Positions 1 through 42,185 of a DNA stretch of 42,185 nucleotides are shown piece after piece; position 1 is the first letter of the stretch, and each line of letters opens with the position of its first letter. The DNA is from Methanobacteriota archaeon. Its GTDB lineage: Archaea > JAADCQ01 > Methanopyri > Methanopyrales > Methanopyraceae. The stretch spans positions 1 to 42,185 of the forward strand of contig JAMOPO010000029.1 in the NCBI GenBank assembly GCA_027064425.1. The letters are read 5' to 3'. Below the pieces are notes generated by a model that saw only the letters and a list, made by a program, of their open reading frames with translations, did no database searches and was not told the origin of the DNA. Made by a program: the position numbers and the translations under genes.

Positions 1-121
1 GGTAGGTTACCCACGTGTTACTGAGCCGTCCGCCGGGCCGCCCCCATAGCCGGGCGGCCCTCGACTTGCATGGCTTAGTCGGACCCCGATAGCGGTGGCC
101 TCCGGCAGGATCAACCGGAGT
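1..121 (-). rRNA. rrs: 16S ribosomal RNA, 5' end (partial)
   Basis: The reverse complement begins with the near-universal archaeal 16S start (CTCCGGTTGATCCTGCCGG, about positions 120-102) and continues through the conserved CTAAGCCATGCAAGTCGAG block into the V1 hairpin and a GTAACACGTGG segment. Only the first 120 or so nucleotides are present; the gene runs off the left edge. The exact mature 5' end (about 120-122) is inferred from the motif. The upstream leader and promoters lie to the right, on the same strand. Confidence 0.97.
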
Positions 122-300
122 TAGGGGTGGCGGCCGCAAGGATTTGGGTCCGCGGCGGGGCTTTCACGGCCCCGGGGGGCGGGCTTGCGTCGGCCCCGGG
201 GCCCCGGGGGTTGTTCCCCCCGGGGTTGCCCGGGGCCCCATCGGGGGGCTCTCCCTCCGCGGCCATTCCCGGCGGGGAGGCGGGTTGTATATTAAACTTT
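122..300 (-). other. pre-16S leader with a very stable GC hairpin
   Basis: The stretch between the 16S 5' end and the promoter-like sequences is almost pure G and C and has no convincing gene. It contains a perfect 9-bp inverted repeat, 202-210 against 217-225 with a six-base loop, flanked by further GGGGCCCC blocks that could extend the structure. This fits an rRNA leader whose stems take part in processing. The processing role is inferred; the matching downstream strand of the 16S processing stem is outside the window. Confidence 0.5.
288..296 (-). promoter_or_regulatory. probable rRNA promoter TATA box (proximal)
   Basis: On the minus strand this reads TTTAATATA, a good match to an archaeal box A and a rare AT island in this GC-rich leader. 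Transcription would be expected to start about 25 bases downstream, near 262, roughly 140 bases before the mature 16S end. No experimental support; the call rests on motif, position and strand. Confidence 0.55.
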
Positions 301-345
301 CGGGTCGTCTGGGCCGTGCGTGCCGGTTCTTCCTCGCTGGAAACC

Positions 346-354
346 CTATTTAAG
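346..354 (-). promoter_or_regulatory. second possible rRNA promoter TATA box (distal)
   Basis: The minus strand reads CTTAAATAG, a second box A-like sequence about 55 bases upstream of the first. Tandem promoters are common for archaeal rRNA operons. The same site read on the plus strand (CTATTTAAG) could serve a rightward transcript, so the direction is uncertain. Confidence 0.35.
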
Positions 355-381
355 CGTGGGCCGACGGCCGCGGGGAGCGCC

Positions 382-612
382 ATGGTCTCGCTCGACGCGG
401 CGAGGGGTCCGGTTCGTGCGGGGCGAGCGTGCCGGGCGGGCTGCCGGGTCTCCACCGAGGTGGTCTTCGTGCGGAGGGAGCGAGGGGCTCGGGAGATCCG
501 GCGGGTCCTCGGGAGTGGGTTCGTGGACCTGGTGGTGGACCGGGTGGTGAGGCGGGGCGCGCTGGAGGGGTTGGAGCGGGTGCGAGGGGCGTGGTCGGTC
601 AAGGGTGGGTAG
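382..612 (+). CDS. doubtful small ORF in the rRNA upstream region
   Basis: A 76-codon reading frame starts with ATG preceded by GGGGAG at good spacing and by an AT-rich CTATTTAAG about 30 bases upstream. The product would be basic, with a charged stretch beginning TEVVFVRRERG and no recognisable domain. It lies in a GC-rich tract where long open frames arise by chance on both strands, and several overlapping frames are just as open, so it may well not be a gene. No function can be offered. Confidence 0.2.
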   Translation: MVSLDAARGPVRAGRACRAGCRVSTEVVFVRRERGAREIRRVLGSGFVDLVVDRVVRRGALEGLERVRGAWSVKGG

Positions 613-657
613 GTCATCGGGCGGGCCTCCCCTTCGCGGGCACTCGTCATCCCGGTC

Positions 658-680
658 GTCGTTACGCTCTTCGTAACGAT
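658..680 (-). terminator. AATCGTTACG hairpin, 3' of candidate sRNA
   Basis: A perfect 8-bp stem, 659-666 against 672-679, encloses a five-base loop. Read on the minus strand it is AATCGTTACG-loop-CGTAACG, nearly identical to hairpins immediately 3' of the two tRNA genes at 37399 and 41912. Here it lies just 3' of the candidate C/D sRNA at 702-767. A terminator or 3'-processing signal for stable RNA genes is inferred from this recurrence. Confidence 0.45.
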
Positions 681-701
681 TGTCGCCGGCGCGGGGCGGC
701 C

Positions 702-767
702 GGTCAGCACCCTCGGGACCTATCATCGCGCGTGGCTCAAGATGGGGCTAATCCCCGCGTCATCCCG
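702..767 (-). ncRNA. candidate C/D box sRNA
   Basis: On the minus strand four boxes occur in order: C (GGATGA, about 765-760), D' (TTGA, 740-737), C' (CGATGA, 728-723) and D (CTGA, 707-704). The C'-D guide of about 15 nt and the D'-C' spacing are typical; the C-D' guide is somewhat long at 19 nt. The guides would pair with GATGGGGCTAATC and CACCCTCGGGACC, whose targets I cannot name. The downstream hairpin shared with tRNA genes supports an RNA gene here. Methanopyrus is known for a very large set of C/D sRNAs. Confidence 0.42.
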
Positions 768-995
768 ACCGCCCCGGTGGTGGTGCCGGCCTTCGGGGTT
801 TAATGGGTGCGGTCGGGTGGGCGGTTTGCGATCATCCCGTCCGGTCGTCCCCCGTGGCCGTGTCCTCATCCCGTCGGTCCCCTTCGAGCTCCTGGAGGGA
901 AGGGTGTTGTGAGCTCGCGGCGAGGTCGGGGGTGCAGCCGGCGGGGACGGTGGCGCCGTGGTGAGTCCGCCGCCGGGGGTGGGGCTTGAAGCGCT

Positions 996-1610
996 TCACG
1001 TCCGGTCCCGCTCGGGGGCGTGGATCTCGTAGAAGCCCTCGTAGGCGGAGTGGTAAGAGGGGACGCCGAGGCGCTGGAGGGCGCGCTCGAGTTCGCGCTC
1101 GAGCTCGCGGTAGGGTGCGGGGTCGTCGGTGGTCTCGAGCAGGTGGGCGCGGTGGGCGCGGTCGCAGGTGGCTCGGCAGGGGACGAAGCCCTCGGTGAGG
1201 ACGGTGGTGGTGGGTGGGTCGTGGTCGTAGCGGGTGTGGCCGTCGAGGAAGTAGTCGACGCAGCAGTCGGGGTAGTCGAGGAAGCGGCCGATGAGCTCGT
1301 CGTCGAGGGTGTACACGCCGAGGCGCTCGGCGACGTAGGGGTGCAGGGCGGGGCGGACGTGGAGGCCGGAGTTCTCCCAGAGCTCGAGCTCGGTCTCGAC
1401 GATGGCGGTGCAGAGCTGGAGGTCGTGTGGGGTGGTGCGCTGGAGGGCGAACCGGGCGATGGGGTGGGGCTCGGGGAGGTCGCCGGTGCCCTCGAGGTGG
1501 GACTGCAGGTCCTGTAGGAAGTTAAGCACTCGCTCGAGCGCGTGCAAGGTGGCCGCCCCGGGATGAGGAGCTAGTCCGGGGGTGAGGGTCTCCCGATGAT
1601 CGGCCTCCAC
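996..1610 (-). CDS. DUF483 family protein
   Basis: A 204-residue protein recognised as DUF483, an archaeal family of unknown biochemical role, by the central YPDCCVDYFLDG segment followed by FVPCRATCDRAHR. The cysteine pair and the later cysteines suggest metal or Fe-S binding, but that is inference. The GTG start at 1610 gives full length; a TTG at 1547, preceded by GGGGCGG at better spacing, would give 183 residues beginning just before HALERVLNFL and is a serious alternative. The stop lies inside a 12-bp palindrome (987-998). The gene is divergent from beta-RFAP synthase, with the AT-rich sequence near 1630-1647 as the likely shared promoter region. Confidence 0.8.
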   Translation of the reverse strand: MEADHRETLTPGLAPHPGAATLHALERVLNFLQDLQSHLEGTGDLPEPHPIARFALQRTTPHDLQLCTAIVETELELWENSGLHVRPALHPYVAERLGVYTLDDELIGRFLDYPDCCVDYFLDGHTRYDHDPPTTTVLTEGFVPCRATCDRAHRAHLLETTDDPAPYRELERELERALQRLGVPSYHSAYEGFYEIHAPERDRT

Positions 1611-1673
1611 GGCCCCTGACCGGTCGTAGCGGTTTTACGCTTATCTTCCCGGGCGCGTTGGGGGTGGCTCGGC

Positions 1674-2660
1674 TTGGTCGTGGTGCGCTCGGTTTCGAGG
1701 CTGCACGTGACGCTGATCGACCTGCACGGTGGGCTGGGCCGCGTGGACGGTAGCGTGGGGGTGACGTTGGAGGAGCCGTGGATGGAGTTCGAGGTGGAGC
1801 GGGCGGAGGATGGGGTGGAGGTGGTGGGGAAGGGTGAGGTGGCGGAGAAGGCGGAGCGGGCGGCGCGGGTGGTGCTGGAGGAGTTCGGGCTGGAGGGTGG
1901 CGCGCGGGTCGTGGTGCGTCGGTCGTACCCGGAGCACGTGGGGCTGGGCTCGGGGACGCAGGCGACGCTGTCGGCGGCGGTGGGCGTGCTGGAGGCGTTC
2001 GGGGTGGAGGAGTACGACGTGCGGGAGCTGGCGGACCTGCTGGGTCGCGGTGGGACGTCGGGGATCGGGGTGGCGGCGTTCGAGGGTGGTGGGTTCATCG
2101 TGGACGGTGGGCACCGGTTCGGTGAGGGTGGGAAGGAGGGGTTCAAGCCGTCGTCGGCGTCGGGCGAGGTGCCGCCGGCGCCGGTGGTGGCGCGGCTGGA
2201 CGTGCCGGAGGACTGGCGGTTTGTGCTGGCGATCCCGGAGGTTAGGCGGGGGGCGCACGGGGACGAGGAGGTGGACATCTTCCGGCGGTACTGCCCGGTG
2301 CCGGCGCGGGAGGTGGAGAGGGTGTGCCGGCTGGTGTTGATGGTGATGCTGCCGGCGGTGGCGGAGGGGGATGCGGAGGCGTTCGGTCGGGCTGTGGACG
2401 AGGTGCAGGAGCTGGGGTTCAAGCGGGTGGAGGTGGGGCTGCAGGACGAGGTGGTGCGGGAGCTGATGGAGGTGGCGCGTGGGGCGGGCGCGTACGGTGC
2501 CGGGCTGAGCTCGTTCGGGCCGACGGTGTACGCGGTGTGCGACTCGGCGTCGGCGGGCGATGTAGCGCGGGAGCTGGAGCGGTTCCTGAAGGAGCGTGGG
2601 GTGGGTGGCGAGGTGATCGTGTCGGGGCCCCGAAACGAGGGGTTCGAGGTGCGCGGGTGA
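1674..2660 (+). CDS. mptG: beta-ribofuranosylaminobenzene 5'-phosphate synthase
   Basis: This is a GHMP-kinase-fold enzyme of tetrahydromethanopterin synthesis: it condenses 4-hydroxy- or 4-aminobenzoate with PRPP, releasing CO2 and pyrophosphate. Seen in the sequence: an N-terminal RLHVTLIDLHGG strand typical of archaeal beta-RFAP synthases, the glycine-rich GLGSGTQATLS loop at residues 90-100, GGTSGIG at 126-132 and FIVDGGH at 141-147. Length (328) is normal. The TTG at 1674 is chosen because GGGGTGG lies six bases upstream; GTG at 1680 or 1683 would shorten it by two or three residues. The coding strand is extremely G-rich at third positions. It stands alone, divergent from the DUF483 gene. 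Confidence 0.9.
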   Translation: MVVVRSVSRLHVTLIDLHGGLGRVDGSVGVTLEEPWMEFEVERAEDGVEVVGKGEVAEKAERAARVVLEEFGLEGGARVVVRRSYPEHVGLGSGTQATLSAAVGVLEAFGVEEYDVRELADLLGRGGTSGIGVAAFEGGGFIVDGGHRFGEGGKEGFKPSSASGEVPPAPVVARLDVPEDWRFVLAIPEVRRGAHGDEEVDIFRRYCPVPAREVERVCRLVLMVMLPAVAEGDAEAFGRAVDEVQELGFKRVEVGLQDEVVRELMEVARGAGAYGAGLSSFGPTVYAVCDSASAGDVARELERFLKERGVGGEVIVSGPRNEGFEVRG

Positions 2661-2789
2661 GAAAAGGGTTCAAATAGGGCGGCGGGGTGAGTACGCGCGC
2701 GTTCCGTGGGGAAGGGAAACATAAGCGTTTTTTGGCGGGTCGGACGGGTCTTATGGTGAGCGTCGGCCGATGATCGGGGGGCCGGCTCG

Positions 2790-4049
2790 TTGGGCGTGTA
2801 CGTGGCTGAGAACATCACGGGCGTGTACGCCTTCGATGAGGAGGGTAACCTGATCGACAGCGAGCCGTTCCCGGCGGATCCGGACGAGATCGTGGACCGG
2901 CTGATCCGGAAGGAGCGCGGTGAGGTGCTGGAGGAGGAAGAGAAGCTGCTCTCGAGGCTGGACGCGGACACGATCAACTTCGAGGGTACGAAGGCGGACC
3001 GTGAGCGGCTGGAGGACGTGGTGGACGGCGAGCTGATCGTGGAGTTCCCGAACGTGGCGGGTGAGATCCTGCGCGAGCGGGCGCGGGAGCTGGCCGTTGA
3101 GGTCGGTGTGATCGAGTCCGAGGAGGAGTACTCGGAGCTGGCCTACGAGGTCGGTATCAAGCTGTCGAAGCGGAAGGTGCGGGAGACGGTCGAGGAGCGG
3201 GACAAGATGATCATCCAGGCGATCAACACGATCGACGACATCGACCGGATCCTGAACATCCTGACGGATCGGGTGCGGGAGTGGTACGGGATCCACTTCC
3301 CAGAGATCAACAAGATCGTGAAGAAGCACGACGACTTCGTGACGCTGGTGGCGGAGCTGGGTCATCGAGACAACTTCACGAAGGAGAAGATCAAGGAGGT
3401 GCTGCCGGACTTCCCCGACCACCTGGCGGAGAAGCTGGAGGAGGCCGCGAAGGACTCGATGGGTGCGGAGATGGACGAGAAGGACCTGCAGGCCGTGCAG
3501 CGGGTGGCGGAGATCGCGCGGGAGCTGTACGAGATCCGGCGGAAGACGGCGGACTACATCGACGAGTCGATGGACGACGTGGCCCCGAACATCAAGGCGC
3601 TGGTGGGCCCGCTGATCGGCGCGCGGCTGATCGCGCTGGCCGGTGGTCTGAAGGAGATGGCGCGGCTGCCGGCGAGCACGATCCAGCTGCTGGGTGCGGA
3701 GAAGGCGCTGTTCCGGCACCTGACGAAGGGTACGAAGCCGCCGAAGCACGGTGTGATCTTCCAGCACCCGCTGATCCACCGGAGCCCGTGGTGGCAGCGC
3801 GGTAAGATCGCGCGGGCGCTGGCGGGTAAGCTGGCGATCGCGGCGCGGATCGACGCGTACTCGGGTGAGTACCGGGGCGACGAGCTGAAGCGGCAGCTGG
3901 AGCAGCGGGTGAAGGAGATCAAGGAGAAGTACCCGAAGCCACCGAAGCGGCGCGGGCGCGGTCGGCCGCCGCGCGGTCGGCGCGGTCGGCGTCGCCGGTC
4001 GCCGAGGCGCTCGCGCCGGGACCGGAGGCGCCGCTCGCGCAGGCGCTGA
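2790..4049 (+). CDS. nop5: C/D box RNP core protein Nop5 (Nop56/58 homologue)
   Basis: Scaffold protein of archaeal C/D box sRNPs: it dimerises through a coiled coil, binds the L7Ae-bound guide RNA through its Nop domain and carries fibrillarin on its N-terminal domain. The N-terminal fibrillarin-binding domain, a central helical region with the TIDDIDRILN segment and a Nop domain (from GPLIGARLIALAGG near residue 273 through GAEKALFRHL near 302) are all visible. Residues from about 381 to 419 form a very basic Arg/Pro/Ser tail. The TTG start is supported by GGGGGG eight bases upstream; a six-residue mini-ORF (2753-2773) precedes it. Fibrillarin follows 45 bases downstream, so the two partners are probably co-expressed. 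Confidence 0.95.
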   Translation: MGVYVAENITGVYAFDEEGNLIDSEPFPADPDEIVDRLIRKERGEVLEEEEKLLSRLDADTINFEGTKADRERLEDVVDGELIVEFPNVAGEILRERARELAVEVGVIESEEEYSELAYEVGIKLSKRKVRETVEERDKMIIQAINTIDDIDRILNILTDRVREWYGIHFPEINKIVKKHDDFVTLVAELGHRDNFTKEKIKEVLPDFPDHLAEKLEEAAKDSMGAEMDEKDLQAVQRVAEIARELYEIRRKTADYIDESMDDVAPNIKALVGPLIGARLIALAGGLKEMARLPASTIQLLGAEKALFRHLTKGTKPPKHGVIFQHPLIHRSPWWQRGKIARALAGKLAIAARIDAYSGEYRGDELKRQLEQRVKEIKEKYPKPPKRRGRGRPPRGRRGRRRRSPRRSRRDRRRRSRRR

Positions 4050-4094
4050 ATTTTTCCGCCCTTAAACCACCCCTCCACCCGGGGGTGGTGAGAG

Positions 4095-4793
4095 ATGGTC
4101 GAGGTCGAGATCGAGCCGCACGAGGAGTTCGAGGGCGTGTACTGGGCGATCTTCGAGGACGGTACGCGGAAGCCCGCGACGGAGAACCTGGTCCCGGGTC
4201 ACCAGGTGTACGGTGAGCGGCTGGTGGAGTACGACGGCACGGAGTACCGGGTCTGGGAGCCGGGTCGGAGCAAGCTGGCCGCGATGATCATGAACGGCAT
4301 GGAGCACTTCCCGTTCGAGGAGGGGAGCCGGGTCCTCTACCTGGGCGCGGCGGCGGGTACGACGCCCTCGCACGTGTCGGACATCATCAAGGAGTCGGGC
4401 ATTGAGTACTGCGTGGAGTTCGCGTCGCGAATGATGCAGGAGCTGATCCCGGTGTGCGAGAAGCGGCCGAACATGGTGCCGATCCTGGGCGACGCGACCA
4501 AGCCGCACGAGTACGCGGAGATCGTGGACCAGGTGGACGTGATCTACCAGGACATCGCGCAGCCGAAGCAGGCGGAGGTCGTGGCGGACAACGCAGAGGC
4601 GTTCCTGAAGCCGGGCGGGATCATCATCGTGGCGGTTAAGTCGCGCTCGATCGACGTGACGAAGGAGCCGGAGGAGGTGTTCAAGGAGGAGGAGCGGAAG
4701 CTGGAGGAGCGCGGCTTCGAGATCCTGGAGGTCATCGACCTGGAGCCGTACGAGCGCGACCACGTGGGCATCGTGGCGGAGTACCAGGGCTAG
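4095..4793 (+). CDS. flpA: fibrillarin, rRNA/tRNA 2'-O-methyltransferase
   Basis: Catalytic subunit of C/D box sRNPs, transferring methyl from SAM to the ribose of the guided nucleotide. Visible: the SAM-binding LYLGAAAGTTPSHVSD loop (residues 81-96), the acidic YCVEFASR segment, GDAT at 132-135, and the DIAQPKQ motif at 153-159. Lys182 and Asp187 in VKSRSID are probable members of the catalytic K-D-K-H set. Length (232) is normal for archaeal fibrillarin. The ATG start has GGTGGTGAG just upstream. The spacer from nop5 contains a T-run and CCTTAAACC, so an internal promoter is possible. A C/D box sRNA lies 19 bases downstream on the same strand. Confidence 0.96.
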   Translation: MVEVEIEPHEEFEGVYWAIFEDGTRKPATENLVPGHQVYGERLVEYDGTEYRVWEPGRSKLAAMIMNGMEHFPFEEGSRVLYLGAAAGTTPSHVSDIIKESGIEYCVEFASRMMQELIPVCEKRPNMVPILGDATKPHEYAEIVDQVDVIYQDIAQPKQAEVVADNAEAFLKPGGIIIVAVKSRSIDVTKEPEEVFKEEERKLEERGFEILEVIDLEPYERDHVGIVAEYQG

Positions 4794-4811
4794 CGCCCGC
4801 CCACGCTCATC

Positions 4812-4869
4812 CAGTGATGAGCATTTCGCTAGCCGACGTCGTGGATGACGAGTTACTCCCGCTCTGAGC
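4812..4869 (+). ncRNA. C/D box sRNA, probably guiding 23S rRNA methylation
   Basis: All four boxes are present at textbook spacing: C GTGATGA (4814-4820), a 12-nt guide, D' CCGA (4833-4836, one change from CUGA), C' TGGATGA (4842-4848), a 15-nt guide and D CTGA (4864-4867). The D guide is complementary to GCGGGAGTAACT, and the D' guide to TAGCGAAATGC. From memory both resemble the highly conserved helix 68-71 region of 23S rRNA, only some tens of nucleotides apart, so one RNA would guide two nearby methylations. By the fifth-nucleotide rule the targets would be a G in GCGG and the C of TAGC. Pairing should be confirmed with this organism's own 23S. Confidence 0.85.
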
Positions 4870-4878
4870 CCGCAACCA

Positions 4879-4887
4879 TTTTTTATT
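4879..4887 (+). terminator. T-rich terminator-like run
   Basis: Six consecutive T's followed by ATT lie 12 bases after the D box of the sRNA. T-runs are the usual termination signal of archaeal transcripts, so this may end the nop5-flpA-sRNA transcript. It could equally be part of a promoter for the sequence downstream. Confidence 0.4.
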
Positions 4888-4930
4888 CAAGGTGACCGGG
4901 CCCCGATGACTGCATTCACCCCTCCTGACC

Positions 4931-4990
4931 TGGTGATGAGGCGGTCCCCCTAGAAGGAGGGCCCGATGAGGAGGCAGCCCCAGCCTGAGG
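4931..4990 (+). ncRNA. second candidate C/D box sRNA
   Basis: A strong C box GTGATGA (4933-4939) is followed by an 11-nt spacer, a poor D'-like TAGA (4951-4954), C' CGATGA (4964-4969), a 15-nt guide and D CTGA (4985-4988). Overall length and spacing fit an archaeal C/D sRNA, but the D' box is degenerate. An alternative reading pairs an upstream CGATGA (4904-4909) and CTGA (4925-4928) with the 4933 box as C'; overlapping guides or a longer RNA cannot be excluded. The D guide would target GCTGGGGCTGCC, which I cannot place. Its position right after the first sRNA supports a cluster. Confidence 0.42.
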
Positions 4991-5032
4991 TATGACGACG
5001 GAGAGCCGAGCCGAGGGATCCGGGGTGCGAGC

Positions 5033-6004
5033 GTGACCCCTCTCGAGCTCCTCGCCGTGGCCATCCCCTCCCTTTACATGGGCTGGACGATCGGGGCGGA
5101 CGACGCGGGCGCCGCGATGGGCTCGGCCGTCGGCGCCGGCGTGTTCACCACCCGGCAGGCCGTCATCCTGATCGCCGTGTTCACGACCCTCGGCGCCGTG
5201 CTGGAGGGGCACAAGGTCGTCAAGACCCTCGGAAAGGGCGTGGTCCACGGCCACTTCGACCCCGTCCTCGCGGGCGCCACGGTCCTCGTCGCGGCCGTGT
5301 GGTGCCACCTCGCCGTCATGATGGGCGTTCCCATCTCAACGACCCAGGCCACCGTGGGCGCCATCGCCGGGGCCGGATTCGCCCTGGGACTGCCCGTAGA
5401 CTGGAGCAAGTTCTCCGAGATCGCCGTGAGCTGGCTGGTGGCGCCGACCCTTGCCGCCGTGCCGGCCTACGTCATCTCCCGGCGGCTCCGGGGGCTGCTG
5501 CGCGCGAAGAGGCGGTCGCTGGGCGAGCTGGAGCGCATGATGAGGCTGTTTCTCACGGTCTCCGGCTGCTACGTGGCTTACTCCATCGGTGCCAACAACG
5601 CGGCCAACGCGGTGGCCCCGCTCGTGATGTCGGGCGTGCTCGACACGAGGAAGGCGGCCGTGATCGGCGGCATCATGATCTCGCTGGGCGCCCTGACGGC
5701 CGGCTCGCGCGTCATCGAGACCGTGGGGCGAAAGATCACCAAGCTGGACCCCGTAACCGCCTTCTCCGCCCAGTTCTCCGCCGCGGCGGTGACGCACGGC
5801 GCCTCGGAGCTCGGGCTGCCGATCTCGATCAACGAGACGACCGCGGGCGCGGTCATCGGGGTGGGCGTGTCCCAGGGCGAGCTGAACCTGTACACGGTTA
5901 GGAAGATCCTCGTGACCTGGGCTGTGAGCCCGCTCGGCGCCTTCGTGATGGCCTTCACGCTCGCCCACCTCTACCTCCTCGTCAAAGGGGCGGTTCAGGC
6001 TTGA
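5033..6004 (+). CDS. pit: PiT family inorganic phosphate permease
   Basis: A 323-residue polytopic membrane protein that takes up inorganic phosphate with a coupling cation. The two inverted PiT signature repeats are clear: IGADDAGAAMG (20-30) with GVPISTTQATVGAIAG (98-113), and YSIGANNAANAVAP (183-196) with GLPISINETTAGAVIG in the C-terminal half. A basic cytoplasmic linker (about 148-165) separates the halves. The first signature has Ala-Asp-Asp where many homologues have Ala-Asn-Asp. The GTG start follows GGGG at seven bases. The stop overlaps the start of the DUF47 gene as TGATG, so the two are translationally coupled. Confidence 0.93.
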   Translation: MTPLELLAVAIPSLYMGWTIGADDAGAAMGSAVGAGVFTTRQAVILIAVFTTLGAVLEGHKVVKTLGKGVVHGHFDPVLAGATVLVAAVWCHLAVMMGVPISTTQATVGAIAGAGFALGLPVDWSKFSEIAVSWLVAPTLAAVPAYVISRRLRGLLRAKRRSLGELERMMRLFLTVSGCYVAYSIGANNAANAVAPLVMSGVLDTRKAAVIGGIMISLGALTAGSRVIETVGRKITKLDPVTAFSAQFSAAAVTHGASELGLPISINETTAGAVIGVGVSQGELNLYTVRKILVTWAVSPLGAFVMAFTLAHLYLLVKGAVQA

Positions 6005-6612
6005 TGCTCCGCCCGAGCACCCGCCCCGCGGAGCGGGCCCTGACCGTGCTGCTCGAGGAGCTGGACGCGATGATCAAGGCGTGCTCCCTGGTCTCCGACG
6101 CGCTGGAGGGTGAGGCCCGCGAGGACCTGGAGGAGCGGCAGGAGTCGCTCAGCGAGGAGGTCACGGAGCTCCGCGATCGCGTGGAGGAGGCCATGGAGAG
6201 CGGGCCCATGGTCCCGGTCGTGCGCGAGGACCTGAACTACATCGCCGAGAACGTCCGCCGGGCGGCCGAGGCGCTGCTCAGCGTGGTCTCGCTCCTCGTG
6301 GGCAGTTACGAGGAGCTCGACGAGGAGTGCCGGGAGCGGATCGACGAGATCGCCAAGATGGTCGCGGAGCTGGCCTCCGGGATCCGGGAGTCCGTGGAGC
6401 TGCTGGAGGAGGACGTCGAGGAGGCCGCGAAGCGCGCCGAGGAGGTTCGTGAGGAGGAGGAGAAAATCCGAACGGAGCTCCGGTCCATCCTATCCGAGGC
6501 GGGCGTGGGGAGCGACCTGGCCCCGCTGGTGCTGGAGATCGAGCGGGCGCTAACCGACATGGACCGAGCCCTGGACGGGGTGAGCCGGATCAAGTCCCGG
6601 TTCCTCGGGTGA
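6004..6612 (+). CDS. DUF47 (PhoU-like) phosphate transport accessory protein
   Basis: A wholly helical, acidic coiled-coil protein of 202 residues with the length and heptad character of the DUF47/PhoU-like family. These are almost always encoded next to PiT permeases, and they are thought to bind metals and modulate phosphate uptake. Charged segments such as EELDEECRERIDEIAKM and EEAAKRAEEVREEEEK dominate. The ATG at 6004 overlaps the permease stop. The assignment rests on composition plus neighbourhood rather than on a sharp motif. It also overlaps pyrD by four bases (GTGA), extending the coupled run. Confidence 0.78.
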   Translation: MLRPSTRPAERALTVLLEELDAMIKACSLVSDALEGEAREDLEERQESLSEEVTELRDRVEEAMESGPMVPVVREDLNYIAENVRRAAEALLSVVSLLVGSYEELDEECRERIDEIAKMVAELASGIRESVELLEEDVEEAAKRAEEVREEEEKIRTELRSILSEAGVGSDLAPLVLEIERALTDMDRALDGVSRIKSRFLG

Positions 6613-7565
6613 GCGGCGTGAGGGTCCTTGGGAGGGAGTGGCGGCACCCGGTCGCCTGCGCCTCCGGCGCCCTCGCGGCCCACCTGCCCGGGCTGGAGAG
6701 CGCCGCGGTGAGCGGCGCGTCCGCCATATTTACGAAGACGATCACCGAGGAGCCGCGGGAGGGACACCCCGGCCCAACGTTCCTGTCCTTCGAGGAAGAG
6801 GGCTACGCGCTCAACGCGATGGGTCTCCCCAACCCCGGTCTGGAGGGGATGCTGCGCGAGCTCCGCGCCTTCAGGGAGCGGCACGACGTGCCGCTGTACG
6901 CCAGCATCGCGGCGGAGGACCCGGAGGGGTTCGAGCGGCTGGCGAGGGGCCTCCGCGGGGAGGTCGACGGGCTCGAGATTAACGTCTCCTGTCCGCACGC
7001 GGGCCGTGGGATGGGCGCCGAGCTGGGCTCGGACCCGGGGCTCGTCGGGGAGATCGTCGAGGCGGTGGTGGGCGCGTTCGACGGGCCGGTTTCTGTCAAG
7101 CTAACGCCCAACGTCGACCGGAGGACCCTGCTGGAGGTCGCCGCCGAGGCCGTGGACGCGGGCGCGGACGCGCTCACGGCGGTCAACACACTGGGACCCT
7201 GCCTGCGGATCGACCTCCGCACGGCGAGCCCAATGCTGGGAGCCGGCGTGGGAGGGCTCTCCGGGCCGGCCCTCAAGCCGATCGCCCTCCGGATCGTGGC
7301 CGACCTGGCCCTGGAGCTGGGTGACGAGGTGGAGATCATCGGCGTCGGCGGCGTGCGCTCGGGCGAGGACGTGATCGAGTTCCTGATGGCCGGGGCGCGG
7401 GCCGTTCAGGTCGCCACGGCCGCCCGGGACCGGGCCTTCTCCGAGATCGCCGAGGAGGCGGAGAGGGTCCTGCGCGAGCTCGGGTACGAGGACTTCGAGG
7501 AGGTGGTGGGCGCGGCGCTCCCGGAGTACGAGGAGCGGCTGAGGAGGCTGGGGTGGGTGGAGTGA
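6609..7565 (+). CDS. pyrD: dihydroorotate dehydrogenase, catalytic subunit (class 1B)
   Basis: FMN enzyme oxidising dihydroorotate to orotate in pyrimidine synthesis. Visible features: the conserved Lys in FTKTIT (about residue 43), NAMGLPNPG, the INVSCPH motif near 124-130 whose cysteine is the catalytic base of class 1 enzymes, VSVKLTPNV, the NTLGPCLRID substrate segment, and the FMN-phosphate loop GVGGVRSGEDVIEFLMAGA. Cysteine as the base and the adjoining pyrK place it in class 1B. GTG at 6609 overlaps the previous stop; GTG at 6618 is a possible alternative. Its own stop overlaps pyrK by four bases. Confidence 0.95.
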   Translation: MSGVRVLGREWRHPVACASGALAAHLPGLESAAVSGASAIFTKTITEEPREGHPGPTFLSFEEEGYALNAMGLPNPGLEGMLRELRAFRERHDVPLYASIAAEDPEGFERLARGLRGEVDGLEINVSCPHAGRGMGAELGSDPGLVGEIVEAVVGAFDGPVSVKLTPNVDRRTLLEVAAEAVDAGADALTAVNTLGPCLRIDLRTASPMLGAGVGGLSGPALKPIALRIVADLALELGDEVEIIGVGGVRSGEDVIEFLMAGARAVQVATAARDRAFSEIAEEAERVLRELGYEDFEEVVGAALPEYEERLRRLGWVE

Positions 7566-8362
7566 GGCCGATACCGGCGAGGGTGGTGGAGAGCAGGGAG
7601 GAGTGCGAGCGGACCCACGTGCTGCGGCTCGAGCCGGAGGAGCCGGTGGGGTGGGAGCCGGGCCAGTTCCTGATGCTGGGGATACCGGGCGTGGACGAGA
7701 AGCCGATGGCCTTCTCCGGTGGTGACGAGCGGGAGATCGTGCTCACGGTGGAGGTGGTGGGGCCGTTCACGGAGCGGTGCGCGCGGCTGGAACGCGGGGA
7801 CTGGGTGTGGGTGCGAGGGCCTTACGGCCGGCCGTTCGAGCCGGTGGGCAACCGGGCCGCGGTCGTGGCCGGAGGGACCGGGGTCGCCCCGCTGGTGCCG
7901 CTGGCGGAGCGGCTGAGGGGGCGCGGGGTGGAGGTCATCGGAGTGCTCGGGGGCCCGCATGCGGAGCGGCTGCCTCGGCGCCGCGAGCTGGAGCGGCTCT
8001 CCGACGAGTTCCATTTGACGACGGAGGACGGCAGCGCGGGGCGAAAGGGATACCCGACGGACGTGCTGGAGGAGCTGCTGGAGGAGGATCGGGTGGACGT
8101 GGTGTACGCCTGCGGCCCGGAGGCCATGCTGGTCCGCGTGGTCAAGCTCGCCCGAAGGTTCGACGTACCCTGCCAGGTGAGCGTGGTGCGGTACGTCAAG
8201 TGCGGGGAAGGCGTGTGCGGGTCGTGCGCGCTGGGCCGAGGCCTCCTCGTCTGCCGGGACGGCCCGGTCTTTTGGGCGGAAGAGCTGGAGGGCACGGAGT
8301 TCGGGGACGTCCGGCGGGACGCGTCCGGGCTGCCGGAGGATGAGGACCGCCCTCGGTCCTGA
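7562..8362 (+). CDS. pyrK: dihydroorotate dehydrogenase, electron transfer subunit
   Basis: Ferredoxin-reductase-like subunit that carries electrons from PyrD to NAD+ through FAD and a [2Fe-2S] cluster. The FAD domain shows EPGQFLMLGIPG and the KPMAFSG motif. The NAD domain shows VVAGGTGVAPLVPLAERL and YACGPEAML. The cluster ligands are Cys214, Cys219, Cys222 and Cys231 in CGEGVCGSCALGRGLLVC. The GTG at 7562 overlaps the pyrD stop as GTGA and is preferred over the GTG at 7553. The C-terminus has an acidic extension after the cluster region. Confidence 0.95.
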   Translation: MRPIPARVVESREECERTHVLRLEPEEPVGWEPGQFLMLGIPGVDEKPMAFSGGDEREIVLTVEVVGPFTERCARLERGDWVWVRGPYGRPFEPVGNRAAVVAGGTGVAPLVPLAERLRGRGVEVIGVLGGPHAERLPRRRELERLSDEFHLTTEDGSAGRKGYPTDVLEELLEEDRVDVVYACGPEAMLVRVVKLARRFDVPCQVSVVRYVKCGEGVCGSCALGRGLLVCRDGPVFWAEELEGTEFGDVRRDASGLPEDEDRPRS

Positions 8363-8447
8363 CCGCCCGGGATGACGAGGGCGGACTTACCCGACGCCCC
8401 CTCGGTGTTAAAAGTGGGTTGATCCCCGGTACGCGAGGGGTCGACCC

Positions 8448-9494
8448 GTGGGTCTGGCGGAGCTGCGGGAGCTGATTGAGCCGGAGGAGACGGAGTTAAA
8501 GGCTCTGTCCGGCCGGGAGATCGCGATCGACGCGTTCAACGCGCTGTACCAGTTCCTGACCACGATCATGAAGGATGGGCGCCCGCTCATGGACTCGGAG
8601 GGCCGGATCACGAGCCACCTGAACGGCCTCCTCTACCGCACGGTGAACCTAGTGGAGGAGGGGATCAAGCCCGTTTACGTGTTCGACGGCGAGCCGCCGG
8701 AGCTGAAGCGGCGGACCCTGCGCGAGCGGGAGGAGCGGAAGAAGGAGGCGGAGGAGCGGCTGAAGCGCGCCTCCTCCCGGGAAGAGCGCGAGAAGTACGC
8801 GCGGCAGGTCGTGCGGCTTAGCGACGAGCTGATCGAGGACGCGAAGCGGTTGCTCGAGCTGATGGGCATCCCCTGGGTGCAGGCCCCGTCCGAGGGCGAG
8901 GCGCAGTGCGCGCACATGGCCCGGGAGGGCGACGTGTGGGCGGCGGGTAGTCAGGACTACGACTCGCTCCTCTTCGGGGCGCCCCGGCTCGTACGAAACC
9001 TCACGATCGTGGGCCAGCGGAAGCACCCGCACACGGGCGAGATCATCGAGGTGAAGCCGGAGATCCTGGAGCTGGACGACGTGCTCGACCAGCTGGGTCT
9101 GGACTCGCGGGAGCAGCTGGTCGACCTCGCCATCCTGCTGGGCACGGATTACAACCCGGACGGGATCCCCGGGATCGGCCCGAAGCGCGCGCTTCAGCTG
9201 ATCCGGAAGTACGGGTCCCTGGACGAGCTCCAGGACACGGAGCTCTGGCCCAAGATCGAGCGGCACCTGCCGGCCGAACCGGAGGAGATCCGATCACTGT
9301 TCCTGGAACCGAAGGTGACGGACGACTACGAGCTCGAGTGGGAGGAGCCGGACGAAGAAGGGATCGTCGAGTTCCTGGTCGAGGAGCGGGACTTCTCCGA
9401 GGACCGGGTCCGGCGCGCCGTCGAGCGACTTCGGAAGGCGATGAAGGAGCTCGGCAGAAAGGGCAAGCAGGAGACGCTCGACGCCTTCTTCTAG
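8448..9494 (+). CDS. fen: flap endonuclease FEN-1
   Basis: Structure-specific 5' nuclease for Okazaki fragment maturation and base excision repair. The N and I nuclease domains hold the metal-binding acids: IAIDAFN (Asp28), [28 protein letters not shown] and [10 protein letters not shown]. The helix-hairpin-helix [14 protein letters not shown] follows. The last eight residues, QETLDAFF, are a canonical PCNA-interacting PIP box. Length (348) is normal. The GTG start is preceded by AT-rich GTTAAAAG near 8406-8413, the probable promoter, about 35-40 bases upstream. The gene stands alone and converges with the membrane protein gene. Confidence 0.97.
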
Positions 9495-9505
9495 CCGACC
9501 TCCCC

Positions 9506-10285
9506 CTAACCGAAGGCGAGCGCGCCGATCAACCACCCGAAGGCCAGGAGCAGAGAGACGTCCACGAGGGTGGTGGCGACCGAGAGCCAGGGGCCCGTCC
9601 TCGGCCCCGTGACGGCCAGTGTAGCCGGACCGCAGCTGCGCAGGAGTCGGCCCACGTACGCCGCCCCCGCGCCCAGGATGGCGACCCAGTACGCCTCCCT
9701 CGGACTCAGAGCCCCGCGCTCCATGAGCCCGGCCAGCACGGAGCAGCCCGCCAGCGGGTTCACGAGGAACGCCCCCAGCACGGCCCCGTGGGGCGCCCAG
9801 GCGGAGGCGTGGTGGGCTAGGAGCGTGCCGATCGCCACGCCGGGGAAGAGGTACCCGGCCGCCCTGGCGGTGGACCGCAGCGCGGCCCGGAGCGCGGTCG
9901 ACCAAGAGGCGTGACTCGGGGGCTCGACCCGGGTCCCGCGCAGCGCGATCGCGCCCGCGAGGATCTCCGTCACGTCCACGAGAGTCAGCGCCGCGGCGTA
10001 AGGACCCCCAACCTTCACCCCTAGGATCGCCAGCGAGTTGAACCAGATGGAGACGAGGTACGGGAGCGAGTTGAAGGAGAGCTTGGCGGCGAGCAACTTT
10101 GGTCCTCGGAGCCCCACCTCGCGCGCCGCCGCGAGCGCCGCGTGAGGGTTGATCATCCCGAGCACGACCAGCGAGACGGCTCCCGTGGCCCGGGTGGACG
10201 ACGCCGCCCCTAGGCCGTGGGCGACCAGGTAACCGGCGCCGATCATCGCGAGTGACTCCGCCGCGCTCCACAGGGCGCTCCCCAT
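9506..10285 (-). CDS. polytopic membrane protein, nucleoside-recognition (Gate)-like
   Basis: A 259-residue integral membrane protein with six to eight hydrophobic segments. The pattern (GMINPHAALAAAREVG, NSLPYLVSIWFNSLAIL, GAFLVNPLAGCSVLAGL) resembles archaeal proteins with the nucleoside recognition/Gate domain (COG3366-like). That assignment is from memory and moderate. The transported or sensed substrate is unknown. ATG at 10285 is taken as the start because sequence further upstream is Ser/Arg-rich low complexity, the shadow of the epimerase gene on the other strand. A TTG at 10294 is an alternative. It is divergent from the epimerase gene with at most 31 bases between. Confidence 0.65.
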   Translation of the reverse strand: MGSALWSAAESLAMIGAGYLVAHGLGAASSTRATGAVSLVVLGMINPHAALAAAREVGLRGPKLLAAKLSFNSLPYLVSIWFNSLAILGVKVGGPYAAALTLVDVTEILAGAIALRGTRVEPPSHASWSTALRAALRSTARAAGYLFPGVAIGTLLAHHASAWAPHGAVLGAFLVNPLAGCSVLAGLMERGALSPREAYWVAILGAGAAYVGRLLRSCGPATLAVTGPRTGPWLSVATTLVDVSLLLAFGWLIGALAFG

Positions 10286-10316
10286 CCCTGCCAACGAGAC
10301 CACCCGGGGGATCGGG

Positions 10317-11198
10317 TTGGAGGTCGAGCTCGTGGAGCTGGAGCTGCGGCGGTCCTTCCGGATCTCTCGGGGCGCGGTGGATCGGGTGAGGGGATACCTG
10401 TGCCGCTGCGAGGTTGCGGGCGGCCGCGGGACCGGGTTCGGCCTCTCCGAGCGGGTAGCGGAGGAGATAGCGGCGCTGGACGCTCTGGCTCGAGCCGCCA
10501 GCCTCCCGCTCCGCGAGGTGCTCGGTGGAGGCCGGTCTCGGGTCCGCTCGTTCGCCACCGTAGACCTGGTGGACCCGGTCCGGGCTGGGGAGATCGCCCG
10601 GGACTACCACCGGGCCGGGTACGAGCTGATCAAGGTTAAGGTTGGGTCCGGGGACCTGGAGGAGGACGTCCGTAGGGTCCGGGCGTGCGTTCGGGCCGGG
10701 AACTTTCGGGCGCTGATCGTGGACGGCAACGCCGGGCTGAGCGCAGAGGAAACGCTGGAGTTGCTCGACCGGGTGGAGTTCGGCGGGAGGGTTTACCTGG
10801 AGCAGCCGACGCCGCTGGAGGAGCTGGATGAAGTTCGGGAGTCCTGTGACGTCCCGGTGATCGTGGACGCGATGGACGTGGGCGGGGACCGGCTGGAGGA
10901 GGTCCTCGGGGAGGGCTCGTTCGACCTCGTGAACGTGAAGGTGCAGGAGCTGGGGCTGCTCGGCGGTCTGAGGGTCGCCCGCAGGGCCCGCGAGGTCGGG
11001 CTGGGCGTCATGGTGGGCTGCGCGGTGGAGAGCTTCTGCTCGATCGCGGCCGCGGCCCACCTCGCGGCGGCGGTCGACGCCGACCTGTGCGACCTGGACG
11101 GTCATATCTTCCTGCGGGACGACGTGGTGAAGAACCCCGGACACGCCCCGGAGTTCAAGCTCACGGGACCGGGGTGGAGAGTGGAGGTTGAGCGGTAG
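10317..11198 (+). CDS. enolase-superfamily epimerase (dipeptide epimerase / DgcA-like)
   Basis: Member of the muconate-lactonizing/dipeptide epimerase branch of the enolase superfamily, which abstracts an alpha proton using two lysines. The catalytic set appears complete: Lys106 and Lys108 in IKVKV, metal ligands Asp136 (VDGN), Glu162 (LEQP) and Asp184 (VDAM), and Lys208 in NVKV. The MVGCAVESFCSIAAAAHLA segment is typical of Ala-Glu epimerases. Length 293 is short because the N-terminal capping domain is compact. The TTG start follows GGGGG at six bases. The last bases overlap the downstream DUF1611 gene by 11, implying coupled function. The true substrate, whether dipeptide or N-acyl amino acid, cannot be told from sequence. 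Confidence 0.85.
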   Translation: MEVELVELELRRSFRISRGAVDRVRGYLCRCEVAGGRGTGFGLSERVAEEIAALDALARAASLPLREVLGGGRSRVRSFATVDLVDPVRAGEIARDYHRAGYELIKVKVGSGDLEEDVRRVRACVRAGNFRALIVDGNAGLSAEETLELLDRVEFGGRVYLEQPTPLEELDEVRESCDVPVIVDAMDVGGDRLEEVLGEGSFDLVNVKVQELGLLGGLRVARRAREVGLGVMVGCAVESFCSIAAAAHLAAAVDADLCDLDGHIFLRDDVVKNPGHAPEFKLTGPGWRVEVER

Positions 11199-12234
11199 CC
11201 TGCTCCCGCACGGGGAGGGCACTCCCGCGCTGGTGCTGTGTCACGGTGCGTTCACGAGCCCGCAGGGGAAGACGGCCCACGGGCTGCTCCGGTTCGGTCG
11301 GATCTACGAGGTGAGGGGTGTGGTGGACCGGGAGGTGGCGGGGAGGTCGGCGAGCGACGTGGATCCCGACTTCCCGGACGTCCCGGTGTTCGAGTCGGTC
11401 GAGGAGGCGCTGGAGGAGGTCAAGGCGGAGGTCCTGCTGATTGGGGCGGCGCCGCCGGGTGGCAGGCTGACGGAGGAGTGGCGGCGGGAGGTCGTTGCGG
11501 CGATCAAGGCGGGGTTGGACGTGGTCAGCGGCCTGCACGAGTTCCTGTCGGAGGACCCGGAGATCTCCCGGCTGGCGGAGGAGCGTGGCGTCAAGTTGGT
11601 CGACGTCAGGAGGCCCCGTCGGGAGCTGTTCCGGGTGGCGGACGGGTCGGTGCGGGACGTGGACGCGACGGTCGTCCTGACGATGGGCACGGACTGTGCG
11701 GTGGGCAAGATGTCGGCGGCCTTGGAGCTCCGGGACCGGCTCCGGGACATGGGCGTCGAGGCGGCGTTCCTGGCCACGGGGCAGACGGGGATCATGGTGG
11801 GCGCGGAGGAGGGCGTGGTGGTGGACCGGATGCCGGGGGATTTCATGGCCGGTGCGGTGGAGAAGCTCGTCGTCGACCTGGCCGAGGAGTACGAGGTGAT
11901 TCTGGTGGAGGGGCAGGGCGCGCTGAGTCACCCCGCCTACTCGGGCGTAGCCCTCGCTATCCTGCACGGGTGCTGGCCGGACGCCGTCGTGCTGGTGCAC
12001 GACCCGGAGCGCGAGCGGCGGGACGGGTTCCCGAGGTTCGAGGTGCCCGACCCGGAGGCGGAGATCGCGCTGATCGAGTCGCTTAGCCGGGCGGAGGTGG
12101 TGTCGGTGGCCCTGCGGGAGTACGATCGAGAGCTGGCGGACCGGCTGTCCGAGGAGGGGTACATCGTGGAGCGGTTGGGGGAGCTGAGCGGGACGGCCCG
12201 GCGGATCGAGGAGCTTCACCGGATGGGCCGCTGA
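11188..12234 (+). CDS. DUF1611 (DgcN-like) P-loop protein
   Basis: A 348-residue protein of the DUF1611 family: a Rossmann-like N-terminal half (LVLCHGAFTSPQGKTAHG) and a C-terminal P-loop half with GTDCAVGKMSAALEL (about 167-181), FLATGQTGIMVG and ILVEGQGALSHPAYSG. Members have been described as the N-acetyltransferase DgcN, acting with the epimerase-like DgcA in D-glutamate catabolism. That is recalled from the literature and not demonstrated here. The TTG at 11188 lies inside the end of the epimerase gene; no better in-frame start was found. The overlap makes the two-gene unit convincing. Confidence 0.83.
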   Translation: MSGSLLPHGEGTPALVLCHGAFTSPQGKTAHGLLRFGRIYEVRGVVDREVAGRSASDVDPDFPDVPVFESVEEALEEVKAEVLLIGAAPPGGRLTEEWRREVVAAIKAGLDVVSGLHEFLSEDPEISRLAEERGVKLVDVRRPRRELFRVADGSVRDVDATVVLTMGTDCAVGKMSAALELRDRLRDMGVEAAFLATGQTGIMVGAEEGVVVDRMPGDFMAGAVEKLVVDLAEEYEVILVEGQGALSHPAYSGVALAILHGCWPDAVVLVHDPERERRDGFPRFEVPDPEAEIALIESLSRAEVVSVALREYDRELADRLSEEGYIVERLGELSGTARRIEELHRMGR

Positions 12235-12572
12235 GCCACCTTCTGGAGCGAGGAGTAGATGCCGTACGTCAGGTCCACGACGCCCAGGGCGGCGACCACC
12301 TCGTCCCCGTCCTTGATCGGCGAGACCACGACCGGGATGCCCTCGTAGGGCCCGGAGTCCGGGACCGTCCGGATCACCTCGCCGCGCTCCAGCACCTCCT
12401 CGAGCACGGGCCCGGTGTACTCGTCGTCCACCACCTTACCGTCCTCGATCCTCACCCCGGGCTTCTCTCGCGAGCGCATGGTCACGGGCAGCCGGTTCAC
12501 CAGCTCGTGAACCGCCATGGCGAGCGGGAGGAGCTCCCGGGCCGACGCGTCCGGGGCGATCCTCAAGCTCAA
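12216..12572 (-). CDS. DUF2111 family methanogen protein
   Basis: A 118-residue protein matching the small methanogen family DUF2111. Recognisable segments are ELLPLAMAVHELVNRLPVT, SREKPGVRIEDGKVV, PVLEEVLERGEVIRTVPDSG and VVAALGVVDLTYGIY. The C-terminal part resembles half of a GAF/PAS-like sensor fold, so ligand or redox sensing is possible but unproven. The start is TTG at 12572 (a second TTG lies two codons later). Its 3' end overlaps the end of the DUF1611 gene by 19 bases, tail to tail. Confidence 0.72.
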   Translation of the reverse strand: MSLRIAPDASARELLPLAMAVHELVNRLPVTMRSREKPGVRIEDGKVVDDEYTGPVLEEVLERGEVIRTVPDSGPYEGIPVVVSPIKDGDEVVAALGVVDLTYGIYSSLQKVAQRPIR

Positions 12573-12624
12573 CCCCTTGGACCGTGGCGAAGGGAGCCGT
12601 GATAACCCCTCCGGGGGAGCCCGC

Positions 12625-13200
12625 GTGAGGCCTCGGTGTCACGAGTGTCCGGAACCCGGGGAGCGGTGCTCGGAGTGTGGGCTGGGTCGGGAGGAGGTGA
12701 GAGAGGCGCTGGAAGAGTACGAGCGGAGTGAGCTCTTCCGGCGCTCCTCGGAGATCGAGGCGGACGGGTACATGGAGTGGACCCGGGTGGAGGAGATCGC
12801 CGAGCTGTGCGAGCGGATGGGCTGGGAGCGGGTGGGCGTGGCGTTCTGCGTGGGGCTGTGGGAGGAGGCGAGGGCGCTTTGCAAGTTTCTTGAGAATAAG
12901 GGGCTAGAGGTCTACTCGGTCTGCTGCAAGGTAGGGGGTGTGCCGAAGGAGGAGTTTGACCTGCCCGAGCTGGAGCCCGGGGACGTGATCTGCAACCCGG
13001 TCGCTCAGGCGAGGATCCTCAACCGGGTGGGCACGGACCTGAACGTGCTGGTGGGGCTGTGCGTGGGACACGACGCGCTGTTCATCCGTGAGTCGGAGGC
13101 GCCGGTGACGGTGGCGGTGGTGAAGGACCGGAGGCTGGGGCACTGCCCGGCGCTGGCGCTGACCAACCGGTACTATCGGCGTCGGTTGGGGCTGGATTAG
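12625..13200 (+). CDS. DUF1847 cysteine-rich metal-binding protein
   Basis: A 191-residue protein of the DUF1847 family, annotated in databases as metal-binding. The N-terminus carries [15 protein letters not shown], a probable zinc or Fe-S site. Further cysteines occur in [43 protein letters not shown] and [10 protein letters not shown]. The last motifs are strongly conserved in the family and may form a second metal or substrate site. The GTG at 12625 is chosen because GGGGGAG lies just upstream. The gene converges with hdrB, their stops overlapping by four bases. Function unknown. Confidence 0.82.
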
Positions 13201-14117
13201 GCGAGCCCGAGCTTCTCCAGGACCGGCGTGCAGTCGATCTGGTGCGTGTGCAGGGCGAGCTCGTCGGGGTCCATGCCGAAGGCTAGACCGGCCAGCTGGC
13301 AGTAGTGGAACACCGGCAGCTCCTTCGGCGGTAGCTTCTCGAAGTGCTCCTTCATCTCCACCTGACCTCGGTCGAACTGCAGGTGGCAGAACGGGCACAC
13401 GTTGGTCGTGCACTCGGCCCCCGCCTCGAGCATGTTCATGATCTTCTCCCGGGTGAAGTGCAGCGAGACCTTGAGCTCCCTGGACCGCACACCGCCTCCC
13501 GCGCCGCAGCACATGATCTTGTCCTTGTAATCCACGGACTCGGCGCCCAGCGCCTCCACCAGCTCGTCCAGGGTGTGCGGGTCCTCGGGGGAGTCGGGCG
13601 TGTCCGTGACCTCCGAGGGCTTGAGCAGGTGGCAGCCGTAGTGGACCGCGACCTTCAGCGGCTCCCCATCCTCCTTCTCCAGCGGCCGCTCGACCTGCTT
13701 TTCGATCTTCTTCACGCCGACCTCCTCGTACAGGAACGTGTCCACGTGGTGCACCTCGACCGTGCCCTTGTACTCCCGGTCAATCTCGGCGAGCTTCTCG
13801 TTCACGAAGTCGCGGAGCTCGTCGTTCTCCTTGAGCAGGTGGTTAGCCTCGTTGAGGGAGCCGTAGCAGCCGTTGCAGACGGTGAGGATGTCGTAGCCCT
13901 TCTCCTCCGCGATGGAGAGGTTCCGGGCGGCGATGGTCACCCAGGTCTTGAGGTCGAAGGAGCCGAAGACTCCCGGCGCCGGGCAGCAGGAGGCGCCGTC
14001 CATGTCCACCAGCTCGTAGCCCAGCTTCTCGAAGACCAGCCGCGTCGCCTTCTCAACGCCCGGGTACCGGTTCGGCATGATGCAGCCGAGGAAGAAGCAG
14101 AGCTTCTTCTTCGCCAA
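13197..14117 (-). CDS. hdrB: CoB-CoM heterodisulfide reductase subunit B
   Basis: Catalytic subunit of cytoplasmic heterodisulfide reductase, reducing CoM-S-S-CoB, the last step of methanogenesis and the electron-bifurcating partner of HdrA and hydrogenase. Two cysteine-rich CCG domains bind non-cubane [4Fe-4S] clusters. The first has [13 protein letters not shown] and CNGCYGS; the second has [14 protein letters not shown] and CPFCHLQ. Length (306) is normal. The TTG start at 14117 follows GGGGGAGTCCCCC. It lies 15 bases downstream of hdrC in one transcription unit; hdrA is not in the window, as is usual in hydrogenotrophs. Confidence 0.97.
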
Positions 14118-14132
14118 GGGGGACTCCCCCGG

Positions 14133-14711
14133 CTAGTCCTTCAGCTCACCCTTCTCCCAGTCGTACCCGATCAGCTCGTCGAAGCCGGTGAGCTTGACCA
14201 GCTTCTGCACCTCCTCCAGCGCCTCCTCGTAGCGGTGCGTGGTGGGTGGGACCTCGTCCAGCCCGATCTCCTTCCGGGTCTCCCGGATCTCATCGTTGAT
14301 GGGAACCGCGTGCCCCGTCTTGATCACGAACATCGCGACCATCCGGTGCGCCTTGGCCATGTGCCCCTCGCTGGCGGCGTAGTTCCGCGTCGCCTTGATC
14401 GCGTCCACGATCTTGACGCCGCGCGGACAGCGCTCGTAGCAGGTGTAGCACGTGGTGCACATCCACAGCTCGTCGCTCTTGATGACCTCATCCACCAGAC
14501 CCATCTGGAGCTTCCGCATGAGCACGCGCGTGCGGTACGCCGTCCTCCGACCGCTCGGGCACGAGCCCGTGCACGTTCCGCACTGGTAGCAGGCCTGGAC
14601 CGAGAGCACCTCCTCTTCCTCGAACACCGGTTCCACCTTCTCCGCCAGCTTCTCCAGGAACTCGGTATCCAGCTCCTCGTACCGGATCACGCGGTCCCGA
14701 GGCTCGACCAA
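14133..14711 (-). CDS. hdrC: CoB-CoM heterodisulfide reductase subunit C
   Basis: Ferredoxin-like subunit with two [4Fe-4S] clusters passing electrons from HdrA to HdrB. Ligands are in CYQCGTCTGSCPSG and CTTCYTCYERCPRG. TTG at 14711 gives 192 residues, close to the family norm, with GGGG about eight bases upstream. An ATG at 14759 would add 16 residues, but it lies in promoter-like AT-rich sequence, so the shorter form is preferred. Upstream is the divergent HTH regulator, whose product might control hdrCB. Confidence 0.95.
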   Translation of the reverse strand: MVEPRDRVIRYEELDTEFLEKLAEKVEPVFEEEEVLSVQACYQCGTCTGSCPSGRRTAYRTRVLMRKLQMGLVDEVIKSDELWMCTTCYTCYERCPRGVKIVDAIKATRNYAASEGHMAKAHRMVAMFVIKTGHAVPINDEIRETRKEIGLDEVPPTTHRYEEALEEVQKLVKLTGFDELIGYDWEKGELKD

Positions 14712-14740
14712 CGCCGAGCCCCGCCTCGTCGTCCGGCCAG

Positions 14741-14760
14741 GAACATTTTTACGATACACT
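14741..14760. promoter_or_regulatory. AT-rich promoter region between hdrCB and the HTH regulator
   Basis: This is the only AT-rich stretch in the divergent interval. On the minus strand it reads TATCGTAAAAATG, placing a box A about 35 bases before the preferred hdrC start. On the plus strand it reads GGAACATTTTTACG, almost the same as GGAACATTTTTATC before the gene at 39022. It may serve one or both directions. Confidence 0.4.
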
Positions 14761-14797
14761 ACGGCGGTCCGCGTGTAGCAACGCTCAACGTCAACTA

Positions 14798-15571
14798 GTG
14801 GGGCAACGGGCTGTGAAGCTGGACGTTGACGTAGCCATCCGGGTCAACGGCGTCCTGCTAACGCCCGACGAGCTCGAGCTCCTGGTCAAGCTCTCGGAGA
14901 TGGGCTCCATGTCCAAGGTGGCGGAGGAGGTCGGCGTCACCAGGTCCGCGGTGCACAAGCGAATCCGGAGCCTCGAGGAGCGCCTCGGGTACCGGCTCGT
15001 CGAGTCCAGCCCGCTCGGATCGCACCTGACCGAGCACGGACGGAAGATCGTCGTAAAGTACCTGAACGCCAAGAATCAGCTCTCCAGCTCGGAGATGACG
15101 GTGGCCTGCTCCGAGACGGTCGTGGAGGAAGTCCTCTCCGCCCTCGGCGACAGCGGGGACAGCGTCAACATCATCGTCCCACCGCACAAGAAAATGAGCC
15201 GGATCGAGGCGGACGTGATCATCCCGGACGATCCAGTCGTCGCGTTCGACCGCTCGGAGGAGGCCGACAGTGATCCCATCGTCGTCCGACGCACCAGGCT
15301 CGTCCGAGTCGGCGACGGGGACAGGTTCGTCGAGGTCCCGGGGAGCGCCCAGCGGCTGTACCTGGCGGATAAGGGGGAGGCGCCGGCCGCCGCGCACGTG
15401 GCTTACTACTTCTCCGCCCTGAAGAAGGTAAGGGAGGGGGACTTCTGGACCGTCGTGCCCCAGGAGCTGGCCCCTGAGGCCGCCGAGGAGGGACCGGAGT
15501 ACACTATTATGGCGCTGCCCCTGACGCGGGAAGGGGAGGAAATCGTTGAGGTGCTGGATCGTGCTCGCTAG
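14798..15571 (+). CDS. ModE/LysR-type winged-helix transcriptional regulator
   Basis: An N-terminal winged helix-turn-helix of the ModE/LysR type spans about residues 22-70 (LTPDELELLVKLSEMG, then KVAEEVGVTRSAVHKRIRSL and ERLGYRLVE). It is followed by an archaeal C-terminal domain of about 180 residues with no motif I recognise. The start may be GTG at 14798 or GTG at 14813, which gives MKLDVDVAIRVNGVLL. The gene is divergent from hdrCB, the classic arrangement for a regulator of its neighbour. Targets could include hdrCB or the small exported protein overlapping its 3' end; its effector is unknown. Confidence 0.78.
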   Translation: MGQRAVKLDVDVAIRVNGVLLTPDELELLVKLSEMGSMSKVAEEVGVTRSAVHKRIRSLEERLGYRLVESSPLGSHLTEHGRKIVVKYLNAKNQLSSSEMTVACSETVVEEVLSALGDSGDSVNIIVPPHKKMSRIEADVIIPDDPVVAFDRSEEADSDPIVVRRTRLVRVGDGDRFVEVPGSAQRLYLADKGEAPAAAHVAYYFSALKKVREGDFWTVVPQELAPEAAEEGPEYTIMALPLTREGEEIVEVLDRAR

Positions 15572-15902
15572 CCTGCTGCTCCTGGCGACCCCGGTCGCCG
15601 GGCAGGACCAGGCCCAGCAGAAGCCGCCGCAGGGCCCGCCTCAGCAGCGGCCGCCGGGTGGTCCGCTCATCGACGCCGGAGGCGGTGGCGCGGCACCACA
15701 AGCTCCCACGGGGGCCGGGCCCGCGGGGAGTGCGGCCGGGGGAGGCGTGACCGGCGGCGCAGGGTACCAGCTCACGAGTCCCCTGTACTCCGTCATGTGG
15801 GCGACGTCGGAGATACCGTGGTTCCCGGTGGGGCTGATCCTGGCGGCCGCGCTCGGGTACTACGTGGGGAGCCGGAAGGGGCCTTCGCCCTGGGAGGAGT
15901 AG
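15546..15902 (+). CDS. small exported Pro/Gln/Gly-rich protein
   Basis: A 118-residue protein with a clear signal peptide (WIVLASLLLLATPVAG), a low-complexity middle rich in Pro, Gln, Gly and Ala (about 20-75), and a C-terminal hydrophobic segment (FPVGLILAAALGYYVG) followed by a basic tail. This predicts an extracytoplasmic, membrane-anchored protein. The TTG start lies inside the end of the regulator gene (26-base overlap). No family recognised. The exported low-complexity linker resembles a surface or S-layer-associated spacer, but this is a guess. Confidence 0.65.
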   Translation: MRCWIVLASLLLLATPVAGQDQAQQKPPQGPPQQRPPGGPLIDAGGGGAAPQAPTGAGPAGSAAGGGVTGGAGYQLTSPLYSVMWATSEIPWFPVGLILAAALGYYVGSRKGPSPWEE

Positions 15903-15911
15903 AAGGGCGGG

Positions 15912-16613
15912 CTAGGGGATCGGGATCTCGGTGATGGACTCACCGACGCGCTTCAGCGCGGCCGGGTCCAGCGCCACCACCACGCACTCGTCCGGGACGC
16001 CGGCGTAGGTCCGTGAGCCGTTGCACCCGAGCGTGACGTTGATCCCGCCGCGCTTGACGATGGCGCCGACCGCGTCGCCGCACAGTGACTGGATGCCGGA
16101 GAAGCCCGCCTCCACGCGCCCCCCTTCTTGGTACAGGTACGCCTGGACGATGTGCATCGCCTGCTTGGGCTCGCAGACGATCAGGACGGAGTCGGGCACC
16201 GTCTCGGCCTCCACGGCCCGCTCGTAGGAGACCGCCTCGTACACGCCCTCACCGTCGTACGCCTTGGGCACGCGCTCCACCGTCCGCTTGGCCGCGGACA
16301 GGGTGGCGTGCTGTCCCAGCTCCTCGTGGTAGAACCGGCCGGTCCGCACGGGCTCTGGGATGTCGCAGAGTCCGATCGCGGCGGCCCCGCCCTTGCACAG
16401 CTGCTCGTCCGGCGTGGTGTACACCCTGTCCAGCTCTCCCTTGGCCACCTGCATGACCAGCTCGCAGTGCCGGAGCTTCTCCTCGACGCGCTCGTACGCG
16501 TCCGGCACCTCGTCCTCGGACAGGTACAGCTTGATGGCCACGGGATCAAGCTCAAGGTCGAGGGTGTCCACAACGGCGCTCGCCGCCTCGCGAACGTCCT
16601 CCCTCCGGGTCAT
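15912..16613 (-). CDS. DUF169 family protein
   Basis: A 233-residue protein of the DUF169 family (COG2043), common in methanogens and anaerobes and of unknown biochemical role. Characteristic segments are LDLELDPVAIKLYL, LRHCELVMQVAKG, LCKGGAAAIGLCDIP, AYLYQEGGRVEAGFSGIQSLCGDAV and the late NVTLGCNGSRTYAGVPDE. Conserved cysteines suggest metal or cofactor binding. ATG at 16613 is preferred because GGGGG sits eight bases upstream; longer readings would run into the divergent regulator. The divergent gene at 16693 encodes a winged-helix regulator that may control it. Confidence 0.82.
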   Translation of the reverse strand: MTRREDVREAASAVVDTLDLELDPVAIKLYLSEDEVPDAYERVEEKLRHCELVMQVAKGELDRVYTTPDEQLCKGGAAAIGLCDIPEPVRTGRFYHEELGQHATLSAAKRTVERVPKAYDGEGVYEAVSYERAVEAETVPDSVLIVCEPKQAMHIVQAYLYQEGGRVEAGFSGIQSLCGDAVGAIVKRGGINVTLGCNGSRTYAGVPDECVVVALDPAALKRVGESITEIPIP

Positions 16614-16692
16614 GCGAATGCCCCCGCTCGTTCGTTGGTCGCGAACTACCGCGGCGTTTCCATACTTCAGTGTTTCGATCGGGGGGCGGAGC

Positions 16693-17091
16693 TTGCCCAG
16701 GAATACACTCTTCGTGGAACTAGCCAAGGGCGCGGCCGAGCTCACGCCGGAGAAGATCCTCTCGTGCGTGTTCGGGGTCTCGGAGTTCGAGGCTGAGGTC
16801 TACTTCAAGATGCTCGAGCACCGGGACGAGGCCCCCTTCACGGTGGAGGAGGTGGGCGAGCTGATCGGCCGGAGCCGCAGCACCGCGCAGAAGATCCTGA
16901 AGTCGCTGCTCAGCGTGGGACTGGTCCGACGGCAGGAGGAGACGCTGCCGGGAGGCGGCCGGCGCTACCTGTACGAGCCGACCCCGTGGGAGGAGGTGAC
17001 CGAGCTGGGGCTGGAGAGCCTCGAGCGCGTGTACCGGGAAGTTAAAAAATGGTTCAAGAGCTACCGGCCGGCCGAGGGGGAGGACGGGTAA
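16693..17091 (+). CDS. TrmB/MarR-like winged-helix regulator
   Basis: A 132-residue predicted transcription factor. An archaeal winged HTH spans about residues 25-90: [15 protein letters not shown], then [20 protein letters not shown] and [13 protein letters not shown] with a [10 protein letters not shown] wing. A C-terminal helix ([15 protein letters not shown]) could dimerise. The TTG start at 16693 follows GGGGGGCGGA. The stop and the start of the downstream zinc-finger gene overlap as TAATG. It is divergent from the DUF169 gene. Ligand unknown. Confidence 0.8.
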
Positions 17092-17303
17092 TGTCGAAGC
17101 GGCGCCCGTTCAAGGCGGAGAAGGTGGAGACGAGGGACGGTGAGATCCTGCTGCGGTGCCCACGGTGCGGCGCGCTGTTCAGGGACCAGAAGTCGTACTC
17201 CCGGCACATCAACAAGTCGCACCTGTACAAGAAGAACCGGCCGAAGCGGATCCTGAAAAAGATGAAAAAGCGCGGTGACCCGCTGGTCACGGAGGAGCGG
17301 TGA
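17091..17303 (+). CDS. small C2H2 zinc-finger protein
   Basis: A 70-residue basic protein with one classical-looking C2H2 finger, C-x2-C-x12-H-x4-H, formed by Cys23, Cys26, His39 and His44 ([18 protein letters not shown] then NKSH). It is followed by a strongly basic tail ([16 protein letters not shown]). Such small archaeal proteins are likely nucleic-acid binders. The ATG overlaps the stop of the upstream winged-helix gene, so the two probably work together or at least are co-translated. Confidence 0.8.
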
Positions 17304-17361
17304 TGGGGAGCAGGCTGAGCGCCGAGGCCGCCGGCCGGTGAGGAAAAGCCCGGAGCCGACG

Positions 17362-17814
17362 CTACACGTCCAGCTTCCCCTGCTTCCACAGGTCGATCAC
17401 CCGGCGCACGATCTTCACCGTGCTGTCCAGCGGGCAGTCCTCGTACCGCTCGATCCGAACCACCTCGCAGTCCACCCCCGCACGCTCGGCCCACCGGCGG
17501 ACGTCCTCCTCGCTGATGTCCTGGTCCGGGCCCAGCGCCACGATGTCAGGCCTCACCTTTTCCAGCGTGACCGAGAAGTCCTTGGGATGGCCCAGCACCG
17601 CCCGGTCCACCGGCTTGAGCGCCTCCACCATCCTCACCCGCTGCTCCTCCGGCACGATCGGTGTGCGCTTAAACCGTCGGACCGTCTCGTCCCGGGCCAC
17701 GACCACGATCAGCTCCCCATCCTCCCCCGCCAGCCGCTTGGCCTCCTCCAGGAAGGCCACGTGACCCGGATGCAGGAGGTCGAAGACACCGCCCGCGAGG
17801 ACCCTCCTGCCCAC
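17362..17814 (-). CDS. ribL: archaeal FAD synthase (FMN adenylyltransferase)
   Basis: A nucleotidyltransferase of the glycerol-3-phosphate cytidylyltransferase type. Archaeal members transfer AMP from ATP to FMN to make FAD. Visible: the N-terminal GGVFDLLHPGHVAFL with the HxGH motif at His15-His18, ARDETVRRFKRTP, LGPDQDISEEDV and the C-terminal STVKIVRRV segment near the position of the family's second nucleotide motif. The 150-residue length fits RibL. The GTG at 17814 is the natural start. It lies minus-strand, back to back with the methanogenesis marker operon. Confidence 0.9.
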   Translation of the reverse strand: MGRRVLAGGVFDLLHPGHVAFLEEAKRLAGEDGELIVVVARDETVRRFKRTPIVPEEQRVRMVEALKPVDRAVLGHPKDFSVTLEKVRPDIVALGPDQDISEEDVRRWAERAGVDCEVVRIERYEDCPLDSTVKIVRRVIDLWKQGKLDV

Positions 17815-17852
17815 CGTTCATCCCCCTAAACCGGGCCGCCGGGGTGTCCACG

Positions 17853-18296
17853 TTGGCTAAGGTGTTCATCCACCCGCCGAACAGCCTGATCCTCCACGAC
17901 CTGGTGGAGCGCTTCGGGCACGAGCCGCTCTCCCTGCCGAAGGAGGTGGGTAAGAGGGTTCGGGACCCCGAGATCGACTCGCCGCCGATGAACGTGACCC
18001 CCCGCGACCCCAAGAGGGGGCTCAAGTACGCGGCGGTGGAGGTGCCCTCCGGCGTCCGCGGGCGGCTCGCCATCATCGGCCCGCTCATCGAGAAGGCGGA
18101 CGCGGCCATCCTGGTCCGCAACGTCGAGGACCTCTCCTTCGGCTGCGTCGGTTGCGACCGGACGAACGAGTTCATCGTGCACCTCGTCCGGCGCCGCGGG
18201 ATCCCCACCCTGGAGCTGGAGTACCCCGAGGACGAGGAGGAGGCCCGCGCCTTCGTCCGGGAGGTGAAGGAGTTCCTCGAGTCGCTGGAGGGGTGA
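17853..18296 (+). CDS. methanogenesis marker protein 5
   Basis: A 147-residue protein of the methanogenesis marker 5 family, found essentially only in organisms with methyl-coenzyme M reductase. Typical segments are [41 protein letters not shown] and [12 protein letters not shown], with a C-x2-C pair. Its role is unknown, but it is encoded with MCR-related markers. TTG at 17853 is preferred over GTG at 17844 because GGGG then sits eight bases upstream and the protein starts MAKVFIH. It is first in a five-gene same-strand unit. Confidence 0.85.
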
Positions 18297-18300
18297 GCCG

Positions 18301-19524
18301 ATGGCCGTTCAGATCGCCCAGCTCTCCTGCGGTACCGAGTACAGCGGGGTCCAGCCCGAGATCGAGCGCGCCGCCGAGCGCGTGGGCGCCGAGATCGTCT
18401 TCCCCGAGGTGGACCTGGACCTGATCGAGGAGGCGTGCGAGGAGATCGGGTACCGACCCAAGAGCGCGAACCTCCGCGTGCTCCTGGCCCGGGCGTACGC
18501 GCTCGCGGAGGGCTACGCCGAGGCGGACGCGGTGCTCATCCTCACCTGCTTCCGGTGCGCCGAGGGCGCGCTGGTTCGCAGCGAGGCCCGGCGCTACCTC
18601 CAGGAGCGGACCGACCTGCCCGTGGTCACGTACTCCTTCACCGAGGACCTCGACGCGGGCGAGCTGCTCACCCGGCTCGAGGCGCTGGTCACCATCGTGG
18701 AGCGGAAGGGCCTCCTCGCCCGGAAGCGCCAGGAGGGGCTCACGCTCGGGATCGACTCCGGCTCGACCACGACCAAGGCGGTGGTGATGGAGGACGACGA
18801 GGTCATCGGGACCGGCTGGGTTCGCACGACCAAGGTCGTCGAGTCCGCCGAGAAGGCCGTCGAGCGGGCCCTCGAGGAGGCCGGTTACGAGCTGGACGAC
18901 ATCGAGGCGATCGGCGTGACCGGGTACGGCCGCTTCACCCTCGGCAAGCACTTCGACGCCGACCTCGTACAGGAGGAGCTCACGGTCAACTCCAAGGGTA
19001 CCGTGTACCTGGGCGGCAAGCAGGAGGGCGGGGCCACGGTCATCGACGTGGGCGGGATGGACAACAAGGCGATCACCGTCTGGGACGGCATCCCGGACAA
19101 CTTCACCATGGGCGGCGTGTGCGCGGGAGCCTCCGGCCGCTTCCTCGAGGTGGCCGCCGACCGGATCGGGGTCGACCTCGAGGAGTTCGGAGAGCTCGCC
19201 GTGAAGGGTGACCCCGAGAACGTCCGCCTCGACAGCTACTGCATCGTGTTCGGGATCCAGGACCTCGTGACGGCGCTCGCCGAGGGCGCCGACCCGGAGG
19301 ACGCCGCGGCCGCCGCCTGCTACAGCGTCGCCGAGCAGCTCTACGAGCAGCAGCTTCAAGAGATCGACATCCGAGAGCCCGTGTTCTTCGTCGGAGGCGC
19401 CTCCCTGATCAAGGGCATGGTGAGGGCGCTGGAGGACGTGATCGGCGTCGAGGTGCGCGTACCGCCCCACTCCCAGTACATCGGCGCCGTCGGCGCCGCC
19501 CTCCTGGCCTCCAACTACGTGTAA
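18301..19524 (+). CDS. methanogenesis marker protein 15, activase-type Fe-S ATPase
   Basis: Joins an N-terminal domain (about 1-145, with [13 protein letters not shown]) to a BadF/HgdC-type ATPase. The ATPase shows phosphate-1 [12 protein letters not shown] (149-160), the [13 protein letters not shown] region, phosphate-2 [11 protein letters not shown] (247-257), and [13 protein letters not shown] near the end. Cys274 ([12 protein letters not shown]) and Cys314 (SYCIVFG) are 40 residues apart, matching the two cysteines that bridge a dimer-interface [4Fe-4S] cluster in 2-hydroxyacyl-CoA dehydratase activases. An ATP-driven low-potential electron donor is therefore likely, probably for MCR maturation. 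The ATG start follows GGGGTGAGCCG. Confidence 0.9.
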
Positions 19525-19527
19525 GGG

Positions 19528-20151
19528 GTGCCGCGCGTGTACGAGCACCGCGGCAGGCGCATCCTCGTCGCCGCCAGCGAGCCCGAGGCCGCCGAGCTCT
19601 ACTACGACATAGCCCGTCACGCCATGACCGACCTCGGCCTCGCCCGCACCGTCACCGCCGCCGTCTTCCACATCGACATCCAGGCCCCCATCTTCGCCGC
19701 CGCCGTCCGCACCCGACCCACCGTCAAGCCAATCACCCTCGGCCAGGTCGCCACCCTCGAGCACGACGAGGAGGAGAACACCCTGCGCGTCACCATCCGC
19801 GTCGAGCGGCACGCCCCCCGGACCCTCACCGCCCTCCAACGCGTCTTCGGCGAGGAGCGCGTGCACCAGGAGGAGCGCTTCGAGATCGAGGTCGACCTCC
19901 CCGAGGACTTCACCGAGGAGCACCTCGAACGCCTCCAGAGCCTCGTCGTCCACGACCCGCGGGAGCGCCTCACCCAGCGCGTGCACGACCTGATCGAGCG
20001 CGTCCGACCCGAGGGGTTCCGCGTCGCCCGCTACGCCCGCGTCGCCAACGATTACCTCTACGCCGCCACCGAGGGCCGGTTCCGAGAGGAGTGGTCGGAG
20101 CTGCTCATGGAGCTCCCGGGCGAGCTCGACCGCGTCGAAGGGGGCGAGTGA
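19528..20151 (+). CDS. methanogenesis marker protein 17
   Basis: A 207-residue protein recognised as methanogenesis marker 17, a component reported with McrC, marker 3 and marker 7 in the ATP-dependent MCR activation complex (from memory of the literature). No catalytic motif is visible; it is an alpha/beta protein with charged C-terminal helices. The start is GTG at 19528, or GTG at 19537 with AAGGGGTG at better spacing. From here the coding strand is extremely C-rich at third positions. Its stop abuts the radical SAM gene. Confidence 0.85.
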   Translation: MPRVYEHRGRRILVAASEPEAAELYYDIARHAMTDLGLARTVTAAVFHIDIQAPIFAAAVRTRPTVKPITLGQVATLEHDEEENTLRVTIRVERHAPRTLTALQRVFGEERVHQEERFEIEVDLPEDFTEEHLERLQSLVVHDPRERLTQRVHDLIERVRPEGFRVARYARVANDYLYAATEGRFREEWSELLMELPGELDRVEGGE

Positions 20152-21000
20152 GTGAAAGTTGACCACCCGTGCTACACCGGCGAGCACGCCAAGTTCGTGA
20201 AACTCCACCTGCCGATCGGCGGGCGCTGCAACATCCACTGCCGGTTCTGCGAGTCCGGGCTCGAGCACGAGGGACAGACCGCCGACTACCCCGGCCGCAC
20301 GGTACGGACCCTATCCCCCGAGGAGGTCGAGCGCCTCCTCCGCAACGCGCGCCGAGAGTGCGGCCGGATCGACGTGGTCGGCATCGCCGGGCCCGGCGAC
20401 CCCCTCGCCAACTGGGACGAGACGCGCACCGCCCTCGAGATCGCCGCCGAGACCGCCCCCGAGGCGAAGCGGTGCCTCTCCACCAACGGCGTCTGGCTCG
20501 AGCAGTACCTGCCCGAACTGCGCCGCCTCGTCCACGCCATCACGATCACCGTGAACACCCTCGACCCCGAGACCGCCGAGCGGATCTACGACCGGGCCGT
20601 CAACGAGGACGGCGAGACCCTCACCGGCCCCGAGGCCGCACGCTGGATCGTCGAGCGCCAGGAGCGAGCCCTCGACCTCCTCTCCGAGGAGCGCTACCTC
20701 CTCAAGAAGGTCAACTTCGTCCTCATCCCGGAGGTGAACGAGGACGACGTCGAGGAGGTCGCGAAGCGCGCCGCCGACGCCGGCTTCCACGCCATGAACG
20801 TCATCCCACTCCTCCCCGGCGGAGACCTCCGAGACCACCGACCACCCACCTGCCGAGAGCTCTCCCGCGCCCGCGACCGGGCCGAGCGCTACCTCCCCGT
20901 CATGCGCCGCTGCCGACAGTGCCGGGCCGACGTGCTGCACTGCCACGGCCGACCCCGGCTCATCTGGGAGCTGCTTGAGAAGGACGAGGGGGACGACTAG
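20152..21000 (+). CDS. NifB-like radical SAM protein of the MCR-activation cluster
   Basis: A 282-residue radical SAM enzyme closely resembling NifB. The radical SAM motif is C-x3-C-x2-C, Cys26/Cys30/Cys33. Just before it is HPCYTGEHAKF (His5, Cys7), matching the NifB HPC segment that holds the K1 cluster. CLSTNG places Cys108 where NifB has a K2 ligand. The C-terminal MRRCRQCRADV (Cys254, Cys257) matches the NifB CRQCRADA motif. The NifB cysteine that follows the radical SAM motif is missing, so one K2 ligand may differ. NifB builds the carbide-containing 8Fe cluster of nitrogenase. Here, between markers 17 and 7, a parallel cluster-building role for MCR activation is inferred. GTG start directly after the upstream stop. 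Confidence 0.92.
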   Translation: MKVDHPCYTGEHAKFVKLHLPIGGRCNIHCRFCESGLEHEGQTADYPGRTVRTLSPEEVERLLRNARRECGRIDVVGIAGPGDPLANWDETRTALEIAAETAPEAKRCLSTNGVWLEQYLPELRRLVHAITITVNTLDPETAERIYDRAVNEDGETLTGPEAARWIVERQERALDLLSEERYLLKKVNFVLIPEVNEDDVEEVAKRAADAGFHAMNVIPLLPGGDLRDHRPPTCRELSRARDRAERYLPVMRRCRQCRADVLHCHGRPRLIWELLEKDEGDD

Positions 21001-21896
21001 TGTACGAGACCGTGATCTACGAGGGCGGCGTGTACAAGGCCGACGAGATGCGCGAGCTGGTCGAGGACCTCGGCGGCTTCATCCTCCAGGAGCACAAGAT
21101 GCAGCTCGAGATCCACATGATCATGGCCGTCCCGATCGAGGACCTCGACGTCGTCGAGGAGAAGGCCGAGGAGCTCCTCGGCGAGATCAAGCGCGTCCCC
21201 CTCGCCGGCACCGAGATCGCCGTCGTCGGCATGAGCCTCGCCCGGCACCACATGCCCCACCCCGTCTGCGACATCGCCGAGTACCTCCGCCGCCACGGCG
21301 CCCGCACCAACGTCATCGGCCTCGCCCGCGGCTACGGGAGAGAGCTCGCCCAGCTGAGACCCCGAGAGAAGCGCCTGCTCGAGGAGCACGACCTCGTCGT
21401 CTTCGTCGTCGGCAACTTCCGAGACTGCATCGAGAAGTACAAGCTCCCGCTCATCCGACGCATCGAGCGCGTGCCCGTGGTCGTCGTCGGCGGGCCCGAG
21501 GAGATCGACGCCGACGACGTCACCTACATCGGCGGCGTCGGCCGCAAGCCCTACCGATTCCGCAAGGGCCGCGAGATCACCAAGCTCGACGAGATCGCCG
21601 ACACCGTCTCCAGGCTCATCGAGGAGCGCCGAAAGGAGCTCGCCGAGGACCCACCCGCCGTCCCACCCATGCTCGTGAAGGACCGCCTCACCCGAGAGCT
21701 GCCCCTCCGAGACCGAGACGTCGTCCTACAGCTCGACGGCGTCCGCGTCCACCGACCCTACCGGAAGTGGAGCGACCGCCTCGCCCGCGTCGAGATCCAC
21801 GACCGAAAACTCGAAGAAGTGGCCCGAATACGGCCCTCGGAGATCCGCGGTCACACCCTGATAAAGATAAAACCGAAGAGCGAGGTCGAGGTCTAG
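21000..21896 (+). CDS. methanogenesis marker protein 7
   Basis: A 298-residue protein of the methanogenesis marker 7 family, reported as part of the MCR activation complex. Recognisable parts are IYEGGVYKADEMREL, EIAVVGMSLARHHMPHP, DLVVFVVGNFRDC and VTYIGGVGRKPYRF. Cysteines are few (VCDI, RDCIE); they or the histidines in ARHHMPHP may serve as cofactor ligands, which is inference. The GTG start overlaps the radical SAM stop by one base (TAGTG), indicating coupled translation and fitting a model in which the cluster builder and its acceptor are made together. Confidence 0.88.
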   Translation: MYETVIYEGGVYKADEMRELVEDLGGFILQEHKMQLEIHMIMAVPIEDLDVVEEKAEELLGEIKRVPLAGTEIAVVGMSLARHHMPHPVCDIAEYLRRHGARTNVIGLARGYGRELAQLRPREKRLLEEHDLVVFVVGNFRDCIEKYKLPLIRRIERVPVVVVGGPEEIDADDVTYIGGVGRKPYRFRKGREITKLDEIADTVSRLIEERRKELAEDPPAVPPMLVKDRLTRELPLRDRDVVLQLDGVRVHRPYRKWSDRLARVEIHDRKLEEVARIRPSEIRGHTLIKIKPKSEVEV

Positions 21897-21965
21897 GACG
21901 ACCACGACGAGCGAAGGCAACCAGGTGAAGAGAGTGAGAATGAGGGGGAGGCGGGGGGCGGGGCC

Positions 21966-23288
21966 GTGGCGGGGGACAACCAGGCCCGGACCCGCGCACC
22001 CAAGGCGGGCATACACGACCGCCGCGTCCTGGTTATTGAAGTTTTCCCCGGCCTCACCCCGCCCAGGAGCCTCCTAAGGGACCTCAACCGCGAGGAGCGA
22101 AAGCTCCTCCTCGCCGCCGCCGGCCACCCCGACCTCCACTTCTGGGCCCGAAACACCATCGCCTACCTCTTCGACCACCCCACCCCCCTCCTCCTCGCCG
22201 CCGAACGACACGAGCGCATCCTCCCCACCGCCGTCCGCACCGTCGTCGAGCACCTGACCAACGACCCCAAGCGAGCCGACAAGGCCGCCCGGCTGGTACG
22301 AAAGGGCCACACCCCCCGCGAGGCCACCACCCACGCCGCCGGCCCCGACACCGCCCGCACCACCGCCCGAATCCTCGGCCGCACCCTGGGCTACATCCAG
22401 TCGGACCCGCTGACCATCGCCCTCACCCTCCAGGTCCTGGGCGTGCTGCTCACAGCACCGCACCGACTGCGACCGCTGACCCACATCCTCGTCGTGATCC
22501 CCGAGCTCAAGCACCTGAACATCCACCCGGAGCGCCTCGCCCGCCGCGTCTACTCCACCCTCTACCGCGCCCTCCGCACCCTCGACATCCCCCGCCACCT
22601 GACCCTCCGCGTCTACCTGAAGCGCGAGGACGGCCGCCTCGAGGACCCGCGCGGCGAGCCCACGGAGACCTTCCTGGTCGAGGCCTACGAGGAGCTCTTC
22701 CACCACCGACCGCACGCCGGCGGCAAGCACTTCCCGCCCCACGACCGCACCGCGCACGTCACCGCCTGGGCCCACGCCCTCGCCCGCGCCCTCACCGACC
22801 GCGTCCGCCGAGACCTACACCGGCGCGGGCTACGCGCCGCCCAGCGCGCCAAGCAACGCGGAGAGGACCCCAACGACGCCTACCAGCGAGAGCGCAACAA
22901 GTGGCTCAAACGCTGGTTCCGCCGCGGCCGAGCCTGGCTCAAGCACCACCGACCCGCCCCAACCCTCTCCCGACTCTCCGCCCACTTCGTCCTCCGGGAG
23001 GCCGGCACCGAGCTCCTGCACACCCCCGGATTCCTGGCCCGCGTGACGCGCACCACCCTCCGAACCCTGCTTCGAGCGGGGAACCTGACCCGGATCGGCG
23101 TCCGGCAGACGGTCCGACGCGTCGCCCGGAAGCTGGTCGAGAGGTTCCAACCCACCCCGGATCAGGCCAAGCACATCCTGAAGCTCCTGCGCCGAGCACG
23201 CCGCCGAGTGCTCGGTGACAGGACGCTGCTGGAGGCCTTTGGGACCCCATCGCGGCTCGAGGCGCTGGCCCGCAGCCCGCCCGGCTGA
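21966..23288 (+). CDS. orphan Arg/His-rich protein of unknown function
   Basis: A 440-residue protein with no domain I recognise. The N-terminal third is Ala/Leu/His/Arg-rich helices; a mildly hydrophobic stretch (DPLTIALTLQVLGVLLTAP) lies near residue 146. The C-terminal half is very basic, with clusters such as KWLKRWFRRGRAWLKHHR and repeated R-x-x-R patterns, suggesting nucleic-acid binding. Third positions are overwhelmingly C, as in the marker genes upstream, and the opposite of the G-rich genes downstream. The GTG at 21966 is the longest start. It is separated from marker 7 by a 69-base GC-rich gap and followed by the AT-rich spacer. Possibly Methanopyrus-specific. Confidence 0.6.
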   Translation: MAGDNQARTRAPKAGIHDRRVLVIEVFPGLTPPRSLLRDLNREERKLLLAAAGHPDLHFWARNTIAYLFDHPTPLLLAAERHERILPTAVRTVVEHLTNDPKRADKAARLVRKGHTPREATTHAAGPDTARTTARILGRTLGYIQSDPLTIALTLQVLGVLLTAPHRLRPLTHILVVIPELKHLNIHPERLARRVYSTLYRALRTLDIPRHLTLRVYLKREDGRLEDPRGEPTETFLVEAYEELFHHRPHAGGKHFPPHDRTAHVTAWAHALARALTDRVRRDLHRRGLRAAQRAKQRGEDPNDAYQRERNKWLKRWFRRGRAWLKHHRPAPTLSRLSAHFVLREAGTELLHTPGFLARVTRTTLRTLLRAGNLTRIGVRQTVRRVARKLVERFQPTPDQAKHILKLLRRARRRVLGDRTLLEAFGTPSRLEALARSPPG

Positions 23289-23734
23289 GTTGAAACCACG
23301 GGCGCAAGCCGCGCGACCCGGGGTGGGACCGGGGCCGCAGATCGTTAAGAAGTTCGAAACAATGTGACACACGCTTGTCGTGCCGTTAAGAACGCACCCA
23401 GGGCGCTCAGAAAAGTGTTTTTCCTGAAGCTAACGAGACCACAAAACACAACCCTAAGCGCTGCCTTCATCGCGCTAATACCCGGCTAACCAAATAGATA
23501 ACCAAATAACCTGGTATTTGGACCAATATCTAACTTGAACCGAGCTTAAGTGATGACAGGCTGAAGCCGGTTGTCAGCCTTGATTCATGCGTTCTTTAAC
23601 CCGGGCGCGTCCCCCGGCGGGGCTGTGATCGGTTGGTTCCGGTTCGCTCGACCGTTGTTTCGGGATCGCGCGGCGGCTGGGTGAAGCTTCTTATCCCGCG
23701 GTCCGGTGGGGGAGACGGCCGGGGCGGGTTCGCC
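23289..23734. other. AT-rich intergenic region with repeats, upstream of primase
   Basis: The longest and most AT-rich gap in the window lies here, with its core around 23340-23600. It holds a 9-bp direct repeat CGTTAAGAA at 23343-23351 and 23384-23392, a near-inverted copy (GCGTTCTTTAAC at 23590-23601), CCAAATA at 23490-23496 and 23502-23508 facing TATTTGG at 23515-23521, and a 7-bp inverted repeat AGGCTGA/TCAGCCT at 23558-23564 and 23574-23580. No gene is seen. The C-rich to G-rich switch of the + strand occurs across it. It could be a promoter/operator region for the primase operon or a replication origin. Confidence 0.55.
23502..23521. repeat. CCAAATA/TATTTGG inverted repeat
   Basis: A perfect 7-bp inverted repeat with a six-base ACCTGG centre, plus an extra direct CCAAATA copy 12 bases to the left (23490-23496). 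It is the most AT-rich point of the intergenic region. A protein-binding site is more likely than an RNA hairpin, given the weak stem for a hyperthermophile. Confidence 0.5.
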
Positions 23735-24607
23735 GTGCGGGTGGCCGCGTTCGCGGCGGAGTTTTACTCGCGGCTGCCGGAGGGCGTGTTCCGTGAGTTC
23801 GTGCGGGAGCCGGAGCGGCGGGAGTGGGCGTTCACGGTGGAGCGGGGTGGCGACCTGGTCTTCGTGCGGAAGCGTCGGTGGGACGAGGTGGAGGGGTTCG
23901 TGGAGCTGTACCACTCGGTGGGTCGGTTCGAGGAGCCGACGAGGTGGGAGGGGTTGACGGGCTGGGATTTGGTGCTGGACGTGGACGCGGAGCTGCCGGA
24001 GGATGCGGAGGGGTTCTTGCGGGAGCTGGGGGAGCTGTTGAGGGGTGTGGTTCGGGTGTGTGAGGAGCTGCGTCGGGTGGTGGGTCTGCCGGCGCCGGAC
24101 GTGATCAACTTCTCGGGGTCGAAGGGGTTTCATGTGCGGTACTTCTTTGAGTCGATTAGGAACAGGTTGAGGTGGGGGGAGCACTTGGGGAGGGGGTTGG
24201 ACGTGGAGGAGCTGGTTAGGGGGTTGGGTCGTGGGTTGGTCTGGTTGGCGGAGGAGGGGTTCATTGGTGGTGGGGTGGGTGAGCTGTTGGATGAGTCGAT
24301 GTACGAGTTGAAGCGGTTGATTCGGTGTGTGGGTTCTTTGAACGCTAAGTCGTTGTTGCCGGCGGTGCCGGTGTGGTGTAAGTGGGAGGGTTCGTGGCGG
24401 GAGTTCAGGGAGAGGGTGTTGGATGGGAGTGGGTTGGAGGTGGGTTGTTGGGTGGTTCGGAGGGTGTTGACGTGGCCGGGTGGTGGGTTGGTGGAGGTGT
24501 TGGATCGGGTGCTGGGGTTGGAGGTGGATGTCGGTGTGCGGGGGTTGGAGGAGTTCGTGGGTGTGTGGGAGGAGGTTCAGGAGGCGTTGGGGGAGATGAA
24601 GGGGTGA
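23735..24607 (+). CDS. priS: DNA primase small (catalytic) subunit
   Basis: Archaeo-eukaryotic primase catalytic subunit. The catalytic acids are visible as Asp82 and Asp84 in LVLDVDAELP, with the third probably Asp186 in LLDESMYEL. FSGSKGFHVRYF is the conserved nucleotide-binding motif, and RLIRCVGSLNAKS corresponds to the family R-L-P-x-SLH-x-K region with Asn in place of His. GTG at 23735 gives MRVAAFAAEFY with GGGGCGGG upstream; GTG at 23681 would add 18 Gly-rich residues. At 290 residues it is somewhat shorter than most PriS. No large subunit gene is present. It overlaps cofC by four bases. Confidence 0.88.
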   Translation: MRVAAFAAEFYSRLPEGVFREFVREPERREWAFTVERGGDLVFVRKRRWDEVEGFVELYHSVGRFEEPTRWEGLTGWDLVLDVDAELPEDAEGFLRELGELLRGVVRVCEELRRVVGLPAPDVINFSGSKGFHVRYFFESIRNRLRWGEHLGRGLDVEELVRGLGRGLVWLAEEGFIGGGVGELLDESMYELKRLIRCVGSLNAKSLLPAVPVWCKWEGSWREFRERVLDGSGLEVGCWVVRRVLTWPGGGLVEVLDRVLGLEVDVGVRGLEEFVGVWEEVQEALGEMKG

Positions 24608-25179
24608 GGTTCGTGGTCCCGTTCGCGGATCGGGGTGAGCGGAAGACGCGGTTGTCTTCGTGCATGGATGAGCGGACGCGGGAGGAGTTCGCGCTGGCGA
24701 TGTTGCGGCACGTGGTGCGGGTGCTCTCGGGGTTCGGTGAGGTGGAGGTGGTGACGCCGGACGAGGAGTTGTCGGTGCCGGGGGCGTCGGTGCGGTGCAG
24801 TGAGGCGGGGTTGAACGAGCTGCCGCTGCCGGTGGGGGAGCGGTTCGGGGTGGTGGTGTCGGATCTGCCGTTGCTGTCGGAGGAGGATGTGGAGCGGGCG
24901 TTGGAGGCGTTGGAGGGGGCGGACGTGGTGCTGTGTCCGGCGCGGCGAGGTGGTACGTCGGGGGTGTTCGTGCGGGAGGGGGTGCGGTTCCGGCCGGTGT
25001 TCGGTGGGGTGAGCTTTCCGAGGAACTTGGAGCGGGCTCGTGGGCGTGGGTTGGAGGTGCGGGTGGTGCGGTCGTTGGGGTTCTTTGCGGACGTGGACGT
25101 GCCGGAGGATCTAGTGGACGTGGCGCTCTTGGGTGAGGGTGAGGTGGCGCGGTTGGCGCGGTCGGTTGTGTCCGTGTGA
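24604..25179 (+). CDS. cofC: 2-phospho-L-lactate guanylyltransferase
   Basis: Coenzyme F420 synthesis enzyme that activates 2-phospho-L-lactate (or a related three-carbon phosphate) with GTP to give the guanylylated precursor used by CofD. A 191-residue nucleotidyltransferase fold with the N-terminal VPFADRGERKTRLSS substrate loop, LALAMLRHVVRVL-like helix, VVVSDLPLLSEEDVERAL carrying the metal-binding Asp, and CPARRGGTSGVFV. The GTG start overlaps the primase stop as GTGA. F420 is the hydride carrier of hydrogenotrophic methanogenesis, consistent with the organism. Confidence 0.92.
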   Translation: MRFVVPFADRGERKTRLSSCMDERTREEFALAMLRHVVRVLSGFGEVEVVTPDEELSVPGASVRCSEAGLNELPLPVGERFGVVVSDLPLLSEEDVERALEALEGADVVLCPARRGGTSGVFVREGVRFRPVFGGVSFPRNLERARGRGLEVRVVRSLGFFADVDVPEDLVDVALLGEGEVARLARSVVSV

Positions 25180-25247
25180 GTTCGACGCTCGGGGTGGGGG
25201 GCTCGGCTGAAAGGTCGGGTGTCGGGTCGGCGTAGGGGGTGTGGGTC

Positions 25248-26327
25248 TTGGTCTCTCGGGAGGAGGTTTGGGAGGTGTTGGAGGAGTACGATGTGGAGGA
25301 TCTGTCGATCGCGACGCTGGGGAGTCACACGGCGCTGCACATCCTGCGGGGGGCGAAGGAGGAGGGGTTCCGGTCGGTGGTGGTGTGTGAGGAGGGTCGG
25401 ACGGCGCCGTACGAGCGGTTGGGTGTGGCGGACGAGATCATCGTGGTGGAGTCGTTCGAGGAGGTGGTGGATGAGGAGGTGCAGGAGCGGCTGCGGGAGT
25501 TGAACGCGATCGTGGTGCCGCACGGGTCGTTCGTGGCGTACGTGGGCGTGGATCGGATCGAGGAGGAGCTGTACGTGCCGATCTTCGGGAATCGGTGGCT
25601 GCTGCGGTGGGAGAGCGAGCGGGAGCTGGAGCGGGAGCTGTTGGAGCGGGCCGGGGTGAAGGTGCCGAGGGTGTTCGAGTCGCCGGAGGAGATCGATCGG
25701 CCGGTGATCGTGAAGTTCCCGGGGGCGCGGGGTGGTCGTGGCTACTTCATCTGTTCGAGTCCGGAGGAGTTCGAGGAGAAGGTGGAGAAGATGATCGAGC
25801 GGGGGTACCTGGACGAGGAGGACGTGGAGCGGGCGCACATTGAGGAGTACGTGGTGGGGACGAACTTCTGCGTGCACTACTTCCGGTCGGTCGTGGAGGA
25901 CACGGTGGAGGTTCTGGGGATGGATCGGCGGTACGAGACGAACATTGATGGGCTGGTGCGGATGCCGGCGCGGGATCAGCTGGAGGTGGATCTGGAGCCC
26001 TCGTTCGTGATCTCTGGGAACGTGCCGGTGGTGGTGCGGGAGTCGCTGCTGGTGCAGCTGTACGAGATGGGTGACCGGGTGGTGGAGGCGTCGGAGGAGA
26101 TTCGGGAGCCGGGGTTGATCGGGCCGTTCTGCCTGCAGACGCTGTGCACGGAGGACCTGGAGTTCTACGTGTTCGAGCTGTCGGCGCGGATCGACGGTGG
26201 TACGAACGTCACGTTCCTGCCGTACGCGTTCCTGAAGTTCGGTGAGGTGTTCACGATGGGGCGGCGGATCGCGCGGGAGATTCGGGAGGCGCGGGAGCGC
26301 GGTGTGCTGCGGGAGGTGGTCACGTAG
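25248..26327 (+). CDS. purP: FAICAR synthetase (archaeal PurP)
   Basis: ATP- and formate-dependent ligase that formylates AICAR to FAICAR in archaeal purine synthesis, replacing the folate enzyme. ATP-grasp architecture is visible: an N-terminal domain with IATLGSHTALHILRGAKEEG, a central PVIVKFPGARGGRGYFI, and C-terminal GPFCLQTLCTEDLEFYVFE and ARIDGGTNV. The TTG at 25248 starts MVSREEVWEVLEEY, which lines up with known PurP starts and has GGGGG eight bases upstream; GTG at 25239 adds three residues. It lies three bases before thiDN in the same direction. Confidence 0.95.
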   Translation: MVSREEVWEVLEEYDVEDLSIATLGSHTALHILRGAKEEGFRSVVVCEEGRTAPYERLGVADEIIVVESFEEVVDEEVQERLRELNAIVVPHGSFVAYVGVDRIEEELYVPIFGNRWLLRWESERELERELLERAGVKVPRVFESPEEIDRPVIVKFPGARGGRGYFICSSPEEFEEKVEKMIERGYLDEEDVERAHIEEYVVGTNFCVHYFRSVVEDTVEVLGMDRRYETNIDGLVRMPARDQLEVDLEPSFVISGNVPVVVRESLLVQLYEMGDRVVEASEEIREPGLIGPFCLQTLCTEDLEFYVFELSARIDGGTNVTFLPYAFLKFGEVFTMGRRIAREIREARERGVLREVVT

Positions 26328-26330
26328 GGG

Positions 26331-27626
26331 GTGCCGCTCGCCCTGCTCCTTCTGGTCTCCGGGCACGATCCTACGGGGGCGGGTTTGAGGGCGGACGTGG
26401 CGACGGCGGAGGCGCTGGGCGTGCCGCACGTCTCGGTGGTCACGCTGCTCTCGGTGCAGGTGGGGGGCGTGGAGGAGGTTCGTCCGGTGGATCGTGACCT
26501 GTTCCGGCGGTGCCTGGAGGAGTACGTGGAGTGGTGCGAGGTGGCGAAGGTGGGGGCGGTGCCGCGGGAGTGGATGTTCGGGGAGCTGGCGGAGCGGCTG
26601 GAGGGGCTGCGGGTGGTCTGGGACCCGGTCTTCGAGGCGGAGAAGGGTGGCGCGCTGTCGGAGGTGGACCCGGGCCGGGCGCTGGAGGTGTTCGGTGAGG
26701 CGGTGGACGTGGTCACGCCGAACGCGCGGGAGTTGGGGGAGTGGGTGGGTCGTCGGGTGAGGTCGGTGTCGGAGGCGGAGGTGGCGGCGCGGGAGCTGTT
26801 GGAGTCGTTCGACTGGGAGGGGGTCCTGGTCACGGGCGGGCACCTGGTGGACCGGTGCGACGTGTGGGTGCCGGCGGAGGGTGAGGCGGTCGCGTGGGAG
26901 CTGCCGGAGGGGGAGGGGGCGCACGGGTCGGGGTGCGTGGTCTCGGCGGCGTTGGCGTGCTACCTGTGCCGTGGGGTGGGGCTGGAGGAGGCGGTGGAGC
27001 GGGCGGTGAGGTTCGCTCGGCGGGCGGTGAGGGGCGCGTTCGAGCTGCCGGTGGGTCGGGTGGTCTCGCCGGGCGCCTGGGTGCGTGAGCGGGCGGCGTT
27101 CGGTCGGGCGGTGCGGAACGTGCTGCGGGCGTTGAGGATGCTGGAGTCGGACCCGGTCTTCGCCCGGGCGGTCCCGCAGGTGGGGATGAACGTGGCGGAG
27201 GTGTTCGATCCGGAGCGGGGGTTGGAGGGGGTGGTGGGGCTCTCGGGTCGGGTGATCTTGGAGGGTGATCGGGTCCGGGTGGTGGGTCGGCCGGTCCCGG
27301 GTGGCTCGAAGCACGTGGGGACGGTGGCGCTGACGGCGCACCGGTTGGATCCGTCGGTGCGGGCGGCGGTGAACGCTCGGTTCGAGGAGGAGCTGGTGGA
27401 GCGGGCGCGGGAGTTGGGGCTTGTGGTGGCGAGTTTTGATCGGTCGGAGGAGCCGGAGGAGGTGGAGTCGACGATGGAGTGGGGGACGCGGGTGGCGTTC
27501 GAGCGGGCGGGTGAGACCCCGGACGTGATTTGGGATGAGGGGGACGTGGGGAAGGAGCCGATGATCCGGGTGCTGGGTGGCAGTGCGGTGGAGGCGGTGT
27601 CGAAGCTGCGGATGCTGCTGGGGTAG
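26331..27626 (+). CDS. thiDN: bifunctional HMP-P kinase / thiamine-phosphate synthase (ThiD-ThiN)
   Basis: Fusion of two thiamine enzymes. Residues 1 to about 255 are ThiD, a ribokinase-fold kinase making HMP-PP: SGHDPTGAGLRADV, VWDPVFEAEKG, TPNARELGEW, VLVTGGHL and the anion-hole motif GAHGSGCVVSAALA. Residues from about 260 to the end are ThiN, the archaeal thiamine-phosphate synthase: VPQVGMNVAEVF, GGSKHVGTVALTAHR, VASFDRSEEPEEVESTMEWGT, and a terminal DVIWDEGDVGKEPMIRVLG. GTG start at 26331 just after purP. Thiamine-phosphate kinase (thiL) is present in part at the right edge of the window. Confidence 0.94.
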   Translation: MPLALLLLVSGHDPTGAGLRADVATAEALGVPHVSVVTLLSVQVGGVEEVRPVDRDLFRRCLEEYVEWCEVAKVGAVPREWMFGELAERLEGLRVVWDPVFEAEKGGALSEVDPGRALEVFGEAVDVVTPNARELGEWVGRRVRSVSEAEVAARELLESFDWEGVLVTGGHLVDRCDVWVPAEGEAVAWELPEGEGAHGSGCVVSAALACYLCRGVGLEEAVERAVRFARRAVRGAFELPVGRVVSPGAWVRERAAFGRAVRNVLRALRMLESDPVFARAVPQVGMNVAEVFDPERGLEGVVGLSGRVILEGDRVRVVGRPVPGGSKHVGTVALTAHRLDPSVRAAVNARFEEELVERARELGLVVASFDRSEEPEEVESTMEWGTRVAFERAGETPDVIWDEGDVGKEPMIRVLGGSAVEAVSKLRMLLG

Positions 27627-27632
27627 TGCGGC

Positions 27633-28238
27633 ATGTTCGAGCGGCTGGTGTACGTGGACCTGATCTCAAGGAGTCACGCGGAGTTCGCGAAGCGCGCGAT
27701 CCGGAGGCTGTCTCCGCGGGTGGAGGTGGAGGTTAGGTGCCTCTCTCGGTTCGAGCGGGAGGATGAGGCGCTCACGTACGATGGTCGGCTGCGGGACGAG
27801 TCGGCGTGGGAGCGGTTCCTGGAGGTGCTGGAGGAGGCGGAGGAGGACTGGGTGGTCGCGTCGGTGGTGAACGTGCCGCCGGAGGTGCGGGAGGTGGACT
27901 CGGACGCGACGGTGGTGTTGGGGGTGAACACGGGGGATCATCGGAGGACGCTGGAGGCGGCGCGGTTGGCGGACGTGTTGGTGGTGGGTCGTCGGCTGTA
28001 CTCGCCGTCGACGGGGCCTCGGGAGTTCGGTCGGGTGGGTTCCGGGGTGCTGAAGGACGGGACGCTGGTGGTGGACGTGGAGGATCTGGACCTGATGTAC
28101 GCGAGCGAGGGGGTCCCGGTGGTCGCGGTCGTGGTGGCGGAGCGCGGGGTGGAGGGGCTGCGGATGGATCTGCGGGCGGGTCGGTTGAAGCCGCTGGCGG
28201 AGGAGGCGCTGGAGGGGCTCTCGCTCTCGCGGGTGTGA
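27633..28238 (+). CDS. conserved-looking protein of unknown function
   Basis: A 201-residue soluble alpha/beta protein that I do not recognise. Two segments look like conserved loops: DATVVLGVNTGDHRRTLEAARLAD and GRRLYSPSTGPREFG. The second half (VVDVEDLDLMYASEGVPVVAVVV) resembles a Rossmann-like strand-loop pattern. The ATG start is six bases after the thiDN stop and the methyltransferase follows six bases later, so it belongs to the same transcription unit. Third-position G-richness matches its neighbours, arguing for a real gene. No function is proposed. Confidence 0.75.
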   Translation: MFERLVYVDLISRSHAEFAKRAIRRLSPRVEVEVRCLSRFEREDEALTYDGRLRDESAWERFLEVLEEAEEDWVVASVVNVPPEVREVDSDATVVLGVNTGDHRRTLEAARLADVLVVGRRLYSPSTGPREFGRVGSGVLKDGTLVVDVEDLDLMYASEGVPVVAVVVAERGVEGLRMDLRAGRLKPLAEEALEGLSLSRV

Positions 28239-28244
28239 GCGGTC

Positions 28245-29147
28245 GTGGAGGAGTTCCGGTGGCGGCCTGAAGGGTTCGAGTGCGTGCTCTCGCACTTCGA
28301 GGCGGAGCGGCTGCTGGAGGCGGTTGAGTCGGGGGAGGACCGGGTTCGGGTCCCGCTGGATCTGGGTCGGGAGGAGGGCTCGGTCTCGGTGGAGGGAGAT
28401 GGGGTTCGGGTGCGCGGGGTGTGGGTGTCTCGGGAGGAGCTGGAGCGGATGGTGGAGTGGGAGGGGGCGTACGGGCTCTCGAAGGAGGGCGTCTTCCGGC
28501 TGGAGATTCGGGCGGAGCATTACTACAAGCTGCTGCCCGTGAGGCCGGGCGAGGCGCCGACGGTGGAGATCGATGGGATTCGGATGCATCGGACGAAGTG
28601 GACGGACCCGTGGACGGACGCGGGCGTGAAGGTGCGGTACGCGCGGGTGGGTGCGGGGGATCGGGTGCTGGACGTGTGCACGGGGTTGGGCTACACGGCG
28701 ATCCGGGCGGTGGAGCGCGGGGCTGAGGTGGTCTCGGTGGAGAAGGATCTGAACGTGCTCCGGCTCAGCCGGGCTAACCCGTGGTCGGAGGGGTTGCGGG
28801 AGGTTCGGGTGTTGGTTGGGCGGGCGGAGGAGGTGGTGCCGGAGTTTGGGCGCTGCGAGTTCGACGCGGTGGTGCACGATCCGCCCCGGATGGCGCGGGC
28901 GGGTGAGCTGTACTCGCGGGAGTTTTACCGGGAGCTGCTCCGGGTGATGGCGCCGGGCGCGCGGCTGGTGCACTACGTGGGGGCGCCGGGGAGCCGGTAT
29001 CGGGGTAAAGACATAATCAGGGGCGTGGCGAGGCGGCTCGCGGAGGTGGGGTTCGAGGTGGTGCGGGTGGACCGGAAGTGGGGGCTCGTCATCGCTGAGA
29101 GACCCAGCGGCGGAGGGCGGGCTCGGGGACGAAGATCCCGCCCTTGA
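28245..29147 (+). CDS. predicted SAM-dependent methyltransferase (COG2521-like)
   Basis: A class I SAM methyltransferase of the archaeal COG2521 type. An N-terminal region of about 110 residues (EHYYKLLPVRPGEAPTVEIDG) precedes the Rossmann domain: VLDVCTGLGYTAIRA (motif I), VVSVEKDLNVLRL (motif II), and DAVVHDPPRMARAGE with Asp212-Pro-Pro-Arg215. DPPY/DPPR-type motifs occur in enzymes methylating bases or amide nitrogens, so an RNA or protein substrate is possible. The last 18 residues are Gly/Arg-rich and overlap the opposite-strand GIY-YIG gene by 59 bases; the conserved domain ends before this. GTG start. Confidence 0.85.
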   Translation: MEEFRWRPEGFECVLSHFEAERLLEAVESGEDRVRVPLDLGREEGSVSVEGDGVRVRGVWVSREELERMVEWEGAYGLSKEGVFRLEIRAEHYYKLLPVRPGEAPTVEIDGIRMHRTKWTDPWTDAGVKVRYARVGAGDRVLDVCTGLGYTAIRAVERGAEVVSVEKDLNVLRLSRANPWSEGLREVRVLVGRAEEVVPEFGRCEFDAVVHDPPRMARAGELYSREFYRELLRVMAPGARLVHYVGAPGSRYRGKDIIRGVARRLAEVGFEVVRVDRKWGLVIAERPSGGGRARGRRSRP

Positions 29148-29553
29148 GCTCGGCGACGGCGGCGGAGGTCTCTCGGAGGCCGGCGTGGAAGAGGTGGGAC
29201 TCGCAGTCGCAGTCGGAGCAGCCGAACCCGGGGACGCCGGGAGCGCGGCGGGAGAGGGACCTCGCCAGCTCGCACTCGGCGTCGTAGGGCAGGAGCCAGG
29301 CGCCCTTGATCCTCGGTCTCGTGGCGTCGAGCAGGTGGTCGATGTGCCAGTGTGGGTTCTCGGCGCCGCGCTCGGCGGTGCTGAGGTGCCGGCGCAGTCG
29401 GCCGCGCAGGTCGGTGGAGCCCCTCCCCTGGCCCGAGCCGACGTACGTCCAGTCCCCGGGCTCGAACTCCAGGGTCCCGAGGCTCCCGATCCGGACCCGG
29501 TGGCGCTCGTCCAGGTGGAAGATGAGCGCGTACGTCCCGGTGGAGGGTAGCAA
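29089..29553 (-). CDS. DUF123 GIY-YIG-type nuclease domain protein
   Basis: A small GIY-YIG-superfamily protein of the DUF123/COG1833 type, sometimes found fused to endonuclease III. The core shows STGTYALIF (the GIY-like strand), GDWTYVGSGQGRG (the YIG strand), LRGRLRRHL, NPHWHIDHLL and FGCSDCDCESHLFH, the last with a possible metal-binding cysteine cluster. TTG at 29553 begins MLPSTGTYAL, giving 154 residues; longer versions add only low-complexity sequence. It overlaps genes at both ends: tail to tail with the methyltransferase, and head to head, if 29540 is right, with the membrane protein. A DNA repair or RNA role is possible. Confidence 0.78.
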   Translation of the reverse strand: MLPSTGTYALIFHLDERHRVRIGSLGTLEFEPGDWTYVGSGQGRGSTDLRGRLRRHLSTAERGAENPHWHIDHLLDATRPRIKGAWLLPYDAECELARSLSRRAPGVPGFGCSDCDCESHLFHAGLRETSAAVAELKGGIFVPEPALRRWVSQR

Positions 29554-31921
29554 GGGGGGAGGCCCCCTGAGGAGGGCCGCGCTGGTTGGAGCGGTCATCG
29601 TGCTGGGGGCGGTCGCGGCGAACGCGGCGAACCTGAGTCATCCGCTGCTGAGCCGGGACTCGAGGGCTCACGTGCTCAAGATCTGGTACACGCGCGAGAT
29701 GCTCGCTCACGGCAGGTGGGACGCGTGGTGTCCGGAGTGGTACTCGGGCTTCCCGTACCTGACGTACTACGGCTCGCTGGGGTACCTGATCGGGGCGTGC
29801 GTGGACGCGGTGGTTGGCAGCCCGGTCCTCTCGTTCCTGGTCTGCCTGATCCTGGCCTCCGCTCTGGTGGGGTGGGGCGTCTACTGGGTGGTGCGGGCCC
29901 GCGGGTTTGAGCGCTGGGTCGCGGTGATCTGCGCGCTGTTGGCGCTCACCTCGGGCGGGCTGATGAAGGCCCTGAACTGGGAGGGCGTGTACCCCACGGT
30001 GCTGGCCCTGGGCTTCGGGATGCTCGCGCTGGGTACCTACGAGCGGTGGCTGCGCGGCGGGGATCGGCGCCGGCTGGCGCTCAGCACCGCGCTCCTGGTT
30101 CCGGCCTTCTACACGCACCCGCTGGGCGGGCTGCTCTCGGGCGGGTTGGTCCTCACGCGCGGGATCTTTGAGGTGGTGATGGACGCGTCCCGGCGCGAGC
30201 TGCGGTTCCTGGCGCTCTCGGTGGCGCCGGTCGTGATCGCGGGGTTGATCGCGCTCCCGCACTACGCGGCGGCGTTCTACTACAAGCGGTTCCTCTCGGA
30301 GCTTTGGCTGTACCCGCCCGGCTCGGTCGCGGGCTTGATCAAGGACCTGGCGGTGGGCGGGAAGTGGTCGCCCGGGCTGCTGGTGACCGTGCTGGGGCTG
30401 TCCGGGGTGATCCTGGGCCTGCGCCGCCGGGATCCGATCGCGCCGTTCACGCTGTTCTGGCTCGCCGTCTCGATCCTGGTGTGTTTCGCGTACGTGCTCG
30501 GGTACTGGTCGAAGATCCCGCTGGGTAGGAACATGCTGGCGGAGCGGTACACGACGGTCCTGCTGCCGCTGCTGCTGTCGGTCGCGGCCGCCCCGGTCGT
30601 GCGCTCGCTCGTCCGGACCCGGTGGGCGGTGGTGGGCGCCGGCGCGTTCCTGATCGGGCTGGGCGGCGTGGGGGCGCTCACTTACACCCCGCCGCTGCCG
30701 CCCAAGCTGTACCCGAGCGCGCTGGAGACGTGGCGGTGGGTGGGGGGCGAGTGGGGCGGTCGCTCGGCCCTGGAGCGCTGCGACGCGGACCCGTACACGC
30801 ACCTGTTCGACGCGTCGGTCCCGATCTCACCGATGTACTCGGGTCATCCCACGATCATGGGCTGGTTCTCGCAGGGTGACCCGATGTTCTTCTCCCTGGC
30901 GGCCCGGTGGGAGTGGGAGCTGGGCTGGGTGTACGATCCGAACTTCGTGAAGACGTCGCTCTGGGCGACGAACACCCGGTTCCTGGTCACGAAGTCGAGG
31001 CTGGTGGCGAAGCGGCTGATGCGCGAGCCGGACTTCGTCTACCGGGCGAAGTTCGGCCGGTTCCGGGTGTTCGAGTACCCGGGGCACGGTGGTCCCGCGG
31101 CGGTCGTCCCGCACCCGATCGGCGTGGTGGACCCGTGGCTGGGGTTGAGGACGGAGAACGCGTACTACACTACCCTGCTGAACTTCGTCGCGACGCCGGG
31201 CCGACGGTACGTGTTCGCGGACGTGACCTGGAAGGGGGCGCCGGCGTTCGACCGGCTGATCGTGCGGCCGAAGCGGGCGGAGGACGTGCGGAGGGCGGTG
31301 GAGCTGGCCCGGTCGGGTCGGAGGGTGCTGCTGATTCTCCCGGAGCGGTGCCCGAGGCCGGTGCTCGAGGCGGTGGAGCGGTCGCTCGGGGTGGACTTGG
31401 AGCGCTCTCGCCCGCCGTCGTTCGTGCCCTCGAGGCGGTTCTTGGTGGCGGTGTACCGGGTGGACGGGAGGTGGTTCAAGGACGTGCGCGCGGGCAGGGG
31501 GAAGGTGCGGGTCTGCGGGGTGGACCTGGTCCGGTTCGCGATGCGGTTCCACCGGCTGATCAAGGAGGTCCAGACGAAGGGGTACCGGATGCCGAGGCTG
31601 CCGACGGACCGGGAGCGGAGGTTCGTGAACGCGGTGCTGAAGGGGTTCGATTCGGGCGAGCCGAGGCCGGCGTGGGCTGCGTTCGTGGGCGGCCCGGAGC
31701 GGCTGAGGGTGCGGGGCTCGGGGTGGGTGTTCGTCAAGGTGAAGTACTTCCCGGCGTGGCGGTCGGGCTCGGGCCCGGTGCTGCCGGCCTCGTGCGGTCA
31801 GATGCTGGTCAAGGTGCCGGGGGAGGGGGAGCTCAGGTACGAGCTGCCGGCGGTGGTCTCGGTGTACCCGTACGCGGCGGCGGTGGTCGGCATCGTGGCG
31901 CTGGGGGCGCTGGCGCTGTGA
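29540..31921 (+). CDS. large polytopic membrane protein (PTPS-related / glycosyltransferase-like)
   Basis: About 793 residues: an N-terminal hydrophobic helix, an extracytoplasmic loop SRDSRAHVLKIWYTREML with WCPEWYSGFPYLTYYGSLGY, then eight or more membrane helices to about residue 390. A large soluble domain follows (about 400-760), ending in a C-terminal helix AAAVVGIVALGALAL. The early loop is characteristic of the archaeal membrane family called 6-pyruvoyl-tetrahydropterin-synthase-related, which has the topology of GT-C glycosyltransferases. The Asp in SRDSRAH resembles their catalytic loop acid. Surface glycan or lipid-linked sugar transfer is inferred. GTG at 29540 is a choice without a strong ribosome site; GTG at 29600 is possible. 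Overlaps the next gene as GTGA. Confidence 0.75.
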   Translation: MEGSKGGGPLRRAALVGAVIVLGAVAANAANLSHPLLSRDSRAHVLKIWYTREMLAHGRWDAWCPEWYSGFPYLTYYGSLGYLIGACVDAVVGSPVLSFLVCLILASALVGWGVYWVVRARGFERWVAVICALLALTSGGLMKALNWEGVYPTVLALGFGMLALGTYERWLRGGDRRRLALSTALLVPAFYTHPLGGLLSGGLVLTRGIFEVVMDASRRELRFLALSVAPVVIAGLIALPHYAAAFYYKRFLSELWLYPPGSVAGLIKDLAVGGKWSPGLLVTVLGLSGVILGLRRRDPIAPFTLFWLAVSILVCFAYVLGYWSKIPLGRNMLAERYTTVLLPLLLSVAAAPVVRSLVRTRWAVVGAGAFLIGLGGVGALTYTPPLPPKLYPSALETWRWVGGEWGGRSALERCDADPYTHLFDASVPISPMYSGHPTIMGWFSQGDPMFFSLAARWEWELGWVYDPNFVKTSLWATNTRFLVTKSRLVAKRLMREPDFVYRAKFGRFRVFEYPGHGGPAAVVPHPIGVVDPWLGLRTENAYYTTLLNFVATPGRRYVFADVTWKGAPAFDRLIVRPKRAEDVRRAVELARSGRRVLLILPERCPRPVLEAVERSLGVDLERSRPPSFVPSRRFLVAVYRVDGRWFKDVRAGRGKVRVCGVDLVRFAMRFHRLIKEVQTKGYRMPRLPTDRERRFVNAVLKGFDSGEPRPAWAAFVGGPERLRVRGSGWVFVKVKYFPAWRSGSGPVLPASCGQMLVKVPGEGELRYELPAVVSVYPYAAAVVGIVALGALAL

Positions 31922-32403
31922 GGGTGGTCAGGGTCGTCCTGGCGGTGTTAGCGGGGCTGTACGGGGTGGGCTGGGCGTCGACGGTGGTGAACTGGAGCGT
32001 GCCGCACGAGATCGTGCGGTCGAGCCCGGGGGTTTACCAGTCGACGGGTGCCACGGTGCAGGCGACGATCAACCCGTACCGGGGGAAGATCACGCTCTCG
32101 GTGGCGTACGATCCGGCGGTGATCGTGAAGCTGCCGTACCGGGGTAAGGCGGAGCGGGTCTCGGCGTCGGAGCTGCGGTTAGGCTCGGTCCGGGTGCGGG
32201 CGCTGGGGGACGCGCTGGAGATTCGGGGGCCGTGCTCGGTGCGCCCGTACGTGACGACGAGGACGGGCGAGGTGTACACCGTGGAGCTGGCGCGGCTGGG
32301 GGGTGGGTTCGTGGGGCTGAACCGGAGCGGGTACCTGGTGATCGTCACCCGGAGCGGTGCGGTCACGACGGTGCGGGTGCTGCCGCTCATTCCGTTGATC
32401 TAG
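31918..32403 (+). CDS. membrane-anchored secreted protein, partner of the large membrane protein
   Basis: A 161-residue protein with an N-terminal signal anchor (VVLAVLAGLYGVGWAST), followed by a beta-rich extracytoplasmic domain with alternating hydrophobic residues (KITLSVAYDPAVIVKLPY, VYTVELARLGGG, YLVIVTRSGAVTTVRVLP). No family recognised. The GTG overlaps the stop of the large membrane protein by four bases, so translational coupling and a shared cell-surface role are likely. Confidence 0.75.
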   Translation: MRVVRVVLAVLAGLYGVGWASTVVNWSVPHEIVRSSPGVYQSTGATVQATINPYRGKITLSVAYDPAVIVKLPYRGKAERVSASELRLGSVRVRALGDALEIRGPCSVRPYVTTRTGEVYTVELARLGGGFVGLNRSGYLVIVTRSGAVTTVRVLPLIPLI

Positions 32404-32415
32404 GGGCGCGGGATC

Positions 32416-33426
32416 GTGCCTAGGCTGCCCTACGTGGCGGTGCCGAAGCGGGAGGCGGAGCGGGCGCGTCGGGCGCTGGCGCGGGAGTCGCTGCTGGTGC
32501 GGGACGTGAGGGTGCGGCGGGAGGGGGATCGGGTCCTCTTCCCGGTGGAGGACGCGGAGGAGGCGGCGCGGGTGCTGGAGCGGGAGGAGGTCCCGTTCGA
32601 GCTGGGTGAGGGCGAGTTCGAGTCGGTCTCGGGCCCGAGGAGCGTGGAGGAGGTGCTGAGGGAGCGGCTGGGCGTGTCCTGCTCGGTCCCGTACGATGTG
32701 GTGGGCGACGTGGCGGTGGTGCAGATCCCGGAGGAGCTGGAGGGGTACGAGGAGGAGGTCGGCCGGGCGATCATGGAGGTGCACAAGCGGGTGCGGGCGG
32801 TCTTCGAGCGGGGTCCGGTGCGCGGCGTCTTCCGGGTCCGGGAGCTGCGGAGGATCGCGGGTGAGGGGCCGCCGGTGACGGAGCACCGAGAGCACGGGTG
32901 CCGGTTCCGGGTGGATCTGTCCCGGTGCTACTTCAACCCGAGGCTGGCGACGGAGCGGCGCCTGCTGGCGGACGAGGTGGTGGAGGAGGGGGCCCGGGTG
33001 CTGGACATGTTCGCGGGCGTGGGCCCGATCACGGTGATCCTGAAGCGGTTCGTGCCGGGCGTGCGGGTGGTGGCGTGCGAGCTGAACCCGGTCGCGTACC
33101 GGTACCTGCTGGAGAACCTGAGGCTGAACCGGGTGTCGGCGCGGGCCTTCCTGGGCGATGCGGGGGAGGTGGTGCGGCTGCTCGGGCGGTTCGACTACGT
33201 GATCATGAACGCGCCGAAGTTCGCGCACCGGTTCCTGCGGGCGGCGGCGCGGGTCGTGCGGCCGGGCGGGCGGGTCGTGTACTACCGGATCGCGGGGTCG
33301 GTGGAGGAGGCGTTCGAGGAGGTGCGGGAGCGGCTGGGGGGCGGGGTGGAGCTGGAGTCGTGGCGGGAGGTGAAGCCGTACTCGCCGGAGGAGTCGCTGT
33401 TCCGGCTGGTGGTGCGGGTGCCTTAG
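32416..33426 (+). CDS. trm5: tRNA (guanine37-N1)-methyltransferase Trm5
   Basis: SAM-dependent enzyme forming m1G37 next to the tRNA anticodon, which prevents frameshifting. The N-terminal D1 tRNA-recognition domain and a linker precede the D2-D3 core. Visible: VFERGPVRGVFRVRELRRIAGE, then HGCRFRVDLSRCYFNPRL, motif I VLDMFAGVGPITVILK, VVACELNPVAYRYLLENL, DYVIMNAPKFAH (the N-x-P-K motif, here with Ala) and PGGRVVYYRIAG. Length 336 fits archaeal Trm5b. The GTG start follows the upstream stop by 12 bases. Its stop overlaps that of the DUF531 gene on the other strand. Confidence 0.93.
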   Translation: MPRLPYVAVPKREAERARRALARESLLVRDVRVRREGDRVLFPVEDAEEAARVLEREEVPFELGEGEFESVSGPRSVEEVLRERLGVSCSVPYDVVGDVAVVQIPEELEGYEEEVGRAIMEVHKRVRAVFERGPVRGVFRVRELRRIAGEGPPVTEHREHGCRFRVDLSRCYFNPRLATERRLLADEVVEEGARVLDMFAGVGPITVILKRFVPGVRVVACELNPVAYRYLLENLRLNRVSARAFLGDAGEVVRLLGRFDYVIMNAPKFAHRFLRAAARVVRPGGRVVYYRIAGSVEEAFEEVRERLGGGVELESWREVKPYSPEESLFRLVVRVP

Positions 33427-33893
33427 CCCAGGCGCTTGCGGAGCTCGTGAAGGAGGATGGCGACGGCGCCGATCTCGCCGATGTTACCCTCGGTGGCGAT
33501 GTACACGGCCCGGTCGCCGAGCTCCAGCTCGCGCTTGCTGAGGCCGGGTCGGGCGCTGCCGAAGACGAACCAGACGTCCTTGCCCTGCTCGATGAGCTCG
33601 GCGACCTCGTCGAAGTCGAGGGGCTCGGCGCCGCCGTGCTCCCTGTCCTCGGCCATGAAGGTCACGTCGGGCTCGAGCGCCTCGAGGGCCTCCTCCAGGT
33701 CCTGGAAGAAGTGGAGCTCGGTGTCGCGCTCGAGGCAGAGGCGCTGGGCAGCGGGGACGCCCTCCTGGGCGGCGCTGCCGAGGGCGCGGGTGATAACGAG
33801 TCGTCGGGCGCCGAGGCCGGTCACGGTGCGGGCCATCTCCTCGACCTTTCGCGGGCTGTGCACGTTATGGTAAACCACGGTCACAGGAATCAC
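33423..33893 (-). CDS. DUF531 SPOUT-like protein
   Basis: A 156-residue archaeal protein of the DUF531 type, related to SPOUT RNA methyltransferases. The pattern fits a trefoil-knot SAM fold: VVYHNVHSPRKVEEMARTV, LVITRALGSAAQEGVP, VWFVFGSARPGLSKRELELGD and ATEGNIGEIGAVAILLHELR. The glycine-rich loops near the C-terminus would hold SAM. An RNA target is inferred. The GTG at 33893 follows GGGGG. It converges on trm5, with overlapping stop codons, possibly a coincidence of compact packing rather than a functional tie. Confidence 0.75.
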   Translation of the reverse strand: MIPVTVVYHNVHSPRKVEEMARTVTGLGARRLVITRALGSAAQEGVPAAQRLCLERDTELHFFQDLEEALEALEPDVTFMAEDREHGGAEPLDFDEVAELIEQGKDVWFVFGSARPGLSKRELELGDRAVYIATEGNIGEIGAVAILLHELRKRLG

Positions 33894-33945
33894 ACGGAAA
33901 CCCCCTTAGCCTGGGCGCTCAGCCCCGCTATGGGGGGCTTGGGCC

Positions 33946-34908
33946 TTGAGCGTGCGGACCCTGGCGTTGGTGGCGATCGCGGTCGTGGCGGCGATCGGTG
34001 GCGCGCTCGGGTATTATTATTACCAGCAGCGGGCGAACGTGGTCCGGATCGGGTACCAGCCCAGTGACCACCACACGGCGCTGTTCGTGGCGATGGAAAA
34101 GAAGATGCTCGAGAAAGAGGGTCTGAAGGTCGAGGTCTACGAGTTCAAGGCGGGTCCGCCGGAGACGCAGGCGCTGGCGGCGGGTAAGATCGACGTGGCG
34201 TACATCGGTTGCGTGCCGGCGATCACGGCGTACTGTAAGGGCGTGCCGATCAAGATCGTGGCGGGCGTGAACCAGGAGGGTTCGGCGATCGTCGTGCGGA
34301 AGGACGAGGCGGGCAAGGTCCACAGTCTGAAGGACCTGAAGGGCAAGCGCGTGGCGGAGCTGATGAAGGGTTCCATCCAGGACTGCATGCTGCGGACCGC
34401 GCTGCAGCGGGAGGGGCTGAACCCGGACAAGGACGTGGATATCGTGGAGATGAAGACGGCGGACGCGGTGAACGCGTTGGGCGCGAAGCGGATCGACGCG
34501 TTCATCGAGCCGGAGCCGGGTCCGACGCTGGCGGAGAAGAAGGGCTTCGGCGTCCGCCTGATGGACACGGGGCAGATCTGGCCGGGTCACCAGTGCTGCG
34601 TGCTGGTCATGCGGAAGGACTTCATCGAGCGGCACCCGGACCTGGCGAAGAAGGTCCTGCGGGCGCACGTGATGGCGACGCGGTACGTCATTGAGCACCC
34701 GGACGAGGCGGCGAGGATCGCGGCGAAGTGGCTGAAGACGTCCCCGGACGTGGAGAAGGAGGCGATGCGGCACATCAAGTTCACCGTGGACGTGAACGTG
34801 GACAGCGTGAAGATGTTCGCCCGGTTCCTGAAGCGGTTAGGGTACATCAAGCGGGAGCCGGACTGGTCCGACTTTATCGACCTGAAGCTACTCCGGCAGC
34901 TGGCCTAG
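33946..34908 (+). CDS. ABC transporter substrate-binding protein (NitT/TauT type)
   Basis: Extracytoplasmic binding protein anchored by an N-terminal helix (LALVAIAVVAAIGGALGYYYY). The SsuA/TauA/NrtA-like fold is clear: VVRIGYQPSDHHTALFVAMEKKMLEKEG, AGPPETQALAAGKIDVAYIG, PAITAYCKGVPIKIVAGVN, LKGKRVAELMKGSIQDCML and CCVLVMRKDFIERHPD. Family substrates include sulfonates, taurine, nitrate, bicarbonate and pyrimidine precursors; which one applies cannot be told. TTG at 33946 follows a GGGGGG run, GTG at 33952 being an alternative. A small inverted repeat AGCCCC/GGGGCT (33921-33926/33934-33939) lies in the leader. First gene of a three-gene operon. Confidence 0.88.
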   Translation: MSVRTLALVAIAVVAAIGGALGYYYYQQRANVVRIGYQPSDHHTALFVAMEKKMLEKEGLKVEVYEFKAGPPETQALAAGKIDVAYIGCVPAITAYCKGVPIKIVAGVNQEGSAIVVRKDEAGKVHSLKDLKGKRVAELMKGSIQDCMLRTALQREGLNPDKDVDIVEMKTADAVNALGAKRIDAFIEPEPGPTLAEKKGFGVRLMDTGQIWPGHQCCVLVMRKDFIERHPDLAKKVLRAHVMATRYVIEHPDEAARIAAKWLKTSPDVEKEAMRHIKFTVDVNVDSVKMFARFLKRLGYIKREPDWSDFIDLKLLRQLA

Positions 34909-34918
34909 GGGGTGCGCG

Positions 34919-35677
34919 GTGATCCTCGAGGAGGCAGACCGCCGGATCGAGCTGGCCCTGAAGGTCGGGGTGCCGGCGGCCATCCTGGGCCTCTGGGAGC
35001 TCGTGAGCCGGCTGGGGCTCGCGAACCCGGTCCTCCTCCCGCCCCCCTCCCGGGTTTTCATGGTCTTCGTGACGCACCCGGGCGAGGTGCTGAGGAACGC
35101 GGTGACGAGCCTCTACCGGGTGCTCGTCGGGTACTCGCTGGCGGCGGTGCTGGGCGTGGGGCTCGGGATCCTGGTGGGCACGTACCGGACGGCGCGATCC
35201 GCCCTGGACGTGGTGATCGAGCTCCTGCGACCGATCCCACCGATCGCGTGGATCCCGCTGGCCATCCTCTGGTTCGGCATCGGCGACCCGGCCGCCTTCT
35301 TCATCATCTTCATCGGCGCGTTCTTCCCGATCTTCCTGAACACGGTCTCCGGGATCCGTAACGTTGACCGCGTGTACGTCGAGGCGGCGCTGAACCTGGG
35401 CGCGGACGACGCGGCGCTCATCCGGCACGTGCTCGTCCCGGGCGCGATGCCCAGCATCCTCACGGGGCTCCGCGTGGGCCTCGGCATCGGCTGGATGTGC
35501 GTGGTCGCGGCGGAGATGATCGCGGCCAAGTCCGGCCTCGGCTACATGATTATAGAGGCCCAGCGGGTCCTCGCCACGGACGAGGTCATCGCCGGCATGC
35601 TCACGATCGGCGTGCTCGGGCTCCTCATGGACCGCGGCTTCAGAGCGCTCGAAGGGAGGCTGCTGCGATGGAGGTGA
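34919..35677 (+). CDS. ABC transporter permease (NitT/TauT type)
   Basis: Inner-membrane permease with about six hydrophobic segments and the typical EAA loop (VDRVYVEAALNLGADDAALIRHVLVPGAMPSILTG, about residues 143-177) that docks on the ATPase. The N-terminal half has LPPPSRVFMVFVTHPGEVLRNAVTSLYRVLVGY, a hallmark of SsuC/TauC-like permeases. GTG at 34919, ten bases after the binding-protein stop, follows GGGGTGCGCG. It overlaps the ATPase gene by ten bases. Third-position composition shifts from G-rich to C-rich across this operon. Confidence 0.92.
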   Translation: MILEEADRRIELALKVGVPAAILGLWELVSRLGLANPVLLPPPSRVFMVFVTHPGEVLRNAVTSLYRVLVGYSLAAVLGVGLGILVGTYRTARSALDVVIELLRPIPPIAWIPLAILWFGIGDPAAFFIIFIGAFFPIFLNTVSGIRNVDRVYVEAALNLGADDAALIRHVLVPGAMPSILTGLRVGLGIGWMCVVAAEMIAAKSGLGYMIIEAQRVLATDEVIAGMLTIGVLGLLMDRGFRALEGRLLRWR

Positions 35678-36408
35678 TCCTGGAGGTGGAGGACCTGAGG
35701 AAGAGCTACGACGACCTGCTCGTGCTCAACGGGCTCACCTTCAAGGTCGCGAAGGGCGAGTTCTTCGCGATCGTCGGGCCCAGCGGGTGCGGTAAGACCA
35801 CCCTGCTCCGGATCATCGCCGGCCTCGAGGATTACGACGAGGGCCGGGTCCTCGTGGACGGGAAGGAGGTCACGGGGCCCGGCCCCGATCGGGCCATGGT
35901 CTTCCAGGACTACGCCATCTTCCCCTGGAAGACCGTTCTCGAGAACATCATGTTCGCCCCGCTGATGCAGGGCAAGGACCGCGAGGAGGCCGAGCGGATC
36001 GCGCGCTGGTGCCTCGAGGTCGTCCCCGGGCTCGAGGGGTTCGAGGACGCGTACCCCAAGCAGCTCTCCGGCGGCATGAAGCAGCGCGTGGCCATCGCCC
36101 GCGCCCTCGCCGCCAAGCCGAAGATCCTGCTCATGGACGAGCCCTTCGCCGCCGTGGACGCGCAGACGCGCAACAAGCTGCAGGAGGAGCTCCTCAAGGT
36201 CTGGGAGAAGACCGGTCAGACCATCCTCCTGGTGACTCACAACGTCGAGGAGGCCGTCTTCCTCGCCGACCGCGTGATGGTCCTCTCACCACGGCCCGCC
36301 GAGATCGTGGACATCGTCGAGGTCGACCTGCCCCGGCCCCGTGACCGCACCGACCCCGAGTTCGTTAAAATCCGGGCCGAAATCCTCGAGATGCTCGGCG
36401 CCCGATGA
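35668..36408 (+). CDS. ABC transporter ATP-binding protein (NitT/TauT type)
   Basis: ATPase that powers the importer. Walker A GPSGCGKTT (37-45), Q-loop Gln80 in MVFQDYAIFPWKTV, the signature LSGGMKQR (133-140), Walker B ILLMDEPFAAVD (153-164) and the switch His in LVTHNVEEAVF are all intact. PFAAVDAQTR and the EYxLFPW-like Q-loop place it in the SsuB/TauB/NrtD group. The ATG lies inside the permease gene, indicating coupled translation. Length 246. Confidence 0.95.
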   Translation: MEVILEVEDLRKSYDDLLVLNGLTFKVAKGEFFAIVGPSGCGKTTLLRIIAGLEDYDEGRVLVDGKEVTGPGPDRAMVFQDYAIFPWKTVLENIMFAPLMQGKDREEAERIARWCLEVVPGLEGFEDAYPKQLSGGMKQRVAIARALAAKPKILLMDEPFAAVDAQTRNKLQEELLKVWEKTGQTILLVTHNVEEAVFLADRVMVLSPRPAEIVDIVEVDLPRPRDRTDPEFVKIRAEILEMLGAR

Positions 36409-36430
36409 GGAGAAGAGGGTTAGCCGAGCT

Positions 36431-37210
36431 GTGACGAGCGTTTGCCGGCCCGAGGCGGACCTCTGGCGCGAGCTCGGCTGCCCCACCCTCGTCTTCAACG
36501 CGCCCATGTCCGGCCACACCGACCCCGAGTTCGCCGCCCGCGCCGAGCGGCACGGCGCCGGCATGGTCTTCCTCGGCGGCTACCCCGGCGACGAGCCCAC
36601 CTACCGCGCCTCCCGCCGCGTCGCCCGACGCCGCCCCGAGTTCGCACTACCCCCCGAGCGACTCCCGGACGAGCTCTCCCGCACCGACGTGAGCGTCCCC
36701 ATCGCCGTCAACGTCCGGATCACCGACCCCAACGCGGCCGCCGAGCTCGCCGGCGACCTCGCTGAGCTCGTCGACGTATTCGAGGTGAACGCTCACTGCC
36801 GGCAGCCCGAGATCGTCGAGGCCGGCGCCGGCGAGGCCCTGCTCGAGGAGCCCGAGCGGCTCGCCGAGCTCGTCGAGGCCGTCGCCGAGCACGACCTGCA
36901 CGTCTCCGTCAAGCTCCGCGGCCCGCACCCCGGCTACCGAGCCGCCCTCCGAGAGCTCCGCGACGCGCCCGTGGACATCCTCCACGTGGACGCGATGAAG
37001 CCCGGCGAGCCCACCTACGACCTCCGCTACGTCCGCCAGGCCGCCCGCCTGGACGCCGAGGTCATCGGCAACAACTCCGTGCGCACGCCCGAGGACGTCG
37101 ACAACATGTTCGAGGCCGGCGCCACCGCCGTGTCCGTCGGCCGGCCCCTCCTCGACGGGGACTGGGACCTCCTCGAGCGGCTCGCCGGGCACGCTAGGCT
37201 GGAGGAATGA
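36431..37210 (+). CDS. TIM-barrel protein related to tRNA-dihydrouridine synthase
   Basis: A 259-residue FMN-type TIM barrel resembling the methanogen family of dihydrouridine-synthase-like proteins. It has NAPMSGHTDPEFAARAERHG at the N-terminus, VFEVNAHCRQPEIVEAGAGE, VSVKLRGPHPGYR, ILHVDAMKPGEPTYDLRYV, EVIGNNSVRTPEDVDNMFEAGATAVSVGRPLL near the FMN phosphate. The cysteine in NAHCRQP is placed like the catalytic Cys of Dus enzymes. It lacks the C-terminal tRNA-binding domain of true Dus proteins, so the substrate is uncertain. GTG at 36431, 22 bases after the ABC operon. Third positions are strongly C-rich. Confidence 0.8.
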   Translation: MTSVCRPEADLWRELGCPTLVFNAPMSGHTDPEFAARAERHGAGMVFLGGYPGDEPTYRASRRVARRRPEFALPPERLPDELSRTDVSVPIAVNVRITDPNAAAELAGDLAELVDVFEVNAHCRQPEIVEAGAGEALLEEPERLAELVEAVAEHDLHVSVKLRGPHPGYRAALRELRDAPVDILHVDAMKPGEPTYDLRYVRQAARLDAEVIGNNSVRTPEDVDNMFEAGATAVSVGRPLLDGDWDLLERLAGHARLEE

Positions 37211-37300
37211 GGCCGCGGGGCCTCCCGATCGGCGGATCATCGTTCCACGGCGTGTAACGAACACTTTATGTCCAGTCCCGGACCGGCGAGGCACGGCGGC

Positions 37301-37390
37301 GCGGGGGCGCCCGAGCCTGGTCGAAGGGGCGGGACTTAAGATCCCGTGGCCGTAGGGCCGTCCCGGGTTCAAATCCCGGCCCCCGCACCA
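37301..37390 (+). tRNA. tRNA-Leu (anticodon UAA), CCA encoded
   Basis: The acceptor stem GCGGGGG (37301-37307) pairs with CCCCCGC (37380-37386), followed by discriminator A37387 and an encoded CCA (37388-37390). The anticodon loop CTTAAGA gives TAA at 37337-37339. The T arm contains GGGTTCAAATCCC. The long variable arm (TGGCCGTAGGGCCG region) marks a class II tRNA. AT-rich ACTTTATG at about 37263-37270 is the likely promoter, some 30 bases upstream. A hairpin follows nine bases after the CCA. Confidence 0.95.
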
Positions 37391-37398
37391 GCCGGAAT

Positions 37399-37417
37399 CG
37401 TTATGAAAATCATAACG
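37399..37417 (+). terminator. AATCGTTATG hairpin 3' of tRNA-Leu
   Basis: A perfect 8-bp inverted repeat, CGTTATGA (37399-37406) and TCATAACG (37410-37417), with an AAA loop. It closely matches the hairpins at 41912 (after tRNA-Ser) and 658 (minus strand, after a candidate sRNA). Both arms vary together (TAYG with CRTA), so base pairing appears conserved. A 3' end or termination signal is inferred. Confidence 0.55.
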
Positions 37418-37451
37418 GTCGCGCCCCCGCCTCGCCCCGGCCCGCCGTCCC

Positions 37452-37461
37452 CTTTGTAATC
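37452..37461 (-). repeat. GATTACAAAG repeat, copy 1
   Basis: An exact copy of a ten-base motif (minus strand GATTACAAAG, followed by GGGGACGG) lies between tRNA-Leu and the potassium channel gene. It is about 95 bases before the channel start. Three more exact copies lie beyond the channel gene. Confidence 0.6.
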
Positions 37462-37546
37462 GCCAGGCGGCGAAGACCGGAACCGCGCCAGCCCGCGTGG
37501 CGGAGGGAGCGGCTCCCGGGGACCGTGACGACGGTGGGGGCGCGCC

Positions 37547-38683
37547 TTGCTCCACCCGCGCGCCCTCCTCGGGATCCTCACCCTACCCGTCGTCCGCCGC
37601 TCGCTCCTGCTACTCGTCGCCATCCTCCTCGCCGGCACCCTCGCCTTCCACCTCCTCGAGGGCTGGCCCCTCCTCACCTCGCTCTACTTCACCGCCGCCA
37701 CGATCACCACCGTCGGGTACGGGGACTTGACCCCCACCACCACAACCGGCCGCGCCCTCAGCGTCCTCCTCATGTTCTCCGGCATCGGCCTGGCCTCCTA
37801 CACCCTCGCCGACCTCGCCCGCCTCACCCTCCGCGGGGAGCTCTCCATGGCCCTCCGAGAGGACACCCTCCGGCGGAGGGTCCAGCGCGCCGAGGACCAC
37901 CTCATCGTCTGCGGGTACGGGCGCACCGGCCGCCGGGTCGCCCGGCTCGCCACCGAGCAGTACCGCTTCGAGGTGGTTGTAATCGACCGCGACGAGCGCG
38001 CCTACGAGGCCGCCGTCGGCCACGGCCTCCCCGCCATTCACGGCGACGCCACCCGGGAGGAGACGCTCCGGGAGGCCAACATCGACCGCGCCCGCGCCCT
38101 CATCGTCGCCACCGGTGACGACCGCACCAACGTGTTCGTCACTCTCCTCGCCAAGAACCTCAACCCCGACCTCCACGTCACCGCCACCGCCCACAGCCGG
38201 GAGGGCGCCCGCCTCCTCAAGCGAGCCGGCGCCGACGAGGTCGTCTTCATCCACGACTGCGCCTCCAAGCACATCGTCCGCGCCGCCCTCGCCCCGCTCC
38301 AGCTCCGCATCACCGTCCGCCACACCGTCGACGAGATCCGCGACGTCATGTCCATCATCATCGGCCACGGCGGCGTCGTCCAGGGCGTCGAGTACTACAC
38401 CCCACCTCTCCGCACCCCCATCCGCCGCGACGTTCTCATCACCGACATGAGGGAGGTCCTCCGCTTCGTCGAGCGCCTCGAGCGGGACCCCGACCTCCGC
38501 CGCGCCCTCGAGCGCGTGTACGAGCTCTCCGAGAACGTGCACTCCTACTACGTGATCGTCCACAACGAGGAGGAGCGCAAGCGCATACTCCGCGAGCTCG
38601 ACCGGCGCGACTACCTCGTCGGCGTCGACCTCACCATCGACGAGATCCTCCGGGAGATCGAGCGACTGCGGGAGGAGGGGTGA
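37547..38683 (+). CDS. RCK-gated potassium channel (MthK-like)
   Basis: A 378-residue two-transmembrane K+ channel subunit with a cytoplasmic RCK domain. TM1 is RSLLLLVAILLAGTLAF, the pore loop carries the TTVGYGD selectivity filter (54-60), and TM2 is LSVLLMFSGIGLASYTL with a likely gating glycine. The RCK Rossmann core starts with HLIVCGYGRTGRRVARL (118-134), then VVIDRDERAYEAA, GDATREETL and ALIVATGDDRTN. A C-terminal extension of about 130 residues ends in helices. Tetrameric channels of this type are gated by Ca2+ or nucleotides; the ligand here is unknown. TTG start with GGGGG six bases upstream. Flanked by GATTACAAAG repeats. Confidence 0.93.
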   Translation: MLHPRALLGILTLPVVRRSLLLLVAILLAGTLAFHLLEGWPLLTSLYFTAATITTVGYGDLTPTTTTGRALSVLLMFSGIGLASYTLADLARLTLRGELSMALREDTLRRRVQRAEDHLIVCGYGRTGRRVARLATEQYRFEVVVIDRDERAYEAAVGHGLPAIHGDATREETLREANIDRARALIVATGDDRTNVFVTLLAKNLNPDLHVTATAHSREGARLLKRAGADEVVFIHDCASKHIVRAALAPLQLRITVRHTVDEIRDVMSIIIGHGGVVQGVEYYTPPLRTPIRRDVLITDMREVLRFVERLERDPDLRRALERVYELSENVHSYYVIVHNEEERKRILRELDRRDYLVGVDLTIDEILREIERLREEG

Positions 38684-38839
38684 TCCCCGGCGTCCGCCCC
38701 GCTCGGCTTCCCGCCCCCCGCCTCTCTTTGTAATCAGATGGAGGAGCGGCCGCAGGTGCGTGCCAAGGCACCCTCCCTCTTGTGATCGCACGAGCCAGCC
38801 GGGCCCGACCCCACCGGCCCAGTGCCCCGGCGTCATCCT
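38684..38839. other. non-coding stretch with GATTACAAAG repeats
   Basis: No gene is seen here. An exact GATTACAAAG copy (minus strand) lies at 38726-38735 and a diverged one (GATCACAAGAGG, minus) at about 38776-38787. Each is followed on the minus strand by a purine-rich run. Otherwise the sequence is GC-rich with no clear structure. Confidence 0.5.
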
Positions 38840-38991
38840 CTCCTTTGTAATCAGTCGTGGTCGGTGCCTTAGGTGCCGACGGCTGAGCTACCGATCGGTG
38901 TTCTCCAGCGCTAGCGTGGAAGCCGCAGGCAGTTTCGGGCGGGACGTCCAGCTCCGGAACATTTTTATCATCCAGCCCGATTACAAAGGAG
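38840..38991. repeat. 152-bp element bounded by 13-bp inverted repeats
   Basis: CTCCTTTGTAATC (38840-38852) and its exact complement GATTACAAAGGAG (38979-38991) bracket this segment. Inside are GTCGG/CCGAC pairing around TGCCTTAGGTG and, on the minus strand, a D-arm-like GGTAGCTCAGCC, but no complete tRNA. The right part contains GGAACATTTTTATC (about 38956-38969), a probable promoter for the gene at 39022. A miniature mobile element, a structured RNA or a pair of regulator sites are all possible. Confidence 0.5.
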
Positions 38992-39021
38992 TGGCCAGCC
39001 CGGAGCCAGGGGTGGCGGGCC

Positions 39022-39615
39022 GTGTCCTGGGTCAATGTCCCGCTACCCTCCGACCCCGTGGAACGCATTCGATGCCTTCGTGTGCTGCGCGAGGCGTACC
39101 GCCGACAGGTCAAGCCCGAGCTGCGGGAGACGTACCGCAGGATCGGCGGGAGGACGTACGGCCCGTACTACGTCGCGTACTTCAAGCGGGCGCGCGGGTT
39201 CAAGCACCCGCGCCTCATCTACCTGGGTAAGTCGAACCCGAGCGTGGAGTTCGTCGAGTGGCTGGCCGAGCAGCCTGAAAAGAAGGTTCTCAAGCTCGCC
39301 CGGCTCGCCGTCCGGCACCTCCGCGCGGCGCTCGAGCGCCTGGTTGAGGAGGCCTCTAAGGCCGAGCACGTGCGCCGCCTCGTCGCCAGGACCCTCGCGC
39401 TCGCCTTCGACCTCCCGCCCGCGGGCTCGACCAGGCTCCGAAGCCTGCTCAAGCGCGCCCCACGCTTCACCCGGATCGTCCTCGGCCCCTGGGAGGCCTG
39501 GTTCGCAGAGAACGTGCTCCGCAGGCTGCTGTACCGCCGGTCCCGGAATGGTGAGCACTGGGTACCGGACGTGCAGCTCGAGCTTGAGAGGTGGCGGCTC
39601 AGGCGCGCGGAGTGA
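39022..39615 (+). CDS. basic protein with DUF6788-like N-terminal motif
   Basis: A 197-residue basic protein. Near residues 40-70 it has RIGGRTYGPYYVAYFKRARG followed by HPRLIYLGK, resembling the G-x-x-HGPY-x-Y-x-Y and YIGK pattern of the DUF6788-type family, often near mobile or defence genes. The rest is Leu/Arg-rich helices with no further motif. The GTG start follows GGGGTGGCGGGCC. The promoter-like GGAACATTTTTATC lies about 55 bases upstream. Function unknown; nucleic-acid binding is suggested only by its charge. Confidence 0.65.
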   Translation: MSWVNVPLPSDPVERIRCLRVLREAYRRQVKPELRETYRRIGGRTYGPYYVAYFKRARGFKHPRLIYLGKSNPSVEFVEWLAEQPEKKVLKLARLAVRHLRAALERLVEEASKAEHVRRLVARTLALAFDLPPAGSTRLRSLLKRAPRFTRIVLGPWEAWFAENVLRRLLYRRSRNGEHWVPDVQLELERWRLRRAE

Positions 39616-39662
39616 GCCCGGTTCGGCGTACGGTCACTGGTTAGCTCCGAGTCGGCCCACGG

Positions 39663-41654
39663 CTAGTGCGGCTGGGCCAGGGAGTACTGGAGCCTCGAGG
39701 CCAGGCTCGGTATTGGTCGGGGTACGGTAATGGACACACGCACCTCGGTGGTCGGTGTGGAGAGGAGGTGCTGGGGTAGGATCACGAGTAGCTCGAGGAG
39801 GTAGGAGAGGAGCGAGGGTAGGGCTAGCGCCTCCAGGAACCAGCGTGGTGGGCTCAGGGCGAAGACCAGGATGGGACCGCCGAGCTCTAGAGCGTAGATC
39901 GGGGCGAGCGCGGGGTACTCCAGGCACGTGATCGCGGCGTCCAGGAGGTAAGTGATCGCGCTGGTGATCGGGTCGGGACCCTCACCATTGTCCGAGGCGA
40001 GGTAAAGCACGTAGGCGAGTGGTGGCGGGGGCACGGTGATCAGCGTGCCCTGGATCGCGAGCCAGGCGAGATCGCAAGCCGCCCCGATCGGACCCTCCTC
40101 GATCAGTTCTCGGAGGCAACGCCCGACGTACTTGACGGGGTTCAGGAGGACGCGTCTGAGCGTGCCCCACCAGGGCTCGTTGATGCTGTACGCCTCGTCC
40201 AACACCCACTGGACGAAGCGGGCGAGGGCTCCAACGAGTGGTAAGGGCAGGCCCGTGCCGGCCGCGATGAGTCGGAGGCCCCAGAGCCCCAGCGGGAGCG
40301 CCCCGAACACGCCCTCTTGGACGTACGCGCCGGTGAGCGCGTAGGTGAGGAGGCCGAGGTAGTAGCGGCTGGCGAGCGTGGCGAGGCAGGCGGCGAGCCC
40401 TAGGAGCGCGTACTCGGGCGGGAGCCTCGGTGGGGTGATGAGGAACCCGTCGACGAGTGACCGTGGAAGCCCGAGCGCGTCGTTCAGGGCTCGCACAAGG
40501 CAGGCGGTGGAGAGGCCGAGCAGAACGTTGGCCACCTCCTCGCTCGATGGGAACGAGCCCGGTGGGATGGGCAGGTCCGGTGAGATCCGCAGTGTCACTT
40601 CGTACGTGATTGGGCCGGAGCCTCCCTCCGGGTAATACAGGTAGTACCAGTGGATGAGCGTGACCGGGTCGCTGTCGCTCGGGTGCTCGATGACCGGCTC
40701 GAGCGCGCGCAGGTTCTCGACCGCCTCCGCCCGAACCCGCTCGATTCGAACCTCCACGTAGCGCGGGCCGAGGAGCGGGACCACGACTCGCCCGGGCCGC
40801 ACGAGGTACTCGAACGCGCCGACCCGCCGGTCCCTCCAGTAGAGCTCGACCCGCAGGCGGACCGGTCCGGTCGGTACCGTAAGCGTGGCGAAGCTCGGCG
40901 CTTCCTTCCACTCCGAGTCCAACCGAACCTCCTTACCGTCAGTGCGGACGGTCACCAGAGTCCTGGCGTCAAACGATGCTCCGGCGGTCGCGCACAGTTC
41001 CATCCGGTCGCTGTAGAAGGCCAGGGTGAGAGAAGGAAGCGGGAACCCCTTGACCAGCGGTCCCAGCGATCTCAGCGCCACCGCCCGGGGTCTCGTCACC
41101 GCGACGCGCCCGGTGAACTCGGTCGAGCGGTGCTCGAAGCGGTCTCTCGTCCTTACGATGCCGCGGATCACGAGTTCGATTCGGTCGGCCGTCAACTCGA
41201 CCGTGGGTCGGACCGTGACCTCCACAACCTCCCTTCCGACGCGTCGGACGACCTTAACCTCGGGCAGGTTCGCCCCGGCGCACTCCACGGACAGCGGGAA
41301 CTCCAGCGCCGACGCCTCCACGACGATGGGTCTCCCTGGCTCGTCAGCGTGCACCCACCACGGCAGTTCCGCGAGGTACTTCCCGCGGTACTTCACCCGC
41401 AGGAACACGGAGAACTCCGTCAGGACGCGGTCGAGGCGGCGCGTGACCTCGCTCTTCGCCGGCCCGTGCCCGTCCCAGACGCACCGTGCCAGGACCTCGC
41501 CCGTGCTACTGTCCTGGATTACCAGCTCCAGGGTCAGGTGCCTCGTCGGCTGGTCGTCCCCTCGGACGTCCAGGTGGGCGCTCGGCTCCGCGTGCGCCGG
41601 AGCCGGGGCGTCGAGCAGGATCAGGATGATTGGAACCAGGGCTCCGGCGGTCAC
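39663..41654 (-). CDS. large exported membrane protein of unknown function
   Basis: About 663 residues. A signal peptide (GALVPIILILLDAPAPAHA) leads to a beta-rich extracytoplasmic region of roughly 330 residues with repeated strands (VEVTVRPTVELTADRIELVI, VVPLLGPRYVEVRIERV). A C-terminal half then carries several hydrophobic helices (YALLGLAACLATLASRYYLG, FGALPLGLWGLRLIAAGTG, LLSYLLELLVILPQHLL). No family recognised; it may be specific to the genus. GTG at 41654 has GGGGTGAT just upstream; GTG at 41663 would add three residues. It lies alone on the minus strand between the gene at 39022 and tRNA-Ser. Confidence 0.72.
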   Translation of the reverse strand: MTAGALVPIILILLDAPAPAHAEPSAHLDVRGDDQPTRHLTLELVIQDSSTGEVLARCVWDGHGPAKSEVTRRLDRVLTEFSVFLRVKYRGKYLAELPWWVHADEPGRPIVVEASALEFPLSVECAGANLPEVKVVRRVGREVVEVTVRPTVELTADRIELVIRGIVRTRDRFEHRSTEFTGRVAVTRPRAVALRSLGPLVKGFPLPSLTLAFYSDRMELCATAGASFDARTLVTVRTDGKEVRLDSEWKEAPSFATLTVPTGPVRLRVELYWRDRRVGAFEYLVRPGRVVVPLLGPRYVEVRIERVRAEAVENLRALEPVIEHPSDSDPVTLIHWYYLYYPEGGSGPITYEVTLRISPDLPIPPGSFPSSEEVANVLLGLSTACLVRALNDALGLPRSLVDGFLITPPRLPPEYALLGLAACLATLASRYYLGLLTYALTGAYVQEGVFGALPLGLWGLRLIAAGTGLPLPLVGALARFVQWVLDEAYSINEPWWGTLRRVLLNPVKYVGRCLRELIEEGPIGAACDLAWLAIQGTLITVPPPPLAYVLYLASDNGEGPDPITSAITYLLDAAITCLEYPALAPIYALELGGPILVFALSPPRWFLEALALPSLLSYLLELLVILPQHLLSTPTTEVRVSITVPRPIPSLASRLQYSLAQPH

Positions 41655-41812
41655 GGCGATCACCCCGCCGGCCGGTCTTCCTTCTCTCCGTCCGTAGGGT
41701 CAGAGAGGGCCTCGTAAGCGGCTCGCGGGGCTGGGGCCGTGGTGCGCCCGCGCGGGCGTTCGGGCGACGGAAAAGTTATTAGCATGTAATCTCGTTAACC
41801 GGCCTCGGAGAA

Positions 41813-41903
41813 GCCGGGGCGGCCGAGCCCGGTCCAAGGCGCGGGACTTGAGATCCCGTGGCCCGTATGGGCCGCCCGGGTTCAAATCCCGGCCCCGGCG
41901 CCA
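41813..41903 (+). tRNA. tRNA-Ser (anticodon UGA), CCA encoded
   Basis: The acceptor stem GCCGGGG (41813-41819) pairs with CCCCGGC (41893-41899), then discriminator G41900 and encoded CCA (41901-41903). The anticodon loop CTTGAGA gives TGA at 41849-41851. A long variable arm (TGGCCCGTATGGGCCG) marks a class II tRNA, and the T arm contains GGGTTCAAATCCC. AAAAGTTATTAGC at 41771-41783 is the probable promoter. The body is very similar to tRNA-Leu at 37301, but the G discriminator and the GCCGGGG acceptor agree with serine identity. Confidence 0.95.
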
Positions 41904-41911
41904 TCGAGAAT

Positions 41912-41930
41912 CGTTACGGAGTTCGTAACG
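41912..41930 (+). terminator. AATCGTTACG hairpin 3' of tRNA-Ser
   Basis: A perfect 7-bp inverted repeat, CGTTACG (41912-41918) and CGTAACG (41924-41930), with a GAGTT loop, lies eight bases after the CCA end. It has the same preceding AAT and the same arms, apart from one compensated base pair, as the hairpin after tRNA-Leu. Inferred termination or 3'-processing signal. Confidence 0.55.
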
Positions 41931-41946
41931 TTGCGCGGTGGGCGCG

Positions 41947-42185
41947 TCACCGCTCGACGTGCACCCCGGCGCCCTCCTCGACGCGGCCGATGACGGTGAG
42001 GTCGAGCTCCTCGACGAGCTCCTCCGGCGCGCAGACGAGGTACTCGAAGTCCTCCCCACCCTCGAGGGCGAGGTCGAGTGGGTCTCGGTCGAGCTCGGTG
42101 GCGACGTCCTCGACGCGCGGGTGCACGGGGACGCGCTCGGCCTCGATGACGAGCTTGACCTGGGAGCGTCGGGCGATGATCTCGG
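41947..42185 (-). CDS. thiL: thiamine-monophosphate kinase, C-terminal part (truncated by window edge)
   Basis: The minus strand is open from the right edge to a TGA at 41949-41947 and encodes about 79 residues. LALEGGEDFEYLVCAPEEL is the characteristic C-terminal motif of ThiL (usually SGGEDYELLF), followed by LTVIGRVEEGAGVHVE, the family's terminal G-x-I/V segment. ThiL phosphorylates thiamine phosphate to the pyrophosphate, completing the pathway of which ThiD-ThiN is encoded at 26331. No start is present because the gene continues beyond 42185. It faces away from tRNA-Ser, tail to tail. Confidence 0.9.
   Translation of the reverse strand, partial: EIIARRSQVKLVIEAERVPVHPRVEDVATELDRDPLDLALEGGEDFEYLVCAPEELVEELDLTVIGRVEEGAGVHVER

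Follow-up and report, generated by a model that had tools for sequence, protein, structure and literature searches.

The window analysed in this work, a stretch of 42,185 nt from the forward strand of contig JAMOPO010000029.1 (GCA_027064425.1; Methanobacteriota archaeon, Methanopyraceae), comes from a heat-loving methanogen. Five open reading frames of the same strand filled positions 17844-21896: mmp5 (methanogenesis marker 5, DUF2112; 17844..18296, +), encoding 150 aa (TIGR03271, E 2.9e-71; PF09885, E 1.6e-66), with an alternative TTG start at 17853; mmp15 (18301..19524, +), encoding 407 aa (TIGR03286, E 6e-230; PF01869, E 2e-73); mmp17 (DUF2113; 19528..20151, +), encoding 207 aa (TIGR03291, E 2.3e-55; PDB 8S7V chain G, E 1.3e-9); a NifB-like radical SAM gene (20152..21000, +), encoding 282 aa (PDB NifB, E 1e-52; fold TM 0.86 to 7BI7); and mmp7 (21000..21896, +), encoding 298 aa (TIGR03274, E 6.3e-128; PDB 8S7V chain H, E 4e-79). 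The NCBIfam scores of markers 5, 15, 17 and 7 were far over the curated cut-offs. The gaps mmp5/mmp15, mmp15/mmp17 and mmp17/nifB were 4, 3 and 0 nt respectively, and the nifB and mmp7 frames share 1 nt; the five tightly packed genes described in a first-pass annotation of this DNA were thus all recovered. Positions 17844-21896 are a real and coherent MCR-activation operon, of a kind described before.

Other genes were observed around the operon. The heterodisulfide reductase genes hdrB and hdrC (13197-14759, -) lie around 3 kb upstream, on the opposite strand. Two open reading frames follow the operon: one of 440 aa (21966-23288, +), with no Pfam family and a marginal NCBIfam match far under the cut-off, and one of 324 aa (23633-24607, +), with a weak PriS (primase small subunit) match (E 5e-6), also far under the cut-off.

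NifB, an enzyme mainly associated with nitrogen fixation, builds a complex iron-sulfur cluster. At E <= 0.001, the radical SAM protein had no PDB relatives other than archaeal NifB structures (E 1e-45 to 1e-52). Its match to the TIGR01290 nifB model (E 4e-61, 207 bits) was under the equivalog cut-off (343.65 bits), but this cut-off was not decisive, because a NifB identical over the compared region to the crystallised 7BI7 of M. thermautotrophicus also failed it (306.7 bits). An AlphaFold model (built with 13 related sequences, pLDDT 88) had the NifB fold when compared with NifB structures: five NifB chains ranked top in Foldseek (TM 0.72-0.86, the value of 0.86 being that for 7BI7), and other radical SAM folds dropped sharply below. 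Ligand sets were taken from PMC6053413, PMC7145814 and PMC9692996, and the extra cysteines were compared with the active site by alignment to the ligands of solved structures. This alignment recovered the radical-SAM cluster ligands C26, C30 and C33 (CxxxCxxC), the K1 ligands C7, H19 and C108 (C18, H31 and C115 in 7BI7), and the K2 ligands C254 and C257 (C260 and C263 in 7BI7), together with C234. All the motifs named in the first-pass annotation (H5-P6-C7, C26-x3-C30-x2-C33, C108-LSTNG and C254-RQ-C257-RAD) were present, and there was no NifX domain. The protein was encoded at this operon site in all four genomes of the lineage; its ligands did not vary, and sequence identity was 67-73 percent. 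Sequence and model identify it as a NifB-type enzyme with all the reported substrate-cluster ligands, and L-cluster formation is predicted.

One residue was missing. C62 of MtNifB was reported as strictly conserved, a flexible-loop residue that caps the radical-SAM cluster before loading of the K-cluster (PMC9692996), and the equivalent C63 of MaNifB was assigned to K1 (PMC6053413). The aligned loop of the window NifB (residues 34-46, ESGLEHEGQTADYPG) had no cysteine at this position, the sequence reading CRFC-ESGLEHEGQTADYPGR, and the same alignment found none in NifB from any of the four genomes of the lineage. Glutamate is the next K1 loop ligand, for which E38 and E40 are candidates; loop residues 40-46 had pLDDT below 50, the loop being the least certain inner part of the model. 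The loop cysteine was missing in 12 of the 67 Mmp7 genomes with a full-length NifB: four from the window lineage, 7/7 from family f72, and one other (G269). All 12 had fewer than four matches to the nitrogenase family (PF00148), and the 24 genomes with at least four all kept the cysteine. These were three independent events, the pair test was not significant, and the tie between cysteine loss and missing nitrogenase is a lead, not a result; in none of the three lineages was the set of nitrogenase genes complete. Some nifB genes of family f72 are linked to mmp17 in the same way and likewise encode no such cysteine, so that this residue, judged from the alignments, probably does not define NifB. 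In two genomes whose NifB is without the loop cysteine, a fused nitrogenase-like protein was observed with two PF00148 domains in one frame of around 1,025 aa (G144:C269:5848-8580 and G263:C20:96076-98814).

The genome of the organism (1.54 Mb, 99 percent complete) was searched for nifH, nifD, nifK and a second nifB, and only CfbC/CfbD, two F430 synthesis proteins, and the single NifB were found. No nifDK was found in this genome, its single PF00148 protein being CfbD (TIGR03282, 502 bits). One strong NifH-type protein scored 328 bits with nifH and 309 bits with CfbC, both under the cut-off, and is best read as CfbC. A second NifB was rejected, the other matches in the genome being weak radical SAM proteins (the best in the protein search with E 7e-5 and 31 percent identity over 113 residues). 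A nitrogenase remnant was also rejected: NifDK was absent from four genomes of the lineage, and the operon position was constant. Since the genome has no nitrogenase and its NifB is in an MCR-activation operon, the job of this enzyme appears to be independent of nitrogen fixation, as had been proposed from the sequence of the window.

The activation complex purified from M. maripaludis contained McrC, Mmp7, Mmp17, Mmp3, A2 and DUF2098 (PMC12176620). MCR activation was ATP-dependent, and a 2025 cryo-EM study located three L-like clusters in McrC/Mmp7, the third of which (FeSIII) lies closest to the surface, where Mmp7 and Mmp17 meet (PMC12176620). The authors considered NifB probably involved in forming these clusters, and cited NifB as essential in methanogens without nitrogenase; spectroscopic proof of a central carbide is still lacking (PMC12176620). 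Mmp7 from the window keeps the L-cluster ligands H84 and C143, and the possible ligand C90, with the same numbering as PDB 8S7V chain H. McrC is encoded elsewhere, with mcr on contig C26, and its C19, H56, C62 and H124 align with the ligands reported for M. maripaludis McrC (C12, H49, C55 and H118). No reported L-cluster ligand is missing from either Mmp7 or McrC, so all three cluster sites are intact. Mmp17 has no cysteines in its 207 aa. Markers 7 and 17 had both been placed in an activation complex with nitrogenase-type clusters, and the NifB-like protein had been proposed to build an 8Fe cluster for them; the clusters, however, are in McrC and Mmp7, the partner of marker 7 being McrC, and Mmp17 only borders the third cluster. 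MCR activation is the only known NifB client in the genome.

A NifX/NafY-like protein of 109 aa (L119, G000:C15:323985-324263; PF02579, E 1e-20) was observed on contig C15 and in 4 of the 5 genomes of the lineage. Its gene adjoins the frame of a MinD-type ATPase with ferredoxin motifs. It is a possible candidate for an L-cluster carrier.

Mmp15 has an N-terminal region with C83/C86 and an ATPase domain of the BcrAD/BadFG/HgdC activase type. The activase-like pair of cysteines described in the first-pass annotation corresponds to C274 and C314, exactly 40 residues apart, which align with the conserved bridging cysteines of HgdC (1HUX) and other activases (E 2e-33). No paper naming marker 15 as an electron donor was found in the open-access literature searched.

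Distribution was surveyed in 294 archaeal genomes from 194 genera. NifB was encoded in 68 of 68 genomes with Mmp7, many of them without nitrogenase, versus 12 of 226 without Mmp7. In most MCR lineages nifB was outside the mmp operon, and in many it was unlinked to mmp7 or mmp17. Of the 68 Mmp7 genomes, 23 (five families) had nifB as the next same-strand gene after mmp17, and six others had it on the opposite strand at a distance of up to 2 kb; mmp15 and mmp17 were strongly linked, lying within 150 nt of each other in 53 genomes, and mmp17 and mmp7 were this close in 26. Only in the window lineage (4/4 genomes) did nifB adjoin mmp7, the tightest nifB linkage among the genomes surveyed. The term “dedicated machine”, used in the first-pass annotation, is fair for the window genome, though less so for the many other MCR lineages with nifB unlinked to mmp7/mmp17. 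A scan of genome contigs with the window NifB gave no match, and matches of a scan with the Mmp7 alignment were limited to Methanopyri and Methanococci.

The NifB of the lineage was a long branch in the tree. When family f37 and genome G025, which have long branches, were left out, it grouped with f21/f42/f33/f3/f72/f79 (support 78/38), and its placement as sister to either half was not rejected (AU p 0.28 and 0.19). With f37 included, it fell outside all other NifB from Mmp7 genomes, in a position where the program warns of long branches meeting. The weak grouping is consistent with vertical descent. Entry of nifB into the operon by horizontal transfer was considered and is unsupported, the lineage NifB grouping, weakly, with the families listed above.

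Several NifB homologues were observed in genomes without Mmp7. Family f37 (L108-L114) comprises seven archaeal genomes of around 3 Mb (G071, G165, G150, G179, G222, G052 and G208), whose homologues keep all the radical-SAM, K1 and K2 ligands; no PF00148, Mmp7, Mmp15 or Mmp17 match was found in these genomes, making this a NifB without a known client. Its gene adjoins that of a Roadblock/LC7 protein in L111, L112 and L114, and in L112 it is near the topoisomerase VI A and B genes. L080 (G025) is a homologue with a very long branch, in a genome without Mmp7 or a PF00148 match. In L061, L062, L066 and L067 (G004, G044, G130 and G158), nifB shares a contig with one or two nitrogenase-family genes, which come immediately after it or otherwise accompany it, a compact nitrogenase-like locus.

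Taken at the level of sequence, gene identities, ligand conservation, nitrogenase absence and co-occurrence are established, and the reading we prefer, and consider highly probable, is that mmp5-mmp15-mmp17-nifB-mmp7 forms the operon for MCR activation in a Methanopyrus-type methanogen, whose NifB makes L-clusters for Mmp7/McrC. We infer the activity of NifB, the delivery route and the role of Mmp15 as follows. NifB would fuse two [4Fe-4S] clusters and insert a SAM-derived carbide, giving [8Fe-9S-C] L-clusters. These may be passed to Mmp7, made beside NifB from overlapping genes, and to McrC, perhaps through the 109-aa NifX-like carrier. The McrC-Mmp7-Mmp17 assembly would then pass low-potential electrons from FeSIII through FeSII and FeSI to the Ni(II)-F430 of MCR, the A2 ATPase opening the MCR site during electron delivery. 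Mmp15 may feed FeSIII as an ATP-driven [4Fe-4S] reductase, a plausible step that we rate at somewhat less than even odds.

Two other readings concern NifB itself. The homologue might run another radical SAM reaction, such as modifying MCR or one of the Mmp proteins, in place of L-cluster synthesis; Mmp10, a radical SAM enzyme, modifies McrA, and the long branch and the missing loop cysteine of the window NifB would suit such a role. Against this, the four genomes of the lineage keep all K1 and K2 ligands, which a radical SAM enzyme of another kind would have no cause to retain; the fold match falls sharply beyond NifB chains; and the genome has no other NifB to supply the Mmp7/McrC clusters. 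We consider this reading very unlikely. NifB being so well known from nitrogen fixation, the gene might also be what remains of a nitrogenase system since lost, and now be without function; this is scarcely credible for a gene that keeps its operon site in 4/4 genomes, at 67-73 percent identity and with all ligands unchanged, and whose family is encoded in every Mmp7 genome, nitrogenase or not.

The part played by Mmp15 is much more evenly balanced. With the operon and the role of NifB unchanged, Mmp15 could be an ATP-dependent loading or remodelling factor, FeSIII receiving its electrons from ferredoxin or Hdr-Mvh-Fwd, and we put the chances of this at about even. Mmp15 was missing from the purified M. 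maripaludis complex, while the older A3a fraction contained Hdr-Mvh-Fwd (PMC12176620); its extra N-terminal region is absent from activases, and hdrB and hdrC are 3 kb from the operon. On the other side, both activase bridging cysteines are kept, suggesting [4Fe-4S] electron transfer, and an ATP-driven conformational role is already filled by A2. Within the preferred reading of the operon, a fuller proposal would combine loss of the loop cysteine in MCR-only NifB lineages (with different SAM gating), direct L-cluster handover to co-translated Mmp7, and charging of FeSIII by Mmp15; as a whole we regard it as rather unlikely.

The operon bears on how methanogens reach the very low potential for Ni-F430 activation, and on which enzyme makes the clusters used there. 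With its sole NifB encoded between mmp17 and mmp7 and no confounding nitrogenase, this non-diazotroph offers a clean setting in which to co-express NifB and its client. The missing loop cysteine casts doubt on this residue as general to NifB, and makes the window NifB a natural variant for probing how NifB controls SAM binding.

NifB as maker of an 8Fe cluster for MCR activation has already been proposed in print (PMC12176620); new here are the location of nifB between mmp17 and mmp7, found in this lineage only (4/4 genomes), and a NifB without the “strictly conserved” loop cysteine. Compared with the M. maripaludis activation complex (PMC12176620), Mmp7, Mmp17 and McrC are orthologous and all the reported L-cluster ligands are kept, but the activation genes are dispersed in M. 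maripaludis, whereas here mmp5, 15, 17, nifB and 7 form one operon. In Methanothermobacter marburgensis nifB also follows the mmp cluster (MTBMA_c04360-c04410; PMC12176620), the order mmp15-mmp17-nifB being shared with the window and seen in 23 of the 68 Mmp7 genomes; mmp7 is elsewhere in that organism, but directly after nifB, with a 1-nt overlap, in the window. The archaeal NifB of Methanothermobacter and Methanothrix (7BI7, 7JMB and 6Y1X) have the same fold, radical-SAM motif and K1/K2 ligands, and likewise no NifX domain; the window NifB differs from them in being only around 38 percent identical, in a loop at least 2 residues longer, and in the absence of the loop cysteine. The activases of 2-hydroxyacyl-CoA dehydratases and benzoyl-CoA reductases (HgdC 1HUX; BcrAD family) match the C-terminal 255 aa of Mmp15, including the bridging cysteines, but Mmp15 has in addition an N-terminal region carrying a further pair of cysteines, and is encoded in an operon without a dehydratase or reductase partner gene.
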